DNA from: Pseudooceanicola spongiae
GTDB lineage: Bacteria; Pseudomonadota; Alphaproteobacteria; Rhodobacterales; Rhodobacteraceae
DNA: 64,000 nt
Reading direction: 5' to 3'
Assembly: GCF_014899185.1 (NCBI RefSeq)
Contig: NZ_CP045201.1
Location: 914,501-978,500 of the forward strand
The stretch's first letter is position 1. Each line of letters starts with the position of its first letter. Positions 1 through 64,000 of this stretch are shown here, piece by piece. The translations under genes were made by a program, and so were the position numbers. The notes beneath the pieces were generated by a model. It was not told the origin of the DNA and did no database searches. It saw only the letters and a program-made list of their open reading frames with translations.

Positions 1-699
1 GTGAGGCGGCTCAAAGGGCGAACCTTCGGGCGTGCGCGCCATCAGGTCTTGGCGCAACTCCATCAGCCGGGCGATATAGCGGCTGGCGTATTCCACAGCA
101 TTGACGCCGCGCTCGGGCGCCGATCCATGACCTTCGGCACCGGAAAACCGCACGGTATATTCGCAGCAGCCCTTGTGGCCTTCGATCACCTGCATCTGCG
201 TCGGCTCGCCGATCAGGGCCATCGCGGGGCGGAGACCGCGCTGTGACAGGGTTTCGACCAGAGCCCGACCGCCGAGGCAGCCGACCTCTTCGTCATGGGT
301 GAAGGCGAAATGGATCGGTTTCGTAAGCGGCAGGGCGGCGAATTCAGGCGCCATGGCGACACATGCGGCGATAAACCCCTTCATGTCGCAGGTGCCACGG
401 CCATAAAGACGGCCATCGCGGGCGACCATCTCGAAGGGATCGCTGCTCCAGTCCTGCTCGGCCACGGGCACCACGTCGCTGTGACCGGACAGGACCAGAC
501 CGCCGTCGCCCGCAGGCCCCAAGGTTGCCCAGAGATTGGCCTTCTGACCCGAGGGATCGCGCAGGACCTCGACCCGCGCACCGGCGCGTTCGAGATGCCC
601 GGCGAGGAAGGCGATCGCATCCATGTTGCTGTCGGAGGAGATCGTCGGAAATCCGACAAGCTCCCCCAGCAGCGCGATTGTTGTGTCGAGGTCGCTCAT
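1..699 (-). CDS. M20-family deacetylase, acetylornithine deacetylase-like (C-terminus cut off)
   Basis: Zinc-dependent M20 peptidase/deacetylase resembling ArgE. The first 233 residues are visible and the gene runs off the window start; the family is about 380-400 residues long. Visible motifs are GHSDVV (metal His and Asp), GRGTCDMKG (bridging Asp) and THDEEVGC (catalytic and metal Glu pair). The ATG overlaps the TGA of the upstream M24 gene (ATGA), so the two are co-transcribed. That pairing suggests an N-acyl or amide degradation step rather than arginine biosynthesis, but the substrate is inference. Confidence 0.8.
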   Translation of the reverse strand, partial: MSDLDTTIALLGELVGFPTISSDSNMDAIAFLAGHLERAGARVEVLRDPSGQKANLWATLGPAGDGGLVLSGHSDVVPVAEQDWSSDPFEMVARDGRLYGRGTCDMKGFIAACVAMAPEFAALPLTKPIHFAFTHDEEVGCLGGRALVETLSQRGLRPAMALIGEPTQMQVIEGHKGCCEYTVRFSGAEGHGSAPERGVNAVEYASRYIARLMELRQDLMARTPEGSPFEPPH

Positions 700-1883
700 C
701 AATCCTTCACGAACAGCTTGCGTTCGACGTTGCAGAGGGTTTCGGCGGCACCGTCTTCGCGGATCAGAATGGTCTCGGTGGTCTCCAGACCCCAGTCATC
801 CATCCAGAGGCCGGGCATGAAGTGGAAGGTCATGCCGGGTTCCAGAACCGTTTCGTCCATGGCGCGGATCGAGACGGTGTGTTCGCCCCAGTCCGGCGGA
901 TAGGACAGACCGACGGCGTAGCCGGCGCGGTTGGGTCGCTCGATCCCGACCTTCATCATCTCGACATCCAGAGCGCGGGCAATGTCACAGGCGCGGTTGC
1001 CGGGACGGGCGACTTCGATCCCGGCGTTGAGGCCCGCCGTCAGAGCTTCGGAGGCGTCGATCATGAATTGCGGCGGTTTGCCGAAGAAGATCGTGCGCGA
1101 CAGCGGCGCGTGGTAGCGGCGGTAACAGCCTGATTGTTCGATGAAAGTGGCCTCGCCGGATTTCAGCGCCTCGCCGTTCCATGTCAGGTGCGGGGCTGAG
1201 GCGTCTTCGCCCGAGGGCAGCAGCGGCACGATGGCGGGGTAGTCGCCCCAGCTGTCGGCCTCGCCCTGAACGGCGGTCTTGAACAGCTCGCCGACGAGAT
1301 CGTGTTTGCGCATGCCGGGCTCGGCCAGCTCCATCGCGCGGCCGATCACCAGCTCGGAAATCCGCGCGGCGCGGCGCATGAAGGCCAGCTCTTCATCGGA
1401 TTTTATCAGGCGTTTCCAATTGACGAGCGTCGAGCCGTCGATGATCGTCGCATCCGGCAGGCCCTCGACCAGCACCTGATGCGCCTTGGCGGTGTAGAAG
1501 TAGGTCTCCATCTCGACGCCGATGCGCTTGTCGCCGAAGCCCATGATGCGCAGGTGGCTGGCGAGGTCTTCCATCGGGTGGCAGTCGGTCGACTGGATGT
1601 AGCGGTCCGCGTAGTAAAGGATTTGACTGTTATCCATCCAGACGGTGCGCTTGGCGCCATTGGCATCCTGCATCCGGCCCCACCAGTAGGGATCGCCCTC
1701 CAGCGACAGGATGACGCCCTGGTGGACGTAAAAACTCCAGCCATCGTAACCGGTTAGCCAATACTGGTTGGAGGGGTTGGTGACGAAAAGCACATCGATC
1801 CCGGCCTCGACCATGGCGGCGCGGGTGATGCGGATACGCCGGTCATATTCGGCGGCGGAGAAGGGGGCCTTACTGGCGGTCAT
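699..1883 (-). CDS. M24 (creatinase/prolidase-fold) hydrolase, ectoine hydrolase (DoeA/EutD)-like
   Basis: 394 residues, the usual length for DoeA/EutD. The start at 1883 is preceded by a GAAAGAA ribosome site; an in-frame ATG at 1955 is upstream of any such site. Family-like segments are TGYDGWSFYVHQ, WWGRMQDANGAKRT, YPAIVPLLPSGEDA and HFMPGLWMDDWGLE. In the C-terminal pita-bread domain the two Asp ligands of metallo-M24 enzymes are absent (the segment reads GEATFIEQSGCYRRYH), as I recall for metal-free creatinase/ectoine-hydrolase types. The partner here is an M20 deacetylase, not the aspartoacylase-type DoeB, so ectoine as substrate is uncertain. Confidence 0.65.
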   Translation of the reverse strand: MTASKAPFSAAEYDRRIRITRAAMVEAGIDVLFVTNPSNQYWLTGYDGWSFYVHQGVILSLEGDPYWWGRMQDANGAKRTVWMDNSQILYYADRYIQSTDCHPMEDLASHLRIMGFGDKRIGVEMETYFYTAKAHQVLVEGLPDATIIDGSTLVNWKRLIKSDEELAFMRRAARISELVIGRAMELAEPGMRKHDLVGELFKTAVQGEADSWGDYPAIVPLLPSGEDASAPHLTWNGEALKSGEATFIEQSGCYRRYHAPLSRTIFFGKPPQFMIDASEALTAGLNAGIEVARPGNRACDIARALDVEMMKVGIERPNRAGYAVGLSYPPDWGEHTVSIRAMDETVLEPGMTFHFMPGLWMDDWGLETTETILIREDGAAETLCNVERKLFVKD

Positions 1884-1898
1884 CGCGGTTCTTTCGAT

Positions 1899-2014
1899 TT
1901 GTGCACATCTTGAGCATACAGTGCCGGAGGGCCTTGGGAGAACCGGCAATAACATGAGCAGGATGGGGCGGCAGAGGTTTGCCTGTTTGCGACTCGGGTG
2001 CTGTTGTGCACATC
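1899..2014. promoter_or_regulatory. Divergent promoter region with two copies of TTGTGCACATC
   Basis: The 350-base gap between the M24 gene and the aminotransferase carries TTGTGCACATC at 1899-1909 and again at 2004-2014, each containing the palindrome TGTGCACA. The copies lie in the same orientation 105 bases apart, close to ten helical turns, which suits a looping or cooperative regulator serving both genes. No regulator gene is adjacent. The function is inferred. Confidence 0.45.
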
Positions 2015-2233
2015 ATAAGCGAATGTCATCAGCCACACGTCAATAACCAAGATCGGCGGGAGGCATGGAAAGCGAAATCGTGATCTGTGTCGCACGCGAT
2101 GTCGCCTGCCGAATGAGCAGTAAGCGCGGTGCGGCGGTCGGGCCCTGAGCAAGAAGCGGCCTGCGTAACCGGCTGAGAAGAAACGAAAGACAGCGCCTAC
2201 GCCAATCCGCCGGGCGCCAGAAAGGAGCATATG

Positions 2234-3604
2234 ATGCTGACCAACGACCAACTGGCGAAATGGGACCGCGAGTCCTTCTTCCACCCCTCGACTCATCTGG
2301 CGCAACACGCGCGGGGCGAGACGCCGACGCGGATCATCAAGACCGCCAAGGGGGTCTATATCGAGGATCGTGATGGCAAGAAGATGCTCGACGCGTTTGC
2401 CGGGCTTTACTGCGTCAACGTCGGCTATGGCCGTCCCGAGATTGCCGAGGCGATTGCCGAGCAGGCCAAGGAACTGGCCTATTACCACGCCTATGTCGGG
2501 CATGGCACCGAGGCGAGCGTGACGCTGGCGCATATGGTGCTGGAGCGCGCGCCGGCGGGGATGAGCAAGGTCTACTTCGGTCTTTCAGGCTCGGATGCGA
2601 ATGAGACCAACATCAAATTGATCTGGTATTACAACAACATCCGCGGCCTTCCTGAGAAGAAGAAGATCATCTCGCGCTGGCGTGGCTATCATGGCTCGGG
2701 CGTGATGACCGGTTCGCTGACCGGGTTGGAGGCGTTCCACAACAAGTTCGACCTGCCGCGTGCGCCGATCCTGCACACCGAGGCGCCGTATTATTTCCGC
2801 CGCGCCGACATGAACATGTCCGAGGAAGCCTTTGTTTCGCATTGTGTTTCCGAACTGGAAGCGATGATCGAACGTGAAGGTGCCGACACCATCGCGGCCT
2901 TCATCGGCGAGCCGGTTCTGGGCACTGGGGGTATCGTGCCGCCGCCTGCAGGGTATTGGGAAGCGATCCAGAAGGTATTGAACAAGCACGATATTCTGCT
3001 GGTCGCGGATGAGGTTGTGACGGGCTTTGGCCGGTTGGGGACGATGTTCGGCTCGGATCACTACGGCATGAAGCCGGATCTGATCACCATCGCCAAGGGT
3101 CTGACCAGCGCCTATGCGCCTCTGTCGGGCAGCATCGTCGGCGACAAGATGTGGAAGGTGCTGGAGCAAGGCACCGATGAAAACGGCCCGATCGGGCATG
3201 GCTGGACCTACTCGGCGCACCCCATTGGTGCGGCGGCGGGCGTGGCCAATCTCAAGCTGATCGACAGCCTCGGGCTGGTGAAAAACGCCGGGGAGACGGG
3301 TGCGTACCTGAACGAAGCCATGCGCCAAGCCGTTGGAAACCATGCCAATGTTGGCGATGTGCGCGGCGAAGGGATGCTCTGCGCGGTCGAGTTCGTCGAG
3401 GACAAGGACAGCCGGACCTTCTATGATCCGAGCAAGAAGATCGGCTATCAGATCGCGGCGGCCTTGGCGGCTGAGGGCGTCATCGGGCGGGCCATGCCGC
3501 AGGGTGATATCCTGGGCTTTGCGCCGCCGCTGTGCCTGACGCGGGACGAGGCCGACACTATCGTTGGTGCGATGCAGAAGGCCGTCAAATCCGTCCTCGG
3601 CTGA
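2234..3604 (+). CDS. Class III PLP aminotransferase (omega-amino acid/amine:pyruvate type)
   Basis: 456 residues. Two ATGs lie in tandem at 2231 and 2234; the second sits 6 bases after AAGGAG and is preferred. Fold-type I class III features are GLSGSDANE, WRGYHGSG, GEPVLGTGG, ADEVVTGFGR and the PLP lysine in TIAKGLTSAYAP. It resembles taurine-, beta-alanine- or putrescine-pyruvate transaminases. It diverges from the M24/M20 pair and may remove the amine from a product of that pathway. The exact substrate cannot be read from the sequence. Confidence 0.85.
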   Translation: MLTNDQLAKWDRESFFHPSTHLAQHARGETPTRIIKTAKGVYIEDRDGKKMLDAFAGLYCVNVGYGRPEIAEAIAEQAKELAYYHAYVGHGTEASVTLAHMVLERAPAGMSKVYFGLSGSDANETNIKLIWYYNNIRGLPEKKKIISRWRGYHGSGVMTGSLTGLEAFHNKFDLPRAPILHTEAPYYFRRADMNMSEEAFVSHCVSELEAMIEREGADTIAAFIGEPVLGTGGIVPPPAGYWEAIQKVLNKHDILLVADEVVTGFGRLGTMFGSDHYGMKPDLITIAKGLTSAYAPLSGSIVGDKMWKVLEQGTDENGPIGHGWTYSAHPIGAAAGVANLKLIDSLGLVKNAGETGAYLNEAMRQAVGNHANVGDVRGEGMLCAVEFVEDKDSRTFYDPSKKIGYQIAAALAAEGVIGRAMPQGDILGFAPPLCLTRDEADTIVGAMQKAVKSVLG

Positions 3605-3626
3605 GGGCAGGTTTACGAGACATGAA

Positions 3627-3657
3627 GGGGTGGTGCGCGCTGCACCGCCCCTTTTTT
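3627..3657 (+). terminator. Rho-independent terminator after the aminotransferase
   Basis: GGGGTGGTGC pairs with GCACCGCCCC (one G-T pair) and is followed by six T. Confidence 0.8.
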
Positions 3658-3792
3658 CACGACTGGCGCTGCGGGCCTTGGTTAACAGGGCAAAAGCGGC
3701 AAAACGGCACGTCGGTATCCGGTCGGTATCTGCACGGTATCCGGGCGGTGCGTTTTCGGGGGCAGAGCGCGGGTTAACGCAGCGTGCGGACA

Positions 3793-3817
3793 AAAGAAAA
3801 GACCGCCCGAGGCGGCC
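3793..3817 (-). terminator. Terminator for the MepK-like gene
   Basis: On the minus strand GGCCGCC, a short loop and GGCGGTC are followed by TTTTCTTTT, about 50 bases after the stop at 3869. Confidence 0.75.
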
Positions 3818-3868
3818 TTTCAATCTTCTTTCGTGCGTCTTTCGTGTGGCTCGTGTCAGATCACGGGA

Positions 3869-4438
3869 TCAGGCGCCCCAGGTCCGTACCGCGCCGCAAT
3901 CCATATGCACGAAGTCCGAGCCGCTGTAGCGACCGACGCCGCCCGCGTTGCACGATGCCGCAGCCTTGGCCATCTGGTTGACCGAACGCGAGGTGAGGCG
4001 CAGATCGGCGGCCTGGGCTTTCATGTGGAGAGAGTGTTTGGCGACACCGCCGGAGCGCGACCGCAACATGGCGTTGGTCTTGGGTGTCCGGTAACCCGAC
4101 AGCAACATGTAGGGTTCGTCGATGTCCATCAGGTTGTGCGCGGCGGTCATGATATCGACAGTGCGCAGGTCGATCTGCTTGACCTCGTCGCTGCGCCAGT
4201 CGCGCATGAAATTGGAAATCTCGGTCAGGGAGTCTGTGAGGTACTGGCCTTCGATCCAGTAGACCAGATCCAGATGTTCGCCTGTGCGCGCTGAGTACAT
4301 CTTGATGCGGCGGATATCGCCTGCGTTTCGTAGAAAACCTGCTGCCTTGGAGTAGGTCGGTGCGGCCATTACTGCTGTTGCCGCAAATGCCCCCAAGAGG
4401 GAGCGTCGCGATATCATCGCGGTGCTTTGCTTGCTCAT
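3869..4438 (-). CDS. DUF882 / M15-like murein endopeptidase (MepK/YcbK family), Tat-exported
   Basis: 189 residues. The N-terminus has a twin-arginine signal (ISRRSLLGAF, residues 9-18) and a hydrophobic stretch to about residue 30. The zinc-peptidase core shows SGYR (114-117), His138 with Asp145 in HMKAQAADLR, and the FVHMD motif (His178, Asp180), matching YcbK, which cleaves peptidoglycan cross-links. It is divergent from an L,D-transpeptidase of the YcbB type; in E. coli ycbB and ycbK are also neighbours, which supports a joint role in 3-3 cross-link turnover in the periplasm. Confidence 0.85.
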   Translation of the reverse strand: MSKQSTAMISRRSLLGAFAATAVMAAPTYSKAAGFLRNAGDIRRIKMYSARTGEHLDLVYWIEGQYLTDSLTEISNFMRDWRSDEVKQIDLRTVDIMTAAHNLMDIDEPYMLLSGYRTPKTNAMLRSRSGGVAKHSLHMKAQAADLRLTSRSVNQMAKAAASCNAGGVGRYSGSDFVHMDCGAVRTWGA

Positions 4439-4766
4439 TTAGCGCTGTCCCGTCGCTTACCTGTTATAATTCAGACCCACGATGTTACGCGGATCTTGCA
4501 ATCTCATCCCCAGATGCAGGGTCGTTATGACATGTGGAGGGTTAAACTCAAACCAAGGATTGATTTGGTTCCATGCAATCTGCTTTTTTTGGCGGATTTT
4601 CGCCAAAATGACTGCAGTGATGAACCATTTCGGCTGCAGAACGTTTCCTTCCTACATCGCTTGTCAGGAAGTTTCACGGCATACCGATTTGTGAATGGAC
4701 AGCCACAAGTCCTTGTCAGATCAGTGTTTCAAGCAAGTGACCAAGTGTTTTTGAAAGGACCTTTGC
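4439..4766. other. Divergent mepK-like/ldt intergenic region with an 8-bp inverted repeat
   Basis: No gene is seen in these 328 bases. TTTTGGCG (4587-4594) and CGCCAAAA (4601-4608) form a perfect inverted repeat around a six-base loop. It may be an operator or a 5'-leader hairpin for the downstream transpeptidase. No clear -35/-10 pair stands out. Confidence 0.4.
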
Positions 4767-6395
4767 ATGAAAGTGCCCCTGTTTTGTGCGATCCGCCCGC
4801 GTCTGGCCTCCAGCTTGGGGGCCATCGTGCTGGCCGCGGCGCTGTCTGGCAGTTTCGTGCAACCCGCAACCGCACAGGTGACGCTGGAGGCGCAGGCCAT
4901 CGCGCAGAGCTCTGCGCAGAATGACGATGTTGCGGCCTATTACCGGGCGCGCGATTTCGCTCCGATCTGGACTGCGGCAGGGCCTGAGGCGGCCGACAGA
5001 CGCTCAGCGCTGCTGACGGCGATCGATTTTGCCCCGCTGCACGGATTGCCCGCGTCGCGCTATGACGCCAATGCGCTGATGGCGCAGATGGGGGCGGCGC
5101 GTACCGCCAAGGAGCGTGGCGTGCTGGATGTGGCGTTGACGCGGATCTATCTGCGGCTGGCGCGCGATCTGCAGACCGGCATGCTGACGCCAAGCAAGGT
5201 GGTGCCCGAGATCATCCGCGAAGTGCCGCTGCGCGATGTCTCGCAATACCTCGACGGGATCCTGTCGGCGGATCCGCTGGCCTTCGTGCATTCGCTGCCG
5301 CCGCATAACGCCGAATACGTCCGTCTTATGAAGGCGAAGTTCCAGATGGAGCGGCTGATGCAGGCCGGCGGCTATGGCCCTACCGTGCCCGCCACCCAGA
5401 CGATGAAGCCCGGTCAGAGTGGGCGTGCGGTGATTGCGCTGCGCGACCGTCTGATGGCGATGGGGTATCTCAAGGTGTCGTTCACCTCGACCTATGACGC
5501 CAGCATCGAAGCGGCTGTGCGCCAGTATCAGTCGGATATGGGCATGAACATCGATGGTGTGGTCGGGCCGGCCACGCTGGGCATGATCAACACCAGCGTC
5601 GAGGATCGTCTGAAATCGGTGATCGTCGCGATGGAGCGGGAACGCTGGCTGAACCGGCCGCGCGGTGACCGCCATGTGCTGGTCAACCTGGCTGACTTCA
5701 GCGCCAAGATCGTCGATTTCGACCGCGTGACCTTCGAGACCCGCGCCGTGATCGGGGCCGACAAGGTGGGCCGTCGCAGCCCCGAGTTTTCCGATGTCAT
5801 GGAATTCATGATCATCAACCCGACCTGGCACGTGCCGCGCTCGATCGTGGTGAAGGAATATCTGCCCCAGTTGCAGCAAAACCCCAATGCGGCCGCACAA
5901 CTGAATGTGATCGACCGGAACGGGCAGGTGGTGCCGCGCGGCGCTGTCGACTGGCGCCAGTTCAACGCCCGCAACTTTCCCTTCGAGATGAAGCAGCCGC
6001 CCTCCAACAGCAATGCGCTTGGGTTGGTGAAGTTCATGTTCCCGAACGCCAACAACATCTATCTGCACGACACCCCCTCCAAGAGCCTGTTCGCGCGGGA
6101 TAGTCGTGCGTTTTCACATGGTTGCATCCGTCTGCAGGACCCGTTCGATTTTGCCTATGCGCTGCTGGCGCCGCAGATGAAGGACCCCAAGAGCTTTTTC
6201 CAGGCCAAGCTGGCCTCCGGCAAGGAGACGCAGGTCAACCTTGAAACGCCGATCCAGGTGCATCTGATCTATCGCACCGCGGTCACCACGCCGAAGGGCG
6301 AGATCGGGTTTCGCGACGATGTGTACGGTCGTGATCGCGCGATATGGGAAGCGCTTGCCGCTGAGGGGGTGACTCTGGCACCGGTTCGCGGCTAA
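4767..6395 (+). CDS. L,D-transpeptidase, YcbB/LdtD family
   Basis: 542 residues; start chosen after GAAAGGAC. A signal peptide covers about residues 1-37. A helical N-terminal domain is followed by a peptidoglycan-binding repeat near 212-275 (GQSGRAVIALRDRL to DGVVGPATLGMIN) and a YkuD catalytic domain near 300-485 with the SHGCIRLQD motif; the catalytic residue is Cys453. The enzyme makes 3-3 (mDAP-mDAP) cross-links in the periplasm. A perfect hairpin follows the stop at once, before lpxD. Confidence 0.92.
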   Translation: MKVPLFCAIRPRLASSLGAIVLAAALSGSFVQPATAQVTLEAQAIAQSSAQNDDVAAYYRARDFAPIWTAAGPEAADRRSALLTAIDFAPLHGLPASRYDANALMAQMGAARTAKERGVLDVALTRIYLRLARDLQTGMLTPSKVVPEIIREVPLRDVSQYLDGILSADPLAFVHSLPPHNAEYVRLMKAKFQMERLMQAGGYGPTVPATQTMKPGQSGRAVIALRDRLMAMGYLKVSFTSTYDASIEAAVRQYQSDMGMNIDGVVGPATLGMINTSVEDRLKSVIVAMERERWLNRPRGDRHVLVNLADFSAKIVDFDRVTFETRAVIGADKVGRRSPEFSDVMEFMIINPTWHVPRSIVVKEYLPQLQQNPNAAAQLNVIDRNGQVVPRGAVDWRQFNARNFPFEMKQPPSNSNALGLVKFMFPNANNIYLHDTPSKSLFARDSRAFSHGCIRLQDPFDFAYALLAPQMKDPKSFFQAKLASGKETQVNLETPIQVHLIYRTAVTTPKGEIGFRDDVYGRDRAIWEALAAEGVTLAPVRG

Positions 6396-6400
6396 ACCTG

Positions 6401-6421
6401 CCCCCGTATCTGATACGGGGG
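6401..6421. repeat. Perfect inverted repeat between ldt and lpxD
   Basis: CCCCCGTATC and GATACGGGGG are exact reverse complements around a single T. No T-run follows, so it is not a textbook terminator. It ends 10 bases before the lpxD ATG and could separate or attenuate the two genes. Confidence 0.55.
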
Positions 6422-6431
6422 ACGTGGCCCG

Positions 6432-7523
6432 ATGGCCCATAGCATTCAAGACATCGCCAACGCCCTGGGCTGTGAGGCCCTGGGCAACACCGAACTGACA
6501 TTCAACAGCGTCGCTGAGCCCGCTTCTGCCGGGCCCGACGATCTGGCTCTGGCGATGAAGCCGGAGTACGCCGAAGCGCTGCACACCAGCCAGGCCCGCA
6601 TGGCGATCCTGTGGGAGGGCGCGGACTGGCAGGCGCTTGGGCTGGAGGCCGCGCTGATTGCGCCGCGCCCACGTATGGCCATGGCATCGCTCACCAAAAC
6701 GCTGGACGCAGGTCCGGGCTATTCCACCGGCATCCACCCGATGGCGTCGATTGACGACACGGCGATGCTGGAGGAGGGCGTCTCGGTTGGCGCGTTCACC
6801 GTGATTGCGGCGGGCGCGCGGATCGGCAAAGGCTCGGTCATCGGGCCGCAGTGCTATGTCGGACCCGACAGCGAGCTGGGCGCGGGCGCCTTGCTGCATG
6901 TCGGCGCCAAGGTCGGCCCCCGGGTCAGGATCGGCGCCAACTTCACTCTGCATCCCGGCGGCATGATCGGCGCGGACGGCTTCAGTTTCGTCACGCCCGA
7001 GGTCAACAACGTCGAGAAGGCCCGCAAGAGCTTTACCAATGAGGTCGAGGAAAACGCCCAGTCCTGGGTGCGGATCCATTCGCTCGGCGCGGTGATCATC
7101 GGCGACAATGTCGAAATCGGCTGCTATGCCACGATTGACGCCGGCACCATCCGCGCGACTGAGATCAAGGACGGCACCAAGATCGACAACCATGTGCACG
7201 TCGGACATAATTGCATCGTCGGACGCGATTGCCTGTTTGCCGCCTTCGTGGGGATTGCGGGCTCGGTCACGATCGGGGACAACGTGGTCATGGGCGGTCA
7301 GGTCGGTGTGTCGGACAATATCTCGATCGGCAACGGCGTGATTGCGACCGGGGGCACGACGATCCTCAGCTCGGTTCCGGCGGGACGGGTGCTGATGGGC
7401 TATCCGGCCACGAAAATGGAAACTCAGCTTGAGTCCTACAAGGCCCTGCGCCGTTTGCCGCGCCTGTTCAAGCAGGTCGCCGAGCTGCAGAAAGCGGTTT
7501 CAAAGGGAAATGAGAATGACTAA
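6432..7523 (+). CDS. lpxD: UDP-3-O-acylglucosamine N-acyltransferase
   Basis: 363 residues, normal for LpxD. The N-terminal uridine-binding domain (about 1-100) precedes a left-handed beta-helix of hexapeptide repeats (about 100-320) with the catalytic histidine in HVHVGHNC and a C-terminal helix. It adds the second acyl chain in lipid A synthesis at the inner membrane face. It is followed closely by an acyl carrier protein and a ketoacyl synthase gene, an arrangement that differs from the usual lpxD-fabZ-lpxA cluster and suggests a dedicated acyl supply. Confidence 0.93.
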   Translation: MAHSIQDIANALGCEALGNTELTFNSVAEPASAGPDDLALAMKPEYAEALHTSQARMAILWEGADWQALGLEAALIAPRPRMAMASLTKTLDAGPGYSTGIHPMASIDDTAMLEEGVSVGAFTVIAAGARIGKGSVIGPQCYVGPDSELGAGALLHVGAKVGPRVRIGANFTLHPGGMIGADGFSFVTPEVNNVEKARKSFTNEVEENAQSWVRIHSLGAVIIGDNVEIGCYATIDAGTIRATEIKDGTKIDNHVHVGHNCIVGRDCLFAAFVGIAGSVTIGDNVVMGGQVGVSDNISIGNGVIATGGTTILSSVPAGRVLMGYPATKMETQLESYKALRRLPRLFKQVAELQKAVSKGNEND

Positions 7524-7557
7524 ATCGGCGCTGAAGGTAGCACAGGGGGACGGGGTG

Positions 7558-7821
7558 ATGACGGATATCAAGGACAAGGTGATCGCAATCATCGCGGAAC
7601 AAGCGGTGCTTGAGCCCGCCGACGTGTCGATGGACAACACCCTGGAAGACGTCGGCATCGATAGCCTCGGGCTGGTCGAGTGCATCTTTGCCATTGAAGA
7701 GGCCTTTGATATTCAGGTGCCCTTCAACGCCAATGAGCCGAACCAGAGCGACTTTGACATCTCGACCATTGCCTCGATCATCGCGGGCGTCGAAAAACTG
7801 GTGGCGGAACAACACGCGTGA
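7558..7821 (+). CDS. Acyl carrier protein, specialised paralogue
   Basis: 87 residues from the ATG at 7558, which follows a purine-rich AGGGGGA site; an in-frame ATG at 7516 overlaps the lpxD stop and would add 14 residues. The phosphopantetheine site is Ser36 in GIDSLGL. The acidic helix II (ECIFAIEEAFDIQV) is typical of ACPs, but the C-terminal part is unlike housekeeping AcpP. The stop codon overlaps the GTG of the next gene, so this ACP probably serves the adjacent synthase. Confidence 0.88.
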   Translation: MTDIKDKVIAIIAEQAVLEPADVSMDNTLEDVGIDSLGLVECIFAIEEAFDIQVPFNANEPNQSDFDISTIASIIAGVEKLVAEQHA

Positions 7822-9029
7822 AAAGAGTAGTCATCACAGGCGCCGGGACGATCAATGCCATCGGTCACAATGTGGCCGAAACGCTGGAGTCGTTCCGTGA
7901 GGGGCGTTGCGGCATTGCCGAACTGGACGTGCGCGATTCTGAGCGCCTGTCGGTGACGATCGGCGCGCAGGTCAAGAACTTCAGCTCGGAAGGGTTGTTC
8001 AACCGTCAGCAGATGGTGCTGTATGACCGCTTCACCATGTTCGCGCTGATCGCGGCGCGGGAGGCGATTGGCCAGTCGGGTCTGGAGTTTTCCGGCGAGC
8101 TGGCGGCCAAGACCGGCGCCGTTCTGGGCAATTCCGGCGGCGGCATGACGACGCTGGACGAGAATTACCGCTCGGTCTACGAGGACGGCAAGAACCGGGT
8201 GCATCCCTTCGTGGTGCCCAAGCTGATGAACAATGCCGCGGCCAGCCACGTCAGCATGGAGTTCAACCTCAAGGGCCCGACGTTTACGGTGTCTTCCGCC
8301 TGCGCCAGTTCCAACCACGCGATGAGCCAGGCCTTCCAGATGGTGCGCACCGGCATGTCGCCGGTGATGATCACCGGCGGGTCCGAGAGCATGTTGTGCT
8401 TTGGCGGCGTCAAGGCCTGGGAAGGGCTGCGCGTCATGTCCAAGGATGGCTGTCGCCCCTTCAGCGCCAACCGCAACGGCATGGTGCAGGGCGAGGGCGC
8501 GGGCGTTTTCGTCTTCGAGGAGCTGGAGCACGCGCAAAAACGTGGGGCCGAGATCCTGGCCGAGGTGATCGGGTTCGCGATGACCTCGGATGCGTCGGAC
8601 ATCGTGATGCCGTCCAAGCAGGGCGCTGCGCGGGCGATTTCGGGGGCCATTCAGGACGCCCGGCTGAACCCCTCGGACGTGGGTTATATCAACGCGCACG
8701 GCACCGGGACGGCGGCGAACGACAAGACCGAGAGCGCGGCTGTGGCCGATGCCTTTGGCCGTCATGCGGACACGCTGATGATCTCCTCAACCAAGTCGAT
8801 GCACGGTCATCTGATCGGCGGCACGGGGGCTGTCGAGCTGCTGGCCTGCATCATGGCGGTGCGCGACGGGATCATCGCGCCGACGATCAGCTATGAAGAG
8901 CCGGACCCTGAGTGCGCGCTTGACGTGGTGCCGAACGAGGCGCGCGAGGCGAAGGTCGAGGTCGCTCTGTCCAATGCCTTTGCCTTTGGCGGGCTCAACG
9001 CCGTGCTGGCGCTGCGCCGCTTCGCCTGA
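7818..9029 (+). CDS. Beta-ketoacyl-ACP synthase (KAS II/NodE-like)
   Basis: 403 residues, GTG start overlapping the ACP stop. A thiolase-fold condensing enzyme with catalytic Cys162 in SSACASSNHA and the two histidines in NAHGTGT and HGHLIGGTGA; GGSESM and FGGLNA are also present. It extends acyl chains on ACP. Coupling to its own ACP and to lpxD suggests a branch making a special fatty acid for lipid A or another envelope lipid, which is inference. Housekeeping FabF is the alternative but the operon argues against it. Confidence 0.9.
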   Translation: MKRVVITGAGTINAIGHNVAETLESFREGRCGIAELDVRDSERLSVTIGAQVKNFSSEGLFNRQQMVLYDRFTMFALIAAREAIGQSGLEFSGELAAKTGAVLGNSGGGMTTLDENYRSVYEDGKNRVHPFVVPKLMNNAAASHVSMEFNLKGPTFTVSSACASSNHAMSQAFQMVRTGMSPVMITGGSESMLCFGGVKAWEGLRVMSKDGCRPFSANRNGMVQGEGAGVFVFEELEHAQKRGAEILAEVIGFAMTSDASDIVMPSKQGAARAISGAIQDARLNPSDVGYINAHGTGTAANDKTESAAVADAFGRHADTLMISSTKSMHGHLIGGTGAVELLACIMAVRDGIIAPTISYEEPDPECALDVVPNEAREAKVEVALSNAFAFGGLNAVLALRRFA

Positions 9030-9047
9030 AACGTTCAAGGTTGAATT

Positions 9048-9086
9048 GAAAACGCCGCCTGCGAGGGGATCGCAGGCGGCGTTTTC
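9048..9086. terminator. Strong bidirectional terminator
   Basis: GAAAACGCCGCCTGCGA (9048-9064) is exactly complementary to the arm ending at 9086, and both strands end in a T-run. It serves the synthase gene and the converging IalB gene. Confidence 0.85.
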
Positions 9087-9121
9087 TGTTTGGGGTGGGG
9101 GCGCGAGGCCCCCGAAGGCCG

Positions 9122-9787
9122 TTACTGGTTGCCGATGGGCATCTGGCTGGTCTTGTCGAAACCGGCAGTGAAGCCGATCAGCGACGCGGGCAGCTTGACC
9201 TCAACATCCGGCGCGCTGAAGGGGCGGATGACGATATTGGCTTGTTTGCCGTTCTTCATCGCGTTGACTTCAGCTTCGGTCAGGCCGATGCGGGCGACAC
9301 AGCCAACACGCGAGCAGACGCTGAAGGGGTATTTCTTCGGCTGGCCATCGTCGACGCTGAGCAGCACGCCCGAGGGCAGCAGCGTTTGCAGCGGTGCGAT
9401 CACGCTGGCACCGGCTGCGACCTGACCGGCGCCGGAGACGCGGAACAGGACGATTTCGGCGACGGGGTTGTCGGTGTCATCGCGCAGCAGCTGATAGAGC
9501 TGGCAGGGCTCGTCCTTGCCGTCTTCGGTCTTGACGCATTGCAGGGCCCAGTCGCCGATCTCTTCCTTGATATAGGTCTGGCCGGCCTGCGGCGTGGCGT
9601 TGGGATCTTCGCCCATCGACAGGCCGCCCGTGCTGTTGGCGTCGGCCGGAGCGGCCTCAGCCGCGGGGGCGGTGGTCTCTGGCGCGGTGGTGTCCTGCGC
9701 GGGGGCCGCGGCATCCTGCGCAAGGGCAGGGCCTGCCAGAAGGCCGAGCACGGCCAGGGCGGAAGTGAACTTCGTGACTGCGAGCAT
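9122..9787 (-). CDS. Invasion-associated locus B (IalB) family protein
   Basis: 221 residues. A signal peptide (about 1-23, ending ALA) is followed by an Ala/Pro/Thr-rich low-complexity linker (about 24-55) and an IalB domain with CVKTEDGKDEPCQLYQ and VCSRVGCVARIGL, whose four cysteines could form two disulphides. It is periplasmic. The family is widespread in free-living alphaproteobacteria, so the name does not imply invasion; the function is unknown. Confidence 0.88.
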   Translation of the reverse strand: MLAVTKFTSALAVLGLLAGPALAQDAAAPAQDTTAPETTAPAAEAAPADANSTGGLSMGEDPNATPQAGQTYIKEEIGDWALQCVKTEDGKDEPCQLYQLLRDDTDNPVAEIVLFRVSGAGQVAAGASVIAPLQTLLPSGVLLSVDDGQPKKYPFSVCSRVGCVARIGLTEAEVNAMKNGKQANIVIRPFSAPDVEVKLPASLIGFTAGFDKTSQMPIGNQ

Positions 9788-10390
9788 GACGTTCCCGTTC
9801 TTTGCAATATTTTCGTCGACTTACCATGCAGGCCGGACGGTGTCAGGCCTTTTACAGCAGATTGCGGGTCAATTTACAGGGAAAGGCCGTGATTGGCGGA
9901 GGCCCGCCGGTCTGGTCACAAAATGCGGCGCAGGCATTGTGCCGAGGCGCCGGGGGGCACAGATTGGGACTAAGACGTGCCATAGAAAAAGGGGCCTCGT
10001 ACAGACCCCTTTTCCGCCGTTTATTCTCCCCGTCGGACCGGCCGACTTGTAATTGCATGGAAGGCTAGGGCCTTTGCGCGCCGTCGTCAATATGCAAAAT
10101 ATTCCGTTTTGTCCGTATGTTAGTTGGGGAGGTTTCCCGCTTGCAGCCTATGGTTGCGCGCTGACCTGCGCGTCAGGCGCTTTGACCACCCGGACATGAA
10201 AAAAGCCGCGCCCGTGAGGCGCGGCCAGTCTGACAGGGAGGAAGTTTGTCCAAGTTCATGAGACTACGATCCTGAACCCCTTCTCAATAGCACTAAAGTG
10301 TTAAGCAAGTCTTTGCACATACAAGAACATTTGCGTGTAGAACCGCCCGGGGACCGCGGTTGCTGGCGCGGCGAGCCTGCGGGGGGCGCT
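9788..10390. other. Intergenic region without a recognisable gene
   Basis: 600 bases between IalB and the GlxA-type regulator. It holds two hairpins: AAAAGGGGCCT (9987-9997) with AGACCCCTTTT (10003-10013), a possible bidirectional terminator, and the terminator at 10199-10225. Short open frames here look like chance. Confidence 0.5.
10199..10225 (-). terminator. Terminator for the GlxA-family regulator
   Basis: On the minus strand GCCGCGCC and GGCGCGGC pair around a five-base loop, followed by TTTTTTC, about 165 bases after the stop. Confidence 0.75.
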
Positions 10391-11410
10391 TTAGATCGAC
10401 AGCCGCCCGGCCTGACTGCCGCGTTCGCGGTAGGGGGTGGTCTGATACTGCGCACGGTAGCATTTGGAAAAATGCGACGGGCTGGCAAACCCACAGGAGA
10501 GGGCGACGTTGATCACGCTCATATCCGTTTGCATCAACAGGTTACGGGCCTTCTGCAGGCGCAGCTCCATGTAGTAGCGCTTGGGCGAGCGGTTGAGATA
10601 CCGGCGAAACAGCCGCTCCAGCTGGCGGGTCGACATCAGCACATCGCGGGCCAGAGTGGCGGGGCTGATCGGTTCTTCGATATTGGCCTCCATCATCTGG
10701 ATGACCTGGCTGAGCTTGGGGTGGCGCACACCGATGCGCGTCGGCACGGACAACCTCTGCGTGTCCTGATCGGTGCGGATCGAAGAATAGATCAGCTGGT
10801 CCGCGACGGCATTGGCCAGTTCTTCGCCGTGATGATCGGCGACGAGTTTCAGCATCAGGTCGATGGAGGAAGTGCCGCCCGCCGTCGTCAGGCGATTGCC
10901 GTCGGCGACAAAGACCGATTTGGTCAGCAGGACCTCCTCGAACTCCTCGGCAAAGCTGTCGTGGTTTTCCCAGTGGATGGTGGCGCGCTTGCCATCGAGC
11001 AGACCGGCGCGGGCCAGCACATGGGCGGCGGTGCACAGGCCACCGATCGCCAGACCCTTGCGGGCTTCGCGGCGCAGCCAGTTCAGCAGCTTCTTCGTGG
11101 TCTCGTCCTGCACGGCAATCCCGGCGCAGACCAGCACGGTGTCGTCGCGCGACAGCTCGCCCAGAGGCGCGTCGATGGCGAAGGCCGTGCCGCCGGAACA
11201 GCTGACCATCTCTCCGGTCTCGCTCTGCAGCTCCCATGTATAGAGGGTGCGGCCCGACATGCGATTGGCAATGCGCAGGCATTCCAGCGCCGAAGCGAAG
11301 GAGAGCAGGGAGAAGTTGTTGAGAAGGACAAAGATGAATTTGCGCGGTTTGGTTGTTGGCCCGTCCAGCGGGACCGTGAAATTCTGGACCGAGGACATCG
11401 GCTCGGGCAT
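10391..11410 (-). CDS. GlxA-family transcriptional regulator (DJ-1/PfpI domain plus AraC helix-turn-helix)
   Basis: 339 residues; a second in-frame ATG is at 11398. An N-terminal DJ-1/PfpI-like domain (about 22-195, with GGLCTAAHVLARAGLL in the nucleophile region) precedes an AraC-type double helix-turn-helix (about 228-325, ending CGFASPSHFSKCYRAQYQTTP). Relatives respond to small amines or amino acid derivatives such as glycine betaine. It is divergent from a class II DAHP synthase, an arrangement I recall as recurrent in Rhodobacterales; whether it controls that gene is unproved. Confidence 0.88.
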   Translation of the reverse strand: MPEPMSSVQNFTVPLDGPTTKPRKFIFVLLNNFSLLSFASALECLRIANRMSGRTLYTWELQSETGEMVSCSGGTAFAIDAPLGELSRDDTVLVCAGIAVQDETTKKLLNWLRREARKGLAIGGLCTAAHVLARAGLLDGKRATIHWENHDSFAEEFEEVLLTKSVFVADGNRLTTAGGTSSIDLMLKLVADHHGEELANAVADQLIYSSIRTDQDTQRLSVPTRIGVRHPKLSQVIQMMEANIEEPISPATLARDVLMSTRQLERLFRRYLNRSPKRYYMELRLQKARNLLMQTDMSVINVALSCGFASPSHFSKCYRAQYQTTPYRERGSQAGRLSI

Positions 11411-11480
11411 GGGAGAACCTGCGCATCAGAGGAAGCCGGGGCGAAACCGGAACTGGGCGACATAAATTCAGAGGCCGCAA

Positions 11481-11506
11481 GCGACGTCAATAGTCGCAAA
11501 TATAAT
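11481..11506 (+). promoter_or_regulatory. Candidate promoter/operator upstream of the DAHP synthase
   Basis: A perfect -10 hexamer TATAAT lies at 11501-11506 with an inverted repeat GCGAC (11481-11485) / GTCGC (11493-11497) just upstream. The -35 is poor, as expected for an activator-dependent promoter. Weak evidence. Confidence 0.35.
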
Positions 11507-11570
11507 GTGGCCCTTTAACGCTAACTTAGCTATACGCTTGGCGCTCTATGCATCGAACCCGGAGGAAAAG

Positions 11571-12938
11571 ATGGGTACCTGGCAAAAATCCGACTGGCGC
11601 AACAAGCCGCGGGTGCAGATGCCTGACTATCAGGATCAGGAAGCGCTGGCGACGACCGAGGCTCAGCTTTCGAAGTATCCGCCGCTGGTGTTTGCAGGTG
11701 AGGCGCGCCGCCTACGTGCCGCACTTGGGGCAGCTGGTCGGGGTGAAGCCTTCCTGTTGCAGGGCGGCGACTGCGCTGAAAGCTTTCAGCAATTCACGGC
11801 AGATGCGATCCGCGACACCTTCAAGGTGATGTTGCAGATGGCGATGGTGCTGACCTTTGGCGCCAAGGTGCCGGTGGTGAAAGTGGGCCGCATGGCGGGC
11901 CAGTTCGCCAAGCCGCGCAGTGCACCGACCGAAGTGATCAATGGTGTCGAGCTGCCGAGCTATCGCGGCGATATCATCAACGAGCTGGACTTCACGCCCG
12001 AGAGCCGCATCCCGAATCCGGCCAAGATGCTGCAGGCTTACACGCAGTCGGCCGCGACGCTGAACCTGTTGCGGGCTTTTTCGACGGGTGGCTACGCCGA
12101 CGTGAATCAGGTGCACCGCTGGACTCTGGGCTTTACCGCCTCGGACAAGGCCGAACGGTTCCGCGACATGTCGAACCGGATCAGCGATACGCTGGATTTC
12201 ATCAAGGCGGCTGGGGTCAATTCCGACAATGCGCATTCGCTGCGCACGGTTGATTTCTATGTCAGCCACGAAGCGCTGCTGCTGGAATACGAAGAAGCGC
12301 TGTGCCGGATGGACACCACCTCGGGCAACTGGCTGGCGGGGTCGGGTCACATGATCTGGATCGGCGACCGGACACGTCAGCCGGACGGCGCACATGTCGA
12401 ATTCTGCAAGGGCGTGCTGAACCCGATCGGGCTGAAGTGCGGCCCCTCGATGACGGCGGAGGATCTGAAGGTCCTGATGAAGACGCTGAACCCGAAGAAC
12501 GAGATGGGCCGTCTGACCCTGATCTGCCGCTTCGGCGCAGGCAAGGTGCACGACCATCTGCCGCGCCTGATCGAGACCGTGCGCTCGGAAGGGGCCAATG
12601 TGGTCTGGGTCTGTGATCCGATGCATGGCAACACCATCAAGTCGTCGACCGGCTACAAGACCCGGCCCTTCGATCTGGTGCTGCGCGAGGTGCAGGAGTT
12701 CTTCCGCGTGCACCGTGTCGAGGGCACGATCCCCGGCGGTGTGCACTTTGAGATGACCGGTCTGGACGTGACCGAATGCACCGGTGGCGTGCAGGCGGTG
12801 TCGGACGAGGATCTGTCGGATCGCTATCACACGGCCTGCGATCCGCGTCTGAACGCCTCGCAGTCGCTGGAACTGGCGTTCCTGGTCGCCGAAGAGCTGA
12901 CGGCACTGCGTGAGGAGCGTCTGGCCGAAGCGGGCTGA
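11571..12938 (+). CDS. 3-deoxy-7-phosphoheptulonate synthase, class II
   Basis: 455 residues from the ATG at 11571, which follows GGAGGAAAA; a longer frame reaches 11505 but lacks a ribosome site. Condenses phosphoenolpyruvate and erythrose 4-phosphate, the first shikimate-pathway step. Class II signatures are QGGDCAESF (metal Cys), [11 protein letters not shown] (phosphate binding), DPMHGNT (metal His), GGVHFEMTG (metal Glu) and TACDPRLN (metal Asp). It is followed by a palindromic terminator. Confidence 0.95.
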
Positions 12939-12965
12939 CGCCCCCAAGGGCTTTGCGAAACACGG

Positions 12966-12993
12966 AAGGGCCGCCAGATCTGGCGGCCCTTTT
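12966..12993 (+). terminator. Perfect 26-bp palindromic terminator
   Basis: AAGGGCCGCCAGA (12966-12978) is followed without a spacer by its exact reverse complement to 12991, then TT. It works for the DAHP synthase and probably also for the converging PAS gene. Confidence 0.75.
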
Positions 12994-13054
12994 CCGTGGG
13001 GCAGAGCGTCCGAACGGCTGGCAAGAGGGCTGGCGTCGGAGGATGCGAAGGCGC

Positions 13055-13789
13055 TCAGTCGTCGGAGGTGTCGACAACGCTGAGGTAGGGACGCGGGCCG
13101 GGACGCAGCCGCGTGACGTTTCCTGTGGCCGCGGCGATCTGCTGCGGGATTGTGGGGAAGGGGCGCTCTGTGCGGCGACGCTCGCCCGAGGTATCTGGGT
13201 TGCGGTCCTGCGTCAGCGGAGCCTGGGCGTTTGGCATGAAATCCCCCAGCAGCGGCGTGGCGCTGTGGCTGGTGATGTCGAAGCGACGCGGCGCGCGGCC
13301 GATGTCGCCATAGGTGGCAAAGCAGCCCAGCGCCCGGCTGATATCGCCGAGATCGCTTTTCATCGGCAGCAGCACCAGACGGGCGTCGATCGCGGGCTTG
13401 CCGATGGCGCTGTCGGAGTGCAGGTCGATGGTGGCGCGGGCGGGGCTGTCGAAGACCTGCTCCAGCACGGTCGACATCGTCTCGCGGCCGGCAGGGGTGA
13501 TGAAGGCGCTAAGGGGCATGCCGCGCACCTCCATCCCCATCATGTCCGACAGGTGAGAGCCGGCGATGCGCAGGCGGGCGATGCCGGGGGCGACGCGTTC
13601 AAGGATGAAGGCGAACTCCAGCGCGCGCTCGATCCCGCGCGGGTCGATGTCAGAGCGGCGCGGCACCAGACGACCGGCACGGATCGCGTCCCAGTAGCTC
13701 TCGACCTCGGTGATCGCGTTGAAGCGCGTCGCGCTCATGAATCCGCTCATGCTGATGACGGACTGCCCGTCAGTATTGTCTTGTCGCAT
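13055..13789 (-). CDS. PAS-domain protein of unknown function
   Basis: 244 residues. The N-terminal 150 residues resemble the PAS_5 family common in Caulobacterales and Rhodobacterales (AITEVESYWDAIRAGRLVPRRSDIDPRGIE, then LRIAGSHLSDMMGMEVRGMPLSAFITP). The C-terminal 80 residues are proline- and arginine-rich and probably disordered. No output domain is present. Cytosolic. The ligand is unknown. Confidence 0.75.
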   Translation of the reverse strand: MRQDNTDGQSVISMSGFMSATRFNAITEVESYWDAIRAGRLVPRRSDIDPRGIERALEFAFILERVAPGIARLRIAGSHLSDMMGMEVRGMPLSAFITPAGRETMSTVLEQVFDSPARATIDLHSDSAIGKPAIDARLVLLPMKSDLGDISRALGCFATYGDIGRAPRRFDITSHSATPLLGDFMPNAQAPLTQDRNPDTSGERRRTERPFPTIPQQIAAATGNVTRLRPGPRPYLSVVDTSDD

Positions 13790-14015
13790 CTCGACAGCTC
13801 CGAATTGAACATGTGTTTCCTCTGTGACAGGTCGCGGGCGACCGGGTCGTGTCTGGATTGCGCCTGTATGGTTAAAGCAATCTTCACAGAGGTTACGTGA
13901 ACATTAATATGGCACATTTCATTCGAAATTTTCTTGAAATCGTTGCAAATGGTTAACCCAACGCTGATCCTGCAGGCCGTTACAGTGCAGAATACAACAG
14001 CAGCGAGCAGAGTTC

Positions 14016-14903
14016 ATGACACGATCAATGACGGCATTTTCGTCGCAAAAAGGCAGTGAGGCCGGGTTTTTCTGGTCTTGGGAGCTGCGCTCGGTCAATG
14101 GCAAGGGGCTGGATCTGCGGTTGCGCGTGCCCGACTGGGTGCCGGGGCTTGAGGCGGCCTTGCGCGCCCGTCTGGGCAAGGCGCTGGCGCGCGGCAATGT
14201 CACGCTGAACCTGCGGCTGTCGCGAGAGGAGACCGGGGGCACGTTGCGGGTGAACGCGGCGCAGCTCTCCTCGGTGCTGGAGGCGCTGCAGCTGGTCGAG
14301 GACACGGCACTGGCGCGCGGCATGACGCTGGCGCCGTCGCGGGCGGCGGATCTGCTGGGGCTGCGCGGGGTGCTGGAAACCGGCGCAGCCGACGAGGAGG
14401 TCGAGGGGCTGGCCGGTATGCTGCTGCGTGATTTCGAGCCGCTGCTGGCGGATTTCATCGCCATGCGGGGGCGCGAGGGCGCGGCGATTGACGCGGTGCT
14501 GCTGGATCAGGTGGCGCAGATCGAGGTTTTGGTGGCGCGCGCGGCGGCGGTGGTCGAGGCGCGGGCGGCGCGGATGGGCGCGGCGGTGCAGAGCGCGCTG
14601 GCCCGTGTCGTCGAGGCCGGTGCGCAGGACCCCCAGCGCATCGCGCAGGAACTGGCGCTGATCGCCATCAAGGCCGATGTCACCGAGGAACTGGACCGGC
14701 TGCGCGCCCATATCAGCGCGGCGCGTGATCTGCTGGCGCAGGAGGGGACCGTCGGGCGCAAGCTGGATTTCCTGTCTCAGGAGTTCAACCGAGAGGCCAA
14801 TACCCTGTGTGCCAAGGCGCAGGACGCCGAGCTGACGACCCTCGGGCTGGAGCTGAAGGCGGTGATCGACCAGCTGCGCGAGCAGGTGCAGAACATCGAA
14901 TAG
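14016..14903 (+). CDS. YicC-family endoribonuclease
   Basis: 295 residues, full length. The N-terminal MTRSMTAFSSQKG and the C-terminal EEFNREANTLCAKAQD-type ending (here SQEFNREANTLCAKAQ) are family signatures. YicC of E. coli is a ribonuclease acting on structured RNA. It precedes gmk by 82 bases on the same strand, a conserved neighbour. Confidence 0.9.
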   Translation: MTRSMTAFSSQKGSEAGFFWSWELRSVNGKGLDLRLRVPDWVPGLEAALRARLGKALARGNVTLNLRLSREETGGTLRVNAAQLSSVLEALQLVEDTALARGMTLAPSRAADLLGLRGVLETGAADEEVEGLAGMLLRDFEPLLADFIAMRGREGAAIDAVLLDQVAQIEVLVARAAAVVEARAARMGAAVQSALARVVEAGAQDPQRIAQELALIAIKADVTEELDRLRAHISAARDLLAQEGTVGRKLDFLSQEFNREANTLCAKAQDAELTTLGLELKAVIDQLREQVQNIE

Positions 14904-14985
14904 CGCGCATGCGGGGGCAAGCATTGCTCCGAGCGGGAAAACCTGCATAACCCTGCGGGCAAACGAACCAAGCGGAGCCTGAGAT

Positions 14986-15627
14986 ATGAGCCATAGGCGC
15001 GGCCTTCTGATCATCCTGTCCTCTCCCTCCGGGGCGGGCAAGTCGACCCTGTCGAAGAGGCTGCTGGCCTGGGACCCGGCGATCCGGTTTTCCGTCTCTG
15101 CGACGACGCGCGCGCCCCGGGTGGGTGAAGAGCATGGGCGCGAGTACTACTTTCACAGCCATGACGATTTCGCCGACATGGTGGCGCGCGACCAGATGCT
15201 GGAACATGCCACGGTCTTCGGCAATTCCTATGGTTCACCCCGCGGGCCGGTCGAGGCGGCGATCAATGCCGGGCAGGACCTGCTGTTCGATATCGACTGG
15301 CAGGGCGGGCAACAGATCCGCAACTCGGCCCTTGGCAAGCATGTGCTGTCGATCTTCATCCTGCCGCCGACCATGGCCGAGCTGGAGCGGCGTCTGATCA
15401 GCCGCGCACAGGACGAAGCCGATGTCATCGCGCAGCGGATGCAGAAAAGCCGTGACGAGATCAGCCATTGGCCGGAATATGACTATGTGCTGATCAACGA
15501 CGATCTGGACGAAAGCGAAACCCGCCTGCGCACCATCATCGAGGCCGAGCGCATGCGGCTGTCCCAACAACCCGGCGTCGTCGATCTGGTGCGCCGTCTG
15601 AACGCGGAATTCGAGGAAAACCAATGA
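14986..15627 (+). CDS. gmk: Guanylate kinase
   Basis: 213 residues. Phosphorylates GMP to GDP. The P-loop is [10 protein letters not shown] (about 10-19), with the GMP-binding segment [19 protein letters not shown] and the lid near [16 protein letters not shown]. The stop overlaps the next ATG by four bases (ATGA), so it is co-transcribed with the carbonic anhydrase-like gene. Confidence 0.96.
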
Positions 15628-16151
15628 CGCTCTACGCTCTGGACGGCCATGCGCCGAAGCTGCCTGAGGATGGTGATTGCTGGATCGCACCGGATGCCAA
15701 TGTCATTGGCCGGGTGGTGCTGGAGAGCGGCGCCTCGGTCTGGTTCGGGGTGACGATCCGGGGCGACAATGAGGTGATCCATATCGGTGCGGGCAGCAAT
15801 GTGCAGGAAAACACCGTGATGCACACGGATATCGGCTATCCGCTGACGATTGGTGTCAACTGCACCATCGGCCACAAGGCGATGCTGCACGGCTGCACCA
15901 TTGGCGACAACTCCCTCGTGGGGATGGGCGCGATGGTGATGAACGGCGCAAAGATCGGCAAGAACTGCCTGATCGGCGCGGGGGCTCTGGTGCCGGAAAA
16001 CCGCGAGATCCCGGACAATTCCATGGTGCTGGGGATGCCCGGGCGCGTGGTGCAGAGCCTCGACGCGACATGGGTGCAGCGGCTTGAGGCCTCGGCGCTT
16101 ACCTATCAGAAAAACATGCGGCGGTTTCGCGACGGTCTGACCGCGCTCTGA
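15624..16151 (+). CDS. Gamma-carbonic anhydrase family protein (YrdA/PaaY-like)
   Basis: 175 residues. A left-handed beta-helix of hexapeptide repeats with the three zinc-histidine positions near [17 protein letters not shown]. Family members are zinc-binding trimers, some with carbonic anhydrase or thioesterase activity. Translationally coupled to gmk. Confidence 0.88.
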
Positions 16152-16179
16152 AACCCCTCTCAGTCAGGACGACCTTGAA

Positions 16180-17220
16180 ATGACGGACTCCTCCCTCACG
16201 GCGCTGCTGAGTGCGATCCCGCTGCCTGCCATGCTGGTGGGCCGGGGCGAGCGTATCATCGCCGCCAATGCCAGGACGGCTTCGCTGTTCGGGCCCGGCA
16301 TCACGGGGCGGCACTTTATCACCGTCATTCGCCAGCCCGCGGTGCTGGACGCGGTGGAATCCTGCCTGCAGGACCGCAAGCCGCACGACACGCGCTATCT
16401 TGCGACGCGGCGGGGGCAGGAGACGAACTATGAGGTGAGCTGCTCTTACGTGGATTCGCCGCTGGGGCAGGGTGTGGTGGTGTGTTTTCAGGACATCACC
16501 ATGCTGGAGAAGGCCGAGGTGATGCGCCGCGATTTCGTCGCCAACGTCAGCCATGAGCTGCGCACGCCGCTGACCGCGCTGATCGGGTTCATCGAGACGC
16601 TGCTGGGGCCCGCCAAGGACGACGCGCCGGCGCGCGAACGCTTCCTCGGCATCATGGCGAATGAGGCCGGCCGTATGGAGCGGCTGGTCAAGGATCTGCT
16701 GTCGCTGAGCCAGGTCGAGGGCGAGGCGCGGATGCGCCCGACCGAGCGGGTCGATATGCACGGGCTGATGCAATCGGTGCAGAACGCGCTGGCGCCGCTG
16801 GCGCGGCGGGCCGAGGTTGAGCTGATCGTGACGGCCGAGCAGACGGATATCTTCGTGCAGGGCGATAGCGACCAGCTGCGGCAGGTGCTGAACAATCTGG
16901 TGGAGAACGCGATCAAGTACGGCGGGCGCGGCAAGCAGGTCACCATGGCCCTGTCGGCGCGCGCCGAGATGCCGGAGCTGCGCGGCCCCGGTGTGGCGCT
17001 GACCGTCAGCGATCAGGGCCCGGGAATCGAAGAAGTGCACCTGCCGCGACTCACCGAACGCTTCTACCGCGTTGATTCTCATCGTTCGCGCGAAATGGGG
17101 GGAACCGGCCTCGGGTTGGCGATCGTGAAGCATATCGTGAACCGTCACCGCGGGCGGATGCGGATTTCGTCGAAAATGGGCCAGGGCACCACAATCCGGG
17201 TGGTTTTGCCGGTCAGCTGA
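16180..17220 (+). CDS. phoR: Phosphate-regulon sensor histidine kinase
   Basis: 346 residues. A PAS domain (about 1-105) leads into the H-box FVANVSHELRTPLTALIGF (phospho-acceptor His near 126) and a HATPase domain with NLVENAIKYGG, SDQGPGIEE and GGTGLGLAIVKH. No membrane segments are predicted, unlike E. coli PhoR, so it probably relies on PstB/PhoU for contact with the transporter. It lies directly upstream of the pst operon. Confidence 0.9.
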   Translation: MTDSSLTALLSAIPLPAMLVGRGERIIAANARTASLFGPGITGRHFITVIRQPAVLDAVESCLQDRKPHDTRYLATRRGQETNYEVSCSYVDSPLGQGVVVCFQDITMLEKAEVMRRDFVANVSHELRTPLTALIGFIETLLGPAKDDAPARERFLGIMANEAGRMERLVKDLLSLSQVEGEARMRPTERVDMHGLMQSVQNALAPLARRAEVELIVTAEQTDIFVQGDSDQLRQVLNNLVENAIKYGGRGKQVTMALSARAEMPELRGPGVALTVSDQGPGIEEVHLPRLTERFYRVDSHRSREMGGTGLGLAIVKHIVNRHRGRMRISSKMGQGTTIRVVLPVS

Positions 17221-17258
17221 GCCGGAAAGCCTGCCGTAAAAGCGTTAAGGTACTGTCA

Positions 17259-17294
17259 TAAAAGGGGCTTTGCGTCTGTGCGCGAGGCCCTTTT
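17259..17294 (+). terminator. Terminator after phoR
   Basis: AAAAGGGGC and GGCCCTTTTT form an imperfect stem ending in a T-run. Confidence 0.6.
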
Positions 17295-17342
17295 TCACGC
17301 GCGGGCGGCGGGAAAGGGCAATGAAATCAGAATAATTCGGGC

Positions 17343-17377
17343 TTTGTCATGAAAGCGTTACACTCATGTCACAAAAG
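17343..17377 (+). promoter_or_regulatory. Pho box upstream of pstS
   Basis: Three 11-base repeats in phase: TGTCATGAAAG (17345), the degenerate CGTTACACTCA (17356) and TGTCACAAAAG (17367). This matches the PhoB direct-repeat site, about 75 bases before the pstS ATG, and predicts induction of pstSCAB-phoUB under phosphate limitation. Confidence 0.8.
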
Positions 17378-17451
17378 CATCGCGACGAAGGCCTAGCAGG
17401 GGCCACGAGGCTGCCGGGGATGGTGGCCAGACACGACAACAGGAGCTTTCC

Positions 17452-18492
17452 ATGTCCTTCATGAAACTGACCGCTTCGGCAATTGCGCTCGCTGCCGTTT
17501 CCGCAACCGGCGCCATGGCGCGCGACCAGATTCAGGTTGCAGGGTCGTCGACCGTGCTGCCCTACGCTTCGATCGTTGCTGAAGCTTTCGGCGAGAACTT
17601 TGACTTCCCGACCCCCGTTGTTGAATCGGGCGGCTCTTCCTCCGGCCTGAAACGCTTCTGCGAAGGCGTCGGCGAGAACACCATCGACATCGCCAACGCA
17701 TCGCGCCCGATCAAAGACAAAGAGATCAAGGCCTGCGCCGAAGCTGGCGTGACCGACATCATCCAGGTCCGCATCGGCTATGACGGCATCGTTTTCGCCA
17801 GCCAGCTGAACGGCCCGGCCTTCACCGCTTTCGTGCCCACCGACTGGTTCAAGGCGCTGGCCGCCGAGCTGCCCGTCGACGGCAAGATGGTCGCCAACCC
17901 GAACATGAAATGGTCCGACGTCAACGCCGATCTGCCGGCCGAAGACATCATGGCCTTCATTCCCGGCACCAAGCACGGCACCCGTGAAGTGTTCGAGGAA
18001 AAAGTCCTGATCCAGGGCTGCAAAGACTCCGGCGCGATGGAAGAGATGATCGCAACCGGCCTCGACGAAAAAGCCGCTGAAGCTGCGTGCAAAGCCGTGC
18101 GTACCGATGGCAAATCTGTCGACATCGATGGCGACTACACCGAGACCCTGGCGCGTATCGACAGCAACCCGCACGGTCTGGGCGTCTTCGGCCTGGCGTT
18201 CTACGAGAACAACACCGACAAGCTGAAAGTCGCGACCATGGGCGGCGTTGCGCCCTCCACCGAGACCATCGCTTCGGGTGACTATCCCGTGTCGCGTCCG
18301 CTGTACTTCTACATCAAGAAAGCCCACATCGGCGTCATCCCCGGCCTGAAAGAATACGCTGAATTCTTCGTGTCCGATGACATTGCTGGCCCCTCCGGCC
18401 CGCTGGCTGAATATGGCCTCGTGTCCGACCCCGAGCTGGCAGCAACCCAAGCGCAGGTTGCTGACGAAAAGACCATGGCGTCGAACATGTAA
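17452..18492 (+). CDS. pstS: Phosphate ABC transporter, periplasmic binding protein
   Basis: 346 residues with a signal peptide (about 1-23, ending AMA). The phosphate-binding loop reads QVAGSSTVLPY near the mature N-terminus, with SGGSSSGLKRFCEG and ASRPIKDKEI further on. It follows AGGAGC and the Pho box. A strong hairpin after the stop is the usual device for making more binding protein than permease. Confidence 0.95.
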   Translation: MSFMKLTASAIALAAVSATGAMARDQIQVAGSSTVLPYASIVAEAFGENFDFPTPVVESGGSSSGLKRFCEGVGENTIDIANASRPIKDKEIKACAEAGVTDIIQVRIGYDGIVFASQLNGPAFTAFVPTDWFKALAAELPVDGKMVANPNMKWSDVNADLPAEDIMAFIPGTKHGTREVFEEKVLIQGCKDSGAMEEMIATGLDEKAAEAACKAVRTDGKSVDIDGDYTETLARIDSNPHGLGVFGLAFYENNTDKLKVATMGGVAPSTETIASGDYPVSRPLYFYIKKAHIGVIPGLKEYAEFFVSDDIAGPSGPLAEYGLVSDPELAATQAQVADEKTMASNM

Positions 18493-18504
18493 TCCAGACG
18501 ACCC

Positions 18505-18537
18505 CGGGCAGCGCGAGGTTTCGCGCTGCCCGATTTT
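18505..18537 (+). terminator. Intercistronic hairpin/partial terminator after pstS
   Basis: CGGGCAGCGCGA (18505-18516) pairs perfectly with TCGCGCTGCCCG (18521-18532), followed by ATTTT. Probably attenuates transcription into pstC. Confidence 0.75.
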
Positions 18538-18628
18538 CGTTTTCCGATCCCGCCGTTCCCGATCTCGCTGCGCGCCTGTCCCATGAGGGCGCGACAAGAT
18601 TTCAAAAGACCATTCCAGAGAGTACCTC

Positions 18629-20095
18629 ATGCCGGCCACCTGGATTTTCCTCATTGTATTGGCGCTTGCTGCCATCGGCTATGTGCTGGGTCGCAGCCGC
18701 GCCCTGGCCTCGGCCAGTGGTGACAGCCGCAATCTGCATTCTCTGCCTTCTTATTACGGCAGCCATGTCGCGCTTTATGCGGCGGTGCCGTCGCTGCTGC
18801 TGTTCGGCCTTTGGCTGATCGTGCAGCCTGTCATGATCGAACATCACGTCCAGAAGCTGATCCCCGAGACGAGCTATACCAGTCAGGGCGAGCTGAACCT
18901 GTTGATGTCGGATGTGCACCGCATCGCCAACGGGCTGGACTACGCCGTGCGCAACGGCACCCTTGGCGCGCAGGCGGCACGGGACCTGAGCACAGAGACC
19001 TCTGATATCCGCGCCGTGCTGGCGAATTCCGGTGTTGCTCTGGGTTCGGACGTTTCGGCGCCGACGCTGGTGGCGGCCAAGGAATACCGCGCGCTGAGCG
19101 TGACGGGCGACAGCTACCGCGCCATAGCGGTTCTGGCGCTGGCGCTGGCCGGTCTGGCCTTTGCCGTGATCAAGACCAACCGCGATTTCCGCGCCCGTAA
19201 TGCGGTGGAGCGGGTGATCCTGTCGCTGCTGATCCTTGCCGCCTCGCTGGCGATCCTGACGACCGTGGGCATCGTGCTGTCGCTGGTCTTCAACACCATC
19301 GAGTTCTTCAAGCTCTACCCGGCGATGGATTTCTTCTTCGGCACCACCTGGAGCCCGTCGTTCGGCGGTGGCTCGCAGCTGGGCATCCTGCCGCTGTTCT
19401 GGGGCACCTTCTACATCTCGCTGATCGCGCTGGCGGTGGCTGTGCCCATCGGGCTGTTCGCGGCGATTTATACCTCTGAGTACGCCTCGCCACGTATCCG
19501 TGGTCTGGCCAAACCGATGCTGGAGATCCTCGCCGGGATCCCGACCATCGTCTACGGTCTGTTTGCGCTGCTGACGGTTGGCCCGTCGCTGATGGCGGTC
19601 TTTGGCCCCGGCACCGGCCTTGGCTGGATGCAGGGCGGCACGGCCGTGATGACGGCGGGTCTGGTCATGGGGGTCATGCTGATCCCCTTCGTCAGCTCGC
19701 TGTCGGACGACATCATCAACTCGGTGCCCCAAAGCCTGCGGGATGGCTCGCTCGGCCTTGGGGCGACGAAATCCGAAACTATCAAGCAGGTCGTTCTGCC
19801 TGCGGCGCTGCCGGGCATCGTCGGTGCCATCCTGCTGGCCGCATCGCGTGCCATTGGCGAGACGATGATCGTGGTGCTGGGGGCAGGGGCTGCGGCCCGC
19901 CTGTCGATGAACCCCTTCGAGGCGATGACCACCGTGACGGCCAAGATCGTCAGCCAGCTGACCGGGGACGCTGATTTCGCCAGCCCAGAAGCGCTGGTGG
20001 CCTTCGCGCTTGGCATGACGCTGTTCGTCATCACGCTGTGCCTCAATATCTTTGCACTCTGGATCGTGCGCAAATACCGGGAGCAATACGAATGA
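18629..20095 (+). CDS. pstC: Phosphate ABC transporter permease PstC (long alphaproteobacterial form)
   Basis: 488 residues, longer than the roughly 320 of E. coli PstC because of an N-terminal extension with two extra membrane segments (about 4-20 and 50-70) and a periplasmic region. The BPD permease core occupies about 250-480 with the EAA-type loop near DGSLGLGATKSETIKQVVLPAALPG. It overlaps pstA by ATGA. Confidence 0.92.
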   Translation: MPATWIFLIVLALAAIGYVLGRSRALASASGDSRNLHSLPSYYGSHVALYAAVPSLLLFGLWLIVQPVMIEHHVQKLIPETSYTSQGELNLLMSDVHRIANGLDYAVRNGTLGAQAARDLSTETSDIRAVLANSGVALGSDVSAPTLVAAKEYRALSVTGDSYRAIAVLALALAGLAFAVIKTNRDFRARNAVERVILSLLILAASLAILTTVGIVLSLVFNTIEFFKLYPAMDFFFGTTWSPSFGGGSQLGILPLFWGTFYISLIALAVAVPIGLFAAIYTSEYASPRIRGLAKPMLEILAGIPTIVYGLFALLTVGPSLMAVFGPGTGLGWMQGGTAVMTAGLVMGVMLIPFVSSLSDDIINSVPQSLRDGSLGLGATKSETIKQVVLPAALPGIVGAILLAASRAIGETMIVVLGAGAAARLSMNPFEAMTTVTAKIVSQLTGDADFASPEALVAFALGMTLFVITLCLNIFALWIVRKYREQYE

Positions 20096-21459
20096 CCGAT
20101 GCTAGCATTTCCGGTCCTGCGGGCAAACCGCAGCTGAAGAAGACCTCCGGCTCGCTGCTCGAACTCGACAAGGGCACACGCCGCCGCAACGCTGCCGAAA
20201 AACGCTTTCGCATCTATGGCATGGCGGCGGTGGGTGTCGGGCTGATCTTCCTGCTGGTGCTTTTGTTCACCATCGTGCGCAACGGCGTGCCGGCCTTCAC
20301 CCAGACCTTCATCGAACTGCCGGTGGAGCTGAGCGAGGCCAAGCTGGACAAGTCGGGCAACCGCGATGTCGAAGAGATCAAGAAGGTCACGACCTTTGGC
20401 TACAGTGGGTTGATCAATGATGCGCTGGCCGCGTCTCTGGTCAATGAGGGGATCACCTCTCCGTTCAAGAAGGCCAGCGATCTCAACAAGCTGGTGTCGT
20501 CGTCTGCCGCCGCGCAGATCCGCGACTATGTGCTGGCCAACCCCGATCAGATCGGCAAGACGGTCAATTTCGAGGTGCTCGCCTCGTCGCGTGTCGATGG
20601 CTATGAAAAGGGCCGTGTCACCCGTGTGGCGCTGGTCAACGACAAGAACCTGGATGCCGCGCATCTGGATGTCGCGGATCAGCTGAAAGCTGCGGGCACG
20701 CTGAAGCGCAAGTTCAACTGGGCCTTCATCACTGGCGCGGATGCCTCCGAAAGCCGCCCCGAACAGGCCGGGATCGGCGTGTCGATGCTGGGCTCTCTGT
20801 TCATGATGCTGGTTGTGCTGGTGCTGTCACTGCCCATCGGTGTCGCGGCTTCGGTCTATCTTGAGGAATTCGCACCGAAAAACTGGATCACCGACGTGAT
20901 CGAGGTGAATATCTCGAACCTCGCGGCGGTGCCCTCGATCGTCTTCGGTATCCTTGGCCTTGCGGTGTTCATCCAGTTCATCGAGCTGCCGCAATCGGCG
21001 CCGCTGGTCGGTGGTCTGGTGCTGACGCTGATGACCTTGCCGACGATCATCATCTCGACCCGGGCGTCGCTGAAGGCGGTGCCACCGTCGATCCGCGATG
21101 CGGCACTGGGGGTAGGGGCCTCAAAAATGCAGTCGGTGTTCCACCATGTGCTGCCCCTCGCCATGCCCGGCATTCTGACCGGCACGATCCTTGGCCTCGC
21201 GCAGGCTTTGGGCGAAACCGCGCCGCTGCTGCTGATCGGGATGGTGGGCTATATCGCCTCGAACTATCCTGACGGGATCGCCTCGGGCTTTCTCGATCCG
21301 AACTCGGCCATGCCTGCCCAGATCTATGAATGGGCGAAACGGGCGGACCCGGCCTATTACGAACGCGCCTGGGGCGGTATCATCATCCTGTTGGTATTCC
21401 TCATGACCATGAACATCATTGCCATCATTCTGCGCCGCCGCTTTGAGCGTCGCTGGTAA
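20092..21459 (+). CDS. pstA: Phosphate ABC transporter permease PstA (long form)
   Basis: 455 residues from the ATG overlapping the pstC stop. A cytosolic N-terminus of about 40 residues, one membrane segment, a long periplasmic stretch (about 70-235) and the permease core (about 240-450) with the EAA loop [21 protein letters not shown]. Partner of PstC in the inner membrane. Confidence 0.92.
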
Positions 21460-21475
21460 GCAAGGGGGAAGAACC

Positions 21476-22273
21476 ATGTACGACTCGCCCACCCTGGAGA
21501 CCAAATTGGACACCAAGAACATCAAGATCGCCGCGGATAATGTGCAGGTCTATTATGGCGAAACCCACGCCATCAAGGACGTCAGCGTACAGATCCAGGA
21601 AAAGACCGTCACCGCCTTCATCGGGCCGTCGGGCTGCGGTAAATCGACCTTTCTGCGCACACTGAACCGCATGAACGACACCATCGACATCTGCCGCGTG
21701 CAGGGCACCATCCTGCTGGATGGCGAGAATATCTATGATCCGCGTGTTGATCCGGTGCAGCTGCGCGCCAAGGTCGGCATGGTGTTCCAGAAGCCGAACC
21801 CGTTCCCGAAGTCGATCTATGACAACGTGGCTTATGGGCCGCGCATCCACGGCATGTCGAAAAGCAAGGCGGACCTCGATCAGATCGTCGAGATGGCCCT
21901 GCGTCGCGGTGCGATCTGGGATGAGGTCAAGGACCGTCTGCATTCGCCCGGCACCGGCCTTTCGGGTGGTCAGCAACAGCGTCTGTGCATCGCGCGCGCT
22001 GTCGCCACCGAACCCGAAGTGCTGCTGATGGACGAGCCTTGCTCGGCCCTCGACCCCATCGCGACCGGTCAGGTCGAGGAGCTGATCGACGAGCTGCGCG
22101 AGGATTACTCGGTGGTGATCGTGACGCACTCGATGCAGCAGGCGGCGCGCGTCAGCCAGAAGACCGCGTTCTTCCACCTCGGGAACCTCGTGGAATATGG
22201 CGACACCAGCCAGATCTTCACCAACCCGGTCGACCCCCGCACCGAGAGCTATATCACTGGCCGTATCGGCTAA
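21476..22273 (+). CDS. pstB: Phosphate ABC transporter ATP-binding protein
   Basis: 265 residues. Walker [10 protein letters not shown], signature [14 protein letters not shown], Walker [15 protein letters not shown] and the H-loop [11 protein letters not shown] are all intact. The start follows GGGGGAAG. Confidence 0.96.
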
Positions 22274-22300
22274 GCCCGCATCCAACAGGAGCCAATATCC

Positions 22301-23035
22301 ATGGCACAGCATATCGCGAGCGCATATGACCGCGATCTTGAAGCCGTTCAGGCCAAGATCATGAAAATGGGCGGACTGGTCGAACAGGCCATTTTCGACG
22401 CCAGCCAGGCGTTGGAGAACCGCGACGAAGAAATGGCCGAAAAGGTGCGTGCCGGTGACAAGGTCATCGACGGACTGGAAGAGATGATCCAGGAAGACGC
22501 CGCCCGCATCATCGCGCTGCGCGCGCCCACGGCGGGCGATCTGCGCATCGTGCTGTCGATCATGAAGATCGCCGGCAACCTTGAGCGCATTGGCGACTAC
22601 GCCAAGAACATGGCCAAGCGAACCTCCGTTCTGGTGCAGATGCAGCCCATCACCGGCGCGCATTCGGCATTGCGCCGCATGGCGCGTGAGGTTGAGGGGA
22701 TGCTGCGCGATGCGCTCGACGCCTATATCCAGCGCGACCCGGAGCTGGCGCAGGACGTGATCAACCGCGACCGTGACGTCGACCAGATGTACAACGCGCT
22801 GTTTCGCGAATTCCTGACCTTCATGATGGAAGATCCGCGCAACATCACCGCCTGCATGCACCTGCACTTCATGGCCAAGAACACCGAGCGGATGGGCGAC
22901 CATGTGACCTCGATCGCCGAGCAGGTGATCTATCTGGTGACGGGTGCCGCGCCCGAAGACACCCGGCCCAAGCAGGACAAGACCTCGGTCGATCCGAGCT
23001 TTGCGCCGCCGCAACCGATGGGCGGAGACAAGTAA
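22301..23035 (+). CDS. phoU: Phosphate signalling protein PhoU
   Basis: 244 residues of two three-helix bundles, each with the metal-binding E(D)xxxD motif: RIGDYAKNMAKR near 98 and RMGDHVTSIAEQ near 200. It couples PstSCAB activity to PhoR. The C-terminal 20 residues are a charged, proline-containing tail. Confidence 0.95.
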   Translation: MAQHIASAYDRDLEAVQAKIMKMGGLVEQAIFDASQALENRDEEMAEKVRAGDKVIDGLEEMIQEDAARIIALRAPTAGDLRIVLSIMKIAGNLERIGDYAKNMAKRTSVLVQMQPITGAHSALRRMAREVEGMLRDALDAYIQRDPELAQDVINRDRDVDQMYNALFREFLTFMMEDPRNITACMHLHFMAKNTERMGDHVTSIAEQVIYLVTGAAPEDTRPKQDKTSVDPSFAPPQPMGGDK

Positions 23036-23036
23036 G

Positions 23037-23729
23037 ATGGCCGCTGACCAGCAACCCACGGTCCTTGTGGTCGAAGACGAACCCGCACAGCGTGAGGTGT
23101 TGGCCTATAACCTTGAAGCCGAGGGCTTCAAGGTGAGCCGTGCCGAGAATGGTGAAGAGGCGATGCTGCTGGTGCAGGAGATCGCACCGGACATCATCGT
23201 GCTGGACTGGATGCTGCCGAACCTGTCGGGCATCGAGGTCTGTCGCCAGCTGAAGATGCGGGCCGAAACCCGCGGCGTGCCGATCATCATGCTGTCGGCG
23301 CGCTCGGAAGAGTTCGACCGTGTGCGCGGGCTTGAGACCGGCGCGGATGACTATGTGGTCAAGCCGTATTCGGTGATCGAGCTGATGGCGCGGGTGCGCG
23401 CGCAGCTGCGCCGCACGCGGCCAGCCTCGATGGGCGAGCGTCTGGAGTACGAGGACATCATGCTGGACGCTGAGACGCACCGCGTCATGCGTGACGGGCA
23501 GGAATTGAAGCTGGGGCCGACGGAGTTTCGTCTGCTCTCGACCTTCATGGAAAAGCCGGGCCGTGTGTGGTCGCGTGAACAGCTGCTCGACCGGGTATGG
23601 GGCCGCGACATCTACGTCGACACGCGCACCGTCGACGTTCACATCGGGCGGCTGCGCAAGGCGCTGTGTACGCATGGCGGTGACGATCCGCTGCGCACGG
23701 TGCGCGGCGCGGGCTATGCGCTCGGCTGA
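23037..23729 (+). CDS. phoB: Phosphate-regulon response regulator
   Basis: 230 residues. The start at 23037 is one base after the phoU stop, with GGAG upstream; a longer frame to 22944 overlaps phoU and is rejected. The receiver domain has the acidic pair EDE near residue 13, phospho-Asp in IIVLDWMLP, and Lys in VVKPYS. The OmpR-type winged helix has RVWSREQLLDRVWGRDIYVDTRTVDVHIGRLRKAL. Binds the Pho box. Confidence 0.95.
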   Translation: MAADQQPTVLVVEDEPAQREVLAYNLEAEGFKVSRAENGEEAMLLVQEIAPDIIVLDWMLPNLSGIEVCRQLKMRAETRGVPIIMLSARSEEFDRVRGLETGADDYVVKPYSVIELMARVRAQLRRTRPASMGERLEYEDIMLDAETHRVMRDGQELKLGPTEFRLLSTFMEKPGRVWSREQLLDRVWGRDIYVDTRTVDVHIGRLRKALCTHGGDDPLRTVRGAGYALG

Positions 23730-23924
23730 GGTTTCCACGAATGACAGGATCAGGGGGCGTTTCAGAGGCCCTCTGGTTATACTATGATGTATCTCATAAT
23801 CGGTATTATGTAATATATAGAGACTGAAACCAAGGGAATTTGGGCTCGTAGAGCCTATTTTCAGTTCATCTGTTACCTGAGGGTCGCCTCAGAAGGCACT
23901 GTTGTGATTGGGTTTGTGCCAAAG

Positions 23925-24596
23925 CTATTCAATGGCACGGCGAAATCCGCCCGCGCAGAAATCAACCAGCACCTTGCGATAGCCCAGCGGTGTGCGTGGC
24001 GCGGGTTTGCCGGACAGCCCGTCGATGCGCAGGTTGCTGGCGACGATGGAAATCATCGAGGCGACCGTCAGCACCAGTGCCGTGGCCATCAGCTGCGGGT
24101 CGGCCTTGGGATAGAGCTCGGCAATGGCGGCGAGGTATTCCAGCGCCACGGGGTCGTAGCGGTCCTTCATCTCGGGATAGTAGCGATCATCCGAGACCAG
24201 CCGCGCGATCAGCTGCGCATAGGCACGCCACTGCGGATCGCCGCGTGAGGCGATGTCGAGATACGGCGTGATATAGGCGTCGATCAGGTCCTCCAGCGTG
24301 ACACTTTCGTTCGCTCTCAGCTGCGCCAGAGACTCGCGTCGCAGCCGGTTCAGGGTTTCGGTGCGGCGCGCGAGGACGGTGCGAAACAGCTCCTCCTTGC
24401 TGCCGCCGTGAAAGCCGACAACGCCCAGGGTGACGCCGGACTCAGCGGCGATCTGACGAATCGAGACGGCATCGAAACCGGTGGCGGCAAAGCAACGCTC
24501 GGCAGCGTCCAGCACCCGCGCCCGGGTGATCTCGCCCCGCGCCACCCTGCCGTCCGGCTTGGGCGATTTCGATGGTATGTCAGAGGGTTGCGTCAT
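23925..24596 (-). CDS. TetR-family regulator of the adjacent TRAP/cyclase operon
   Basis: 223 residues. The N-terminal helix-turn-helix reads ARVLDAAERCFAATGFDAVSIRQIAAESGVTLGVVGFH; the larger C-terminal domain is the ligand and dimer region. It is divergent from a TRAP operon, and a palindrome sits in that operon's promoter. Probably a repressor relieved by the transported compound or a product. Confidence 0.88.
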   Translation of the reverse strand: MTQPSDIPSKSPKPDGRVARGEITRARVLDAAERCFAATGFDAVSIRQIAAESGVTLGVVGFHGGSKEELFRTVLARRTETLNRLRRESLAQLRANESVTLEDLIDAYITPYLDIASRGDPQWRAYAQLIARLVSDDRYYPEMKDRYDPVALEYLAAIAELYPKADPQLMATALVLTVASMISIVASNLRIDGLSGKPAPRTPLGYRKVLVDFCAGGFRRAIE

Positions 24597-24646
24597 GATC
24601 TTCGCTCTGCTTTCCGGTCGCTTTCGGGGGGATCGCTTTCAGGCTG

Positions 24647-24675
24647 TTGACTTTTTATACGAACGTTCAGATAGT
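24647..24675 (+). promoter_or_regulatory. Promoter with an embedded TetR-type operator
   Basis: TTGACT (24647-24652) and GATAGT (24670-24675) form a -35/-10 pair with 17-base spacing. The spacer carries GAACGTTC (24661-24668) at the centre of an 18-base imperfect palindrome (24656-24673) with TAT/ATA ends. A repressor there would block the promoter. Confidence 0.65.
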
Positions 24676-24731
24676 TTGTCTACGTTGCGACCGCCGGTGA
24701 GGAGACACCGGCGCAACCGGGAGGACCCCCT

Positions 24732-25808
24732 ATGAAATATACCAAACTGCTGGCCAGCGGTCTGATGTCTGCTGCCATGTTGAGCGCCCCTGTGAGCCTA
24801 TCTGTCGCCCATGCCGAGACGCTGGATGTTACGGCCGTGGCCGGGCATCCGCCCGTGTTCCTTTGGGTCAAGACCATGTCCGAGAGCTTTATTCCGGCGG
24901 TGAATGCGGCGCTTGAGGGCACCGACACCAGCATCGACTGGACCGAAGCCTATGGCGGCACCCTTGCCAAGGTCGGTGGCGAACTGGAGGCCATGGAGGA
25001 TGGTCTGGCACAGGTCGGCATCGTTGCCTCGCTGTTCGAGCCCTCGCTGCTGAGTTTTCAGAACGTGACCTATGTGACGCCTTTCGGCCCGACCGACGTG
25101 AACCTCGTGCTGAACACGGTCGACCAGATGACCGACGACATTCCCGCGATGCGCAAGCTCTGGGAGGATCTGGATCTGGAGTATCTGGGCGGTGGTTTCG
25201 GGCTGGAGGATTATCTGATGATGACCTCGTTCCCCGTGACTTCAATGGCGGATCTGAAGGGGCGCAAGATCAATGCTCCGGGGCCTGCGGTGAACTGGCT
25301 GGACGGCACGGGTGCTGTGGGCGTCGCCGGGGATCTGACGACCTATTACAACGACATCAAGACCGGCGTCGCCGATGGTGTGATCGTGTTCCCGACAGCC
25401 GCCGCTGCGGCCAAGCTGTTTGAGGTCGCGCCCTATGTGACCCGAGTGCATTTCGGTGCGCAGTATGCCGGTGGCATCGTCGCCAAGAAAAGCTGGTTCG
25501 ACGAGCAGTCGCCCGAGGTTCAGGCCGCGTTTCGCACTGGCGCAGATGCCTTTGCCAAGGACTATGCCGCCGGGCTTGAAGGCCGCGTCACGGGGGCTTT
25601 TGCCGCCATGACCGAGGGTGGCGCGACCATCACCGAGCTGAGCGACGAAGCGCGTCTGGAGTGGGCCAATGCCCTGCCGAACCTGACGCAGAACTGGGCC
25701 GATGCGCTTGAGGCCAAGGGCCTGCCGGCGAACGAGGTGGTCAACACCTATGTGCGCCACATCCAGGAGGCTGGCGTCACCCTGCCCCGCGACTGGTCGG
25801 TGAAATGA
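24732..25808 (+). CDS. TRAP transporter substrate-binding protein (DctP family)
   Basis: 358 residues with a signal peptide (about 1-30, ending AHA). The family segment DLKGRKINAPGPAVNWLDGTGA contains the usual ligand-binding region, followed by KTGVADGVIVFPTAA. It captures a small carboxylate-like solute in the periplasm. Overlaps the small permease gene by ATGA. The substrate is not readable; the downstream enzymes suggest an aromatic or amide-bearing acid. Confidence 0.9.
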   Translation: MKYTKLLASGLMSAAMLSAPVSLSVAHAETLDVTAVAGHPPVFLWVKTMSESFIPAVNAALEGTDTSIDWTEAYGGTLAKVGGELEAMEDGLAQVGIVASLFEPSLLSFQNVTYVTPFGPTDVNLVLNTVDQMTDDIPAMRKLWEDLDLEYLGGGFGLEDYLMMTSFPVTSMADLKGRKINAPGPAVNWLDGTGAVGVAGDLTTYYNDIKTGVADGVIVFPTAAAAAKLFEVAPYVTRVHFGAQYAGGIVAKKSWFDEQSPEVQAAFRTGADAFAKDYAAGLEGRVTGAFAAMTEGGATITELSDEARLEWANALPNLTQNWADALEAKGLPANEVVNTYVRHIQEAGVTLPRDWSVK

Positions 25809-26341
25809 GCGAGGCTGTCGAAATCGCGGACACCACCTATCTGGGTCGGGCCGCGGTTGCACTGATGGGGGTTGCCAATGTCGTGGCAACCCTCTGGATC
25901 CTCGGGCTGATGGTGCTGATCGTCTCTGATATCGCGGGACGAGAGCTGTTTGGCCATCCCATCGCCGGGGTGCCGGAGATGGTGAAATATTCCATCGTCG
26001 GCATCGTCTTCCTGCAGATTTCGCACACCCATCGCGCCGGTCAGATGATCCGCTCGGACGGGATTCTGGGCTGGGTGCGGGCCAAACGGCCGGCCGCCGG
26101 GGCTGCGCTGGATCTGTTGGCGCAGGTCTGTGGCGCGGCGTTCGCGGCGATGCTGGCCTGGACCGTCTGGCCGAAGGTGCTGCGCGCCTATGCGCGGGGC
26201 GAGATGGAGGGCATCGCGGGCCATTTCACCATGCCGCTGTGGCCGTTTCTGGCGCTGATCGTGCTGGGTTCGGGGTTGCTGGCGGCGTCCTTTGCGATGT
26301 CGGCGTTTGATGCGGCATTCAATATGCGAAAGAGGTCCTGA
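25805..26341 (+). CDS. TRAP transporter small permease (DctQ)
   Basis: 178 residues, four membrane helices. The family segment SDIAGRELFGHPIAGVPEMVKYSIVGIVFLQISHTHRAGQMI is recognisable. Overlaps dctP by four bases and dctM by one. Confidence 0.9.
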   Translation: MSEAVEIADTTYLGRAAVALMGVANVVATLWILGLMVLIVSDIAGRELFGHPIAGVPEMVKYSIVGIVFLQISHTHRAGQMIRSDGILGWVRAKRPAAGAALDLLAQVCGAAFAAMLAWTVWPKVLRAYARGEMEGIAGHFTMPLWPFLALIVLGSGLLAASFAMSAFDAAFNMRKRS

Positions 26342-27642
26342 TGGATCCGATCCTTGTGGGCTACCTGTCGCTGATCGCGATTGCGGTGGCGATCTATGCC
26401 GGGCTGCATGTGGCCATTGCTCTGGGCGGCGTGTCGCTGTTCGGGGTCTGGGCGATCACCGGCAAGCTGAAGCTGGCGACCAGTTTCGTCGCACTGGCAG
26501 CCACGGACAGCATCGCCGAATATACCTTTGGCGTGGTGCCGCTGTTCGTCCTCATGGGCCTTGCGGTGTCCGAGAGCGGCCTTGGCCGGGACACCTTTGC
26601 GATCATCGCGCGCTCCATGCAGCGCTGGCGTGCGGGGCTGAGCGTGGCGACGGTGCTGTCGAATGCGGTCTTTGCGGCGATCACCGGCGTTTCCATCGCC
26701 TCGGCGGCGGTCTTTTCCAAGGTGGCAGTGCCCGAGATGGTGCGCGCCGGCACCTCGCGCAGCATTGCGGTCGGTGTGGTGGCGGGCTCGTCCGTGCTGG
26801 GGATGCTGATCCCACCGTCGTTGCTGCTGATCCTGTTCGCGATCCTGACGGATTCCTCGGTCGGAGATCTGTTCATCGGCGGCGTCGGGCCCGGTGTGCT
26901 GCTGGCGTTGGCCTATATCGCCTACCTCAGCATCCTCGGTTATCGCCGCCCGGATCTGTTCAACCTGCCGAGCGAATTTCAGAGCAGCGACCGGGTGCCG
27001 ACGCGCGCCATCATTCCGATCCTCGGACTGGCGGGCATGGTGCTGTCGGGCATCTACCTCGGGTTCTTCACGCCGACCGAGGCTGGCGCCGTGGGGGCTG
27101 CGGCGGCGCTGCTGATCGGTGTGCTGATGCGGCGCATCGGGATGCGCGAAGGCTGGCGGATCGCGGTGCAGACCGGCCATATCACCGCCGCCGTCAGCTT
27201 TCTGATCATTGGCGCGTCGATCTACAGCCGGATGCTGGCCTACTCCGGCCTGCCCGCCTCGATCACCGAGGTCGCCATTGCCTCGGGTATCGGGCCGAGC
27301 GCGTTTCTGATCGTCTTCGCGCTGATCCTGGTGCTGCTGGGCACGGTGCTCGACTCCTCGTCGATCATGCTGGTGACGGTCCCCCTCGCCTACCCGATCA
27401 CGCAGCAGATGGGCGTCGACATTGTCCACTTCGGCCTGATCACGGTGCTGGCGGTCGAGATCGGCCTGCTGACGCCACCCTTGGGCCTGTCGGTGTTTGT
27501 GGTGCATGCCACGCTGCGCGACACCGGCATCACCCTGGGCGAAGTGTTCCGCGGCGCGGCCCCCTTTGCGCTGATCATGGCGGGCATGCTGCTGACCCTG
27601 ATCTTCGTTCCCCAAATCGCGACCGGCCTTTTAGGTCGCTGA
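26341..27642 (+). CDS. TRAP transporter large permease (DctM)
   Basis: 433 residues with about 12 membrane segments. Typical DctM features include the SGVSIASAA-like region (here ITGVSIASAAVFSKVAVPEM), GSSVLGMLIPPSLLLI and GFFTPTEAGAVGA. Works with the two preceding subunits in sodium-driven uptake. Confidence 0.92.
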   Translation: MDPILVGYLSLIAIAVAIYAGLHVAIALGGVSLFGVWAITGKLKLATSFVALAATDSIAEYTFGVVPLFVLMGLAVSESGLGRDTFAIIARSMQRWRAGLSVATVLSNAVFAAITGVSIASAAVFSKVAVPEMVRAGTSRSIAVGVVAGSSVLGMLIPPSLLLILFAILTDSSVGDLFIGGVGPGVLLALAYIAYLSILGYRRPDLFNLPSEFQSSDRVPTRAIIPILGLAGMVLSGIYLGFFTPTEAGAVGAAAALLIGVLMRRIGMREGWRIAVQTGHITAAVSFLIIGASIYSRMLAYSGLPASITEVAIASGIGPSAFLIVFALILVLLGTVLDSSSIMLVTVPLAYPITQQMGVDIVHFGLITVLAVEIGLLTPPLGLSVFVVHATLRDTGITLGEVFRGAAPFALIMAGMLLTLIFVPQIATGLLGR

Positions 27643-27668
27643 ATCTATTCCCCATAAGGATCATAGAG

Positions 27669-28445
27669 ATGCAACTGATTGACCTGTCCCGGTCACTGGA
27701 AAATACCGACTATGCCGACCCTCCGGGGCTTGGCCCCAAGATCACCTATTTCAGGCATGACGAAACCGCCGATCAGCTGCTGCAGTTCTTTCCCGGAGTC
27801 ACCCGGGATCAGCTGCCCGGTGGCGAAGGCTGGGCCGTGGAAAGCGCCACGATCTCGACCCACAACGGCACCCATCTGGATGCGCCTTATCATTATCATT
27901 CGACCATGGACGGCGGAAAGCGCGCCATCACCATCGACGAAGTGCCGCTGGAGTGGTGCATCGGGCGTGGCGTGAAGCTGGACTTTCGTCACTTGCCCGA
28001 TGGCCATGTCGTCACGGCCGCTGAGATCGAGGCCGAGTTCGCGCGCATCGGCCATGACCTGGCCCCCGGAGACATCGTTCTGGTGAATACGGCGGCGGGC
28101 GCGAAATACGGCACAGCCGCGTACGTGGCCTCTGGGTGCGGTATCGGGCGGGATGCGACGCTATGGATGACAGAGCGCGGGATGCGCGTCTGTGGTACCG
28201 ATGCGTGGAGCTGGGACGCTCCTTTCGTGCATACCGCCGAAAAAGTTGCTCAGAGTGGCAATGCCGGGCTGATCTGGGAAGGCCATCGTGCCGGAATGGA
28301 GCGCGCCTATTGCCACATGGAGAAGCTGGCCAATCTGGACCAGCTGCCCGACACCGGCTTCGAGGTGCAGTGCTTTCCGGTCAAGATCAAGGCCGCCTCG
28401 GCTGGCTGGACGCGCCCCGTCGCGATCCTCCGCAATCAACCATAA
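27669..28445 (+). CDS. Cyclase-family metal hydrolase (kynurenine formamidase/isatin hydrolase fold)
   Basis: 258 residues from the ATG at 27669, after AAGGA. The metal motif HNGTHLDAPYHY (about 66-77) is the PF04199 signature; a second conserved His/Glu pair lies in GLIWEGHRAG. Members hydrolyse cyclic or acyl amides such as N-formylkynurenine or isatin. Position between a TRAP transporter and an FAH enzyme suggests the imported compound is opened here. The substrate is inference. Confidence 0.82.
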   Translation: MQLIDLSRSLENTDYADPPGLGPKITYFRHDETADQLLQFFPGVTRDQLPGGEGWAVESATISTHNGTHLDAPYHYHSTMDGGKRAITIDEVPLEWCIGRGVKLDFRHLPDGHVVTAAEIEAEFARIGHDLAPGDIVLVNTAAGAKYGTAAYVASGCGIGRDATLWMTERGMRVCGTDAWSWDAPFVHTAEKVAQSGNAGLIWEGHRAGMERAYCHMEKLANLDQLPDTGFEVQCFPVKIKAASAGWTRPVAILRNQP

Positions 28446-28460
28446 TCAGGAGACGACTTT

Positions 28461-29399
28461 ATGAAACTGGCAACTTTTGACGCAGGCCATGGCCCGCGCC
28501 TTGGCGCATTGACGCAAAACGGCGATGCTCTGGTCGATCTGACGGCGACCGGCCTGCCCGCTCTGGCGTCGATGCAGGCTTTGATCGAGGCGGGAGACGC
28601 TGGCCTGAAGGACGCGCAAAGCGCGCTGGCCGCAGGCACCGGCCTTGCGCTGGACAGTGTGACGCTGCTGGCGCCCCTGCCCTGTCCGCCGCAAATTCGC
28701 GACGCTTCGACCGCGCCGCGCCACATCAAGCACGCCCCTGTCGGCATGCGCCGTCTTGCGGCCCTGCTTGAAGGTCAGCCCGATCCAGGACCCGCCGAAG
28801 GCTCCATCCCGGATATATATCGTGCTCAGCCAATCTTTTACATCACGAACCGCTTTTCGGTGGCGGGCCCGGAGGCAGACATCCACTGGCCGTCCTATTC
28901 AAAGTACATGGACTATGAACTGGAAGTTGCTGTTATCATAGGGAAAGGTGGTCGGGACATCAAGGCGGAAAATGCCATGGAGCATGTTTTCGGCTATACG
29001 ATCTTCAACGACTTTTCGGCCCGCGACACGCAGCTGCGCGAAATGCAGGGGTTGCTGGGGCCGGCCAAGGGCAAGAGCTTTGATGCCGGGAATGTCTTCG
29101 GTCCCTGGATCGTCACCCGCGACGAGATCCTCGACTACCGCGCCCTGCGCTGCACCGCCCATATCAACGGGCGGCTGGTGACGGACAGCCGGCTGGGCGA
29201 AATGCTGCATGGCTTCGAGGATATGATCGCCTTCATCTCGGACAGCGAAACGCTGCATCCGGGCGAGATCATCGGTAGTGGCACTGTCGATGATGGCTGT
29301 GGTCTGGAACGCTGCGAGTTCCTGTCGGATGGCGATGATGTGGCGCTGACGGTGGACGGCATCGGCACGCTGCGCAACCGTATCGTCGCCAAGGGCTGA
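28461..29399 (+). CDS. Fumarylacetoacetate hydrolase (FAH) family enzyme
   Basis: 312 residues; start after AGGAGA. The C-terminal FAH domain (about 110-310) has the metal-binding Glu/Asp residues in DYELEVAVIIGKGG and the GYTIFNDFSARD segment; the N-terminal 100 residues are the smaller domain. Family activities are C-C bond hydrolysis, decarboxylation and isomerisation. Last gene of the TRAP operon before a terminator. Confidence 0.87.
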   Translation: MKLATFDAGHGPRLGALTQNGDALVDLTATGLPALASMQALIEAGDAGLKDAQSALAAGTGLALDSVTLLAPLPCPPQIRDASTAPRHIKHAPVGMRRLAALLEGQPDPGPAEGSIPDIYRAQPIFYITNRFSVAGPEADIHWPSYSKYMDYELEVAVIIGKGGRDIKAENAMEHVFGYTIFNDFSARDTQLREMQGLLGPAKGKSFDAGNVFGPWIVTRDEILDYRALRCTAHINGRLVTDSRLGEMLHGFEDMIAFISDSETLHPGEIIGSGTVDDGCGLERCEFLSDGDDVALTVDGIGTLRNRIVAKG

Positions 29400-29414
29400 G
29401 CACGGCCATAGGTT

Positions 29415-29448
29415 AAAAAAGGGGGCGGCTGGCATGGCGGCCCCCTTT
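29415..29448 (+). terminator. Terminator of the TRAP/cyclase/FAH operon
   Basis: AAAAAAGGGGGC pairs with GGCCCCCTTT around a GC-rich loop; bidirectional in appearance, serving also the converging PAP2 gene. Confidence 0.7.
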
Positions 29449-29497
29449 CGTTTGCTCTGCGGTGGCTATTGTGCGGCGCAGAGCATTGACCCTCGGG

Positions 29498-30217
29498 TCA
29501 GCTCTCCCCGCGTCGATCCGGTTCGATCTGGCCTTTGCGGCCCATCTGACGCGCCAGCAACCACACGCCCAGTGCCCAAGCCGCGCCGAGGGTCCAGCCC
29601 GCCAGCACGTCTGAGGGCCAGTGCACGCCGAGATAGACGCGGCTGACCCCGACGAGCATCGCCAGAATGGCCGCGACGCTGATGTAGAACGCGCGGATGC
29701 TGAGATGGCGTTCAGAGCGCGCCAGCATCACCGCAAGCGTCAGGTAGGTCACGGCCGCCATCATCGAGTGGCCAGAGGGAAAGGAGGTGGTCGCCACCTC
29801 GACCCCATGTGGCACCAGATCAGGCCGGGGCCGCGAAAAGCCCAGTTTCGCCAGATGCGACAGCGCCTGCCCGCCGAGGATCGCCACACCCATGAACAGG
29901 GCCGAGGCGCGCTGGCGACGCAACACCAGAAACACCAGCACGCAGAGCGTGATCAGTGTCAGCACCGTGACGCCACCAAGGGCCGTCAGATCACGCATCG
30001 CCACTTCGACCTGTGGCCCGCCAATCGGGTCACTGAGATCGCCGGGAACCCGCAGAGCCAGCAGCACGGCCTTGTCGAAGGAATGCAGATCGCCCTCCAG
30101 CATCTCGGCCGCCAGCGCCACAAAGGCCCAGAGTGCGCCGCCAATGACGATGATGACGACCAGGGTGAGGACCTCAACCCGGCGGATCAGGTCGAGGAAA
30201 ACGGAGCGAGCTGACAT
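29498..30217 (-). CDS. PAP2-family membrane phosphatase
   Basis: 239 residues from the ATG at 30217, preceded by AGGA; a longer frame to 30442 has no support. Six membrane helices. The three lipid-phosphatase motifs are present: KLGFSRPRP, FPSGHS and SRVYLGVHWPSDVLAG with its catalytic histidine. Probably dephosphorylates lipid or isoprenoid phosphates on the outer face of the inner membrane. Confidence 0.88.
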   Translation of the reverse strand: MSARSVFLDLIRRVEVLTLVVIIVIGGALWAFVALAAEMLEGDLHSFDKAVLLALRVPGDLSDPIGGPQVEVAMRDLTALGGVTVLTLITLCVLVFLVLRRQRASALFMGVAILGGQALSHLAKLGFSRPRPDLVPHGVEVATTSFPSGHSMMAAVTYLTLAVMLARSERHLSIRAFYISVAAILAMLVGVSRVYLGVHWPSDVLAGWTLGAAWALGVWLLARQMGRKGQIEPDRRGES

Positions 30218-30488
30218 GGCGGTCCTGCGTTGTCTGGGTGTGATCTCTGGCGAAGGAGATGGGGCGCAGGCGCTTTGGGACAAGCCGACTGCCGTTTTTT
30301 GCGCCTTGTGCGGCGCGTTGCGCAGGGTGTCAAAGGGTCCGCCCCCCTGCCCGCGATCCAAAGCGCGCTTTGGGTGACACAGGACAGACCCTTCCTGCGA
30401 GCAGACATGATTTTTTTTGAGCGCGGGCTTGCTAAGAGCCATGCATTTGCTGGCATATTGGGTGAGACTGTATGAGGTGAAGACATAC

Positions 30489-32963
30489 GTGGACCGACCT
30501 GCGAGAAACGAGCTGGGAATGAGCGGAACTGTGACTCAGACGACACTTGTAAATGCTCTGGAAAAGGGCCCGTTTGTCTATGGGTATATCGATACCGCCA
30601 TGACCCTGCTGCGGCACAATGCGCCCGCTGCGGACTGGTTGGGCCAGCCGGGGCAGAACCTTGTCGGGACATCGCTGCAAGATCTGGTTGCACGGGACGT
30701 GATGGAGAGTGTCGGGCCGTCACTGGCGCTGGCGCTGGCGGGTGAGACGCAGGAATACGAACGCTCTGCCCCCCATGGGACGGGCACCAGAACGTCGATT
30801 TCGCGCTATATTCCAGAGTGTGACGCGAGCGGCGCCGTCATCGGGCTGCATATCTTCGTCATCGATATCACCGATCAGAAAGAGACAGAGAACGAGGCCT
30901 TCGCGCTGCGGGAACGCTTTCGGGGCGCCTTCCACCACGCGGCTATCGGGATGGCCGTCGTCTCGATCGAGGGGCGGTTCCTGTCTGTCAACGCGTCGCT
31001 GTGCAAGATGCTGGGCTATACCCCGGAGGAACTTCTTGAGGTCGACTTCAAGGATCTGACCCACCCCGACGATCTGGCGGCCGACCTTGCCAATCTGTCG
31101 CAGCTTCTGGAGGGCGCGCTGGATTCCTACACGATGGAAAAGCGCTATCTCTCGAAATCGGGCGGGACGATCTACGCCATCCTGAGCGTCACCGTCGCCA
31201 GGACGACCGATGGCGCGCCGCTGCACCTCGTCGGGCAGATCCAGGATATTTCGGCGCGCAAGATCGCCGAGGACAAGCTGTTCCGCGAACATGAAATGGC
31301 CGAGGTCACGCTGCTCTCGATCGGCGACGGGGTGATCACCTGCGATCCGGAGGGCGGTGTGGTCTATCTGAACCCGGTGGCGCAGGGCCTGACCGGATGG
31401 AGCAACGAAGCGGCCTCGGGGCTGCCGATTGCAACGATTTTCGATGTCCGCGATGCCGAGGACCATACCGTGCCCTGCCCCATGTCCGAGGCGCTTGAAA
31501 CCGGCCGGATCGTGGCACTGCAGGCCAATTCGCTGCTGGTCAGCAAGGACGGCTTGCGGGTGCCGGTCGAGGATTCCGCTGCGCCGATCCGGGACAGGTC
31601 GGGCAAGGTGGTGGGCGGTGTGCTGGTGTTTCATGACGTCTCGCATCAGCGGGCCATGGCGATCAAGCTGGAGTTCCTTGCCCATCACGACATGCTGACA
31701 GAGCTGCCGAACCGGGCGCTGTTCAAGGACCGGCTGGCGATGACCCTCTGGGCGAACCGCCGCGAGGACAAGAAGTGCGCCGTGCTGTTCTGCGACCTCG
31801 ACCGGTTCAAATCGATCAACGATGCGCATGGCCATGCCGCCGGGGATGAGGTGCTCAGCGAGCTGGCTCTGCGGCTGAAGAAAAGCGTGCGCGATGGCGA
31901 TACGGTGTGCCGCTGGGCGGGGGATGAGTTTGCCATCCTTCTGCCTGAAGTCAGCTCCGAGCGTGATGCCCGGATGGTGGCCAGCCGGATCGTCGAAAGT
32001 GCCCGGACGCCGATCTACCTGAAATCCTCGGTCGGGCGTGTGGATGTGGGCGTCAGCGTCGGGATCGGCATGTTCCCTGAAGACGGGATGGATGCGAGCA
32101 GTCTGCTCGCCGCCGCAGATGCCGCGCTTTATGAAGTCAAGCGGACCGGGCGCAATCGCTTTGCCTTCCACCATGAGGGCCTCAACATCCTGACCCGCGA
32201 ACGTGCCCGCCAAGAGGCGCAGCTGCGCGAGGCCCTGCTGACCGAGGCGATGGAGCTGCATTATCAGCCGCGTGTCTCGCTGAAGGACGGCAGCATCACC
32301 GGGGTCGAGGCGCTGGTCCGCCTGCGCATCAAGGGCGAGCTGATCTATCCCGATGAATTCATCGCCATCGCCGAGGACACCGGCCTGATCCACGATCTGA
32401 GCCGCTGGGTGCTGCGCGAGGCCTGCCGTCAGAGCAAGAAGTGGAAGTCCGGCCCGCTGCGCGATGTGCTGGTGGCGATCAATATGTCGCCCATGCGTCT
32501 GCGCCAGCCTGACCTGTCCGAAGAAATCGCCAGCGTTCTGCTGGAATTCGACCTTGAGCCGAGCCGCATCGAGTTCGAGATCACCGAGACGATGATGGCC
32601 AATGCCACGCAGGAGTGCAGCCATCAGATACATGCGCTGTCGGATCTGGGGTTCAAGCTGTCTCTTGATGATTTCGGGACCGGGTTTTCCAACCTCGCCT
32701 ATCTGCGCAGCCTTCCGGTCGACACGCTGAAGATCGACCGCAGCTTCGTGTCGCTGACGGAGGGTGACATGACCATCGCCAACGCCATCATTGGGCTCGG
32801 GGCGTCGTTCGGCAAAACCATTGTCGCCGAGGGCATCGAGACGCGCGAACAGGAGCAGGCTCTGATCCGGCTCGGCTGCGACGAGGGTCAGGGCTTTCTC
32901 TACTCCAAAGCCGTGCCCGCCTCCCGGATCGAGGAGATGTTCGGGACCGTCTTCGTGCATTAG
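30489..32963 (+). CDS. PAS-PAS-PAS-GGDEF-EAL cyclic-di-GMP protein
   Basis: 824 residues from a GTG at 30489, which follows GAGGTGA by seven bases; an ATG at 30519 is the alternative. Three PAS domains (about 20-135, 145-265, 275-395) precede a GGDEF domain (about 400-560) with AGDEF instead of GGDEF, a variant compatible with activity, and an EAL domain (about 575-820) with VEALVRL, ETMMAN, DDFGTGFSNL and KIDRSFV intact. No membrane segment. Probably a bifunctional or phosphodiesterase enzyme under PAS control. Confidence 0.9.
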   Translation: MDRPARNELGMSGTVTQTTLVNALEKGPFVYGYIDTAMTLLRHNAPAADWLGQPGQNLVGTSLQDLVARDVMESVGPSLALALAGETQEYERSAPHGTGTRTSISRYIPECDASGAVIGLHIFVIDITDQKETENEAFALRERFRGAFHHAAIGMAVVSIEGRFLSVNASLCKMLGYTPEELLEVDFKDLTHPDDLAADLANLSQLLEGALDSYTMEKRYLSKSGGTIYAILSVTVARTTDGAPLHLVGQIQDISARKIAEDKLFREHEMAEVTLLSIGDGVITCDPEGGVVYLNPVAQGLTGWSNEAASGLPIATIFDVRDAEDHTVPCPMSEALETGRIVALQANSLLVSKDGLRVPVEDSAAPIRDRSGKVVGGVLVFHDVSHQRAMAIKLEFLAHHDMLTELPNRALFKDRLAMTLWANRREDKKCAVLFCDLDRFKSINDAHGHAAGDEVLSELALRLKKSVRDGDTVCRWAGDEFAILLPEVSSERDARMVASRIVESARTPIYLKSSVGRVDVGVSVGIGMFPEDGMDASSLLAAADAALYEVKRTGRNRFAFHHEGLNILTRERARQEAQLREALLTEAMELHYQPRVSLKDGSITGVEALVRLRIKGELIYPDEFIAIAEDTGLIHDLSRWVLREACRQSKKWKSGPLRDVLVAINMSPMRLRQPDLSEEIASVLLEFDLEPSRIEFEITETMMANATQECSHQIHALSDLGFKLSLDDFGTGFSNLAYLRSLPVDTLKIDRSFVSLTEGDMTIANAIIGLGASFGKTIVAEGIETREQEQALIRLGCDEGQGFLYSKAVPASRIEEMFGTVFVH

Positions 32964-33073
32964 CCCGTGCCGCTTGGCCCTGCCATCGATCAGATCGCTA
33001 TGCGCGTTCTGATGCGGTGCAGGACCTTGCGTGCAGATGTCGTAAATCGCTGAAATAGAATAGGAATTCGCAT

Positions 33074-33532
33074 ATGTCCGAAACGTCTGGCCTCACCGTC
33101 CGCCCCGTTCGCCCGCAGGATCGGGCGCAATGGGATGTCTTGTACCAGGGCTATGCGGCGTTCTACGGGGTCGCACAGACGGTCGAGATGCGTGATACGC
33201 TCTGGTCCTGGCTGCACGATACGGCCAAGGAATCCGAGGGGCTGGTTGCGGAGCTGCCGGGGGGCAAACTGGTCGGTCTGACCCATTGCCGCCCCTATGC
33301 CCGCGCGCTGGCTGCCTCGACCGGCATGTTCCTCGACGATCTGTTCGTCATCCCCGAGGCACGGGGCACGGGCGCGGCTGAGGCGCTGATCGACGCGGTG
33401 CGCGCTTTGGCGCTCGAGCGTGGCTATACCGTGGTGCGCTGGATCACGGACGAGACCAACTACCGGGGCCGCGGTCTGTATGACCGCGTCGCGACGCGCA
33501 CCCCTTGGGTGACCTACGATATCAAGCTCTAG
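33074..33532 (+). CDS. GNAT-family N-acetyltransferase
   Basis: 152 residues; start after AGGAAT. The acetyl-CoA loop reads DLFVIPEARGTGAAEALI, followed by TDETNYRGRGLYDRVATRTPWVTYDI. The acceptor substrate is unknown. It stands alone between the c-di-GMP gene and a TetR gene. Confidence 0.88.
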   Translation: MSETSGLTVRPVRPQDRAQWDVLYQGYAAFYGVAQTVEMRDTLWSWLHDTAKESEGLVAELPGGKLVGLTHCRPYARALAASTGMFLDDLFVIPEARGTGAAEALIDAVRALALERGYTVVRWITDETNYRGRGLYDRVATRTPWVTYDIKL

Positions 33533-33636
33533 TCGCGGCCGCTTTCGGGGCAGTTGGACAACTCCTGCAGAGGGGGCTGGCACGGGCATTCGCAATTCGG
33601 TGCGGCGCGAACGCGTCTTCGACTTGACCCCGGAGC

Positions 33637-33664
33637 CATTTAGGTAGACCGATCTACCTAAATG
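33637..33664. promoter_or_regulatory. Perfect 28-bp palindromic operator in front of a TetR gene
   Basis: Arms CATTTAGGTAGA (33637-33648) and its exact reverse complement (33653-33664) flank CCGA. The right arm runs into the ribosome site GGAGG, so binding would also block translation start. A TTGACC (33624-33629) upstream could be the -35. Almost certainly the autoregulatory site of the following TetR gene. Confidence 0.8.
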
Positions 33665-33675
33665 GAGGCCTTTTG

Positions 33676-34275
33676 ATGTCTGCACTCCCTGCCGAAACCG
33701 TACGAGAGCGCCTGCTGCGCGCCGCCGCTGAGCTGTTCTATGACGAGGGCCTGACGGCGACCGGCATCGACGCGATCACGCAGCGCGCCGGTGTCGCCAA
33801 GCAGAGCCTTTACAACAATTTCGCGTCCAAGGCCGATCTTGTCGCCGCCTATATCGAGGCGCGTCATGCCGAATGGCTCGGCCTCTATGGCGCCCGCGAA
33901 GTTCAGGTTGCGGCGCAGGACAACGCTGGGAAAATCCTCGCGGTGTTCGACGCGTATGGTGATCATGCGGCCTTTGCCTATGCGCGGGGATTTCGCGGTT
34001 GCGGGCTGCTCAACGCGGCGGCGGAACTGCCGGCGGGGCATGAGGGGCGCGCGGCGGTGCGGCGTCATAAGGAGGAGGTCGATGCCATCCTGACGTCGCA
34101 TCTTGCGCGCCTCCTGCCCGATCAGCCTGAAGAGGTGAAGGTACTGACGGCGCATCTGTCGTTTCTGCTGGAAGGCGCCATGGTGCGCGCGGGTCTGGAG
34201 GGCAGCGGCGCGCGTGTGCAGGAGGCGCGGGCGATCGCCCAGGCGCTGCTACAGGGGCGTTCGCATGACATCTGA
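33676..34275 (+). CDS. TetR/AcrR-family regulator
   Basis: 199 residues from the ATG at 33676, seven bases after GGAGG. Helix-turn-helix LLRAAAELFYDEGLTATGIDAITQRAGVAKQSLYNNFASKADLV. The C-terminal domain resembles TetR_C regulators of efflux or small-molecule genes. Overlaps the following exporter gene by 11 bases, so it probably controls that gene and itself. Confidence 0.9.
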   Translation: MSALPAETVRERLLRAAAELFYDEGLTATGIDAITQRAGVAKQSLYNNFASKADLVAAYIEARHAEWLGLYGAREVQVAAQDNAGKILAVFDAYGDHAAFAYARGFRGCGLLNAAAELPAGHEGRAAVRRHKEEVDAILTSHLARLLPDQPEEVKVLTAHLSFLLEGAMVRAGLEGSGARVQEARAIAQALLQGRSHDI

Positions 34276-35191
34276 GATCGGTCAGCCGGGGCGCGGCGCG
34301 GGTGTCGTATGCTGCCTTCTCGCCGCGACGCTCTGGGGCACGACCGGCACCGCGGCGACATTCGCGCCGGGCGTGCCTGCGGTGGCGATTGGGGCGGCGG
34401 CGATGGGGATAGGCGGGGTGCTGCAGGCCCTCATCGCGCTGCGGGGTATCCGGGCCAGCCTGTCTGTCCTCGCCCGGCACCGGCTGCTTCTGGGGCTGGG
34501 GGCGCTTTCGGTCGCGCTCTATCCCCTCGCGTTTTATGCCTCGATGCGGCTGGCGGGGGTCACCATTGGCACTGTCATCTCCATTGGCTCGGCGCCTGCG
34601 ATTTCGGCGCTGATCGAGAACCGGATCGAGGGCCATCGTCTGACGCTGCGCTGGGGGATTGGCGCCGCCCTCGGAATTTTGGGGATGGCGCTGCTGGGTG
34701 TCGCGGAGGGCGGGCATGAGAGCCTTGCGCCGAATGTGCCGCTCGGGATCCTGCTCGGCCTGATCGCGGGGGCGACCTATGCGCTTTATTCCTGGTGTGC
34801 GCGCCAGCTGATGCAGCATGGCGTGCGATCGCGTGCTGCGATGGGGGCGACGTTTGGATTGGGCGGGCTGCTGCTGATGCCGGTGCTTGTGGTCACGGGG
34901 GCGCCCTTCCTCGACAGCGCGACCAATCTGGCGGTTGGTGCCTATATGGCCATTGTCCCGATGTTTCTCGGCTATGTCGCCTTTGGCATTGCCCTGTCGC
35001 GGATCCCCAGCAGTCAGGCCACGACCCTTTCGCTGTTTGAGCCGGTCGTGGCGGCCTGTCTCGCCATTCTCATTGTCGGGGAGCGCCTGCCCGCGATCGG
35101 CTGGTGGGGTGTTGGCCTGATCATTGCCTGCCTTTTCTGGACGGAGCTGCCCGTGCCGCGCCGATGGCGCAGGTCTGGCCAGACCGGGTGA
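34265..35191 (+). CDS. EamA/DMT-family transporter
   Basis: 308 residues, ten membrane helices in two EamA halves (about 12-140 and 160-300). PSSQATTLSLFEPVVAACLAILIVGERLP is a typical second-half signature. Translationally coupled to the TetR gene, suggesting an inducible exporter of a metabolite or drug. Confidence 0.88.
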   Translation: MTSEIGQPGRGAGVVCCLLAATLWGTTGTAATFAPGVPAVAIGAAAMGIGGVLQALIALRGIRASLSVLARHRLLLGLGALSVALYPLAFYASMRLAGVTIGTVISIGSAPAISALIENRIEGHRLTLRWGIGAALGILGMALLGVAEGGHESLAPNVPLGILLGLIAGATYALYSWCARQLMQHGVRSRAAMGATFGLGGLLLMPVLVVTGAPFLDSATNLAVGAYMAIVPMFLGYVAFGIALSRIPSSQATTLSLFEPVVAACLAILIVGERLPAIGWWGVGLIIACLFWTELPVPRRWRRSGQTG

Positions 35192-35230
35192 CGCTCTGCG
35201 CCACCCCGAAAGCTTTGCGATGGCGCAGGC

Positions 35231-36640
35231 TTATTCCCCCCTTCGCCTCCAGCGTGTGCGATAGATGGCGATGCCGATGACCAGCCCATAGACCAGCATC
35301 GCGCCGCCGATGCTGGCAAAGACGCCGCGCACGCCGAGGGGGGTGAACGAGGTCAGTAGGACTGCGCCGAGCACAGCGACAAAGATCCGGCTGAGGCTGC
35401 CGGTCACGGGCCAGACCATCCGGCCTGCCCCCTGAGAGGCGAAATACATCGCCAGTCCGAGGCCGAAGAAGCAATAGAATGGCGCGACGATGCGGAAATA
35501 GCTGCGCCCAACGGCGAGTGCGGCGTCATTCGAGGGCTCCAGAAAGATGCCGAGCCACAGATCCGGCATCAGAGCCAGAAGAGCGCCAACACTGCCAACG
35601 ACGACTGCGGCGGCCAAGGCTCCGGTCCAGGCGATCTGCAGGGCGCGGTCCCGGTTGCCGGCACCGATATTCGCGCCGACCATGGCCGTCAGGGCGGCAC
35701 CGATGCCGAAGATCACCGGGATCATCAGGAACTCCAGCCGGGCCCCCAGACCATAGCCTGCCAGCGCTGCTTCGCCGAACTGACCGACAAGGCCGACCAT
35801 GATCACGGTGGTCAGAACCGTCAGCACCGTATTGATCGCCGCCATCGTGCCGACCTGAAGAATGTCGCGGATCATGCTGGTGTCGATGCGTCTGGCGGCC
35901 CCTGCGAAGGTCAGGCCGGTGCGCCCCGTGGCGATATAGGCGATCGCGCCGAGTGCGCCGGTGCCATAGGCGACGACCAGTCCCAGTGGCAGCCCGGCCA
36001 TGCCGAGGGCAGGCAAGCCGCCCCAGCCGAGCGCAAAGCCACCGGACAGGGGAATGGACGCCGCGGCCACGACCAGCAGCAACATCGAGGGTGTCTGCAT
36101 GTCGCCCGTGCCGCGGATCACGCTGAGCGCGGTGTTGAACAGCCAGATGGCCACGCAGCCGGGAAAGAAGACGGCGGCGTAGGACGCGGCGGCACTGATC
36201 GTTTCTGGCCCGCCGCCGAGGACGCCGAAAATCGCGCGTCCGCACAGTGCCATGAGCACTGCCGTCACCAGCGCAAAACCGATGGCGATCAGCCCGGCGA
36301 CGAGCGCGAGTGAGGCGGCCCGGTCAGGCTTGCGCGCGCCGAGGGCCCGGGCAATGGCGGCGGAGACAGAGCCGCCAATAGCGCCCGCCGACAGCATCTG
36401 CGTGAGCATGACCAGGGGAAAGACCAGAGCCAGCCCCGCCAGCGCTGTGACCCCCAGAACGCTGGCATAATAGGCCTCGGCAATGCTCTGGGCGGATTGC
36501 ACGAACATCGCCAGCACGTTGGGCGCGGCGAGCCTGAGCAGAGTGGGGCCAATCGGCGCGGTCAGCAGCAGTGTGGTGCGTGCCGCCCTGAGGCTGGCCG
36601 CGGCGTCCGGTTGCCCTATCGGAGACGTGATATCGCTCAT
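35231..36640 (-). CDS. MATE-family efflux transporter
   Basis: 469 residues from the ATG at 36640; the upstream extension to 36832 has no support. Twelve membrane helices in two MatE halves, with FVQSAQSIAEAYYASVLG, GTGDMQTPS and VGANIGAGNRDRA typical. Exports cationic drugs or metabolites by sodium or proton exchange. Divergent from an HxlR regulator with paired operators between them. Confidence 0.9.
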   Translation of the reverse strand: MSDITSPIGQPDAAASLRAARTTLLLTAPIGPTLLRLAAPNVLAMFVQSAQSIAEAYYASVLGVTALAGLALVFPLVMLTQMLSAGAIGGSVSAAIARALGARKPDRAASLALVAGLIAIGFALVTAVLMALCGRAIFGVLGGGPETISAAASYAAVFFPGCVAIWLFNTALSVIRGTGDMQTPSMLLLVVAAASIPLSGGFALGWGGLPALGMAGLPLGLVVAYGTGALGAIAYIATGRTGLTFAGAARRIDTSMIRDILQVGTMAAINTVLTVLTTVIMVGLVGQFGEAALAGYGLGARLEFLMIPVIFGIGAALTAMVGANIGAGNRDRALQIAWTGALAAAVVVGSVGALLALMPDLWLGIFLEPSNDAALAVGRSYFRIVAPFYCFFGLGLAMYFASQGAGRMVWPVTGSLSRIFVAVLGAVLLTSFTPLGVRGVFASIGGAMLVYGLVIGIAIYRTRWRRRGE

Positions 36641-36760
36641 GATGTGGTGGCGGCGCAGACGCGCCCTGCCCGGCCCGATTGGGATATCTGGCTGTCGTGA
36701 TCCATGCAGCGCCTCCTCTCCGTGTCTCCTGAAGGATAATGCCTGCGCACAAACCGACAG

Positions 36761-36805
36761 GGTTCCGATATGGAACCCTCTCTGGGTAAGTTCTCTTTCG
36801 GAACC
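36761..36805. promoter_or_regulatory. Two HxlR-type operators between MATE and hxlR-like genes
   Basis: GGTTCC-N5-GGAACC at 36761-36777 and AGTTCT-N5-GGAACC at 36789-36805 have the same spacing, with centres 28 bases apart. They sit in the only gap between the divergent genes and fit a dimeric winged-helix regulator acting on both. Confidence 0.7.
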
Positions 36806-36830
36806 TGTCAATTCCTGATACGATCCGGGC

Positions 36831-37286
36831 ATGAAATGGAACGAGCTTCACGAAGATGCCTGCCCGGTTGCCCGCGGTCTGTCCGTGATCGGCGACCGCT
36901 GGACGATGCTTGTGGTACGCGACTGTTTCATGGGCATCCGCCGCTTTGACCAGATGCAGCAGCGCCTCGGCATCACGCGTCACGTGCTTGCCGACCGTTT
37001 GCGCAAGCTTGAAGCCGATGGCGTGCTGCGCCGGGAGGCCTATCAGGAACGCCCGCTGCGCTACGAATACCGCCTGACCGACAAGGGCAAGGCGCTGTAT
37101 CCGATACTGGTGACGCTGATCGACTGGGCCAATACGAACATGCCGGTTGAAGGGGGCCCCTCCGTCGTGCTGACATCGCGCGCCACGCAAGACCCGATCA
37201 GGCCAAAGCTCATCGACGCCGAAACCGGGGAAGAGATCACGACGCGCAGTGTGCTGGCGGTTCCCAACGCAGACCAGAGCGACTGA
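36831..37286 (+). CDS. HxlR-family regulator of the MATE gene
   Basis: 151 residues. The family core is CPVARGLSVIGDRWTMLVVRDCFMGIRRFDQMQQRLGITRHVLADRLRKLEADGVL; a C-terminal extension of about 45 residues follows the winged helix. Cys11 lies at the HxlR N-terminus, where related proteins sense aldehydes or redox state. Confidence 0.9.
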   Translation: MKWNELHEDACPVARGLSVIGDRWTMLVVRDCFMGIRRFDQMQQRLGITRHVLADRLRKLEADGVLRREAYQERPLRYEYRLTDKGKALYPILVTLIDWANTNMPVEGGPSVVLTSRATQDPIRPKLIDAETGEEITTRSVLAVPNADQSD

Positions 37287-37378
37287 CACGCCGGATCTGC
37301 TCGCTGTTGGTCCGATGCGCTTACGCTCGGTGATCCTTTTCCGGGGTTTTGGGCGAGGTTGCCGCCTGCGACGGGCCG

Positions 37379-37765
37379 CTATTCTGCGTCGGTGTTGCGC
37401 ACCCGGCGCGCGCCCTCCCGTGGTTGCAGGGCATCGAGCGCATCCGCATTGTCGCGGCCCCAGTCATAGACCATATCCACCAGCCCCACGAACCGTTGCC
37501 CAAGGGGCGTGAGGGCATAGGTCACGGCGGGGGGTACGGTGCTGTCGATGCGACGGTCGATCAGGCCGCCGGCTTCCATGTCACGCAGGGTCTGAACGAA
37601 CATCTTCTTGGAGAGGCCTGGCAAGCTGCGGTGCAGGGCGCCACTGCGCGCCGCCCCCCTGTGTCGGGCCTTTAATGTGTGCAGGATCATGCTGGTCCAT
37701 TTCGTCGCAAAGATCTCCAACACGCGGCGCGGCGCGCAGTCTTCACGCCAGTCGGTTTCCTTCAT
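37379..37765 (-). CDS. HxlR-family regulator of the PRISE-type reductase gene
   Basis: 128 residues. Core EDCAPRRVLEIFATKWTSMILHTLKA, then LSKKMFVQTLRDMEAGGLIDR. The conserved N-terminal Cys is present (EDCAP). Divergent from a short-chain dehydrogenase-like gene, the usual set-up for a regulator and its target. Confidence 0.88.
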   Translation of the reverse strand: MKETDWREDCAPRRVLEIFATKWTSMILHTLKARHRGAARSGALHRSLPGLSKKMFVQTLRDMEAGGLIDRRIDSTVPPAVTYALTPLGQRFVGLVDMVYDWGRDNADALDALQPREGARRVRNTDAE

Positions 37766-37775
37766 GGTGGTCTCC

Positions 37776-37802
37776 TTTTGGTGACTACGTTCCGTTTTGG
37801 TG
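37776..37802. promoter_or_regulatory. Direct repeat of TTTTGGTG in the hxlR/reductase gap
   Basis: TTTTGGTG occurs at 37776-37783 and 37795-37802, 19 bases apart, in the short divergent gap. Possible regulator site; weak on its own. Confidence 0.35.
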
Positions 37803-37869
37803 CCGTCTAGCGCACTGCGGTCCGGCTGGCTAGGTGGGTGTCATATCTTGTAACGACAGGAGAGATCAC

Positions 37870-38937
37870 ATGACAAAGACCGCACTCGTCGTCGGCGCGA
37901 CCGGCATTCAGGGCAGCGCCATCGCGACCAAACTGGTTGAGGACGGCTGGAACGTCCTGGGGTTGGCGCGCACGCCACAGGATCAGCCCGGCGTCACCCC
38001 TATTGCGGCAGACCTGCTGAACCCTGAGGCGCTGGCGCAGGCACTTGAGGGCCACAAGCCGACCCATGTCTTCCTGACGACCTGGCTGCGTCAGGATACC
38101 GAGGCCGAGAATATTCGCGTCAATGCCACCATGGTGCGCAATCTGCTGGACGCCCTGCGCCCGGTTGGTGGCCTGGAGCATGTCGCCCTGGTGACCGGCC
38201 TGAAACACTATCTCGGGCCGTTCGAGGCCTATGGCAAGGGCACGCTGCCAAAGACCCCATTTCGCGAAGATCAGGGCCGCCTGGACGTCGCCAACTTCTA
38301 TTACGCGCAGGAGGACGAGGTCTTTACCGCTGCGGCCCGCGACGGGTTTGGCTACAGCATCCACCGCCCGCATACGGTCATCGGCAAGGCTGTCGGGAAC
38401 GCGATGAACATGGGCACCACGCTGGCGGTCTATGCCACGCTGTGCAAAGCGACCGGACGTCCTTTCCGGTTTCCGGGATCGCAGGTGCAGTGGGACTCGC
38501 TGACCGACATGACCGATGCCCGCCAGCTGGCGGATCAGGTGATCTGGGCCTCGGTGACGCCTGCTAAGCGCAACGAAGACTTCAATATCGTCAATGGTGA
38601 CGTCTTTCGCTGGAGCTGGATGTGGCACCGGATCGGTGACTATTTCGGCGTGCAGGTCGAGGACTTCGATGGCGTTGAACGCCCGCTTGAGCAGCAGATG
38701 AAAGACGATGCCGCCGCATGGACGCAGATCGCGCAGCAGCAGGGGCTGGCGGAAAAAGACCTCGCACGTCTTGCCTCGCCCTGGCACACCGATGCTGATT
38801 TGGGACGTCCGATCGAGGTTGTAACCGATATGGGCAAGAGCCGGGCCATGGGGTTCTCTGGCTATGTCGCGACGGATACGGCCTTTTTTGATCTGTTCGA
38901 CCGGTTGCGTGCCGATGGGATCATCCCCAAGGCGTGA
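37870..38937 (+). CDS. SDR-family enone reductase-like protein (PRISE type)
   Basis: 355 residues from the ATG at 37870 after AGGAGA. The Rossmann motif is VVGATGIQGSAIA. The segments ALVTGLKHYLGPF and FYYAQEDEV match the PRISE group (progesterone 5-beta-reductase/iridoid synthase-like), where Lys and Tyr in these segments are catalytic. Bacterial members reduce activated alkenes. Preceded by an HxlR regulator, so perhaps induced by enones or quinones (inference). Confidence 0.82.
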   Translation: MTKTALVVGATGIQGSAIATKLVEDGWNVLGLARTPQDQPGVTPIAADLLNPEALAQALEGHKPTHVFLTTWLRQDTEAENIRVNATMVRNLLDALRPVGGLEHVALVTGLKHYLGPFEAYGKGTLPKTPFREDQGRLDVANFYYAQEDEVFTAAARDGFGYSIHRPHTVIGKAVGNAMNMGTTLAVYATLCKATGRPFRFPGSQVQWDSLTDMTDARQLADQVIWASVTPAKRNEDFNIVNGDVFRWSWMWHRIGDYFGVQVEDFDGVERPLEQQMKDDAAAWTQIAQQQGLAEKDLARLASPWHTDADLGRPIEVVTDMGKSRAMGFSGYVATDTAFFDLFDRLRADGIIPKA

Positions 38938-38969
38938 CCTACAGAGCGGCGGGCTGAGTCCCACATACC

Positions 38970-39014
38970 AAAGCGATGCGCCCCTTTTCGCGAGGGGCGC
39001 ATCGCTTTTTTTTT
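38970..39014. terminator. Strong terminator after the reductase
   Basis: AAAGCGATGCGCCCC (38970-38984) pairs with GGGGCGCATCGCTTT, followed by further T on the plus strand. It also stands after the converging tctA gene. Confidence 0.85.
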
Positions 39015-39031
39015 GGCCGTGCGCCGAAGTG

Positions 39032-40531
39032 TCAGCTTGCTGCTTTGCCAGTCTGCCGGCGCGCCATAATCACTGTCAGAAATAACATCACGGCCGTCAG
39101 CGCATAGATTGCCAGCGCGATGGAGCTGTGAACCAGAATCCCGAAATCTCCGCCCGAAATGGACAGCGCGCGGCGCAGGTTGTTTTCCATATCCGCCCCC
39201 AGCAGCAGACCCAGCACAACCGGCACCAGCGAGATGTCGAGCTTGCGCAGCGCATAGCCCAGCACCCCGAAGGCGATCATCACGAAGAGGTCGAACGGCG
39301 CATGGCTGATCGAATAGATGCCGATGAAACTGACCATGATCACCACCGGCATCAGCAGCCACTGGGGCAAAGACAGCAACCGGGTGAAGATGCCCACCAG
39401 TGGCACGTTCATTACCAGCAGCACGACGTTGGCGATATAGAGCGAGGCGATCAGGCCCCAGACGATCTCGGGCTGGCGTTCGAACAGCAGCGGACCGGGC
39501 TGGATGTTGAGTGAAATCAGCAGGGCCAGCATCACGGCGGTCGTGCCACTGCCCGGAACGCCGAGGGTCAGCATCGGGATGAGAGCGCCGCCCGAAGCGG
39601 CGTTGTTGCCCGCCTCAGGCGCGGCAATGCCGCGTGGGTCGCCGGTGCCGAAGGTGCCGTCCTTGTCGCTGACCTGCTTTTCCACGTTGTAGGACACGAA
39701 GGCCCCCAGCGATGCGCCCGCGCCCGGCAGAACGCCGCAGATGAAGCCGATGACCGACCCGCGCAGCGACGCCGGGAACCCGGCGAACACCTCTCGCAGT
39801 TTGGGCAGGCCACGATCCAGGGGCACCGCCTCGCCGCCCTCGCCCGCAATCCGCTCGAAATACATCAGGATTTCGCTGATTGCGAACAGACCCACGATCG
39901 AGACGATGGGGTCGAAACCGTCATACAGGTTGTAGGATCCGAAGGTGAAACGCGCCGTCCCCGTCGCCGGGTCCAGCCCGACCGAGGCCAGCATCAGCCC
40001 GATGACCGCCGCCAGAAGCGTCTTGATCGGGTTCACCCCGGCGACACCACCGATGGTCGCAAACGCCATGACGTAGAGCGCGAAATAGTCGGCCGGTCCG
40101 AAATAGATCGCGGCCTTTGCAAGGTAGGGCGCAAAGAAGGTCAGTCCCAGCGTCGCCACTGTCGCCCCCACGAACGAGGCCACGGCCGAGATGCCAAGTG
40201 CCTGCGCCGCCTTGCCCTTCTTCGCCATAGGATAGCCGTCGAGGGTGGTCATGATTGCCGGTTCGTCGCCGGGAATGTTCAGCATGATCGAGGAAATCCG
40301 TCCTCCGTACATGCAGCCGTAATAGATGCAGGACAGCAGGATCAGCGCCGAGCCGGGCGACAGTTTCATCGCGAAGGCGACGGGGATCAGGATGGCAACA
40401 CCGTTCACTGGGCCAAGCCCCGGTAGCGCGCCGATCAGCGTGCCAATAAAGCAGCCGAAGACCGCCAGCCCGAGGTTGGTTGGGGTCAGCGCCACCGAAA
40501 AACCGTCCATCAGCGCGTTCAGAATATCCAT
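39032..40531 (-). CDS. tctA: Tripartite tricarboxylate transporter large permease
   Basis: 499 residues from the ATG at 40531. The TctA signature regions GALPGLGPVNGVAILIP and GVLPGAGASLGAFVSYNVEK repeat the GxxPGxG motif in the two halves; about 12 membrane helices. Downstream member of tctCBA. The substrate is a carboxylate that the adjacent CoA-transferase and lyase genes may metabolise. Confidence 0.93.
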   Translation of the reverse strand: MDILNALMDGFSVALTPTNLGLAVFGCFIGTLIGALPGLGPVNGVAILIPVAFAMKLSPGSALILLSCIYYGCMYGGRISSIMLNIPGDEPAIMTTLDGYPMAKKGKAAQALGISAVASFVGATVATLGLTFFAPYLAKAAIYFGPADYFALYVMAFATIGGVAGVNPIKTLLAAVIGLMLASVGLDPATGTARFTFGSYNLYDGFDPIVSIVGLFAISEILMYFERIAGEGGEAVPLDRGLPKLREVFAGFPASLRGSVIGFICGVLPGAGASLGAFVSYNVEKQVSDKDGTFGTGDPRGIAAPEAGNNAASGGALIPMLTLGVPGSGTTAVMLALLISLNIQPGPLLFERQPEIVWGLIASLYIANVVLLVMNVPLVGIFTRLLSLPQWLLMPVVIMVSFIGIYSISHAPFDLFVMIAFGVLGYALRKLDISLVPVVLGLLLGADMENNLRRALSISGGDFGILVHSSIALAIYALTAVMLFLTVIMARRQTGKAAS

Positions 40532-40538
40532 GTCACCC

Positions 40539-40970
40539 TCAGCCGATGAACGCAGGGGCCAGTGGCAAAGGCAGCCCCAGAACGTTGTTGAAAAGCAGAT
40601 ACAGCCCGACGCCTGTCCCAAGGCCCGTCGCGAGGGCGCGCATCGCCCGTGCCCCGAACAAGGCCGCGAGCAGTGCGGTGGCGAGCGTCGTCGAAACCGG
40701 AAAGCCCAGCGGCTCCAGCAGCAGGACGTAGCCGATCAGAACGGCCAGCGTGGCCAGTTGTTTCAGCCGCGCGCGATCCATGCGGAAGTCGGGGTTCGGG
40801 TCCGGTCGAAAGATCATGCCGAGGCTGAGGATGGCCGCCAGCGCGGCGACCATCTGCGGGAAGACCGCGGGGCCCAAAGGGTCCCCGAAGCCTGCCTCAT
40901 AGCCCCGGGCGACCAAAAATACCGTGACCGAAATCACCAGTATCATCAGCCCCACAAGGCGGTCGATCAT
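40539..40970 (-). CDS. tctB: Tripartite tricarboxylate transporter small permease
   Basis: 143 residues with four membrane helices, typical of TctB. Overlaps tctC by four bases at its start and lies seven bases before the tctA ATG. Confidence 0.88.
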   Translation of the reverse strand: MIDRLVGLMILVISVTVFLVARGYEAGFGDPLGPAVFPQMVAALAAILSLGMIFRPDPNPDFRMDRARLKQLATLAVLIGYVLLLEPLGFPVSTTLATALLAALFGARAMRALATGLGTGVGLYLLFNNVLGLPLPLAPAFIG

Positions 40971-41935
40971 TTGATGACGCCGATCTGGCGGGAGATTTCC
41001 TCCATCTGCTGCGCCTGTTGTTCGACATAGGTTTCGAACTCTGCACCGCCGCGCCAGACCGGGATCAGCCCGTTCGCCTCAGCCGCAGCCTTCCACTCCT
41101 CGCTGTCGTAAAGGGTGTTCAAGGCCGCGACCCAGCCGTCGTAATCGGCATCCGAGACCTCGCCGCCGGTGTAGAACCCGCGCCAGTTGTAGCCGGTCAC
41201 GTCATAGCCCTGCGCCTTGGCCGTGGGCGCGTCGGGGAAAGCCGGGATCGGGTCGTCCGACAGGGCCGCGAGAATGCGGATGTCGCCCGATTGCACGAAG
41301 CCCGCGATCTCGCCCAGGTCGGTCGACACCGCGCCAACCTGCCCGCCCATCATCTGGGTCACGGCGGGGCCACCCCCATCGAACTGCACCCAGCGGATTG
41401 CCTTGTAGGCGTCGCCGGTCATGCCCGCGCTGTCGGCCAGCATCAGCAAGCGGATGTGATCCCAGCCCCCTGCGCCTGACGAGCCTGCGACCGGCACCGA
41501 GGTCGGATCGTCCTTCAATGCGCCCAGCAAATCGTCGAGCGAGGCATAGGGCGAGGCTGCGGGCACCACGATGACGCCAACGTCAGAGCCGAGCATCCCG
41601 ACCCAACGCATCACATCCACACCACCGGGATATTTGCCCTGCGCGATCTGCGTGACACCGACGGTCGAGGTGGCGACCAGCAGATCGCCTTCATCCGCAC
41701 GTTTGCCGGCCACATTGGCAAAGGCTACCGCGCCGACACCGCCAGGCATGTTGGTGACCTGCACAGGGGCCTCTTCGATGCCAAGCTCGGTCAGCAGCCG
41801 CCCGACGGTGCGGCAGGTGAAATCCCAACCGCCACCGGGATCTGCCGGGGCAATGCATTCGGCCGCGCTCGCAGCTGTTGCCGACATTCCGGCAGCCATC
41901 ACGACCGCCACTAAAAGGTTGCGTTTCATAGACAT
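40967..41935 (-). CDS. tctC: Tripartite tricarboxylate transporter substrate-binding protein
   Basis: 322 residues; ATGs at 41935 and 41929 both follow GGGAGGAG. A signal peptide covers about 1-26. The mature protein starts ECIAPADPGGGWDFTCRTVG, the TctC carboxylate-binding P-loop-like region, followed by QVTNMPGGVGAVAFANVA. GAGGWDH in the middle is the second ligand loop. Confidence 0.92.
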   Translation of the reverse strand: MSMKRNLLVAVVMAAGMSATAASAAECIAPADPGGGWDFTCRTVGRLLTELGIEEAPVQVTNMPGGVGAVAFANVAGKRADEGDLLVATSTVGVTQIAQGKYPGGVDVMRWVGMLGSDVGVIVVPAASPYASLDDLLGALKDDPTSVPVAGSSGAGGWDHIRLLMLADSAGMTGDAYKAIRWVQFDGGGPAVTQMMGGQVGAVSTDLGEIAGFVQSGDIRILAALSDDPIPAFPDAPTAKAQGYDVTGYNWRGFYTGGEVSDADYDGWVAALNTLYDSEEWKAAAEANGLIPVWRGGAEFETYVEQQAQQMEEISRQIGVIK

Positions 41936-41968
41936 GTCTCCTCCCTGAGTTCTGTCTTCTTTCGGTTT

Positions 41969-42038
41969 TGGGGGGTAAGCCCCCTCCGCTCCAGTCTTTG
42001 GGGGCAAGCCCCCTCTCCGCGCGGTCCTCCACCGCGCG
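41969..42038. repeat. Three consecutive GC hairpins between tctC and its regulator
   Basis: GGGGGGTAAGCCCCC (about 41970-41984), GGGGGCAAGCCCCC (42000-42013) and CCGCGCGG...CCGCGCG (about 42017-42037) stand side by side. The first two are near copies. Lacking long T-runs, they may separate the GntR gene from tctC or stabilise mRNA. Confidence 0.5.
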
Positions 42039-42044
42039 AAGTCG

Positions 42045-42767
42045 TCAGTCTTGCGCCGTGCTGTCCACGATCCCACGCGTGCCAAGAAACCGTTTGGCAT
42101 TGCCGACGGCGACAAGGATCTGGTCGCGCACGGCGCGCGTGTGAAGTCGTACCGCCTCCGCTGCCGCCTCTTCGTTCCGGGCCGCAACGTGATCCAGTAT
42201 CGCACAATGCTCCGTCCAAGCCGTTTCGCGCTGCGCTGGATCACTGGCCAGCAGCCAGCGCAGACGCAGGGCACGCGCGACGGCATTCTGCACCGCGTCG
42301 CGCAGGAACACATTGCCCGAGAGCGCCGCCAGCTCGACATGGATATCGAGGCCTTGCGCCAGCCATTCCTCAGGGTCGATATCGGCGCGACCGCGATCGA
42401 CCGTGGCACGCAAGGCAGCCAGTCCCTCGGGGCTGGCACGTCGACTGGCCAGACGCACCGCGTCGTCCTCAACCTCCTCGCGGTACTCGAACAGCGCGTG
42501 GATCTCCTGAATGTCGATGGGGGCAACCTCATAACCGCCGCGGGCGCCACGGTTGATCAGGCCCTGCTGCACCAGCATGGCCAGCGCCTGACGGATCGGG
42601 GTGCGCGACACGCCATAGCGATCCTGCAGAAACCGCTCTGACACGGCCTCGCCCGGGGCGAAGGTCATCGACAGGATCTCCTGGCGCAGCAGCAGCAGGG
42701 CCTGATCCCCGCGCGGCGCAACAAGCCCTTGTTCGGCACCCGTTTTATGATCTCTGATTGTCGGCAT
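42045..42767 (-). CDS. GntR-family (FCD) regulator of the tct/HMGL/CoA-transferase locus
   Basis: 240 residues from the ATG at 42767, after AGAGGGG. Winged helix RQEILSMTFAPGEAVSERFLQDRYGVSRTPIRQALAMLVQQGLI, then an all-helical FCD ligand domain with the metal-binding residues near HVELAALSGN and WTEHCAILDHV. Lies between the transporter and enzyme arms; candidate operators precede it. Confidence 0.9.
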   Translation of the reverse strand: MPTIRDHKTGAEQGLVAPRGDQALLLLRQEILSMTFAPGEAVSERFLQDRYGVSRTPIRQALAMLVQQGLINRGARGGYEVAPIDIQEIHALFEYREEVEDDAVRLASRRASPEGLAALRATVDRGRADIDPEEWLAQGLDIHVELAALSGNVFLRDAVQNAVARALRLRWLLASDPAQRETAWTEHCAILDHVAARNEEAAAEAVRLHTRAVRDQILVAVGNAKRFLGTRGIVDSTAQD

Positions 42768-42786
42768 TGACCCCTCTGGTTGAGTC

Positions 42787-42808
42787 GGTATACCACGTTG
42801 GTGGACCA
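42787..42808. promoter_or_regulatory. Two GntR/FadR-type operators in the divergent promoter
   Basis: GGTATACC (42787-42794) and TGGTGGACCA (42799-42808) match the TGGTnnACCA pattern of FCD-type GntR regulators. Centres are 13 bases apart, between the regulator and the lyase gene. Confidence 0.65.
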
Positions 42809-42836
42809 CATCAACAGATTTGGCGGAGGAAAACGA

Positions 42837-43799
42837 ATGTCGCATCACAGAGTGCAGGGGTTCCCCGAACACGTCCGCGTCGTGGATGTGGGGCCACGGG
42901 ACGGATTGCAGGCCTGGCCTGATCCGGTGCCGACCGAGACCAAGATCGCCATGGTCAACGGGCTGATTGATGCCGGTATCCCTCAGCTGGAGGTGACCTC
43001 ATTTGTCTCGCCGCGCGCGGTGCCGCAGCTCTCCGATGCGGCCGAGGTGCTGGCCCAGATCGACCGCAGTCGCGGGGCCGAGCTGACGGCACTGGTGCCG
43101 AATGCGAAAGGTGCCGCGCGCGCGATTGAGGCCGGGATCGATGCGATGGTCGTGTTCCTGTCCGCCTCGGAGAGCCACAATCAGGCCAATGTGAATGGGT
43201 CGCGCGCCCGCTCTCTGGCGGCGGCCGCAGAGATTGCCCGCATGGGCGAACAGGCCGGTATTCCGGTTTATGGCGCCATCGCCACCGCCTTTGGCTGCCC
43301 GTTTGAGGGCAATGTGCCCGTCGCCGATATCGTGCATGTGGCACAGGCCTATGCCGACAGCGGTATTCGCAAGATCAGCCTTGGCGACACCACTGGCATG
43401 GCGACGCCGCTGCTGGTGCAGGAGCGTTGCCGCAACCTAGCCGAGGCGGTCCCCGAGGCCGACATTGCCCTGCATTTTCACAATACGCGCGGCGTCGGTC
43501 TGGCCTGTGTCTATGCCGGTTTGCTGGAGGGGATCACCCGGTATGAGGCCAGTCTTGGCGGCATTGGCGGCTGCCCCTTTGCGCCCGGCGCCACCGGCAA
43601 TATCTGCACCGAGGATCTGGTCTATCTGCTGCACGAAAGCGGCGTCGAGACTGGGATCGATGCCGACAAGCTGCTCAGCCTCGCCCGCTGGACGGAAACG
43701 CAACTGGGCCGCGCCCTGCCCGGTCAGCTGATCAAGGCCGGACCGCGGCTGCATCTACGTCAGCGCGACGAAGTGCGCAGCGCCAGTGGGCGCGCGTGA
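42837..43799 (+). CDS. HMG-CoA lyase-family enzyme (HMGL-like TIM barrel)
   Basis: 320 residues from the ATG at 42837, after GGCGGAGG. Signatures are DVGPRDGLQ (metal Asp and catalytic Arg), LHFHNTRG (metal histidines) and GGIGGCPFAPGATGN (catalytic Cys). It cleaves a 3-hydroxy-acyl-CoA into acetyl-CoA or pyruvate plus a second product. The stop overlaps the CoA-transferase start, suggesting that enzyme supplies its CoA ester. Confidence 0.88.
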   Translation: MSHHRVQGFPEHVRVVDVGPRDGLQAWPDPVPTETKIAMVNGLIDAGIPQLEVTSFVSPRAVPQLSDAAEVLAQIDRSRGAELTALVPNAKGAARAIEAGIDAMVVFLSASESHNQANVNGSRARSLAAAAEIARMGEQAGIPVYGAIATAFGCPFEGNVPVADIVHVAQAYADSGIRKISLGDTTGMATPLLVQERCRNLAEAVPEADIALHFHNTRGVGLACVYAGLLEGITRYEASLGGIGGCPFAPGATGNICTEDLVYLLHESGVETGIDADKLLSLARWTETQLGRALPGQLIKAGPRLHLRQRDEVRSASGRA

Positions 43800-44980
43800 T
43801 GGGCGTGTCGGCAAAGCTTCCCCTCGACGGCGTGCGGGTGATCGATCTGACGCGCATCCTGTCGGGGCCGTTCTGCTCGATGCTGCTCGGGGATATGGGC
43901 GCAGAGGTGATCAAGATCGAAAGCCGGGACGGAGATCCGGTGCGGGCACAGGGCCATCACAAGGACGGGTTGTCGTGGTATTTCGCCGGGTTCAACCGCA
44001 ACAAGAAGTCCGTCGTGCTGGATCTGCACACCGATGAGGGCAAGGCCGCGTTGACCCGTTTGCTGGAGGGCGCGGATGTCCTGGTCGAAAACTATCGCCC
44101 CGGCGTGCTGGCGCGTATGGGCTTTTCTCAGGCCCGCCTTGAGGCGCTGAATCCGGGCCTTGTGACCGCCAGCATCAACGGGTTCGGCAGCGAAGGCCCC
44201 TATACGGAGCGTCCTGCTTTTGACTTCATCGCTCAGGCGATGAGTGGATTCATGAGCGTGAATGGCCCTGATGCGGCGCATCCCATGCGGGCCGCACAGC
44301 CGATTTCCGACCTGATTGCGGGCCTCTATTCCGCCTTCGGCATTGTCTCTGCGCTGCGCGGGCGCGACCGCGACGGCCTTGGCCAGCATGTCGAAACGGC
44401 GATGGTGAACGGCGCGCTGAGCTTTATGGCCTATCTTGCGTCAGAGCATTTCGTGACCGATCGCAACCCGGTTCAGACCGGCAATGATCACCCGCTCGTG
44501 GCGCCCTATGGTCTGTATGAAACAGCCGATGGGCAGATCGCCATCGCCCCGTCAAACGAGCAGATCCTGCAAAAGCTGCTGAGCGAGATCGGCCTGCCGA
44601 CCCTGATGCAGGACCCGCGCTTTGACAGCAACGACAAGCGCTTTGCGCGCCGTGCCGAGTTGCATGACATCCTCGATGCGGCGATGGCCACGGACAGTCG
44701 CGACAACTGGATCGCCCGTTTGAACCGGGCCGGTGTGCCAGCCGGCAAGGTCCAGTCGTTGCAGGATGTTTTCACGGACCCGCAAATCGTGGCTCAGGAG
44801 ATGGCGATCGACGTGCATCATGAAGGGCACGGAAACGTGCGGATGCTCGGCTTTCCGGTCAAGCTGAGCCGGACCCCCTGTGCGGCCCGCCTGCCCGCTC
44901 CGAAGCTGGGCGAACACACAGATGCCGTGCTGTCCGCCGCTGGCGTGAGCCCCATGGCCACAGGTAGAGAGATTTCCTGA
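43799..44980 (+). CDS. Class III (Frc/CaiB-type) CoA-transferase
   Basis: 393 residues from the ATG at 43799 (a GTG at 43796 is the alternative). N-terminal GVRVIDLTRILSGPFCSMLLGDMGAEVIKIE is the family hallmark. The catalytic Asp is probably in PAFDFIAQAMSGFMSVNG. It moves CoA between carboxylates. Together with the lyase and TctABC, it fits uptake, activation and cleavage of a branched hydroxy-dicarboxylate such as citramalate or 3-hydroxy-3-methylglutarate (inference). Confidence 0.88.
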   Translation: MGVSAKLPLDGVRVIDLTRILSGPFCSMLLGDMGAEVIKIESRDGDPVRAQGHHKDGLSWYFAGFNRNKKSVVLDLHTDEGKAALTRLLEGADVLVENYRPGVLARMGFSQARLEALNPGLVTASINGFGSEGPYTERPAFDFIAQAMSGFMSVNGPDAAHPMRAAQPISDLIAGLYSAFGIVSALRGRDRDGLGQHVETAMVNGALSFMAYLASEHFVTDRNPVQTGNDHPLVAPYGLYETADGQIAIAPSNEQILQKLLSEIGLPTLMQDPRFDSNDKRFARRAELHDILDAAMATDSRDNWIARLNRAGVPAGKVQSLQDVFTDPQIVAQEMAIDVHHEGHGNVRMLGFPVKLSRTPCAARLPAPKLGEHTDAVLSAAGVSPMATGREIS

Positions 44981-45099
44981 GGCGTTGAAACTCTGGCTTG
45001 TACGGGCTTCTCTTTTGGCATCGGAAGAAAAGCAGATCAGCGCGAAGGGGGCGCTGCTGTCTAGCAAGTAAGATGGTGTCGTCAGGGCGAGCGCGACAC

Positions 45100-45148
45100 A
45101 TCATATGGTGATCTGTGAAAATTCACGGCATTATATGTTTCATATGGT
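45100..45148. promoter_or_regulatory. CATATG-centred sites upstream of the GntR gene
   Basis: ATCATATGGTGATC at 45100-45113 and CATATGGT again at 45141-45148 lie in the 280-base AT-richer gap before the GntR gene at 45263. A 14-base near copy of the first is found at 49307-49320 upstream of the TRAP binding protein. Confidence 0.55.
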
Positions 45149-45262
45149 ATTGCCCATAAAATCCTATATTGCTCCTTAAAGTGTCACCGCTACGCTGCTA
45201 TTTGGGCCACCGGGCCCGCAGGCGATGGCACTGGCCACGCCACACAGACAGGAGACAGGCGC

Positions 45263-45949
45263 ATGAGTGGAAAGACGTTTTTCCTCGACAAGGACGGTGA
45301 CAGCATTGCTGACAAGGTCCTGCGCCGGATCCGCTTTGATATCATCACCAATACTCTGAAGCCCGGTGACCGGCTGCGGCTGGAGCGCCTGCGTGAAACA
45401 TATGGTGCCAGTGTCAGCACGCTGCGAGAGATCCTCAACCGGCTGGCGGCGGAGTACTTCGTCGTGGCCGAGGGCAATCGTGGCTTCGGCGTGGCCCCGA
45501 TCAGTCAGCGGGACCTGCGCGATATCTGTGAAATGCGTCTGCTTCTGGAATGCCATGCCCTGCGCCGCTCGATCGAGGTTGGCTCGCTCGACTGGGAAGC
45601 GCAGGTGGTCTGCTGCCATCACAAGCTGCATACGGTCGAAAGCCAGCTGATCGGCGGTGACGACACGCAGGTCATGAAATGGGTGCAGTACGACTGGGAT
45701 TTTCACCATGCGACGGTTGTGGCCTGCGACAGGCCCGTCCTCAGCGCCAGCCACTCCAACATCTTTGACCGCTTCATGCGTTACCATCTCTACGTGCTGG
45801 ACTTTCGCGGCCGCCCCGCTGCGGAAGAACATGCCCGCTTGCGGGATCTGGTGGTCGGGCGCGATGCAGACGGAGCCGTCGCGCTGCTCACCTCTCATGT
45901 CACGGCCGGGATGGAACACATCATTGCAAGCGGCAAGATCCCGGCCTGA
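45263..45949 (+). CDS. GntR-family (FCD) regulator, probable regulator of the aroQ-like/TRAP genes
   Basis: 228 residues. Winged helix ADKVLRRIRFDIITNTLKPGDRLRLERLRETYGASVSTLREILNRLAAEYFV, then an FCD domain with DWDFHHATV. Converges on the aroQ-like gene (three bases between stops), with no shared promoter, but shared site sequences tie it to the TRAP promoter. Confidence 0.88.
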   Translation: MSGKTFFLDKDGDSIADKVLRRIRFDIITNTLKPGDRLRLERLRETYGASVSTLREILNRLAAEYFVVAEGNRGFGVAPISQRDLRDICEMRLLLECHALRRSIEVGSLDWEAQVVCCHHKLHTVESQLIGGDDTQVMKWVQYDWDFHHATVVACDRPVLSASHSNIFDRFMRYHLYVLDFRGRPAAEEHARLRDLVVGRDADGAVALLTSHVTAGMEHIIASGKIPA

Positions 45950-45952
45950 CAG

Positions 45953-46399
45953 TCAGGCGGCGACCTTGTCTGCAGCCATCTCGAGCAGCAGCTTCACGGC
46001 GTAGCCATAGCCCCGAGTGCCGGTGCCCGCCATCACGGCCGTCGCCACCCCCGAGACCAGAGAGTTATGGTACATCGGTTCACGCCGGTGGACATTGGTG
46101 ATGTGGAACTCGATCAGCGGATGCGGGTACATCTTCAGCGCATCCATGATGGCCATTGAGTAAAACGTGAAGGCCGCCGGATTGATCAACAAAGCGCAGG
46201 AACCATCGATCGCCTCGTGAATCCAGTCGATCATCTGTTCTTCCGAGTTCGTCTGACGGAACACCAGCCCCACCGAACCCGCAGCCTCGGTGCACAGAGC
46301 TTCCACCTCCGCAAGTGTCACGTGGCCATAGATCTCGGGCTCGCGCTTGCCGAGGCGGTTCAGGTTGGGGCCATTCAGAACATAGACAGGTTTGGTCAT
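45953..46399 (-). CDS. Type II 3-dehydroquinate dehydratase homologue, divergent
   Basis: 148 residues, normal length. The fold is clear from YVLNGPNLNRLGKREPEIYG (catalytic Tyr in IYG), QTNSEEQMIDWIHEA, INPAAF and EFHITNVHRREPM. Canonical NPGAYTHTS is replaced by NPAAFTFYS, so the usual His is missing. Location downstream of a TRAP permease suggests a catabolic paralogue for quinate/shikimate-type acids or a changed reaction. Confidence 0.8.
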   Translation of the reverse strand: MTKPVYVLNGPNLNRLGKREPEIYGHVTLAEVEALCTEAAGSVGLVFRQTNSEEQMIDWIHEAIDGSCALLINPAAFTFYSMAIMDALKMYPHPLIEFHITNVHRREPMYHNSLVSGVATAVMAGTGTRGYGYAVKLLLEMAADKVAA

Positions 46400-46405
46400 G
46401 TTTTC

Positions 46406-47701
46406 TTATCCATTGTAACCGAAGAGACGCGGCAGCCAGAGCGAAAGCTCCGGGATCAGCGTGATGAGGAGCAGCGCGACCAGCAAGGCGCAGAGGAACG
46501 GCAGGATTTCCCTGATGATCTGGCTGAGCGAGCAGCCTGAGATCGTGGTCATCACAAAGAGCAGCAGGCCGTAGGGCGGCGTGATGAGCCCCAGCATGAT
46601 GTTGACCACGCAGACGATCCCGAAATGCACCATGTCGATGCCCAGAGCGCTGGCTGTTGGAATGAAGACCGGTACGATGACCAGCAGGATCGTGGTGCCT
46701 TCAAGCAGGCATCCAAGGACCAGCAGGATCAGATTGACGATCAGCAGAAAGGCGATCGGCGAGAGGTCGAAACCGGCAAGCCAGAGGCTGAGCGCTGCGG
46801 GAATGTTCTCCACCGTGATCACGTAGTTGAAGACGAGGGCTCCGGCGATCAGCATGCCGATGGAGGCCGTGGTGCGTGCGCTGGAGAGGACAGAGGTGTA
46901 GGTCGAGCGCAGCGATATGCTGCGATAGAGAACGGCCGAGACAATCAGCGCATAGAGCGCCGCAACGGCCGCGGCTTCGGTCGGTGTGGTGGCGCCCCCG
47001 TAGATCCCGCCCAATAGGACGACCGGCATCATCAGGGCGGGAAACGCATCGAAGGTAATCTTGGGCAGCTCGCGCAGGGGCACTGGCTGCTCGACAGGGA
47101 AATTTCTGCGGCGCGCCGTCAGTATGATGATGCCCGCCTGCACAAGCCCCATCAGAAGGCCCGGCACGACACCGGCCAGAAAAAGGTAGCCGATGGAGGC
47201 ATCCGAGACGAGAGCGTAGATCACCATCGGGATCGACGGCGGGATGATCGGACCGATCACCGCTGTGGACGCCGTCAGCGCGGCAGCGAATGCGGGGGGA
47301 TATTTGCCGCCTTCCGTCATCATCCTCTGCATCATCTTACCCGAGCCAGCCGCATCGGCGATGGCCGAGCCAGACATGCCGGCAAAGATGATGGACTGCG
47401 CCACGTTGACCAGAGCAAGGCCGCCCTGAAAGCGCCCGATGAATGCGTTGCAGAAGGCCAGAAGCCGCAGTGTCATGTTGCCCGAGTTCATCAGCTCGGC
47501 CGCGAGGATGAAAAGAGGGACCGCCAGCAGGATATAGCTTGAGAACATGCCGTTCAGCAGCTGTTCGGCGGCGGTGCCCATGTCCTGCCCGCTCATCAGC
47601 AGGTAGAGGATCGACGAGGTGATCATCGCATGGCCAACGGGCAGACCCAGCAGCGCCAGCAGAATGATCGACAGAATGGCGGCACTAAACGGATCTATCA
47701 C
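46406..47701 (-). CDS. TRAP transporter large permease (DctM), second system
   Basis: 431 residues, about 12 membrane helices. Family segments AGMSGSAIADAAGSGKMMQ, PPSIPMVIYALVSDASIG and GGATTPTEAAAVAALYAL. Its start overlaps the dctQ stop by four bases; the dehydroquinase gene follows after six bases. Confidence 0.92.
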   Translation of the reverse strand: MIDPFSAAILSIILLALLGLPVGHAMITSSILYLLMSGQDMGTAAEQLLNGMFSSYILLAVPLFILAAELMNSGNMTLRLLAFCNAFIGRFQGGLALVNVAQSIIFAGMSGSAIADAAGSGKMMQRMMTEGGKYPPAFAAALTASTAVIGPIIPPSIPMVIYALVSDASIGYLFLAGVVPGLLMGLVQAGIIILTARRRNFPVEQPVPLRELPKITFDAFPALMMPVVLLGGIYGGATTPTEAAAVAALYALIVSAVLYRSISLRSTYTSVLSSARTTASIGMLIAGALVFNYVITVENIPAALSLWLAGFDLSPIAFLLIVNLILLVLGCLLEGTTILLVIVPVFIPTASALGIDMVHFGIVCVVNIMLGLITPPYGLLLFVMTTISGCSLSQIIREILPFLCALLVALLLITLIPELSLWLPRLFGYNG

Positions 47702-48222
47702 GGCTCGCCCTCCGCGCCGCCAGAGCGGCGGGCATCGGCGTCACGCCCGCGCAGCGCCGCCCAGAGCAACCAGCCGTAGCGTGCCAGCGTGGCCACCGCG
47801 AAGATGATGTAGATAGAGTAGACCCAGTCGTAGCGCAGATCGAGGTAGGAGGTTTCCTGTATCTTCATGAAGGTGACGAAGTCCCAGGCCGCAGGCAGTG
47901 AATATCCGTAGAGAAACAACAGTGCTATGCAGGCGAGTATCGTCATCAATCGGCGGGTCCGCGGCCCGACCATCGAGATCAGGAAGTCGAAGCGGATTTC
48001 TTCACGCTCTCGCAACACGAAGGACGCCCCCCAGAGAACCAGCCAGAGCCACATGATCGTGGTCAGCTCCGAAGCGCCACCGACAGGGAGGTTCAGCAGA
48101 TAGCGAAAGGCCACCTGCACAACGAAGGCAATGAACATCACTGTCAGCATCGCGACGGCAATATCCTCGGCCCTGCGCCGCAGCCAGGACCCGAGCACAG
48201 TCAGTCTTTCCAAGTTTCTCAC
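47698..48222 (-). CDS. TRAP transporter small permease (DctQ), second system
   Basis: 174 residues with four membrane helices. FVVQVAFRYLLNLPVGGASELTTIMWLWLVLWGASFVLREREEIRFD is the DctQ core. Middle gene of the dctPQM-aroQ-like operon. Confidence 0.88.
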   Translation of the reverse strand: MRNLERLTVLGSWLRRRAEDIAVAMLTVMFIAFVVQVAFRYLLNLPVGGASELTTIMWLWLVLWGASFVLREREEIRFDFLISMVGPRTRRLMTILACIALLFLYGYSLPAAWDFVTFMKIQETSYLDLRYDWVYSIYIIFAVATLARYGWLLWAALRGRDADARRSGGAEGEP

Positions 48223-48288
48223 CTTTCAGCCACCGCACCCCGAAACAGGGTGCGGCAGTGGTTGGAAGCAGTGGATGGAGGCAGCGGG

Positions 48289-49275
48289 TCAGAGGCTGTT
48301 GATGCGCTCAAGCATGCCGTCGGGCCAGTCCTGGGACAGTTCCGACTCCAGGTACATCTGCTGCGCATGGGTGCGGAAGGCTTCCAGGTCGGGGGTGTAT
48401 ATCTTGACGCCCTGTTCCTTGAAGAAGGACGCAAGCTCCTCCTCGCGTGCGAGATGTTGCTGGGCGCTCCATGCGATTGCCTCGTCCGCGGCAGCCTGGA
48501 ACGTGGCGCGTTGCTCCTGCGTGAAGCCGTTCCAGACCTCACTGGAGACGACCAGCAGATCGTAGCCCACCAAGTGCGACGTCAACACGATCTGCTTCAA
48601 CACCTCATAGAACTTCATGTTCTGGACGTTGGGCAAGGGGTTGTCCTGACCATCGATCGCGCCGGTTTGCAGGCCGGTATAGACTTCGGCGTAGGCCATG
48701 GGCGTCGGATTGGCCCCCAGCGACTTGCCCAGAAATTGCCATGCATCTCCGCCTGGCATCCGTAGCTTCACGCCGGCCATGTCCTGTGGTGTATTGATCT
48801 GCTTGTCGATCCGCAGGCCCACCTGTCGGGTACCGAAGTACGTCGGCCCCAGGATGTGAATGCCCAGCTTTTCTTCCGCCAGTCCCACCATCTCCGCCCC
48901 GGCGTCACTGTTGAAGAAGGCGTTCAGGTGTTCGACGTCCCGGAAGAGATAGGCAGATGTCAGGATCGAGAACTCCTTGATCTGTGTCGCGATATCTTGA
49001 GGCGCGACATTGCCCATATCCAGGTTGCCGCGCTGGATCGCGATGATTTCGGTGGTCTGCTTGAACAGGTTGCCGCCGTAGAAAAGTTCGAGATTTGCAA
49101 AGTCCGAGACAGAAGCGGCCAGCTTCTTCATCATCTCTGCACGGATGTCCTGCTCAGAGAAAACAGCCGAGAAGCGAAGCTGCTTCGCGTCCTGCGCGAA
49201 AGCTGGCACACCTGTGCCAAGCGTCAGGCCGGCAGCTGCCATACCCCCTAGAAATATCCTACGGTTTGTCATCAA
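48289..49275 (-). CDS. TRAP transporter substrate-binding protein (DctP), second system
   Basis: 328 residues. N-terminal NRRIFLGGMAAAGL resembles a Tat-type signal, cleaved near AFA-QD (about 28). The ligand Arg lies in MAGVKLRMPGGDAWQ, followed by GAIDGQDNPLPNVQNMKF, the usual DctP clamp. A candidate operator lies about 30 bases upstream of its start. The substrate is unknown. Confidence 0.92.
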   Translation of the reverse strand: MMTNRRIFLGGMAAAGLTLGTGVPAFAQDAKQLRFSAVFSEQDIRAEMMKKLAASVSDFANLELFYGGNLFKQTTEIIAIQRGNLDMGNVAPQDIATQIKEFSILTSAYLFRDVEHLNAFFNSDAGAEMVGLAEEKLGIHILGPTYFGTRQVGLRIDKQINTPQDMAGVKLRMPGGDAWQFLGKSLGANPTPMAYAEVYTGLQTGAIDGQDNPLPNVQNMKFYEVLKQIVLTSHLVGYDLLVVSSEVWNGFTQEQRATFQAAADEAIAWSAQQHLAREEELASFFKEQGVKIYTPDLEAFRTHAQQMYLESELSQDWPDGMLERINSL

Positions 49276-49306
49276 TCCCTCCCTTTTTTGCGCATACGAT
49301 TAATAA

Positions 49307-49320
49307 ATCATATGACGATC
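49307..49320. promoter_or_regulatory. Candidate GntR operator upstream of the second TRAP operon
   Basis: ATCATATGACGATC differs at two positions from the site at 45100-45113 in front of the GntR gene. Confidence 0.5.
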
Positions 49321-50205
49321 TAATCATCCTAAGATGAAGTCTCTTTATTGGTAAAGGGGGAATTCACACGCACGCACCTTAAAGTTGCAAGAAGACAAAG
49401 AAAAACAGCCTTCGCTGATCTGCACGGGAAAGGTTTTCTTGATTTTAGACAGTCAGGACTTTCGGCTCTATTCAGTTCCCAAATTTCTCAGAACAGATGC
49501 ACCGCGCGCTGAGCTTGGCCGCTGGGGACTCTGCATATCAGGTGCAAGCTCCACGATATTCTTTTGGGTCACAGGAGTTTACTGGCCGAAAAGAGCCCCT
49601 CCCTACAGTCAAGCTCCGACATGTGCTGCTCGTCTCCAGACATCTTGGCACCGGGGTCGCCGTTTCCCCAAGTTGCCCGAGCGAACCGTGAGCCTCTACA
49701 GCGATCACACCCGACGCCGGAACGGGATCCTGCCTCACTGTCAACCAAAGTGATCAAATCAGACCGCTGGCTGCGGACGTCGCAGCAGTGCTGGGCAGTG
49801 GCAAATCTAAATTCCTAGGCTATTTGACAGTAAAGCACTCGGCGTTGGGAGAATGATGCCCAGAGATCACTTCTGATGCTCCCTGCCTCTCTTTAAAGTT
49901 TCTTGCTCTGTCTTGAGGATACGGACATCGGTCCCACTCCGGTCTGAATGTCGGACGAGATAACGATACCTTTCCGACATCAGCTCAGTGCTTCGATGTA
50001 CGGGGGTCGTATAGCGAAGGTCAGAAAGCCAATACACAGCAAGCCAGCGGACTGTTTATACGTCAGGGCTTGATCGACAGATCCATGCAAGTGAATGACG
50101 CTGCGCGCCATCGCGCAACGAAATCATCTGGCGAACTGATCTGCTCCTCATCTTCGGACTGGATATGGAGCTTTCTAGCTTTTCTTCTGATGATCGCGTT
50201 GCGTG
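49321..50205. other. Gene-free stretch before the IS21 element
   Basis: About 890 bases of lower-GC sequence. Open frames here (for example 49385-49753) have no recognisable protein features, no good ribosome site and unusual composition. No RNA gene was recognised. Probably decayed DNA at the edge of the insertion-sequence cluster. Confidence 0.45.
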
Positions 50206-50712
50206 TATGTTGGATGTCACTCATAACTGACCGAGCATTGTCACCGAGAACTGACCCGCCCGTTTGTTATGTCTTCTGGTTCATGACGTGGTCAATGGCG
50301 CTGTATCCTTCCGTTTCTTTTTCGCTGTCTCGGAGCTGGCTTTGAAGCGGTAGCTGTCGTTTCCGGTCTCGAGGATGTGGCAGCGGTGGGTGAGGCGATC
50401 GAGGAGTGCAGTGGTCATCTTGGCGTCGCCAAAAACGCTGGCCCACTCGCTGAAGCTCAGATTGGTGGTAATGACCACACTGGTGCGCTCGTATAGTTTG
50501 CTGAGAAGATGGAACAGCAGCGCACCGCCCGAGGCGCTGAACGGCAGGTAGCCGAGCTCGTCCAGGATCACCAATTCGGTCTTCACCAGCGCCTCGGCGA
50601 TCTTTCCAGCTTTTCCCTGGGCCTTTTCTTGTTCCAGCGCATTCACCAGTTCGACGGTCGAGAAGAAGCGCACCCGCTTGCGATGATGCTCAATGGCCTG
50701 AATGCTCAATGT

Positions 50713-50740
50713 CACGCCAAAGGCGTGCTTTCAGCACGAC
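50713..50740 (+). repeat. Palindromic mini-element, family A (copy A1)
   Basis: 28 bases. Arms CACGCC / GGCGTG around AAA, and CGTGCT / AGCACG around TTC. Removing it rejoins the istB codons so that GKSHVA continues as [10 protein letters not shown]. Confidence 0.8.
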
Positions 50741-50917
50741 CGCAACGTGGCTTTTCCCAGTTCCGGGTCCGCCGATCAGGACCACGTTCTCGGCCGCGTC
50801 CATGAACTCGCACCGATGCAGTTGGCGCACGAGGGCTTCGTTGACCTCGCTGGTGGCAAAGTCGAAGCGGGACAGGTCCTTGTAGGCCGGGAAGCGCGCG
50901 GCCTTCATGTGATAGGC

Positions 50918-50954
50918 CCCTCTCGTGCATGTAAACATGCACTGCCGGGCAGTG
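50918..50954 (+). repeat. Palindromic mini-element, family B (copy B1)
   Basis: 37 bases: start CCCTCTCG, hairpin GTGCATG/CATGCAC around TAAA, then CACTGCC pairing with GGCAGTG, end GGGCAGTG. Removal restores the istB codons for SIAYHMKAAR exactly. 3' flank GATGG. Confidence 0.82.
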
Positions 50955-51014
50955 GATGGAGCGCACCTCGCGTTCGGCCATTTCAGCCTTGAGCAGTTGC
51001 GACAGGATCGGGGC

Positions 51015-51042
51015 CGTGCCGGAGGCACGCTTTCAGCGTGAC
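51015..51042 (+). repeat. Palindromic mini-element, family A (copy A2)
   Basis: 28 bases. Arms CGTGCC / GGCACG around GGA, and CACGCT / AGCGTG around TTC. Compared with A1 all three arms have changed together (AC to GT and back), keeping both stems. Removal restores istB FDAAPILSQ. Confidence 0.82.
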
Positions 51043-51098
51043 CGCGTCAAATGCAGGCGCTCCCTGTTCCATGAGGTCATGCACTGCCTGCGCCATGC

Positions 51099-51126
51099 GT
51101 CGTGCTGGAAGCACGCCTTTGGCGTG
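51099..51126 (-). repeat. Palindromic mini-element, family A (copy A3)
   Basis: 28 bases in the opposite orientation to A1, with CTTCC in place of CTTTC in the second loop. Inserted between the istB codons for KMH and MAQ; the net gain of 27 bases keeps the frame open. Confidence 0.78.
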
Positions 51127-51165
51127 ATGCATCTTGAGGCTGCGCAGCATGATGACAATTGCGGC

Positions 51166-51191
51166 GTCGCGCCAGAGGCGCGCAGGATTGA
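51166..51191 (+). repeat. Degenerate family A element (copy A8)
   Basis: GTCGCGCC / GGCGCGC around AGA keeps the first hairpin; the third arm is replaced by unrelated bases. Lies near the start of istB between codons for H and DAA. Confidence 0.55.
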
Positions 51192-51414
51192 ATGGGCGGG
51201 ATCATGACGCATGGCGTGTGCCTCCCCGCAGTCCATCGTAGCGCGCAACGTTGGCCTCAGGCTCCTTCTTCAGGGCGAGACTTGAAGGTGGCGTCACATC
51301 GGGCTGGTCGATTGGCGTGCCATCCACCAGCCTGTGGAGCAGGTTCAGCACATGGGTCTTGGTCGGCACGCCCGCCTCCAGCGCCATGTCCACGGCGCAC
51401 AGAACGGCCTGTTC

Positions 51415-51444
51415 GTCATGCTGAAAGCATGCCTCCGGCATGAC
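51415..51444 (-). repeat. Palindromic mini-element, family A (copy A4)
   Basis: On the minus strand GTC, arm CATGCC / GGCATG around GGA, arm GCATGC / AGCATG, end GAC. A net 27-base gain inserts VMPEACFQH in frame between LHH and DEQAV of istA. Confidence 0.8.
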
Positions 51445-51690
51445 GTGATGCAAAACCAAGGACAGAATCTCGACCATCTCGCGATCGCCGCCGGGCTTGC
51501 GCAGCATCTGCCCCTGCAATTGACGGAACGCCTCTGGCATCTCGACGAAGGGCGCACCATTTCGTAGCGCGCCCGGCTTGCGCTGGACCACGGCGAGGCA
51601 ATGTTGCCAGTCATAGATGACGCGGCCAGGTTGCCGGTGCGACCGCTCAATGATGCGCCGATGCTCGCAGACCACGTGCCCTTCGGCCGT

Positions 51691-51719
51691 CACGCCAAAG
51701 GCGTGCTTTCCAGCACGAC
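51691..51719 (+). repeat. Palindromic mini-element, family A (copy A5)
   Basis: 29 bases; as A1 but with CTTTCC in the second loop. Interrupts istA between RLV and AEGHVVCEH, out of frame. Confidence 0.78.
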
Positions 51720-51812
51720 CACCAGCCGTTCAGGGTAGATGTGCAGGCTGACGGGGCGGTTTGCGAAGCTGGCAGGCACAGAGTAGCGATTGCGGTCGAA
51801 GGTGATAAGGCC

Positions 51813-51853
51813 CCCTCTCGGCAGCATGCTTCGCATGCGCCTGCCGGGCAATG
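51813..51853 (+). repeat. Palindromic mini-element, family B (copy B2)
   Basis: 41 bases: CCCTCTCG start, hairpin with GCATGC / GCATGC around TTC extended by GGCAG / CTGCC, end GGGCAATG. Removal joins istA KRVSPT to GLITFDRNRYS. 3' flank CGTGG. Confidence 0.8.
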
Positions 51854-51949
51854 CGTGGGCGATACGCGCTTGCTCTGTTCGACGAAGCCATCAAAGGCCG
51901 TAGGCAAGGGCATCAGCGTCGGCTTCTCGGCCTCCCAGGCATCGGCAAT

Positions 51950-51992
51950 ACTGCCCGCTGACCGGCAACACATGCTTGCATGTGTGAGAGGG
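51950..51992 (-). repeat. Palindromic mini-element, family B (copy B4)
   Basis: 43 bases on the minus strand: CCCTCTCA start, hairpin CACATGC / GCATGTG around AA, TGCCGG core with a longer spacer, end GGGCAGT. Removal joins istA HGTLS to IADAWEAEKPT. Confidence 0.75.
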
Positions 51993-52100
51993 GGACAAAG
52001 TGCCATGCGCAGTCTCGGCCCACAGAACCTTGCAGCGCTCTTCAAGCCAGTCATTCAGCGCATCGAGATCTGAGAAGGCTGGCATCACCTGCCAGAGCCG

Positions 52101-52127
52101 TAGTGCCGGAGGCGCGCTTTCAGCGCG
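52101..52127 (+). repeat. Palindromic mini-element, family A (copy A6)
   Basis: 27 bases net, with GCC / GGC around GGA and GCGCGC / AGCGCG around TTTC. Inserted in frame in istA between NVRDARR and LWQVMPAF. Confidence 0.78.
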
Positions 52128-52217
52128 ACGCGCATCGCGGACGTTCTTCTCCACCTGTCCTTTCTCCCAGCCCGCTGCCGGATTGCAAAAATTGGGCTCA
52201 AAAACGTAGTGGCTGGC

Positions 52218-52260
52218 TCCTCTCGGCAGAATTGCTGCGCAATTCGCCTGCCGGGCAATG
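52218..52260 (+). repeat. Palindromic mini-element, family B (copy B3)
   Basis: 43 bases: TCCTCTCG start, hairpin GAATTGC / GCAATTC around TGC, CTGCC core, end GGGCAATG. Removal restores istA ARFLAMASHYVFEP to the base. 3' flank CATGG. Confidence 0.82.
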
Positions 52261-52339
52261 CATGGCCAGGAACCGCGCATTCACATCACGCTTCTTGCCA
52301 GCGCCCACGCGATCCACCGCCGTCTTCGCGTCCATTGTC

Positions 52340-52370
52340 CTCGGACCAATGGCGGACAATTCCCGCTGTC
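52340..52370. repeat. Possible third type of small palindromic insertion (C)
   Basis: 31 extra bases in istA after the IYD codons. GTCC/GGAC and ATTGTCC/GGACAAT pairings make overlapping hairpins, and TTGTC/CTGTC flank it. It matches neither family A nor B at its ends. Confidence 0.4.
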
Positions 52371-52533
52371 GTAGATCCCGCGGCCCGGGAGCCCTCAAAG
52401 ACCCGGAACGCTTGCCAGTGCGCGTCAAACAGCATCTCATGCGTCTGCAACAGATAGGCCCTGACCAGAAACGCCCGACTGTGCGACAGCTTGATATGGG
52501 CCACCTGCAACTTGATGCGCTCGCCGCCGACGC

Positions 52534-52563
52534 CGTGCCGGAGGCGCGCAGACCGTGCGCGAC
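52534..52563 (+). repeat. Palindromic mini-element, family A (copy A7)
   Basis: 30 bases: CGTGCC, GGA, GGCGCGC, an altered second loop, GCGCGAC end. The net 30-base gain is in frame after FQFDWSEDW of istA. Confidence 0.7.
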
Positions 52564-53366
52564 CCCAGTCCTCGCTCCAGTCAAACTGGAACGCCTCGCC
52601 CGGCTGGAACACCAGCGGCACGAATGTCCCGCGATCGGTGGTTTGCAGCGCAGGTTGCCGATCCCCCTTCCATACCCGCACGAAGGCTGCGACCCGCTCA
52701 TACGAGCCGCCATAGCCAAGCTGAACAAGATCAGCGTGCATCTGCTTGGCGGTGCGCCGGTCCTTGCGCGACTTGCGCTGCTCCGTCACCAGCCAGCCTG
52801 TCAGCTTCGCGGCATACGGGTCCAGCTTGCTTGGCCTTGATGGTGCCTGGAACTTGGGCTCAACAGTGCCCGCCCGCAGATACCTCCTGATGGTGTTGCG
52901 AGACAGCCCGGTCCGCCGTGAAATCTCGCGGATGGGCATCTTGTCCCGCAACGCCCAACGTCGAATGACGCTTAAAAAAATCCTTGTCGATCACTCCAAT
53001 AACCCCCGACAAATCCCGTCAGGGGCAAGGTTCCACATGGGTCAATTCTCAGTGACAATTTCGACTGCTGCTGGGTCAGCTCTGAGTGACATCCAACAGC
53101 GTGATTTCTATTTTCAGCGAGTAGACACTCTCGGGTAGTCGGTAGCCAAAGGCGTTGGGCGGGCAGCGCTGATCGCCGACTTGCATCCATTTTCGCGGCT
53201 GGAGACCCGGTCTGACAGGCACAAAAGTATAACACCCTTATTCCAAAAATCATCGCACAATGAAAGGTTTGTGTTCCATCCCGGACGGTCACATAGCCTC
53301 TCGGCAATCTGCATTTTTCATGGAGAGGCCGGTTCTGATCGACGTTTTGGACGGGGTGCAACCACT

Positions 53367-54290
53367 CTGATCCATCGTCTCAAACAGGCGACGACGATAC
53401 CCACGGTAAGGGCGGCGATCCAGGCCAGTGACGAGCCTGCATCGACCTTGGCTGAACGCTTCGGCACGACCGAGCAGACGGTGTCAAAATGGAAGCACGG
53501 CGACAGTGTCGAGGGTCGCAGCCACACGCCGCACCGGCTGCAGACGACGCTGAGGCCCGCGCAGGATGCCGTTGCGGTAGCGCTACGCAAGACATTGCTG
53601 GTGTCACTTGATGACCTACTGGCGGTGGTGCGCGAGTTCTTGAACCCGAATGACTCGCGCTTGGGGTTGGTTCGCTGCCTGCGTCGCCACGGTGTGGGGA
53701 GCCTGCGCGACATGTAGGCCGAGGCAGCAAGACCGAAACACAGCGCCTTCAAGGCCTTTGAGCTTGGCTAGATCCACATCGACGTGAAATACGTGCCCCA
53801 GATGGCAAATGCCCGCCGCTTCTTTCGTGACCTGTAGCGCGTTTGCCCGCTGCGCATCTGCACCATTCGCACGGACAACGGCAAGGAGTTCACGGATCGC
53901 CTCTTCGGCTTGCGCAAGCGTGCAGCGACTGGCGCACACCAGTTCGACACGCTGTGCGCCGCCCTCGGCATCGAGCATCGCCTCACGCCGCCGAAGTCGC
54001 CTCAGACCAACGGCATGGTCAAGCATTTCCCCTCTCGTGCATTTTCAATGCACTGCCGGGCAGTGAATGGCCGGATCGAAGAGGTGCTGCAAAGCCAATA
54101 CTTCCTATCCGGCGAAGAGTTGGAGGCAACGCTGCACCGCTACGTTTGGCTCTATAACCAGCAGCTTCCGCAATCAGCCCTAGGCAGCAAGCCCCCCTTG
54201 CAGGCGATGAAGGACGTGCACAAACTCAAGCCAGAGCGGTTCAAGAAACAGCCATATTACCTTCGGGATGTAACAAGTGTGTCTAGGTAG
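53367..54290 (+). pseudogene. IS481-family transposase remnant
   Basis: Recognisable segments in order: IQASDEPASTLAERFGTTEQTVSKW, HRLQTTLRPAQDAV, LDDLLAVVREFL, CLRRHGVG, then a stop, FKAFELG, stop, HIDVKYVPQMA (first catalytic Asp), a deletion of roughly 30 residues, NARRFFRDL, stop, RTDNGKEFTDRLFGLRKRAATG (second Asp), LTPPKSPQTNGMVKHF (catalytic Glu replaced by Lys) and NGRIEEVLQSQYF. A family B mini-element lies inside NGMVKHF/NGRIEE. The usual ATG reads CTG. Inactive. Confidence 0.85.
54030..54065 (+). repeat. Palindromic mini-element, family B (copy B5), in the IS481 transposase
   Basis: 36 bases: CCCTCTCG start, hairpin GTGCATT / AATGCAC around TTC, CACTGCC / GGCAGTG, end GGGCAGTG. 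In-frame gain of 12 codons between HF and NGRIEE. 3' flank AATGG. Confidence 0.82.
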
Positions 54291-54679
54291 CGGGCCTTGC
54301 TATCCATAAAGATAAGGATGCCCGACTGACGCACGTAGTCTGTCCGAGTCAAGAATATGAATTGGCCTCCTAGATCTACAGTCCGACAGTGGTTTGCTTT
54401 CAAACCATGCGACGGCAGTTCATTATTTCGGAGGACTCGAACCTGCAGATTGTCTTGTTCAGCACTTAGACGCAGACGTCGGCGTCCGGCGCGTTCGATA
54501 ACCGCCACGGCAAAATCTTGCGGGCGTGCCAATCCGCGATCTCCACCAGACAAAGGACCCCTCTGGGCATCGGTTGCCCCGGAGGTGATTTGCCAGGAAA
54601 ATCTTCCTGCAGGGGGAAGCTGGGTGATGTCCGACCCCTATGGTCATGCACAACATGATCCCGTGAGGAAACTCTGATT
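54291..54679. other. Gene-free stretch between IS481 and IS3 remnants
   Basis: No recognisable coding sequence. A GGAA/TTCC/GGAAG overlapping hairpin lies near 54592-54622, similar in shape to the mini-elements but without their conserved ends. Confidence 0.4.
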
Positions 54680-55205
54680 TGATCTGCTAATCCTCCGCAG
54701 ACCTAAGGTGAAGCGGACGTAGAATTTTCTCAGCAAGATACCTGAGGAGATTCTGATGGAGATGACGAGATTGAGTGACCCACAGATCCTTGAGATCCTG
54801 CGTCAGGCCGCGGTTGGTGTGCCGGTTGCTGAGCTGTGTCGTGAGCACGGCATGAGCACGGCGTCCTTTTATAATTGGCGTGCCAAACGAGCCATGGAAC
54901 GCCACCAGTCCGTGAGAGCCTGAACAGGCTCCTGGAAAAAAGTGACGCGGCCATCTCAGCGTCGCAAAATGGCTGCCACGGCAGTGGAGCACCGGGGGGG
55001 GGCAGCATCGCATTGGCCTGTCGGAAGTGTGGTGTGAGCGAGACCTGCTATCGCTACAGCCTGCTGCTCAGAGATGAAAACGATCGGATCGCTGACCTGC
55101 TGGCCGGCCTGACCGACGCCCGCAAGACTTGGGTTTTCAGGCTGTGCTTCGTGCACCTGCGCAACGTGAGGGTCCTGCCTCCTTGGCTGTGCCTGAAAGG
55201 CCCAC
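54680..55205 (+). pseudogene. IS3-family (IS407-like) insertion sequence remnant
   Basis: TGATCTG at 54680 may be the left end. OrfA starts at 54756 (MEMTRLSDPQILEILRQAAVGVPVAELCREHGMSTASFYNWRAK) but is cut at 54923 after 55 codons. Downstream, CRKCGVSETCYRYSLLLRDENDRIADLLAGLTDARKTW is a piece of OrfB near 55014-55130. The middle and the DDE domain are missing. Confidence 0.8.
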
Positions 55206-55615
55206 CTTGACCTTGACCTCGAGGGTATTCTGTTTTCGTCTCGAGATTTTCAATCTCCCGCGTGGTGAAGATCAGAGTTTAGGTCAGCGCGGGACGACCT
55301 CAGGAATAGACCAACCATCCCTACCCCGCCCGAAAAGTCATTACAGCCTGGGACAGCTCTTCCGGTCGTTCGCATCACGCGCAGCGAGATCGAAAGCGCA
55401 GTTGCAGAACCTTTGAGCGAGCTCACTTTTGTCTGGCCTGCGGCAAGGAGCCAGTCCGATCGAAAGGAGAAAAATTTCAATGTTCTGCAGATGTCGCCAG
55501 ACACTTTATCAAGCTCAGACATTTCACGAGGCTGCTCAGAACACGCCGTGTTGCAGCTAGCAAAATGGTCATGTTGCAGAGGCATATGCCGGAAAAGTGA
55601 GTGCCGCGAAAAAAC
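55206..55615. other. Gene-free stretch between the IS3 remnant and the chemotaxis gene
   Basis: No supported gene. An open frame on the minus strand (55250-55585) has no recognisable features. Confidence 0.4.
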
Positions 55616-57694
55616 TCAGGCCAGTCGGGCCGAAGACGTGAACTCCGCAATATGCCCTACAGCTTTGCGTTGCGTTCCATGAGTACGGAATGCACTTGTC
55701 GCACGCCTCAGGGCTGCCGCTTCGGCTTGCAATGCATAGACCGCCGCGTTGGTTTCTTCGAGGGCCGCCACGTTGTTTTGAGATATGCGGTCCAGATCTT
55801 TCGTTGATTTGGAAATCTCCTCGATCCCGCTCGCAGTTTCATTCGACACGTTCACGATTTGCCGGATCTGTGATGAGGCGATATCGATTCCTCCGACAAT
55901 GTCCTGGAATGCCCTGCCGGATGCCTGAACGAGTTCAACACCGCGATCAATGTTGCCCCCTGACGCTTCAATCAGATCTGCGATTTCACCTGCAGCTTCG
56001 GCAGAGCGTCGAGCAAGTGCGCGGACTTCGGTGGCCACGACGGCAAAGCCACGCCCCGCATCCCCTGCGCGCGCGGCTTCGACGCCCGCGTTCAAAGCCA
56101 GGAGATTGGTTTGAAAGGATATTTCGTCAATAACATGCAGTATGCTACCGATCGCTGATGATGAACTTTGTATAGCATCCATTGCGTCAACCGCCCGCCT
56201 GACGACGTCATAGCCAGCGGTCGCTCCCGACGAGACGCCCTCTACGGAAAGGCAGGCCGTCTCTGCAAAATCCGCTGCTGCCTTCACAGTCCTGGACATA
56301 TGTTCAAGCTGCACAGCGGTACTTTCCAGCATCGAGGCATTCGTTTCCGAGCGTTTTGCCAGATCACTGGCCACAGTCGCGATCTCGCGCGACGAGACAT
56401 CAACCGTTTCAGAGGATTCAGATATCCCCGCCAGAGTTTCCCCCAGTGTCTGCGTGGCGGTATTCATTTCCTTCGCAATCTGGGAAAATATGCCCGCGAA
56501 GTTTTCCGGCATGCGCTGAGTCAGATTTCCTGCAGCCATTTCCTGCAAGCCGCACAGAACCGCTCCCAGCCCCGTATTTGCAGCCTCGCCAACCTTGTTC
56601 AGCCCCTCGCATATTTCCGCAAACACGCCCTCTTTATCATCCGTGCGCAGGGATTTTGAGAAGTCGCCTGCAGCACAGGCCCGCACGACCTGCCCGATGT
56701 CCTCGACGATGGCGCGTTCTCTTGCATGCTTTGCCTGCATCGCCAGCTCTCGCTCTGCGGCGTCGCGTGCCTGCGCTTGCGCTTGGTCCACCCGCGATTT
56801 TTCCCTCTCGCGCTGCCGCTCGTGCTGCTGTTCAAGTGCGAGACGCTCACTCTCCTTGCGGCTGCGCGTCTCTGACAGACTTTGTCGAAAAGCATCAAGT
56901 GCCCGCGCAACCGGGCCAAGTTCGTCTGTTCTGCCCGGATCCAGTTTCCAACTGAGCTGATCAGTCGTTTCACTCATCACCGCAATAATGTCGCTGTCGA
57001 GATCGCTGAAACTGCGCGTCAGGGTGCGGAAAAGATAGATCACCCCCAAGGCCGTCACGATCGCTGCAAGAACGGAAAACACCCCGAGTTGCCACATCAT
57101 GCGCGTATTGGCGGCGGTGACATCGTCGGTGATCGCAGTCAGCTGCGTGGCGAGTTTTTCTCGGTGGACGTCCATGACAGTCACAAGATTATCCATCGCG
57201 GCGCTCATCACCTCAGCCACCTCATCGAAGGCCTCCATCTGCGGGTTGCCCCCTTGCGGACCGGAATCTATATATGCTTTCGCCATTTTCTTTCCGCCCT
57301 GGTAGAAAGACGGGAAGGCGTTCAGAAGTCCGTCAAGCGCAACGGCAACATCGGAAATCCCCAGCATCTTGGCATGGTCCCTTGCCAGAGCGACGTCCTT
57401 TTCAAAGGTGTCGGCATAGACCTGAGCCTCACTGAAGCCGTCATCAAATCCGGGGGCTGCCCGGGTTGCCGAAATATCGGTCAGCCATTGCTGGACCTGG
57501 ATCACATCGGTCTTTACGTCCTTCACCGCAGAAAACAGGGGCATCAGGTGATCCGTGAGGGCGCGGGACACATGCGCACTTTGCTCCATCCGCGTGTTCT
57601 GGACAATCAGCAACGAAATCGTCGTGAGTATTCCACCCCATGCCAGAAGTGTGACCAGCGCGAGAACGCTGAAAATCTTTCTCTTAAGGGTCAT
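55616..57694 (-). CDS. Methyl-accepting chemotaxis protein
   Basis: 692 residues from the ATG at 57694, after GGAGA. First membrane helix about 7-30, periplasmic sensor helix bundle, second helix about 208-230, HAMP-like and coiled-coil segments (about 230-440), then the signalling domain with the tip FQTNLLALNAGVEAARAGDAGRGFAVVATEVRALA. Pairs with CheA/CheW in motility control. No other chemotaxis gene is in the window. Confidence 0.92.
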   Translation of the reverse strand: MTLKRKIFSVLALVTLLAWGGILTTISLLIVQNTRMEQSAHVSRALTDHLMPLFSAVKDVKTDVIQVQQWLTDISATRAAPGFDDGFSEAQVYADTFEKDVALARDHAKMLGISDVAVALDGLLNAFPSFYQGGKKMAKAYIDSGPQGGNPQMEAFDEVAEVMSAAMDNLVTVMDVHREKLATQLTAITDDVTAANTRMMWQLGVFSVLAAIVTALGVIYLFRTLTRSFSDLDSDIIAVMSETTDQLSWKLDPGRTDELGPVARALDAFRQSLSETRSRKESERLALEQQHERQREREKSRVDQAQAQARDAAERELAMQAKHARERAIVEDIGQVVRACAAGDFSKSLRTDDKEGVFAEICEGLNKVGEAANTGLGAVLCGLQEMAAGNLTQRMPENFAGIFSQIAKEMNTATQTLGETLAGISESSETVDVSSREIATVASDLAKRSETNASMLESTAVQLEHMSRTVKAAADFAETACLSVEGVSSGATAGYDVVRRAVDAMDAIQSSSSAIGSILHVIDEISFQTNLLALNAGVEAARAGDAGRGFAVVATEVRALARRSAEAAGEIADLIEASGGNIDRGVELVQASGRAFQDIVGGIDIASSQIRQIVNVSNETASGIEEISKSTKDLDRISQNNVAALEETNAAVYALQAEAAALRRATSAFRTHGTQRKAVGHIAEFTSSARLA

Positions 57695-58328
57695 GTCTGA
57701 CGGTCTCCGACGATGTGCTGTAAAGCTCCCGAGCATTTGCTGCATTTCATAACGTCATTATTATTTGGTGAACTCCCGCCGGTGCATCCTTATGGCATTT
57801 CTGTCTCTTTTTTGGTTTCTGCTCCCTGGAAGCGAATGCCTCGATATCCGCGTGACGCCGAGGGAGGTCGCGTTGGTCGTAGCTGACGTGGGTTCCCCCG
57901 CTTCACCTATCGCGTCAGCGGCGATAGCGTTTGCTTCAGCCGTTCTGCGAGGCCAAATCAGACCGGGTTCGGCGACATGCCAGTCAAGCGCATGAACTCC
58001 GGGTTGAAAATCGACTTTTTGGCAAATCCCGCAGCCAGCCAGATTTCAAGAACTGTCTTGTCGGAGTCCGTCTGCAACCGGCGAAGAGCCGGTGCGCAAC
58101 GAGCGTCATGTCTGTGGTCCAGATCAATCGGATCAGAGCGAGGATGAGCACAAGTGTCGCCAACAGCGGCCGTGGCCCGAACTGCATGGCACGCGATCTC
58201 GGGGGCAGATGGCGTCGTCGCATCCTCAATTATGCAAAAGGATGTCCTTTATCGCGTTTCAGGGCGCCAGCGATGGGGAGACTGCAGACAGTCGCCTGTA
58301 TTGCAACCTCCCCTGAAAGGATCGCGAC
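57695..58328. other. Region without a well-supported gene
   Basis: 630 bases. A minus-strand frame (58229-57984, 81 codons) begins after TTGAGG and has one hydrophobic stretch (LLATLVLILALIRLIW), but it has no recognisable family and may be chance. Confidence 0.35.
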
Positions 58329-59414
58329 ATGGTCTCCGTTAAGCAATTTCTGACATCCGCCACTTTGGTCGCCGTGCTGGGGCTGGCAGGCTGGGCCGTT
58401 TGTACGTTGACCCGTCCCGCCTATGACGGGCGCGCCGGCATCGCCTATGGTCACGCCTTCGCGCCAGCACGGCAGGACGACGTCGCCTTTCACATCTGGT
58501 ATCCTGCCCAGCCCGGTGGCCGGGCGGTCACCGTCGGCGGCAATGGCGTCTTCCATGGCACCCCGGCGGGCCGAAACGCGCCGCATGCGCCGGGGCGCTT
58601 TCCGCTGGTCATCATCTCGCACGGGGCGGGTGGCAATGCGGGGCAGTTCGGCTGGATCGCGTCGACGCTGGCCCAGGCGGGCTTCGTGGTCGTTCTGCCA
58701 AACCACCCGGGCACGACATCGGGCAATGCCTCTGCCCTGGCCGCCCTGCGGGTTTGGGAGCGTCCTAAGGATGTCTCTGCCGTCCTGGACGAGATCGCGG
58801 GCAACCCCGAGGAGTATCCCTTCGTCGATATCGATCGCGTGGCGGCGCTGGGGTTTTCCGCAGGCGGCTATACCGCCATGGCGCTCATGGGGGCGCGCGT
58901 CGATCCGGGGCGCTTGCAAAGCTACTGTGACAGCGGCGATCACGGGATGTCGGATTGCGCCTTCCTTGCGCACTTCGGGGTCGATCCGCAGGATTTCGAT
59001 CTGACGGACGCGGCGCAGGACCTGACAGATCCACGCATCCGCACTGCCGTCGTTATTGATCCCGGCATCGTCGAGACACTGACCCCGCGCAGCCTGTCTC
59101 ACATCACTCGACCCATGGCGCTGATTAACCTCGGGGATGCAGGCCGCGTGCCGCGCGGGGTGGACGCCGTGGCAGCGGCGGCGCTGATCCCGCAGGCCGA
59201 GTTTATCCGCGTCAACGACGCGATCCACTTCAGCTTTCTTGCAGAGTGCAAGCCCAAGGGGGCGGCGATCCTGCGCGATGAAGCCGAGCCGGATCCGCTT
59301 TGCGACGACGCGGGCGGGCGGGGACGGGCCGCTATCCATGCAGACCTGAAGCGGATCATCGTCGACTATCTGAGGCAGCATATGTCGCTAGGTGAACGAC
59401 AGATCGGTTCCTGA
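58329..59414 (+). CDS. Exported or membrane-anchored alpha/beta hydrolase (dienelactone hydrolase/PAF-acetylhydrolase-like)
   Basis: 361 residues. An N-terminal hydrophobic segment (about 8-27) acts as signal or anchor. The core has HGAGGN (oxyanion region near 97), the nucleophile elbow GFSAGG (Ser near 178), an Asp near INLGDAG and the catalytic His in DAIHFSF. Predicted serine esterase or hydrolase acting outside the cytoplasm. The substrate is unknown. Confidence 0.82.
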   Translation: MVSVKQFLTSATLVAVLGLAGWAVCTLTRPAYDGRAGIAYGHAFAPARQDDVAFHIWYPAQPGGRAVTVGGNGVFHGTPAGRNAPHAPGRFPLVIISHGAGGNAGQFGWIASTLAQAGFVVVLPNHPGTTSGNASALAALRVWERPKDVSAVLDEIAGNPEEYPFVDIDRVAALGFSAGGYTAMALMGARVDPGRLQSYCDSGDHGMSDCAFLAHFGVDPQDFDLTDAAQDLTDPRIRTAVVIDPGIVETLTPRSLSHITRPMALINLGDAGRVPRGVDAVAAAALIPQAEFIRVNDAIHFSFLAECKPKGAAILRDEAEPDPLCDDAGGRGRAAIHADLKRIIVDYLRQHMSLGERQIGS

Positions 59415-59556
59415 AGGCGGAGCCTGTCGGCCCTCAAAAGCCGCCTGCCCGTCTGTCTCTACCCCGCATTCTCAACAGTGCTGCATCTGGAGCTGCTCAG
59501 AAAGCTGTCAACGTGGCGCTGTCAGCGAAAGAGAGCCATCAGGATGGCAAACTGGC

Positions 59557-60826
59557 CTAGACCGCCTCTCGGATCGTCTGGAAAATCAGGCTCAGATCCT
59601 CTGTTCCAATGCCTCCGAACGCGAGCCTCAGGGCCTGCAGAGTGGCGAGGGTCGTGGTAAACGGCTCGGCGCCCGACACCAGAACGCCCTGCTCTTTCAG
59701 GCGCGACACGATCGGTTCGGCCCTGATGCCCTTGTCGAGCGGCAACCAGACAAACCCCTTGTTGCGATGCGACAGGATCGCTGCCTCCCCCAAGACGGAC
59801 CGGCAGATCTTCTGGCGCTCGGCCCCGTGTCGCCTGCGGGTCTCTTCGGAGCGGCACAGCGTGCCGTCCGCCACCTAGCCGGAGACCAGTGCGGAAATCA
59901 GCGCCGGGGCATTCCAGGTTATGGCCCGGATCGCCTCAAGCAGACCACCCGTTTGCGTTGGTGGGGCAATCAGGTAGCCCAGACGCAGCGCCGTCCCGAG
60001 GCTCTTTAAAAAGCTCCCGACATGGATCGTGCGTTCCGGCGCCAGAGCGACGAGGCTGGGCGGAGGGGCCGGCTCCAGAAAAGCATAGGCGGCGTCTTCG
60101 ATGATCAGAAGGTCATGTTTGCGGGCGATTTCGATCAGACGCAGGCGCGTCGGCTCATCCATGACGGCCCCCAGCGGATTGTGAACGGTCGGCATCAGAT
60201 AGACCCCTCGCAGCCTCGTCGCACGGCACTGTCTGTCCAGATCGTCAGGGTCCATCACGCCCTCCCACCCCTCGACCGGCACAAGGTTTAGCCCTTGCAA
60301 TGCCGCAACCGATTTGAAGCCGGGATAGCTCAGCGGGTCGGTGGCGATCGCCTCGCCCAGCTGCAGGACCCCGAGGGCGATGCTCGCCAGCCCATGCTGA
60401 CCGCCCGAGGTGACCAGAAGGCGGTCCGATCAATCTCGCCAAGGCGCGGCAGGAGGCTTTCGGCAAGGCTCCGGCGTTCATGCGTCCTGCCGCCGTGCGG
60501 CTGGTAGCGCAACATCGCCTCAAGATCGCCCGCCGCCGCAAGCCGCCGTAACCCTCCGCATCCTCCACCGCGCCCGGCATATTGAACACGAGGTCGACAA
60601 AGCCATCGGCGTCCGTCTGCTGAACCCCGAGCGTCAGCGGCAAGCCGAAATCGCGCAGGAACATGCCGCGACCGGCTTCGTCGACGATGCAGCCCCGGCG
60701 CTCCAGCTCGCCATAGGCCCGCGTTGCCGTGGCGATGGCGACACTGAACTGCTGCGCAAGCGCAGGATGCGTCGGTAGTTTGGTTCCGGGAGCCAGTCTG
60801 CCCTCCCGAATTGCCGCCGCGATCAT
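59557..60826 (-). pseudogene. MocR-type regulator (GntR helix-turn-helix plus aminotransferase domain), decayed
   Basis: The N-terminal part reads as a GntR winged helix (IREGRLAPGTKLPTHPALAQQFSVAIATATRAYGELERRGCI). A frameshift near 60420-60560 moves into the frame of TSGGQHGLASIALGVLQLGE, TVHNPLGAVMDEPTRLRLIEIARKHDLLIIEDAAYAFLE and the PLP-lysine region GSFLKSLGTALRLGYL. An in-frame TAG at about 59877 then interrupts before ADGTLC, at a position often Trp. No upstream start is obvious. Divergent from a damaged MFS gene. Confidence 0.82.
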
Positions 60827-60894
60827 GTCGGCCAGACGTATCTACCGGGCTGTCCTCATCCGCTCATTGTATCTAGGACAATAGAAAAATTGTC

Positions 60895-61596
60895 ATGCGG
60901 AATGGCGCGTGGCATCCCGATCTCATGTCCCGCGTGTTTCCCGTTGCCCTGCTCGCTCTTGCCCTCTTTACGGTGAGGTTTGCCGTGAACCTTCAGGCCC
61001 CGCTCTATGATGTCTATGCGGCGGGACATGAGCTCCGGGCGACGGCGGTGACGGTTGCTTTCGCCGCCTATGTCGGGGGTCTCATGCCGACGCTCTTGCT
61101 GCTGGGCGGGCTGTCGGACCGGATCGGGCGACGCGCGCCGATTGCCCTCGCGCTGATCCTTGGCACGCTAGCGACAGCGCTGCTGCTGCGGCTGCCGGTC
61201 TTTCCCGCGGGTACATGGATGTTCGGGGCGGCGATGGCGCTGGCCGGGTCCACGACCGGCATGACCATCGCTGTCGTCCCGCTGGAGCTTGCGGCCAACG
61301 ATCTTGGCGGATGGACGGGCCTCGTGATCTTTCTGGCGATGTTCGTCGCGTTCCTCTGCCAGCCGTTCGCGCGACGCATGACCAAGGACCGGGCGCGCGC
61401 GACGGCCGGCCTGTTCGTCTACGCCTACGTCGGGTTTTCACTTCCGGTCATCGCCAGCGATGCCTTGGCCGACCGGCTCGGCCTTTTGGCGGCGATGGTG
61501 GTTTTCGCCGTCGTTCAGAGCGCCATGACAGGTCTCATCGTCAAGCTCTGGAAAACGCGCACTGATCCGCTGGGCCAGCCGCAAAAACCGGGTTGA
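60895..61596 (+). pseudogene. MFS transporter with a large internal deletion
   Basis: 233 codons where about 400 are usual. The first four helices are typical (TVRFAVNLQAPLYDVYA, GLMPTLLLLGGLSDRIGRRAPI), then around residue 120 the sequence jumps to the last helices. The deletion keeps the frame. Start at 60895 or 60925; neither has a good ribosome site. With the broken MocR gene next door, the pair looks like a dying export module. Confidence 0.7.
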
Positions 61597-61671
61597 GATG
61601 CGATGAGTGAGACCTTCGCCCCTGCCCCACCTCAGGCCCGTCGCCTTTGTGCCGACGGGCCTGGCACTTTC

Positions 61672-62811
61672 TCAGACCAGAAGCGCACGCAAGGCGTCGA
61701 GCGTGCGCTCAATGCCCGCCTCTGTGGTCATAACGCCGGGCGACATCCGCAGGATCTGGCTGCGGTTATCGACGTAGATCTGCTGCTCGCGCAGGGCGGC
61801 CACCACATCTGCGGCGGGGATGTGATCTGGCAGGATGACCATCAGGCTGCCACCGCGCTTTTCGGGGTCCGACGGGCTGGCCAGCTGCAGTCCCATGCCT
61901 TCCAGCCCCGCCTGTAGCAGCGTCGTCAGAGCACGGTTCCCCGCTGCGATTGCCGCATCATCCTGCGCCATGCGCCACTGCATCGCGGGCAGACTGGCGA
62001 GGGCCGAAACGCTCGACGGGGTGCCGCTGTCGAGGCGGCGGGCATCATCGGCAAACGCGAAGGCATCCAGCGCCCATGAGAACGGATTGTCCTGCGAAAA
62101 CCAGCCGCGCATCTCAGGCTCGCTGCGGGCCAGAAGGTCGCTGTCCATGTAGATGATGCCCGCGCCGGGGGTGCCGCACATCCACTTCAGGCTGGTCGAC
62201 AGGGCGAAATCCACCTTCGGGGTCGTGACGTCATAGGGCAAAAGGCCCGCGCCCTGCGTCAGATCCACCCCGATCAGCGACCCCATGGCGCGGCCATGCG
62301 CGACCAGTCGTGGAATATCGAGGCGGTGCGAACTGGTCGAACTGACCCAGGTGAGCAAGGCCAGCGCCACGCCTTCGTCCCACTCCGCCATCATGTCCTC
62401 TTCCTCGACCCAATGCCCGCCCTGCCGGATCGGCACGGTGGTCAGGGTGAAGCCAAAGCGCTGCGACAGCCCGGTCAGCAGGAAGTGCAGCGAGGGAAAG
62501 CCGTCTTCGGACACAAGCACCTTCTTGCCACGTAAAGTGCCCTCGGGCAGCGCGCCGATCACGGCCATCAGGCCCGTGGTCACGCTCTCTGTCGTGGTGA
62601 CAGTGCCCTTGGGCGCATGGATCAGCTGGGCCCAGAGGTCGATGAATTGCTGGCGCTTGCCCAGCACATCGCCCCATTGATCGCCATTGGGCGCGCCCCA
62701 GACATCTGCAAAGCCCGCAAGGGCCGCGGTCATATCTTCGCGCTTACCCTCGTATTGACCGATGGAGTGGTAGAGCAGATAGGCGTCGCCCTTTCCCGGG
62801 AGTGTGGACAT
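61672..62811 (-). CDS. Class V aminotransferase-fold enzyme (kynureninase/cysteine desulfurase-like)
   Basis: 379 residues. PLP-binding features: TESVTTGLMAVI, the Asp in GVDLTQGAGLLP and the Schiff-base lysine in STSLKWMCGTPGAGIIY. Closer in layout to kynureninase-like proteins than to NifS. It lies just downstream of an amino acid ABC transporter on the same strand and may process the imported compound. Confidence 0.82.
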   Translation of the reverse strand: MSTLPGKGDAYLLYHSIGQYEGKREDMTAALAGFADVWGAPNGDQWGDVLGKRQQFIDLWAQLIHAPKGTVTTTESVTTGLMAVIGALPEGTLRGKKVLVSEDGFPSLHFLLTGLSQRFGFTLTTVPIRQGGHWVEEEDMMAEWDEGVALALLTWVSSTSSHRLDIPRLVAHGRAMGSLIGVDLTQGAGLLPYDVTTPKVDFALSTSLKWMCGTPGAGIIYMDSDLLARSEPEMRGWFSQDNPFSWALDAFAFADDARRLDSGTPSSVSALASLPAMQWRMAQDDAAIAAGNRALTTLLQAGLEGMGLQLASPSDPEKRGGSLMVILPDHIPAADVVAALREQQIYVDNRSQILRMSPGVMTTEAGIERTLDALRALLV

Positions 62812-62879
62812 GGTGGTCTCCGTTCATATGTGCGGTGCAAGGCCTGCGCCTGTTGATGGCGCGCGCGACAGAGCGCGTC

Positions 62880-63551
62880 TCAGCGATAGCCCCGCTTGAA
62901 ATGTTGTTCGAGCCAGCCGGTCAGGCGCACCAGCGGCCACAGGATCGCGATATAGAGCAGCGCTGCCAGCACCAGCGGTGTCGGGTTGGCAAACAGCGCC
63001 TGCGCATCGGTGGCTTGCTTGAGCAGATCATCCATCGCCACGACCGACGCCAGCGAGGTGTCCTTCATGATGGCAACGCCATAAGAGGCCAGCGGCGGGA
63101 TCATCATGCGGAAGGCCTGAGGCAGGACGACCTTGCGCATCGTTGTCGCGAACGACAGGCCAAGCGCGTCACAGGCTTCGAACTGCCCTTTAGGCACCGC
63201 TTCGATGCCCGCGCGCACCACCTCGGCCGTATAGGCCGCCAGCACCAGCGCCAGCGCAATGGTCGCGGCCACGAAGGACGAAAACACGATCCCCGCAAAG
63301 GGCAGCGCGTAATAGACAAGGATCAGCACGACCAGAACCGGGATGGCGCGAAAGATATCGATGTAGAACACCGCCAGCAGACGCAGCCACTTGGGCGCAT
63401 AGAGCCGCACCAGACAGATCAGCACGCCGAGCACGCCCCCCACCACGATCGCCGCCGTGCCGAGGAAAATCGTGTTCAACATCCCGCGCATGAGAATGGG
63501 AAACGCACGGCGCATCACGTCGAGGTTGAAGAAGATGTCGAAGATTTCCAT
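62880..63551 (-). CDS. Polar amino acid ABC transporter permease (HisM/GlnP type)
   Basis: 223 residues, five membrane helices. N-terminal RGMLNTIFLGTAAIVVGGVLG and the EAA loop GQFEACDALGLSFATTMRKVVLPQAFR are typical. Lies between the binding protein and the class V enzyme gene. The ATPase is not in the window. Confidence 0.9.
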   Translation of the reverse strand: MEIFDIFFNLDVMRRAFPILMRGMLNTIFLGTAAIVVGGVLGVLICLVRLYAPKWLRLLAVFYIDIFRAIPVLVVLILVYYALPFAGIVFSSFVAATIALALVLAAYTAEVVRAGIEAVPKGQFEACDALGLSFATTMRKVVLPQAFRMMIPPLASYGVAIMKDTSLASVVAMDDLLKQATDAQALFANPTPLVLAALLYIAILWPLVRLTGWLEQHFKRGYR

Positions 63552-63597
63552 GGCGTGCTCCGATCAGGTCGCGGTGGTGTGGCGGGCCGACAGCTCA

Positions 63598-63630
63598 GGG
63601 CGCAGACCGCGAGGGATGCGGTCTGCGCCC
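63598..63630. repeat. Perfect 13-bp-stem hairpin between binding protein and permease genes
   Basis: GGGCGCAGACCGC (63598-63610) and its exact reverse complement (63618-63630) around seven bases, starting seven bases after the binding-protein stop. No T-run on the minus strand, so probably an mRNA-stabilising hairpin giving more binding protein than permease. Confidence 0.7.
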
Positions 63631-63636
63631 GAAAAA

Positions 63637-64000
63637 TCAGTCAGCCGAGGTTGGGATCGGCAGCGGCGTGACGGTCACGCTGTCCGCAGCCGGGGCAACG
63701 CCGAGCCATTTTTCATAGAGCGTCGCCATGGTGCCGTCTTCCTTCATGGCGGAAATGGCATCGTTGAACCCCTGCAGATGCGCGGAGTCTTTCGGCAGCA
63801 TGATGGCAAACTTGTCGCCGGTCGGGATCTCGGCCGCGACCTCAAGCATATTCATCTGCGGTTGCGCAAAGGCATAGCGCAGGCTGACGATGTCGTTCAC
63901 CGCCGCATCGATGCGCCCGCTGCGCAGATCGGTCAGCATGTTTGCGGTGGTGTCGTAGCTGGAATAGGCCTTGTAGCCCAGCTCGTCCTCACGCTCTTTC
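63637..64000 (-). CDS. Amino acid ABC transporter substrate-binding protein (C-terminal part only)
   Basis: The last 120 or so residues are visible; the start lies beyond the window. The segments MLTDLRSGRIDAAVNDIVSLRYAF and FAIMLPKDSAHLQGFNDAISAMKEDGTMATLYEKWLG are typical of family 3 periplasmic binding proteins. Confidence 0.88.
   Translation of the reverse strand, partial: KEREDELGYKAYSSYDTTANMLTDLRSGRIDAAVNDIVSLRYAFAQPQMNMLEVAAEIPTGDKFAIMLPKDSAHLQGFNDAISAMKEDGTMATLYEKWLGVAPAADSVTVTPLPIPTSAD

Follow-up and report, generated by a model that had tools for sequence, protein, structure and literature searches.

The DNA that we analysed, a 64,000-nt window of the Pseudooceanicola spongiae genome (assembly GCF_014899185.1, contig NZ_CP045201.1, positions 914,501 to 978,500 of the forward strand), contains a six-gene locus at 39032-44980 in which TctA-TctB-TctC-GntR on the minus strand diverge from a lyase and a CoA-transferase on the plus strand. 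Matches to Pfam and other models confirmed the genes that the initial annotation had placed here, namely TctABC, a GntR regulator, a lyase of the HMGL family and a CoA-transferase of class III. The minus-strand genes encode TctA, the large membrane subunit of a tripartite tricarboxylate transporter (39032..40531; PF01970, 505.8 bits), TctB, its small membrane subunit (40539..40970; PF07331, 79.8 bits), TctC, the periplasmic solute-binding protein (40967..41935; PF03401, 63.1 bits), and an FCD-family GntR regulator (42045..42767; PF00392, 58.2 bits; PF07729, 78.6 bits), whose start methionine was picked by eye within a longer open frame. On the plus strand, the gene for the HMGL-family acyl-CoA lyase (42837..43799; PF00682) is followed by that for the CoA-transferase of the CaiB/Frc type (43796..44980; PF02515, 435.9 bits). 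The lyase and CoA-transferase genes overlap by 4 bp, as do the TctC and TctB genes, and a GGAGG motif lies at 42825-42829, upstream of the lyase gene. A consensus scan of positions 41900-45300 found no sigma-70-like promoter, with 0.6 expected.

The three Tct families lie together in one gene run, which is the gene set of a tripartite tricarboxylate transporter; transporters of this family carry tricarboxylates. TctA is 84% identical to its copy in a plasmid locus of Alloyangia pacifica (L012). For TctC, the best PDB sequence match was 25hk with 84 bits, and the predicted structure had a pLDDT of 35.5.

The divergent gap contains a tandem operator (42786..42808) that consists of CGGTATACCA (42786-42795), which is one base off TGGTnnACCA, a spacer of three bases and TGGTGGACCA (42799-42808). 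The regulator combines a GntR helix-turn-helix with an FCD domain, and the nearby sites resemble TGGTnnACCA, which we take to be the operator consensus of the FCD-type GntR family; the protein is a probable ligand-responsive repressor. Single degenerate sites occurred four times in the window compared to 3.95 expected from 20 first-order simulations, whereas the window has a single tandem and the 20 simulations produced none. At least one operator site was present in the divergent gap of all 26 GntR-linked loci (window included), with 0.02 expected per 182 bp; 19 of these loci, again including the window, carry the tandem with the sites 13 bp apart, and the remaining seven a single operator only. 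The two sites proposed initially can therefore be regarded as real. A mismatch-free tandem was found at one place in the whole 4.37 Mb genome, so no further tandem-controlled gene, for example for an acetoacetate-activating enzyme, is indicated. Because seven of the 26 loci have a single operator and the genome search covered the tandem form, the regulon may include more members.

The same six-gene order recurs on plasmids and other contigs, which represent several orders. Divergent genes imply two transcripts, as would be expected for chance neighbours that do not form one pathway, but the recurrence of the gene order and the conserved operator in the shared gap make such a coincidence highly improbable. 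In the 80 named loci, the lyase and CoA-transferase genes adjoin on one strand in 72, mostly with the transferase second; the two also adjoin in 37 of 40 loci retrieved from sampled Pseudomonadota genomes, where the transferase comes first in 35. Such a lyase was found in 45 of the 397 sampled genomes of this phylum, including that of the window. The transporter genes beside the pair differ: the named loci contain TctABC (25), TRAP DctP and DctM (7), TAXI (4) or no recognised importer (44), and the phylum set contains MFS, TRAP, SSF or TctC. By gene content and order, lyase and transferase make up a conserved module with a variable importer, and the importers recognised beside it belong to carboxylate-type families. 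In five TRAP versions (L045, L048, L058, L067 and L100), a GntR regulator with 37-45% identity accompanies the same operator type, a combination that suggests a common inducer and a single class of substrates. The conserved gene set, the operators and the exchangeable importers speak for the earlier proposal that a hydroxy acid is taken up, activated with CoA and cleaved at a C-C bond under one GntR regulator, and such a system would be an inducible, self-contained catabolic module.

The CoA-transferase belongs to class III according to its PF02515 match and to Asp171 (numbering from the ATG at 43799), which aligns with an aspartate of 4hl6 and 4ed9 that is presumably the catalytic residue of these enzymes. 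None of the named CoA-transferase equivalogs (succinate-glutarate, oxalate, mesaconate, carnitine) reached its cut-off, the best being NF052585 with 319 compared to 750 bits.

Models and database records name lyases of this kind 'hydroxymethylglutaryl-CoA lyase'. We compared the window lyase with human HMG-CoA lyase through a structure alignment to 2cw6, in which the residue numbers are offset by 20. The fold, the metal ligands and most catalytic residues are common to both and to the HMG-CoA lyases MvaB, LiuE and HMGCL (EC 4.1.3.4) in general: R21, D22, E52, H213, H215, C246 and N255 correspond to human Arg41, Asp42, Glu72, His233, His235, Cys266 and Asn275. The exception is Ala147, which takes the position of Tyr167, a residue listed among the most critical ones of the human enzyme in an excerpt of PMC6941031. 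This position is occupied by a residue other than tyrosine in 85 of 86 loci and in all 40 phylum loci. The equivalents of Arg41, Asp42, His233, His235, Cys266 and Asn275 are conserved in all rows of the alignment that cover them; that of Glu72 is a glutamine in 7 of the 86 and 1 of the 40 relatives, so the clade is perhaps not uniform. Where canonical HMG-CoA lyases have His-Asp-Thr, the window lyase has His-Asn-Thr-Arg, and a quick tree placed its group in a clade apart from the HMG-CoA lyases of leucine catabolism. The loss of Tyr167 suggests an altered acyl pocket without telling which acyl group it accepts.

In contrast to the HMG-CoA lyases of leucine catabolism, the window enzyme not only lacks Tyr167 but has a CoA-transferase as its partner instead of leucine-pathway genes. 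The genome carries a separate liu-type leucine-pathway HMG-CoA lyase with the tyrosine, and the leucine-pathway role seems to be filled by L002, whose neighbours, read by eye from translations, resemble an enoyl-CoA hydratase and a biotin carboxylase subunit. Tyrosine at this position was also found in nine other copies from the genus, in 1ydo and 2ftp, and in a Variovorax locus (L017). In the latter, the CoA-transferase adjoins the tyrosine-bearing HMGL protein, so the pairing alone is not a substrate marker.

These comparisons bear on 3-hydroxy-3-methylglutarate (meglutol) as the substrate, which the transferase would convert into (S)-HMG-CoA and a true HMG-CoA lyase would cleave into acetoacetate and acetyl-CoA. 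The lyase scored 345 bits against NF004283 (hydroxymethylglutaryl-CoA lyase; cut-off 246), it keeps the metal and catalytic residues apart from Tyr167, and human succinate-hydroxymethylglutarate CoA-transferase (9br6) was the fourth match of the CoA-transferase with 235 bits. The predicted lyase structure (pLDDT 89.9) was closest to 1ydo, the tyrosine-bearing HMG-CoA lyase of B. subtilis (Z 44.8), followed by 2cw6 (Z 44.2) and 6nds (Z 43.0); by sequence, 6nds came first (270.4 bits) and 1ydo a close second (268.7 bits). Against this stand the non-tyrosine residue in the window lyase and nearly all of its relatives, the separate liu-type enzyme, and the absence of another tandem through which acetoacetate activation could be controlled, and we consider meglutol an unlikely substrate. 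The database name HMG-CoA lyase is probably a misnomer for this protein.

The structure 6nds from A. baumannii, likewise named an HMG-CoA lyase, resembles the window lyase in lacking Tyr167 and in its HNTRG motif, and its title describes a complex with CoA and 3-methylmalate. The homologues found with 6nds mostly adjoin a class III CoA-transferase; in most of their loci the regulator is of the LysR type and the transferase comes first, whereas in the window the regulator is of the GntR type and the lyase comes first. A substrate such as 3-methylmalate or malate, which the lyase would convert into glyoxylate and propionyl-CoA or acetyl-CoA, accords with the title of 6nds and with the isopropylmalate/isocitrate-dehydrogenase-like gene that follows the pair in SAR116 loci. 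These SAR116 relatives are 53-54% identical, 6nds is 43-44% identical and has threonine rather than alanine at the tyrosine position, and the nine window genes scanned include no propionyl-CoA or glyoxylate gene; we regard these two acids as improbable substrates. A literature search found no paper on the function of 6nds, and its bound 3-methylmalate may be incidental.

The closest known counterpart by description is the Sct/Ccl pair of Chloroflexus aurantiacus, in which a CoA-transferase and a lyase act on a C5 hydroxydiacid, as the window pair probably does. A 2006 paper reportedly placed the Chloroflexus (R)-citramalyl-CoA lyase in the HMGL family. The window contains the combination that characterises this (R)-citramalate pair, an HMGL-fold lyase beside a class III CoA-transferase. 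Both activities are named in an excerpt of PMC8307300, as (R)-citramalyl-CoA lyase (EC 4.1.3.46) and succinyl-CoA-D-citramalate CoA-transferase (EC 2.8.3.20). In a portion of PMC9196870, the Chloroflexus transferase is cited among type III CoA-transferases, and the title of the reference points to a carbon-fixation setting, whereas the window pair comes with a dedicated importer and GntR regulator. According to part of PMC6689899, (S)-citramalyl-CoA corresponds to (R)-HMG-CoA; because the HMGL fold takes (S)-HMG-CoA, the window lyase should take (R)-citramalyl-CoA.

We therefore propose a catabolic module for a C5 2-hydroxydicarboxylate, most likely (R)-citramalate, with acetyl-CoA and pyruvate as products like those of the Chloroflexus pair, and give this reading as a whole a probability of roughly 55%. 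TctC would capture a small 2-hydroxydicarboxylate for import by TctAB, the class III CoA-transferase would move CoA onto the acid from a donor such as succinyl-CoA, and the HMGL-fold lyase would cut the CoA ester in a metal-dependent retro-Claisen reaction, most likely via (R)-citramalyl-CoA. The next candidate acid would be the isomer 3-methylmalate, yielding glyoxylate and propionyl-CoA. The FCD-GntR protein would hold the two operators in the divergent gap until it is released by the acid or its CoA ester. The initial annotation had named citramalate or 3-hydroxy-3-methylglutarate, of which citramalate fits better because Tyr167 is missing here and in nearly all relatives, a separate HMG-CoA lyase for the leucine pathway is encoded elsewhere in the genome and the tyrosine-less 6nds holds 3-methylmalate. 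It also called the locus complete and its acid unknown; both words go too far, since the substrate is one that we infer and a CoA-transferase and lyase for (R)-citramalate have already been described in Chloroflexus.

Itaconate was considered as a direct substrate as well. The CitE type is that of (S)-citramalyl-CoA lyases, and domains of a CitE-type lyase and of itaconyl-CoA hydratase were absent among the nine window genes scanned, which makes itaconate unlikely. The Pseudomonas-type itaconate cluster Ict-Ich-Ccl likewise uses a CoA-transferase and breaks a C-C bond in a branched C5 diacid but, as an excerpt of PMC12290011 states, needs both itaconyl-CoA hydratase and (S)-citramalyl-CoA lyase.

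Larger acids come into view with the accessory genes of relatives. An SMP-30/lactonase-like gene lies upstream in 24 of 80 loci; SAR116 loci contain a set of enoyl-CoA hydratase, isocitrate-dehydrogenase-like and oxalomesaconate-tautomerase-like genes; and Zwartia has racemase-like and tricarballylate-dehydrogenase-like genes. Among these relatives, a TcuA-like gene scored 349.5 bits with a cut-off of 369, and a PrpF/oxalomesaconate-tautomerase-like gene 441.6 bits with a cut-off of 440. These genes of distant relatives hint that parts of the family may act on other or larger acids. If the window locus served such an acid, for example a 2-alkylmalate or tricarboxylate of larger size (2-isopropylmalate, citrate, homocitrate or the lactone of one of these), the loss of Tyr167 would enlarge the pocket and, once CoA has been transferred, the lyase would run the reverse of a reaction like that of isopropylmalate or homocitrate synthase. 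Replacement of tyrosine by alanine, serine or glycine should open room, and tricarboxylate transport by the Tct family would suit such acids, but none of the accessory genes is among the nine window genes scanned, no SMP-30-like gene turned up near L012 or L028-L038, and 6nds holds a C5 diacid, so that we consider larger acids quite unlikely here.

A broader proposal, which we put forward tentatively and hold to be rather doubtful, concerns the large subfamily of nominal HMG-CoA lyases that lack Tyr167, share the HNTRG motif and usually occur with a class III CoA-transferase and an interchangeable importer. Such systems would be general degraders of 2-alkylmalates that run reactions like those of citramalate, isopropylmalate or homocitrate synthase in reverse on CoA esters, and the residue at the Tyr167 position would help to set the acyl group. 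The window locus would belong to this subfamily and might serve an acid that is not known to support bacterial growth in this way.

If the citramalate reading is true, many HMG-CoA lyase annotations would point to the wrong substrate, and the consumption of branched hydroxydiacids such as citramalate, 3-methylmalate and their kin by environmental bacteria would become testable with two purified enzymes.

The locus at 39032-44980 comprises two gene sets facing away from a shared gap, with TctA, TctB, TctC and an FCD-type GntR regulator on the minus strand; the plus strand encodes an HMGL-family lyase together with a class III CoA-transferase. As read from the sequence, 4-bp overlaps join the lyase to the transferase and TctC to TctB, which suggests that each pair may be translationally coupled. 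The host genome is a single contig of 4.37 Mb, on which the window occupies 914501-978500, and the genes on either side of the six look unrelated to them. The upstream neighbour is a PRISE-like reductase gene, and between it and TctA, at 38970-39008 on the plus strand, lies a strong terminator-like site in which a 17-pair hairpin precedes a T run (one found in the scan, 0.3 expected). A promoter scan of 41900-45300 found none.

Beside the locus, the region 45263-49275 holds a second FCD-GntR gene (plus strand), a type II 3-dehydroquinate dehydratase gene (minus strand), a DctM-like gene with 38% identity to the DctM of the related locus L050, and a TRAP DctP gene (minus strand). They appear to make up an uptake set of their own, whose substrates may be quinate-like acids. 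These downstream GntR/AroQ/TRAP genes were rejected as part of the module because they have a different regulator of their own and no operator tandem. Further along, 61672-62811 gave a kynureninase-like match far under the cut-off (60 vs 246 bits) and therefore probably encodes another PLP enzyme.

The two TGGTnnACCA-like sites claimed by the initial annotation are present in the gap between GntR and the lyase, at 42786-42795 and 42799-42808. Single degenerate sites occurred in the window about as often as expected (4 observed vs 3.95 expected); the tandem with its 13-bp phase occurred once and in 0 of 20 simulated windows. Across 87 loci (1.56 Mb), all 19 occurrences of the tandem lay between GntR and lyase. 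When counting was based on the 26 of these loci, the window included, that have a minus-strand GntR gene next to the lyase (not counting L059, where a GntR match is weak and lies downstream), every one had at least one gap site, against 0.02 expected per 182 bp, and 19 had the tandem. Because only a single operator is present in the other 7 of the 26, targets beyond the locus may exist. A tandem search of the genome itself returned one mismatch-free place, which also matched on the opposite strand with two mismatches, and one further place at two mismatches; the backward control gave 3 matches on one strand and 0 on the other, so that no further tandem target is indicated.

The six-gene order recurs in many named contigs, and culturable relatives with the complete locus include Nitratireductor aquimarinus and Tritonibacter scottomollicae. 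Among the best 80 of 380 relatives, which form our named-locus set, 72 have a same-strand CoA-transferase adjoining the lyase. The remaining eight are L032, L051, L085, L091, L095, L097, L098 and L101, of which two (L095 and L101) are located at the edge of a contig and L097 has a transferase on the other strand. No CoA-transferase was found beside the lyase of L098, and the fumarase near it was discarded as a mesaconase clue because it scored as a regular class II enzyme (740 bits against a cut-off of 664.75). Importers near the lyase in the same 80 loci were TctABC (25), TRAP DctP plus DctM (7) and TAXI (4); 44 loci had none of these nearby at the thresholds used. In a phylum-wide set derived from 6nds, an Acinetobacter baumannii PDB entry named HMG-CoA lyase, the transferase was directly upstream in 35 of 40 loci, downstream in 2, on the opposite strand in 1 and lacking in 2. 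These 40 were fetched from 45 genomes, leaving out G000, G112, G154, G478 and G633, and many have a LysR gene and MFS, TRAP, SSF or TctC genes near. The shared gene order, gap operators and lyase-transferase adjacency bear out the initial proposal of an import-activate-cleave module, which we firmly regard as real, conserved and regulated; the claim on the imported acid is not firm.

The lyase structure predicted from 20 sequences (mean pLDDT 89.9) matched B. subtilis, human and other HMG-CoA lyases with Z scores of 40.9-44.8; a TctC prediction from six near relatives reached a pLDDT of 35.5 and was set aside. According to a review (PMC6941031), the most critical residues of the human enzyme are Arg41, Glu72, Tyr167 and Cys266, and its metal ligands are Asp42, Asn275, His233 and His235. 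The human enzyme aligns at a shift of 20 residues, which makes Ala147 the window equivalent of Tyr167, and every listed residue except Tyr167 is kept. At this position, 86 related loci have Ala (64), Gly (11), Val (6), Asp (3), Ser (1) or Tyr (1), the sole Tyr being that of Variovorax L017, the most distant member (43%), and the 40 phylum loci have Ser (33), Thr (5), Gly (1) or Ala (1). Tyr is present in the genome's own liu-type enzyme, nine other genus copies, 1ydo (B. subtilis) and 2ftp; 6nds has Thr, and a second Skermanella lyase has Ser. The Glu72 equivalent is replaced by Gln in 7 of the 86 loci and 1 of the 40. In a quick tree computed without bootstrap, the window lyase grouped with 6nds and 85 others (support 98), apart from the liu-type set, the B. 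subtilis and P. aeruginosa enzymes, L017 and the second Skermanella copy. The placement of L017, 6nds, L015, 1ydo and the Skermanella copy in this tree is uncertain, all five having long branches. The window lyase exceeds the NCBIfam HMG-CoA lyase cut-off, and its subfamily is probably misnamed in annotation.

The title of 6nds describes a complex with 3-methylmalate and CoA. Like citramalate, 3-methylmalate is a C5 diacid with a hydroxyl beside a carboxylate, whereas in HMG the second carboxylate is one carbon further away. Because 6nds leads only narrowly by sequence (270.4 bits vs 268.7 for 1ydo) and 1ydo ranks first by structure, it is the motif, not overall similarity, that ties the window lyase to 6nds. 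Stereochemistry points the same way: in Rv2498c, (S)-citramalyl-CoA is the counterpart of (R)-HMG-CoA (PMC6689899). A lyase whose fold serves (S)-HMG-CoA would thus be expected to accept (R)-citramalyl-CoA. The Chloroflexus (R)-citramalyl-CoA lyase is reportedly itself an HMGL family member. Both (R)-citramalyl-CoA lyase (EC 4.1.3.46) and (R)-citramalate CoA-transferase (EC 2.8.3.20) are named in PMC8307300. Cleavage would yield pyruvate and acetyl-CoA, products that need no extra gene and would thus fit a one-locus regulon. We tentatively rank (R)-citramalate first, 3-methylmalate/malate and HMG next, and larger alkylmalates or tricarboxylates behind. Itaconate was rejected as a direct substrate, no hydratase or CitE-type lyase being found among nine genes scanned, and a role in leucine breakdown because the genome carries a separate liu copy.

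Accessory genes in parts of the wider family fit other acids, and we count them against the citramalate reading. An SMP-30/gluconolactonase-like gene lies upstream of the lyase in 24 of the best 80 of 380 loci (e.g., L056:8949-9947), frequently in Rhodospirillales and MAG loci, and there the outside form of the substrate could be a lactone. In L017, the Tyr-bearing lyase is paired with a CoA-transferase and TctC, and this locus may represent a variant of the module for HMG or a methyl acid. Its run (L017:4698-12924) places a prpR-annotated gene opposite CoA-transferase, HMGL, TctC, an isocitrate lyase/PEP mutase family gene, a hydrolase gene and another TctC. L093:8895-16145 (SAR116) has a TAXI-like gene opposite an apparent operon of lyase, CoA-transferase, enoyl-CoA hydratase, isocitrate/isopropylmalate-dehydrogenase-like, 4-oxalomesaconate-tautomerase-like and AbrB domain protein genes. 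L103:8759-15054 (Zwartia) reads CoA-transferase, lyase, TctC, Asp/Glu racemase-like, TcuA-like FAD dehydrogenase and SDR. On the Skermanella plasmid, L014:10410-16942 adjoins the six-gene locus with DctP, GntR, CoA-transferase, alcohol dehydrogenase, HMGL and aldehyde dehydrogenase genes, this Ser-bearing second HMGL having Asp where the family has Asn. A truncated HMG-CoA-lyase-like gene covering only profile positions 3-138 (L003, G000:C1:486822-487229) neighbours an open frame that by eye resembles TRAP DctM. The TRAP DctP of L045 had 93 PDB matches, the best (121 bits) being too distant for ligand transfer. These divergent accessory genes, the L017 pairing, the NCBIfam HMG-CoA lyase match and a CoA-transferase that no equivalog model names make the claim on the acid weaker than that on the module.

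Among the literature matches listed, none described an HMGL/CoA-transferase/Tct locus, most subscription papers being outside the scope searched. Six plasmid records were opened among 399 with a related lyase, and three of them (Alloyangia, Nitratireductor and Skermanella) show the six-gene order of the window locus. The Ponticoccus version has a gap without GntR, that of P. denitrificans has LysR and lacks Tct, and that of Variovorax has PrpR and a different gene order. Within the genus, 1 of 22 genomes has a lyase that scores close to the 345 bits of the window copy; scores of 397-458 or 231-277 bits were obtained for other copies, and in three genomes no lyase passed the cut-off. Within the class, 9 of 387 genomes, its own included, gave a match at E ≤ 1e-85. 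From this distribution we infer that the locus is an accessory, perhaps mobile, trait.
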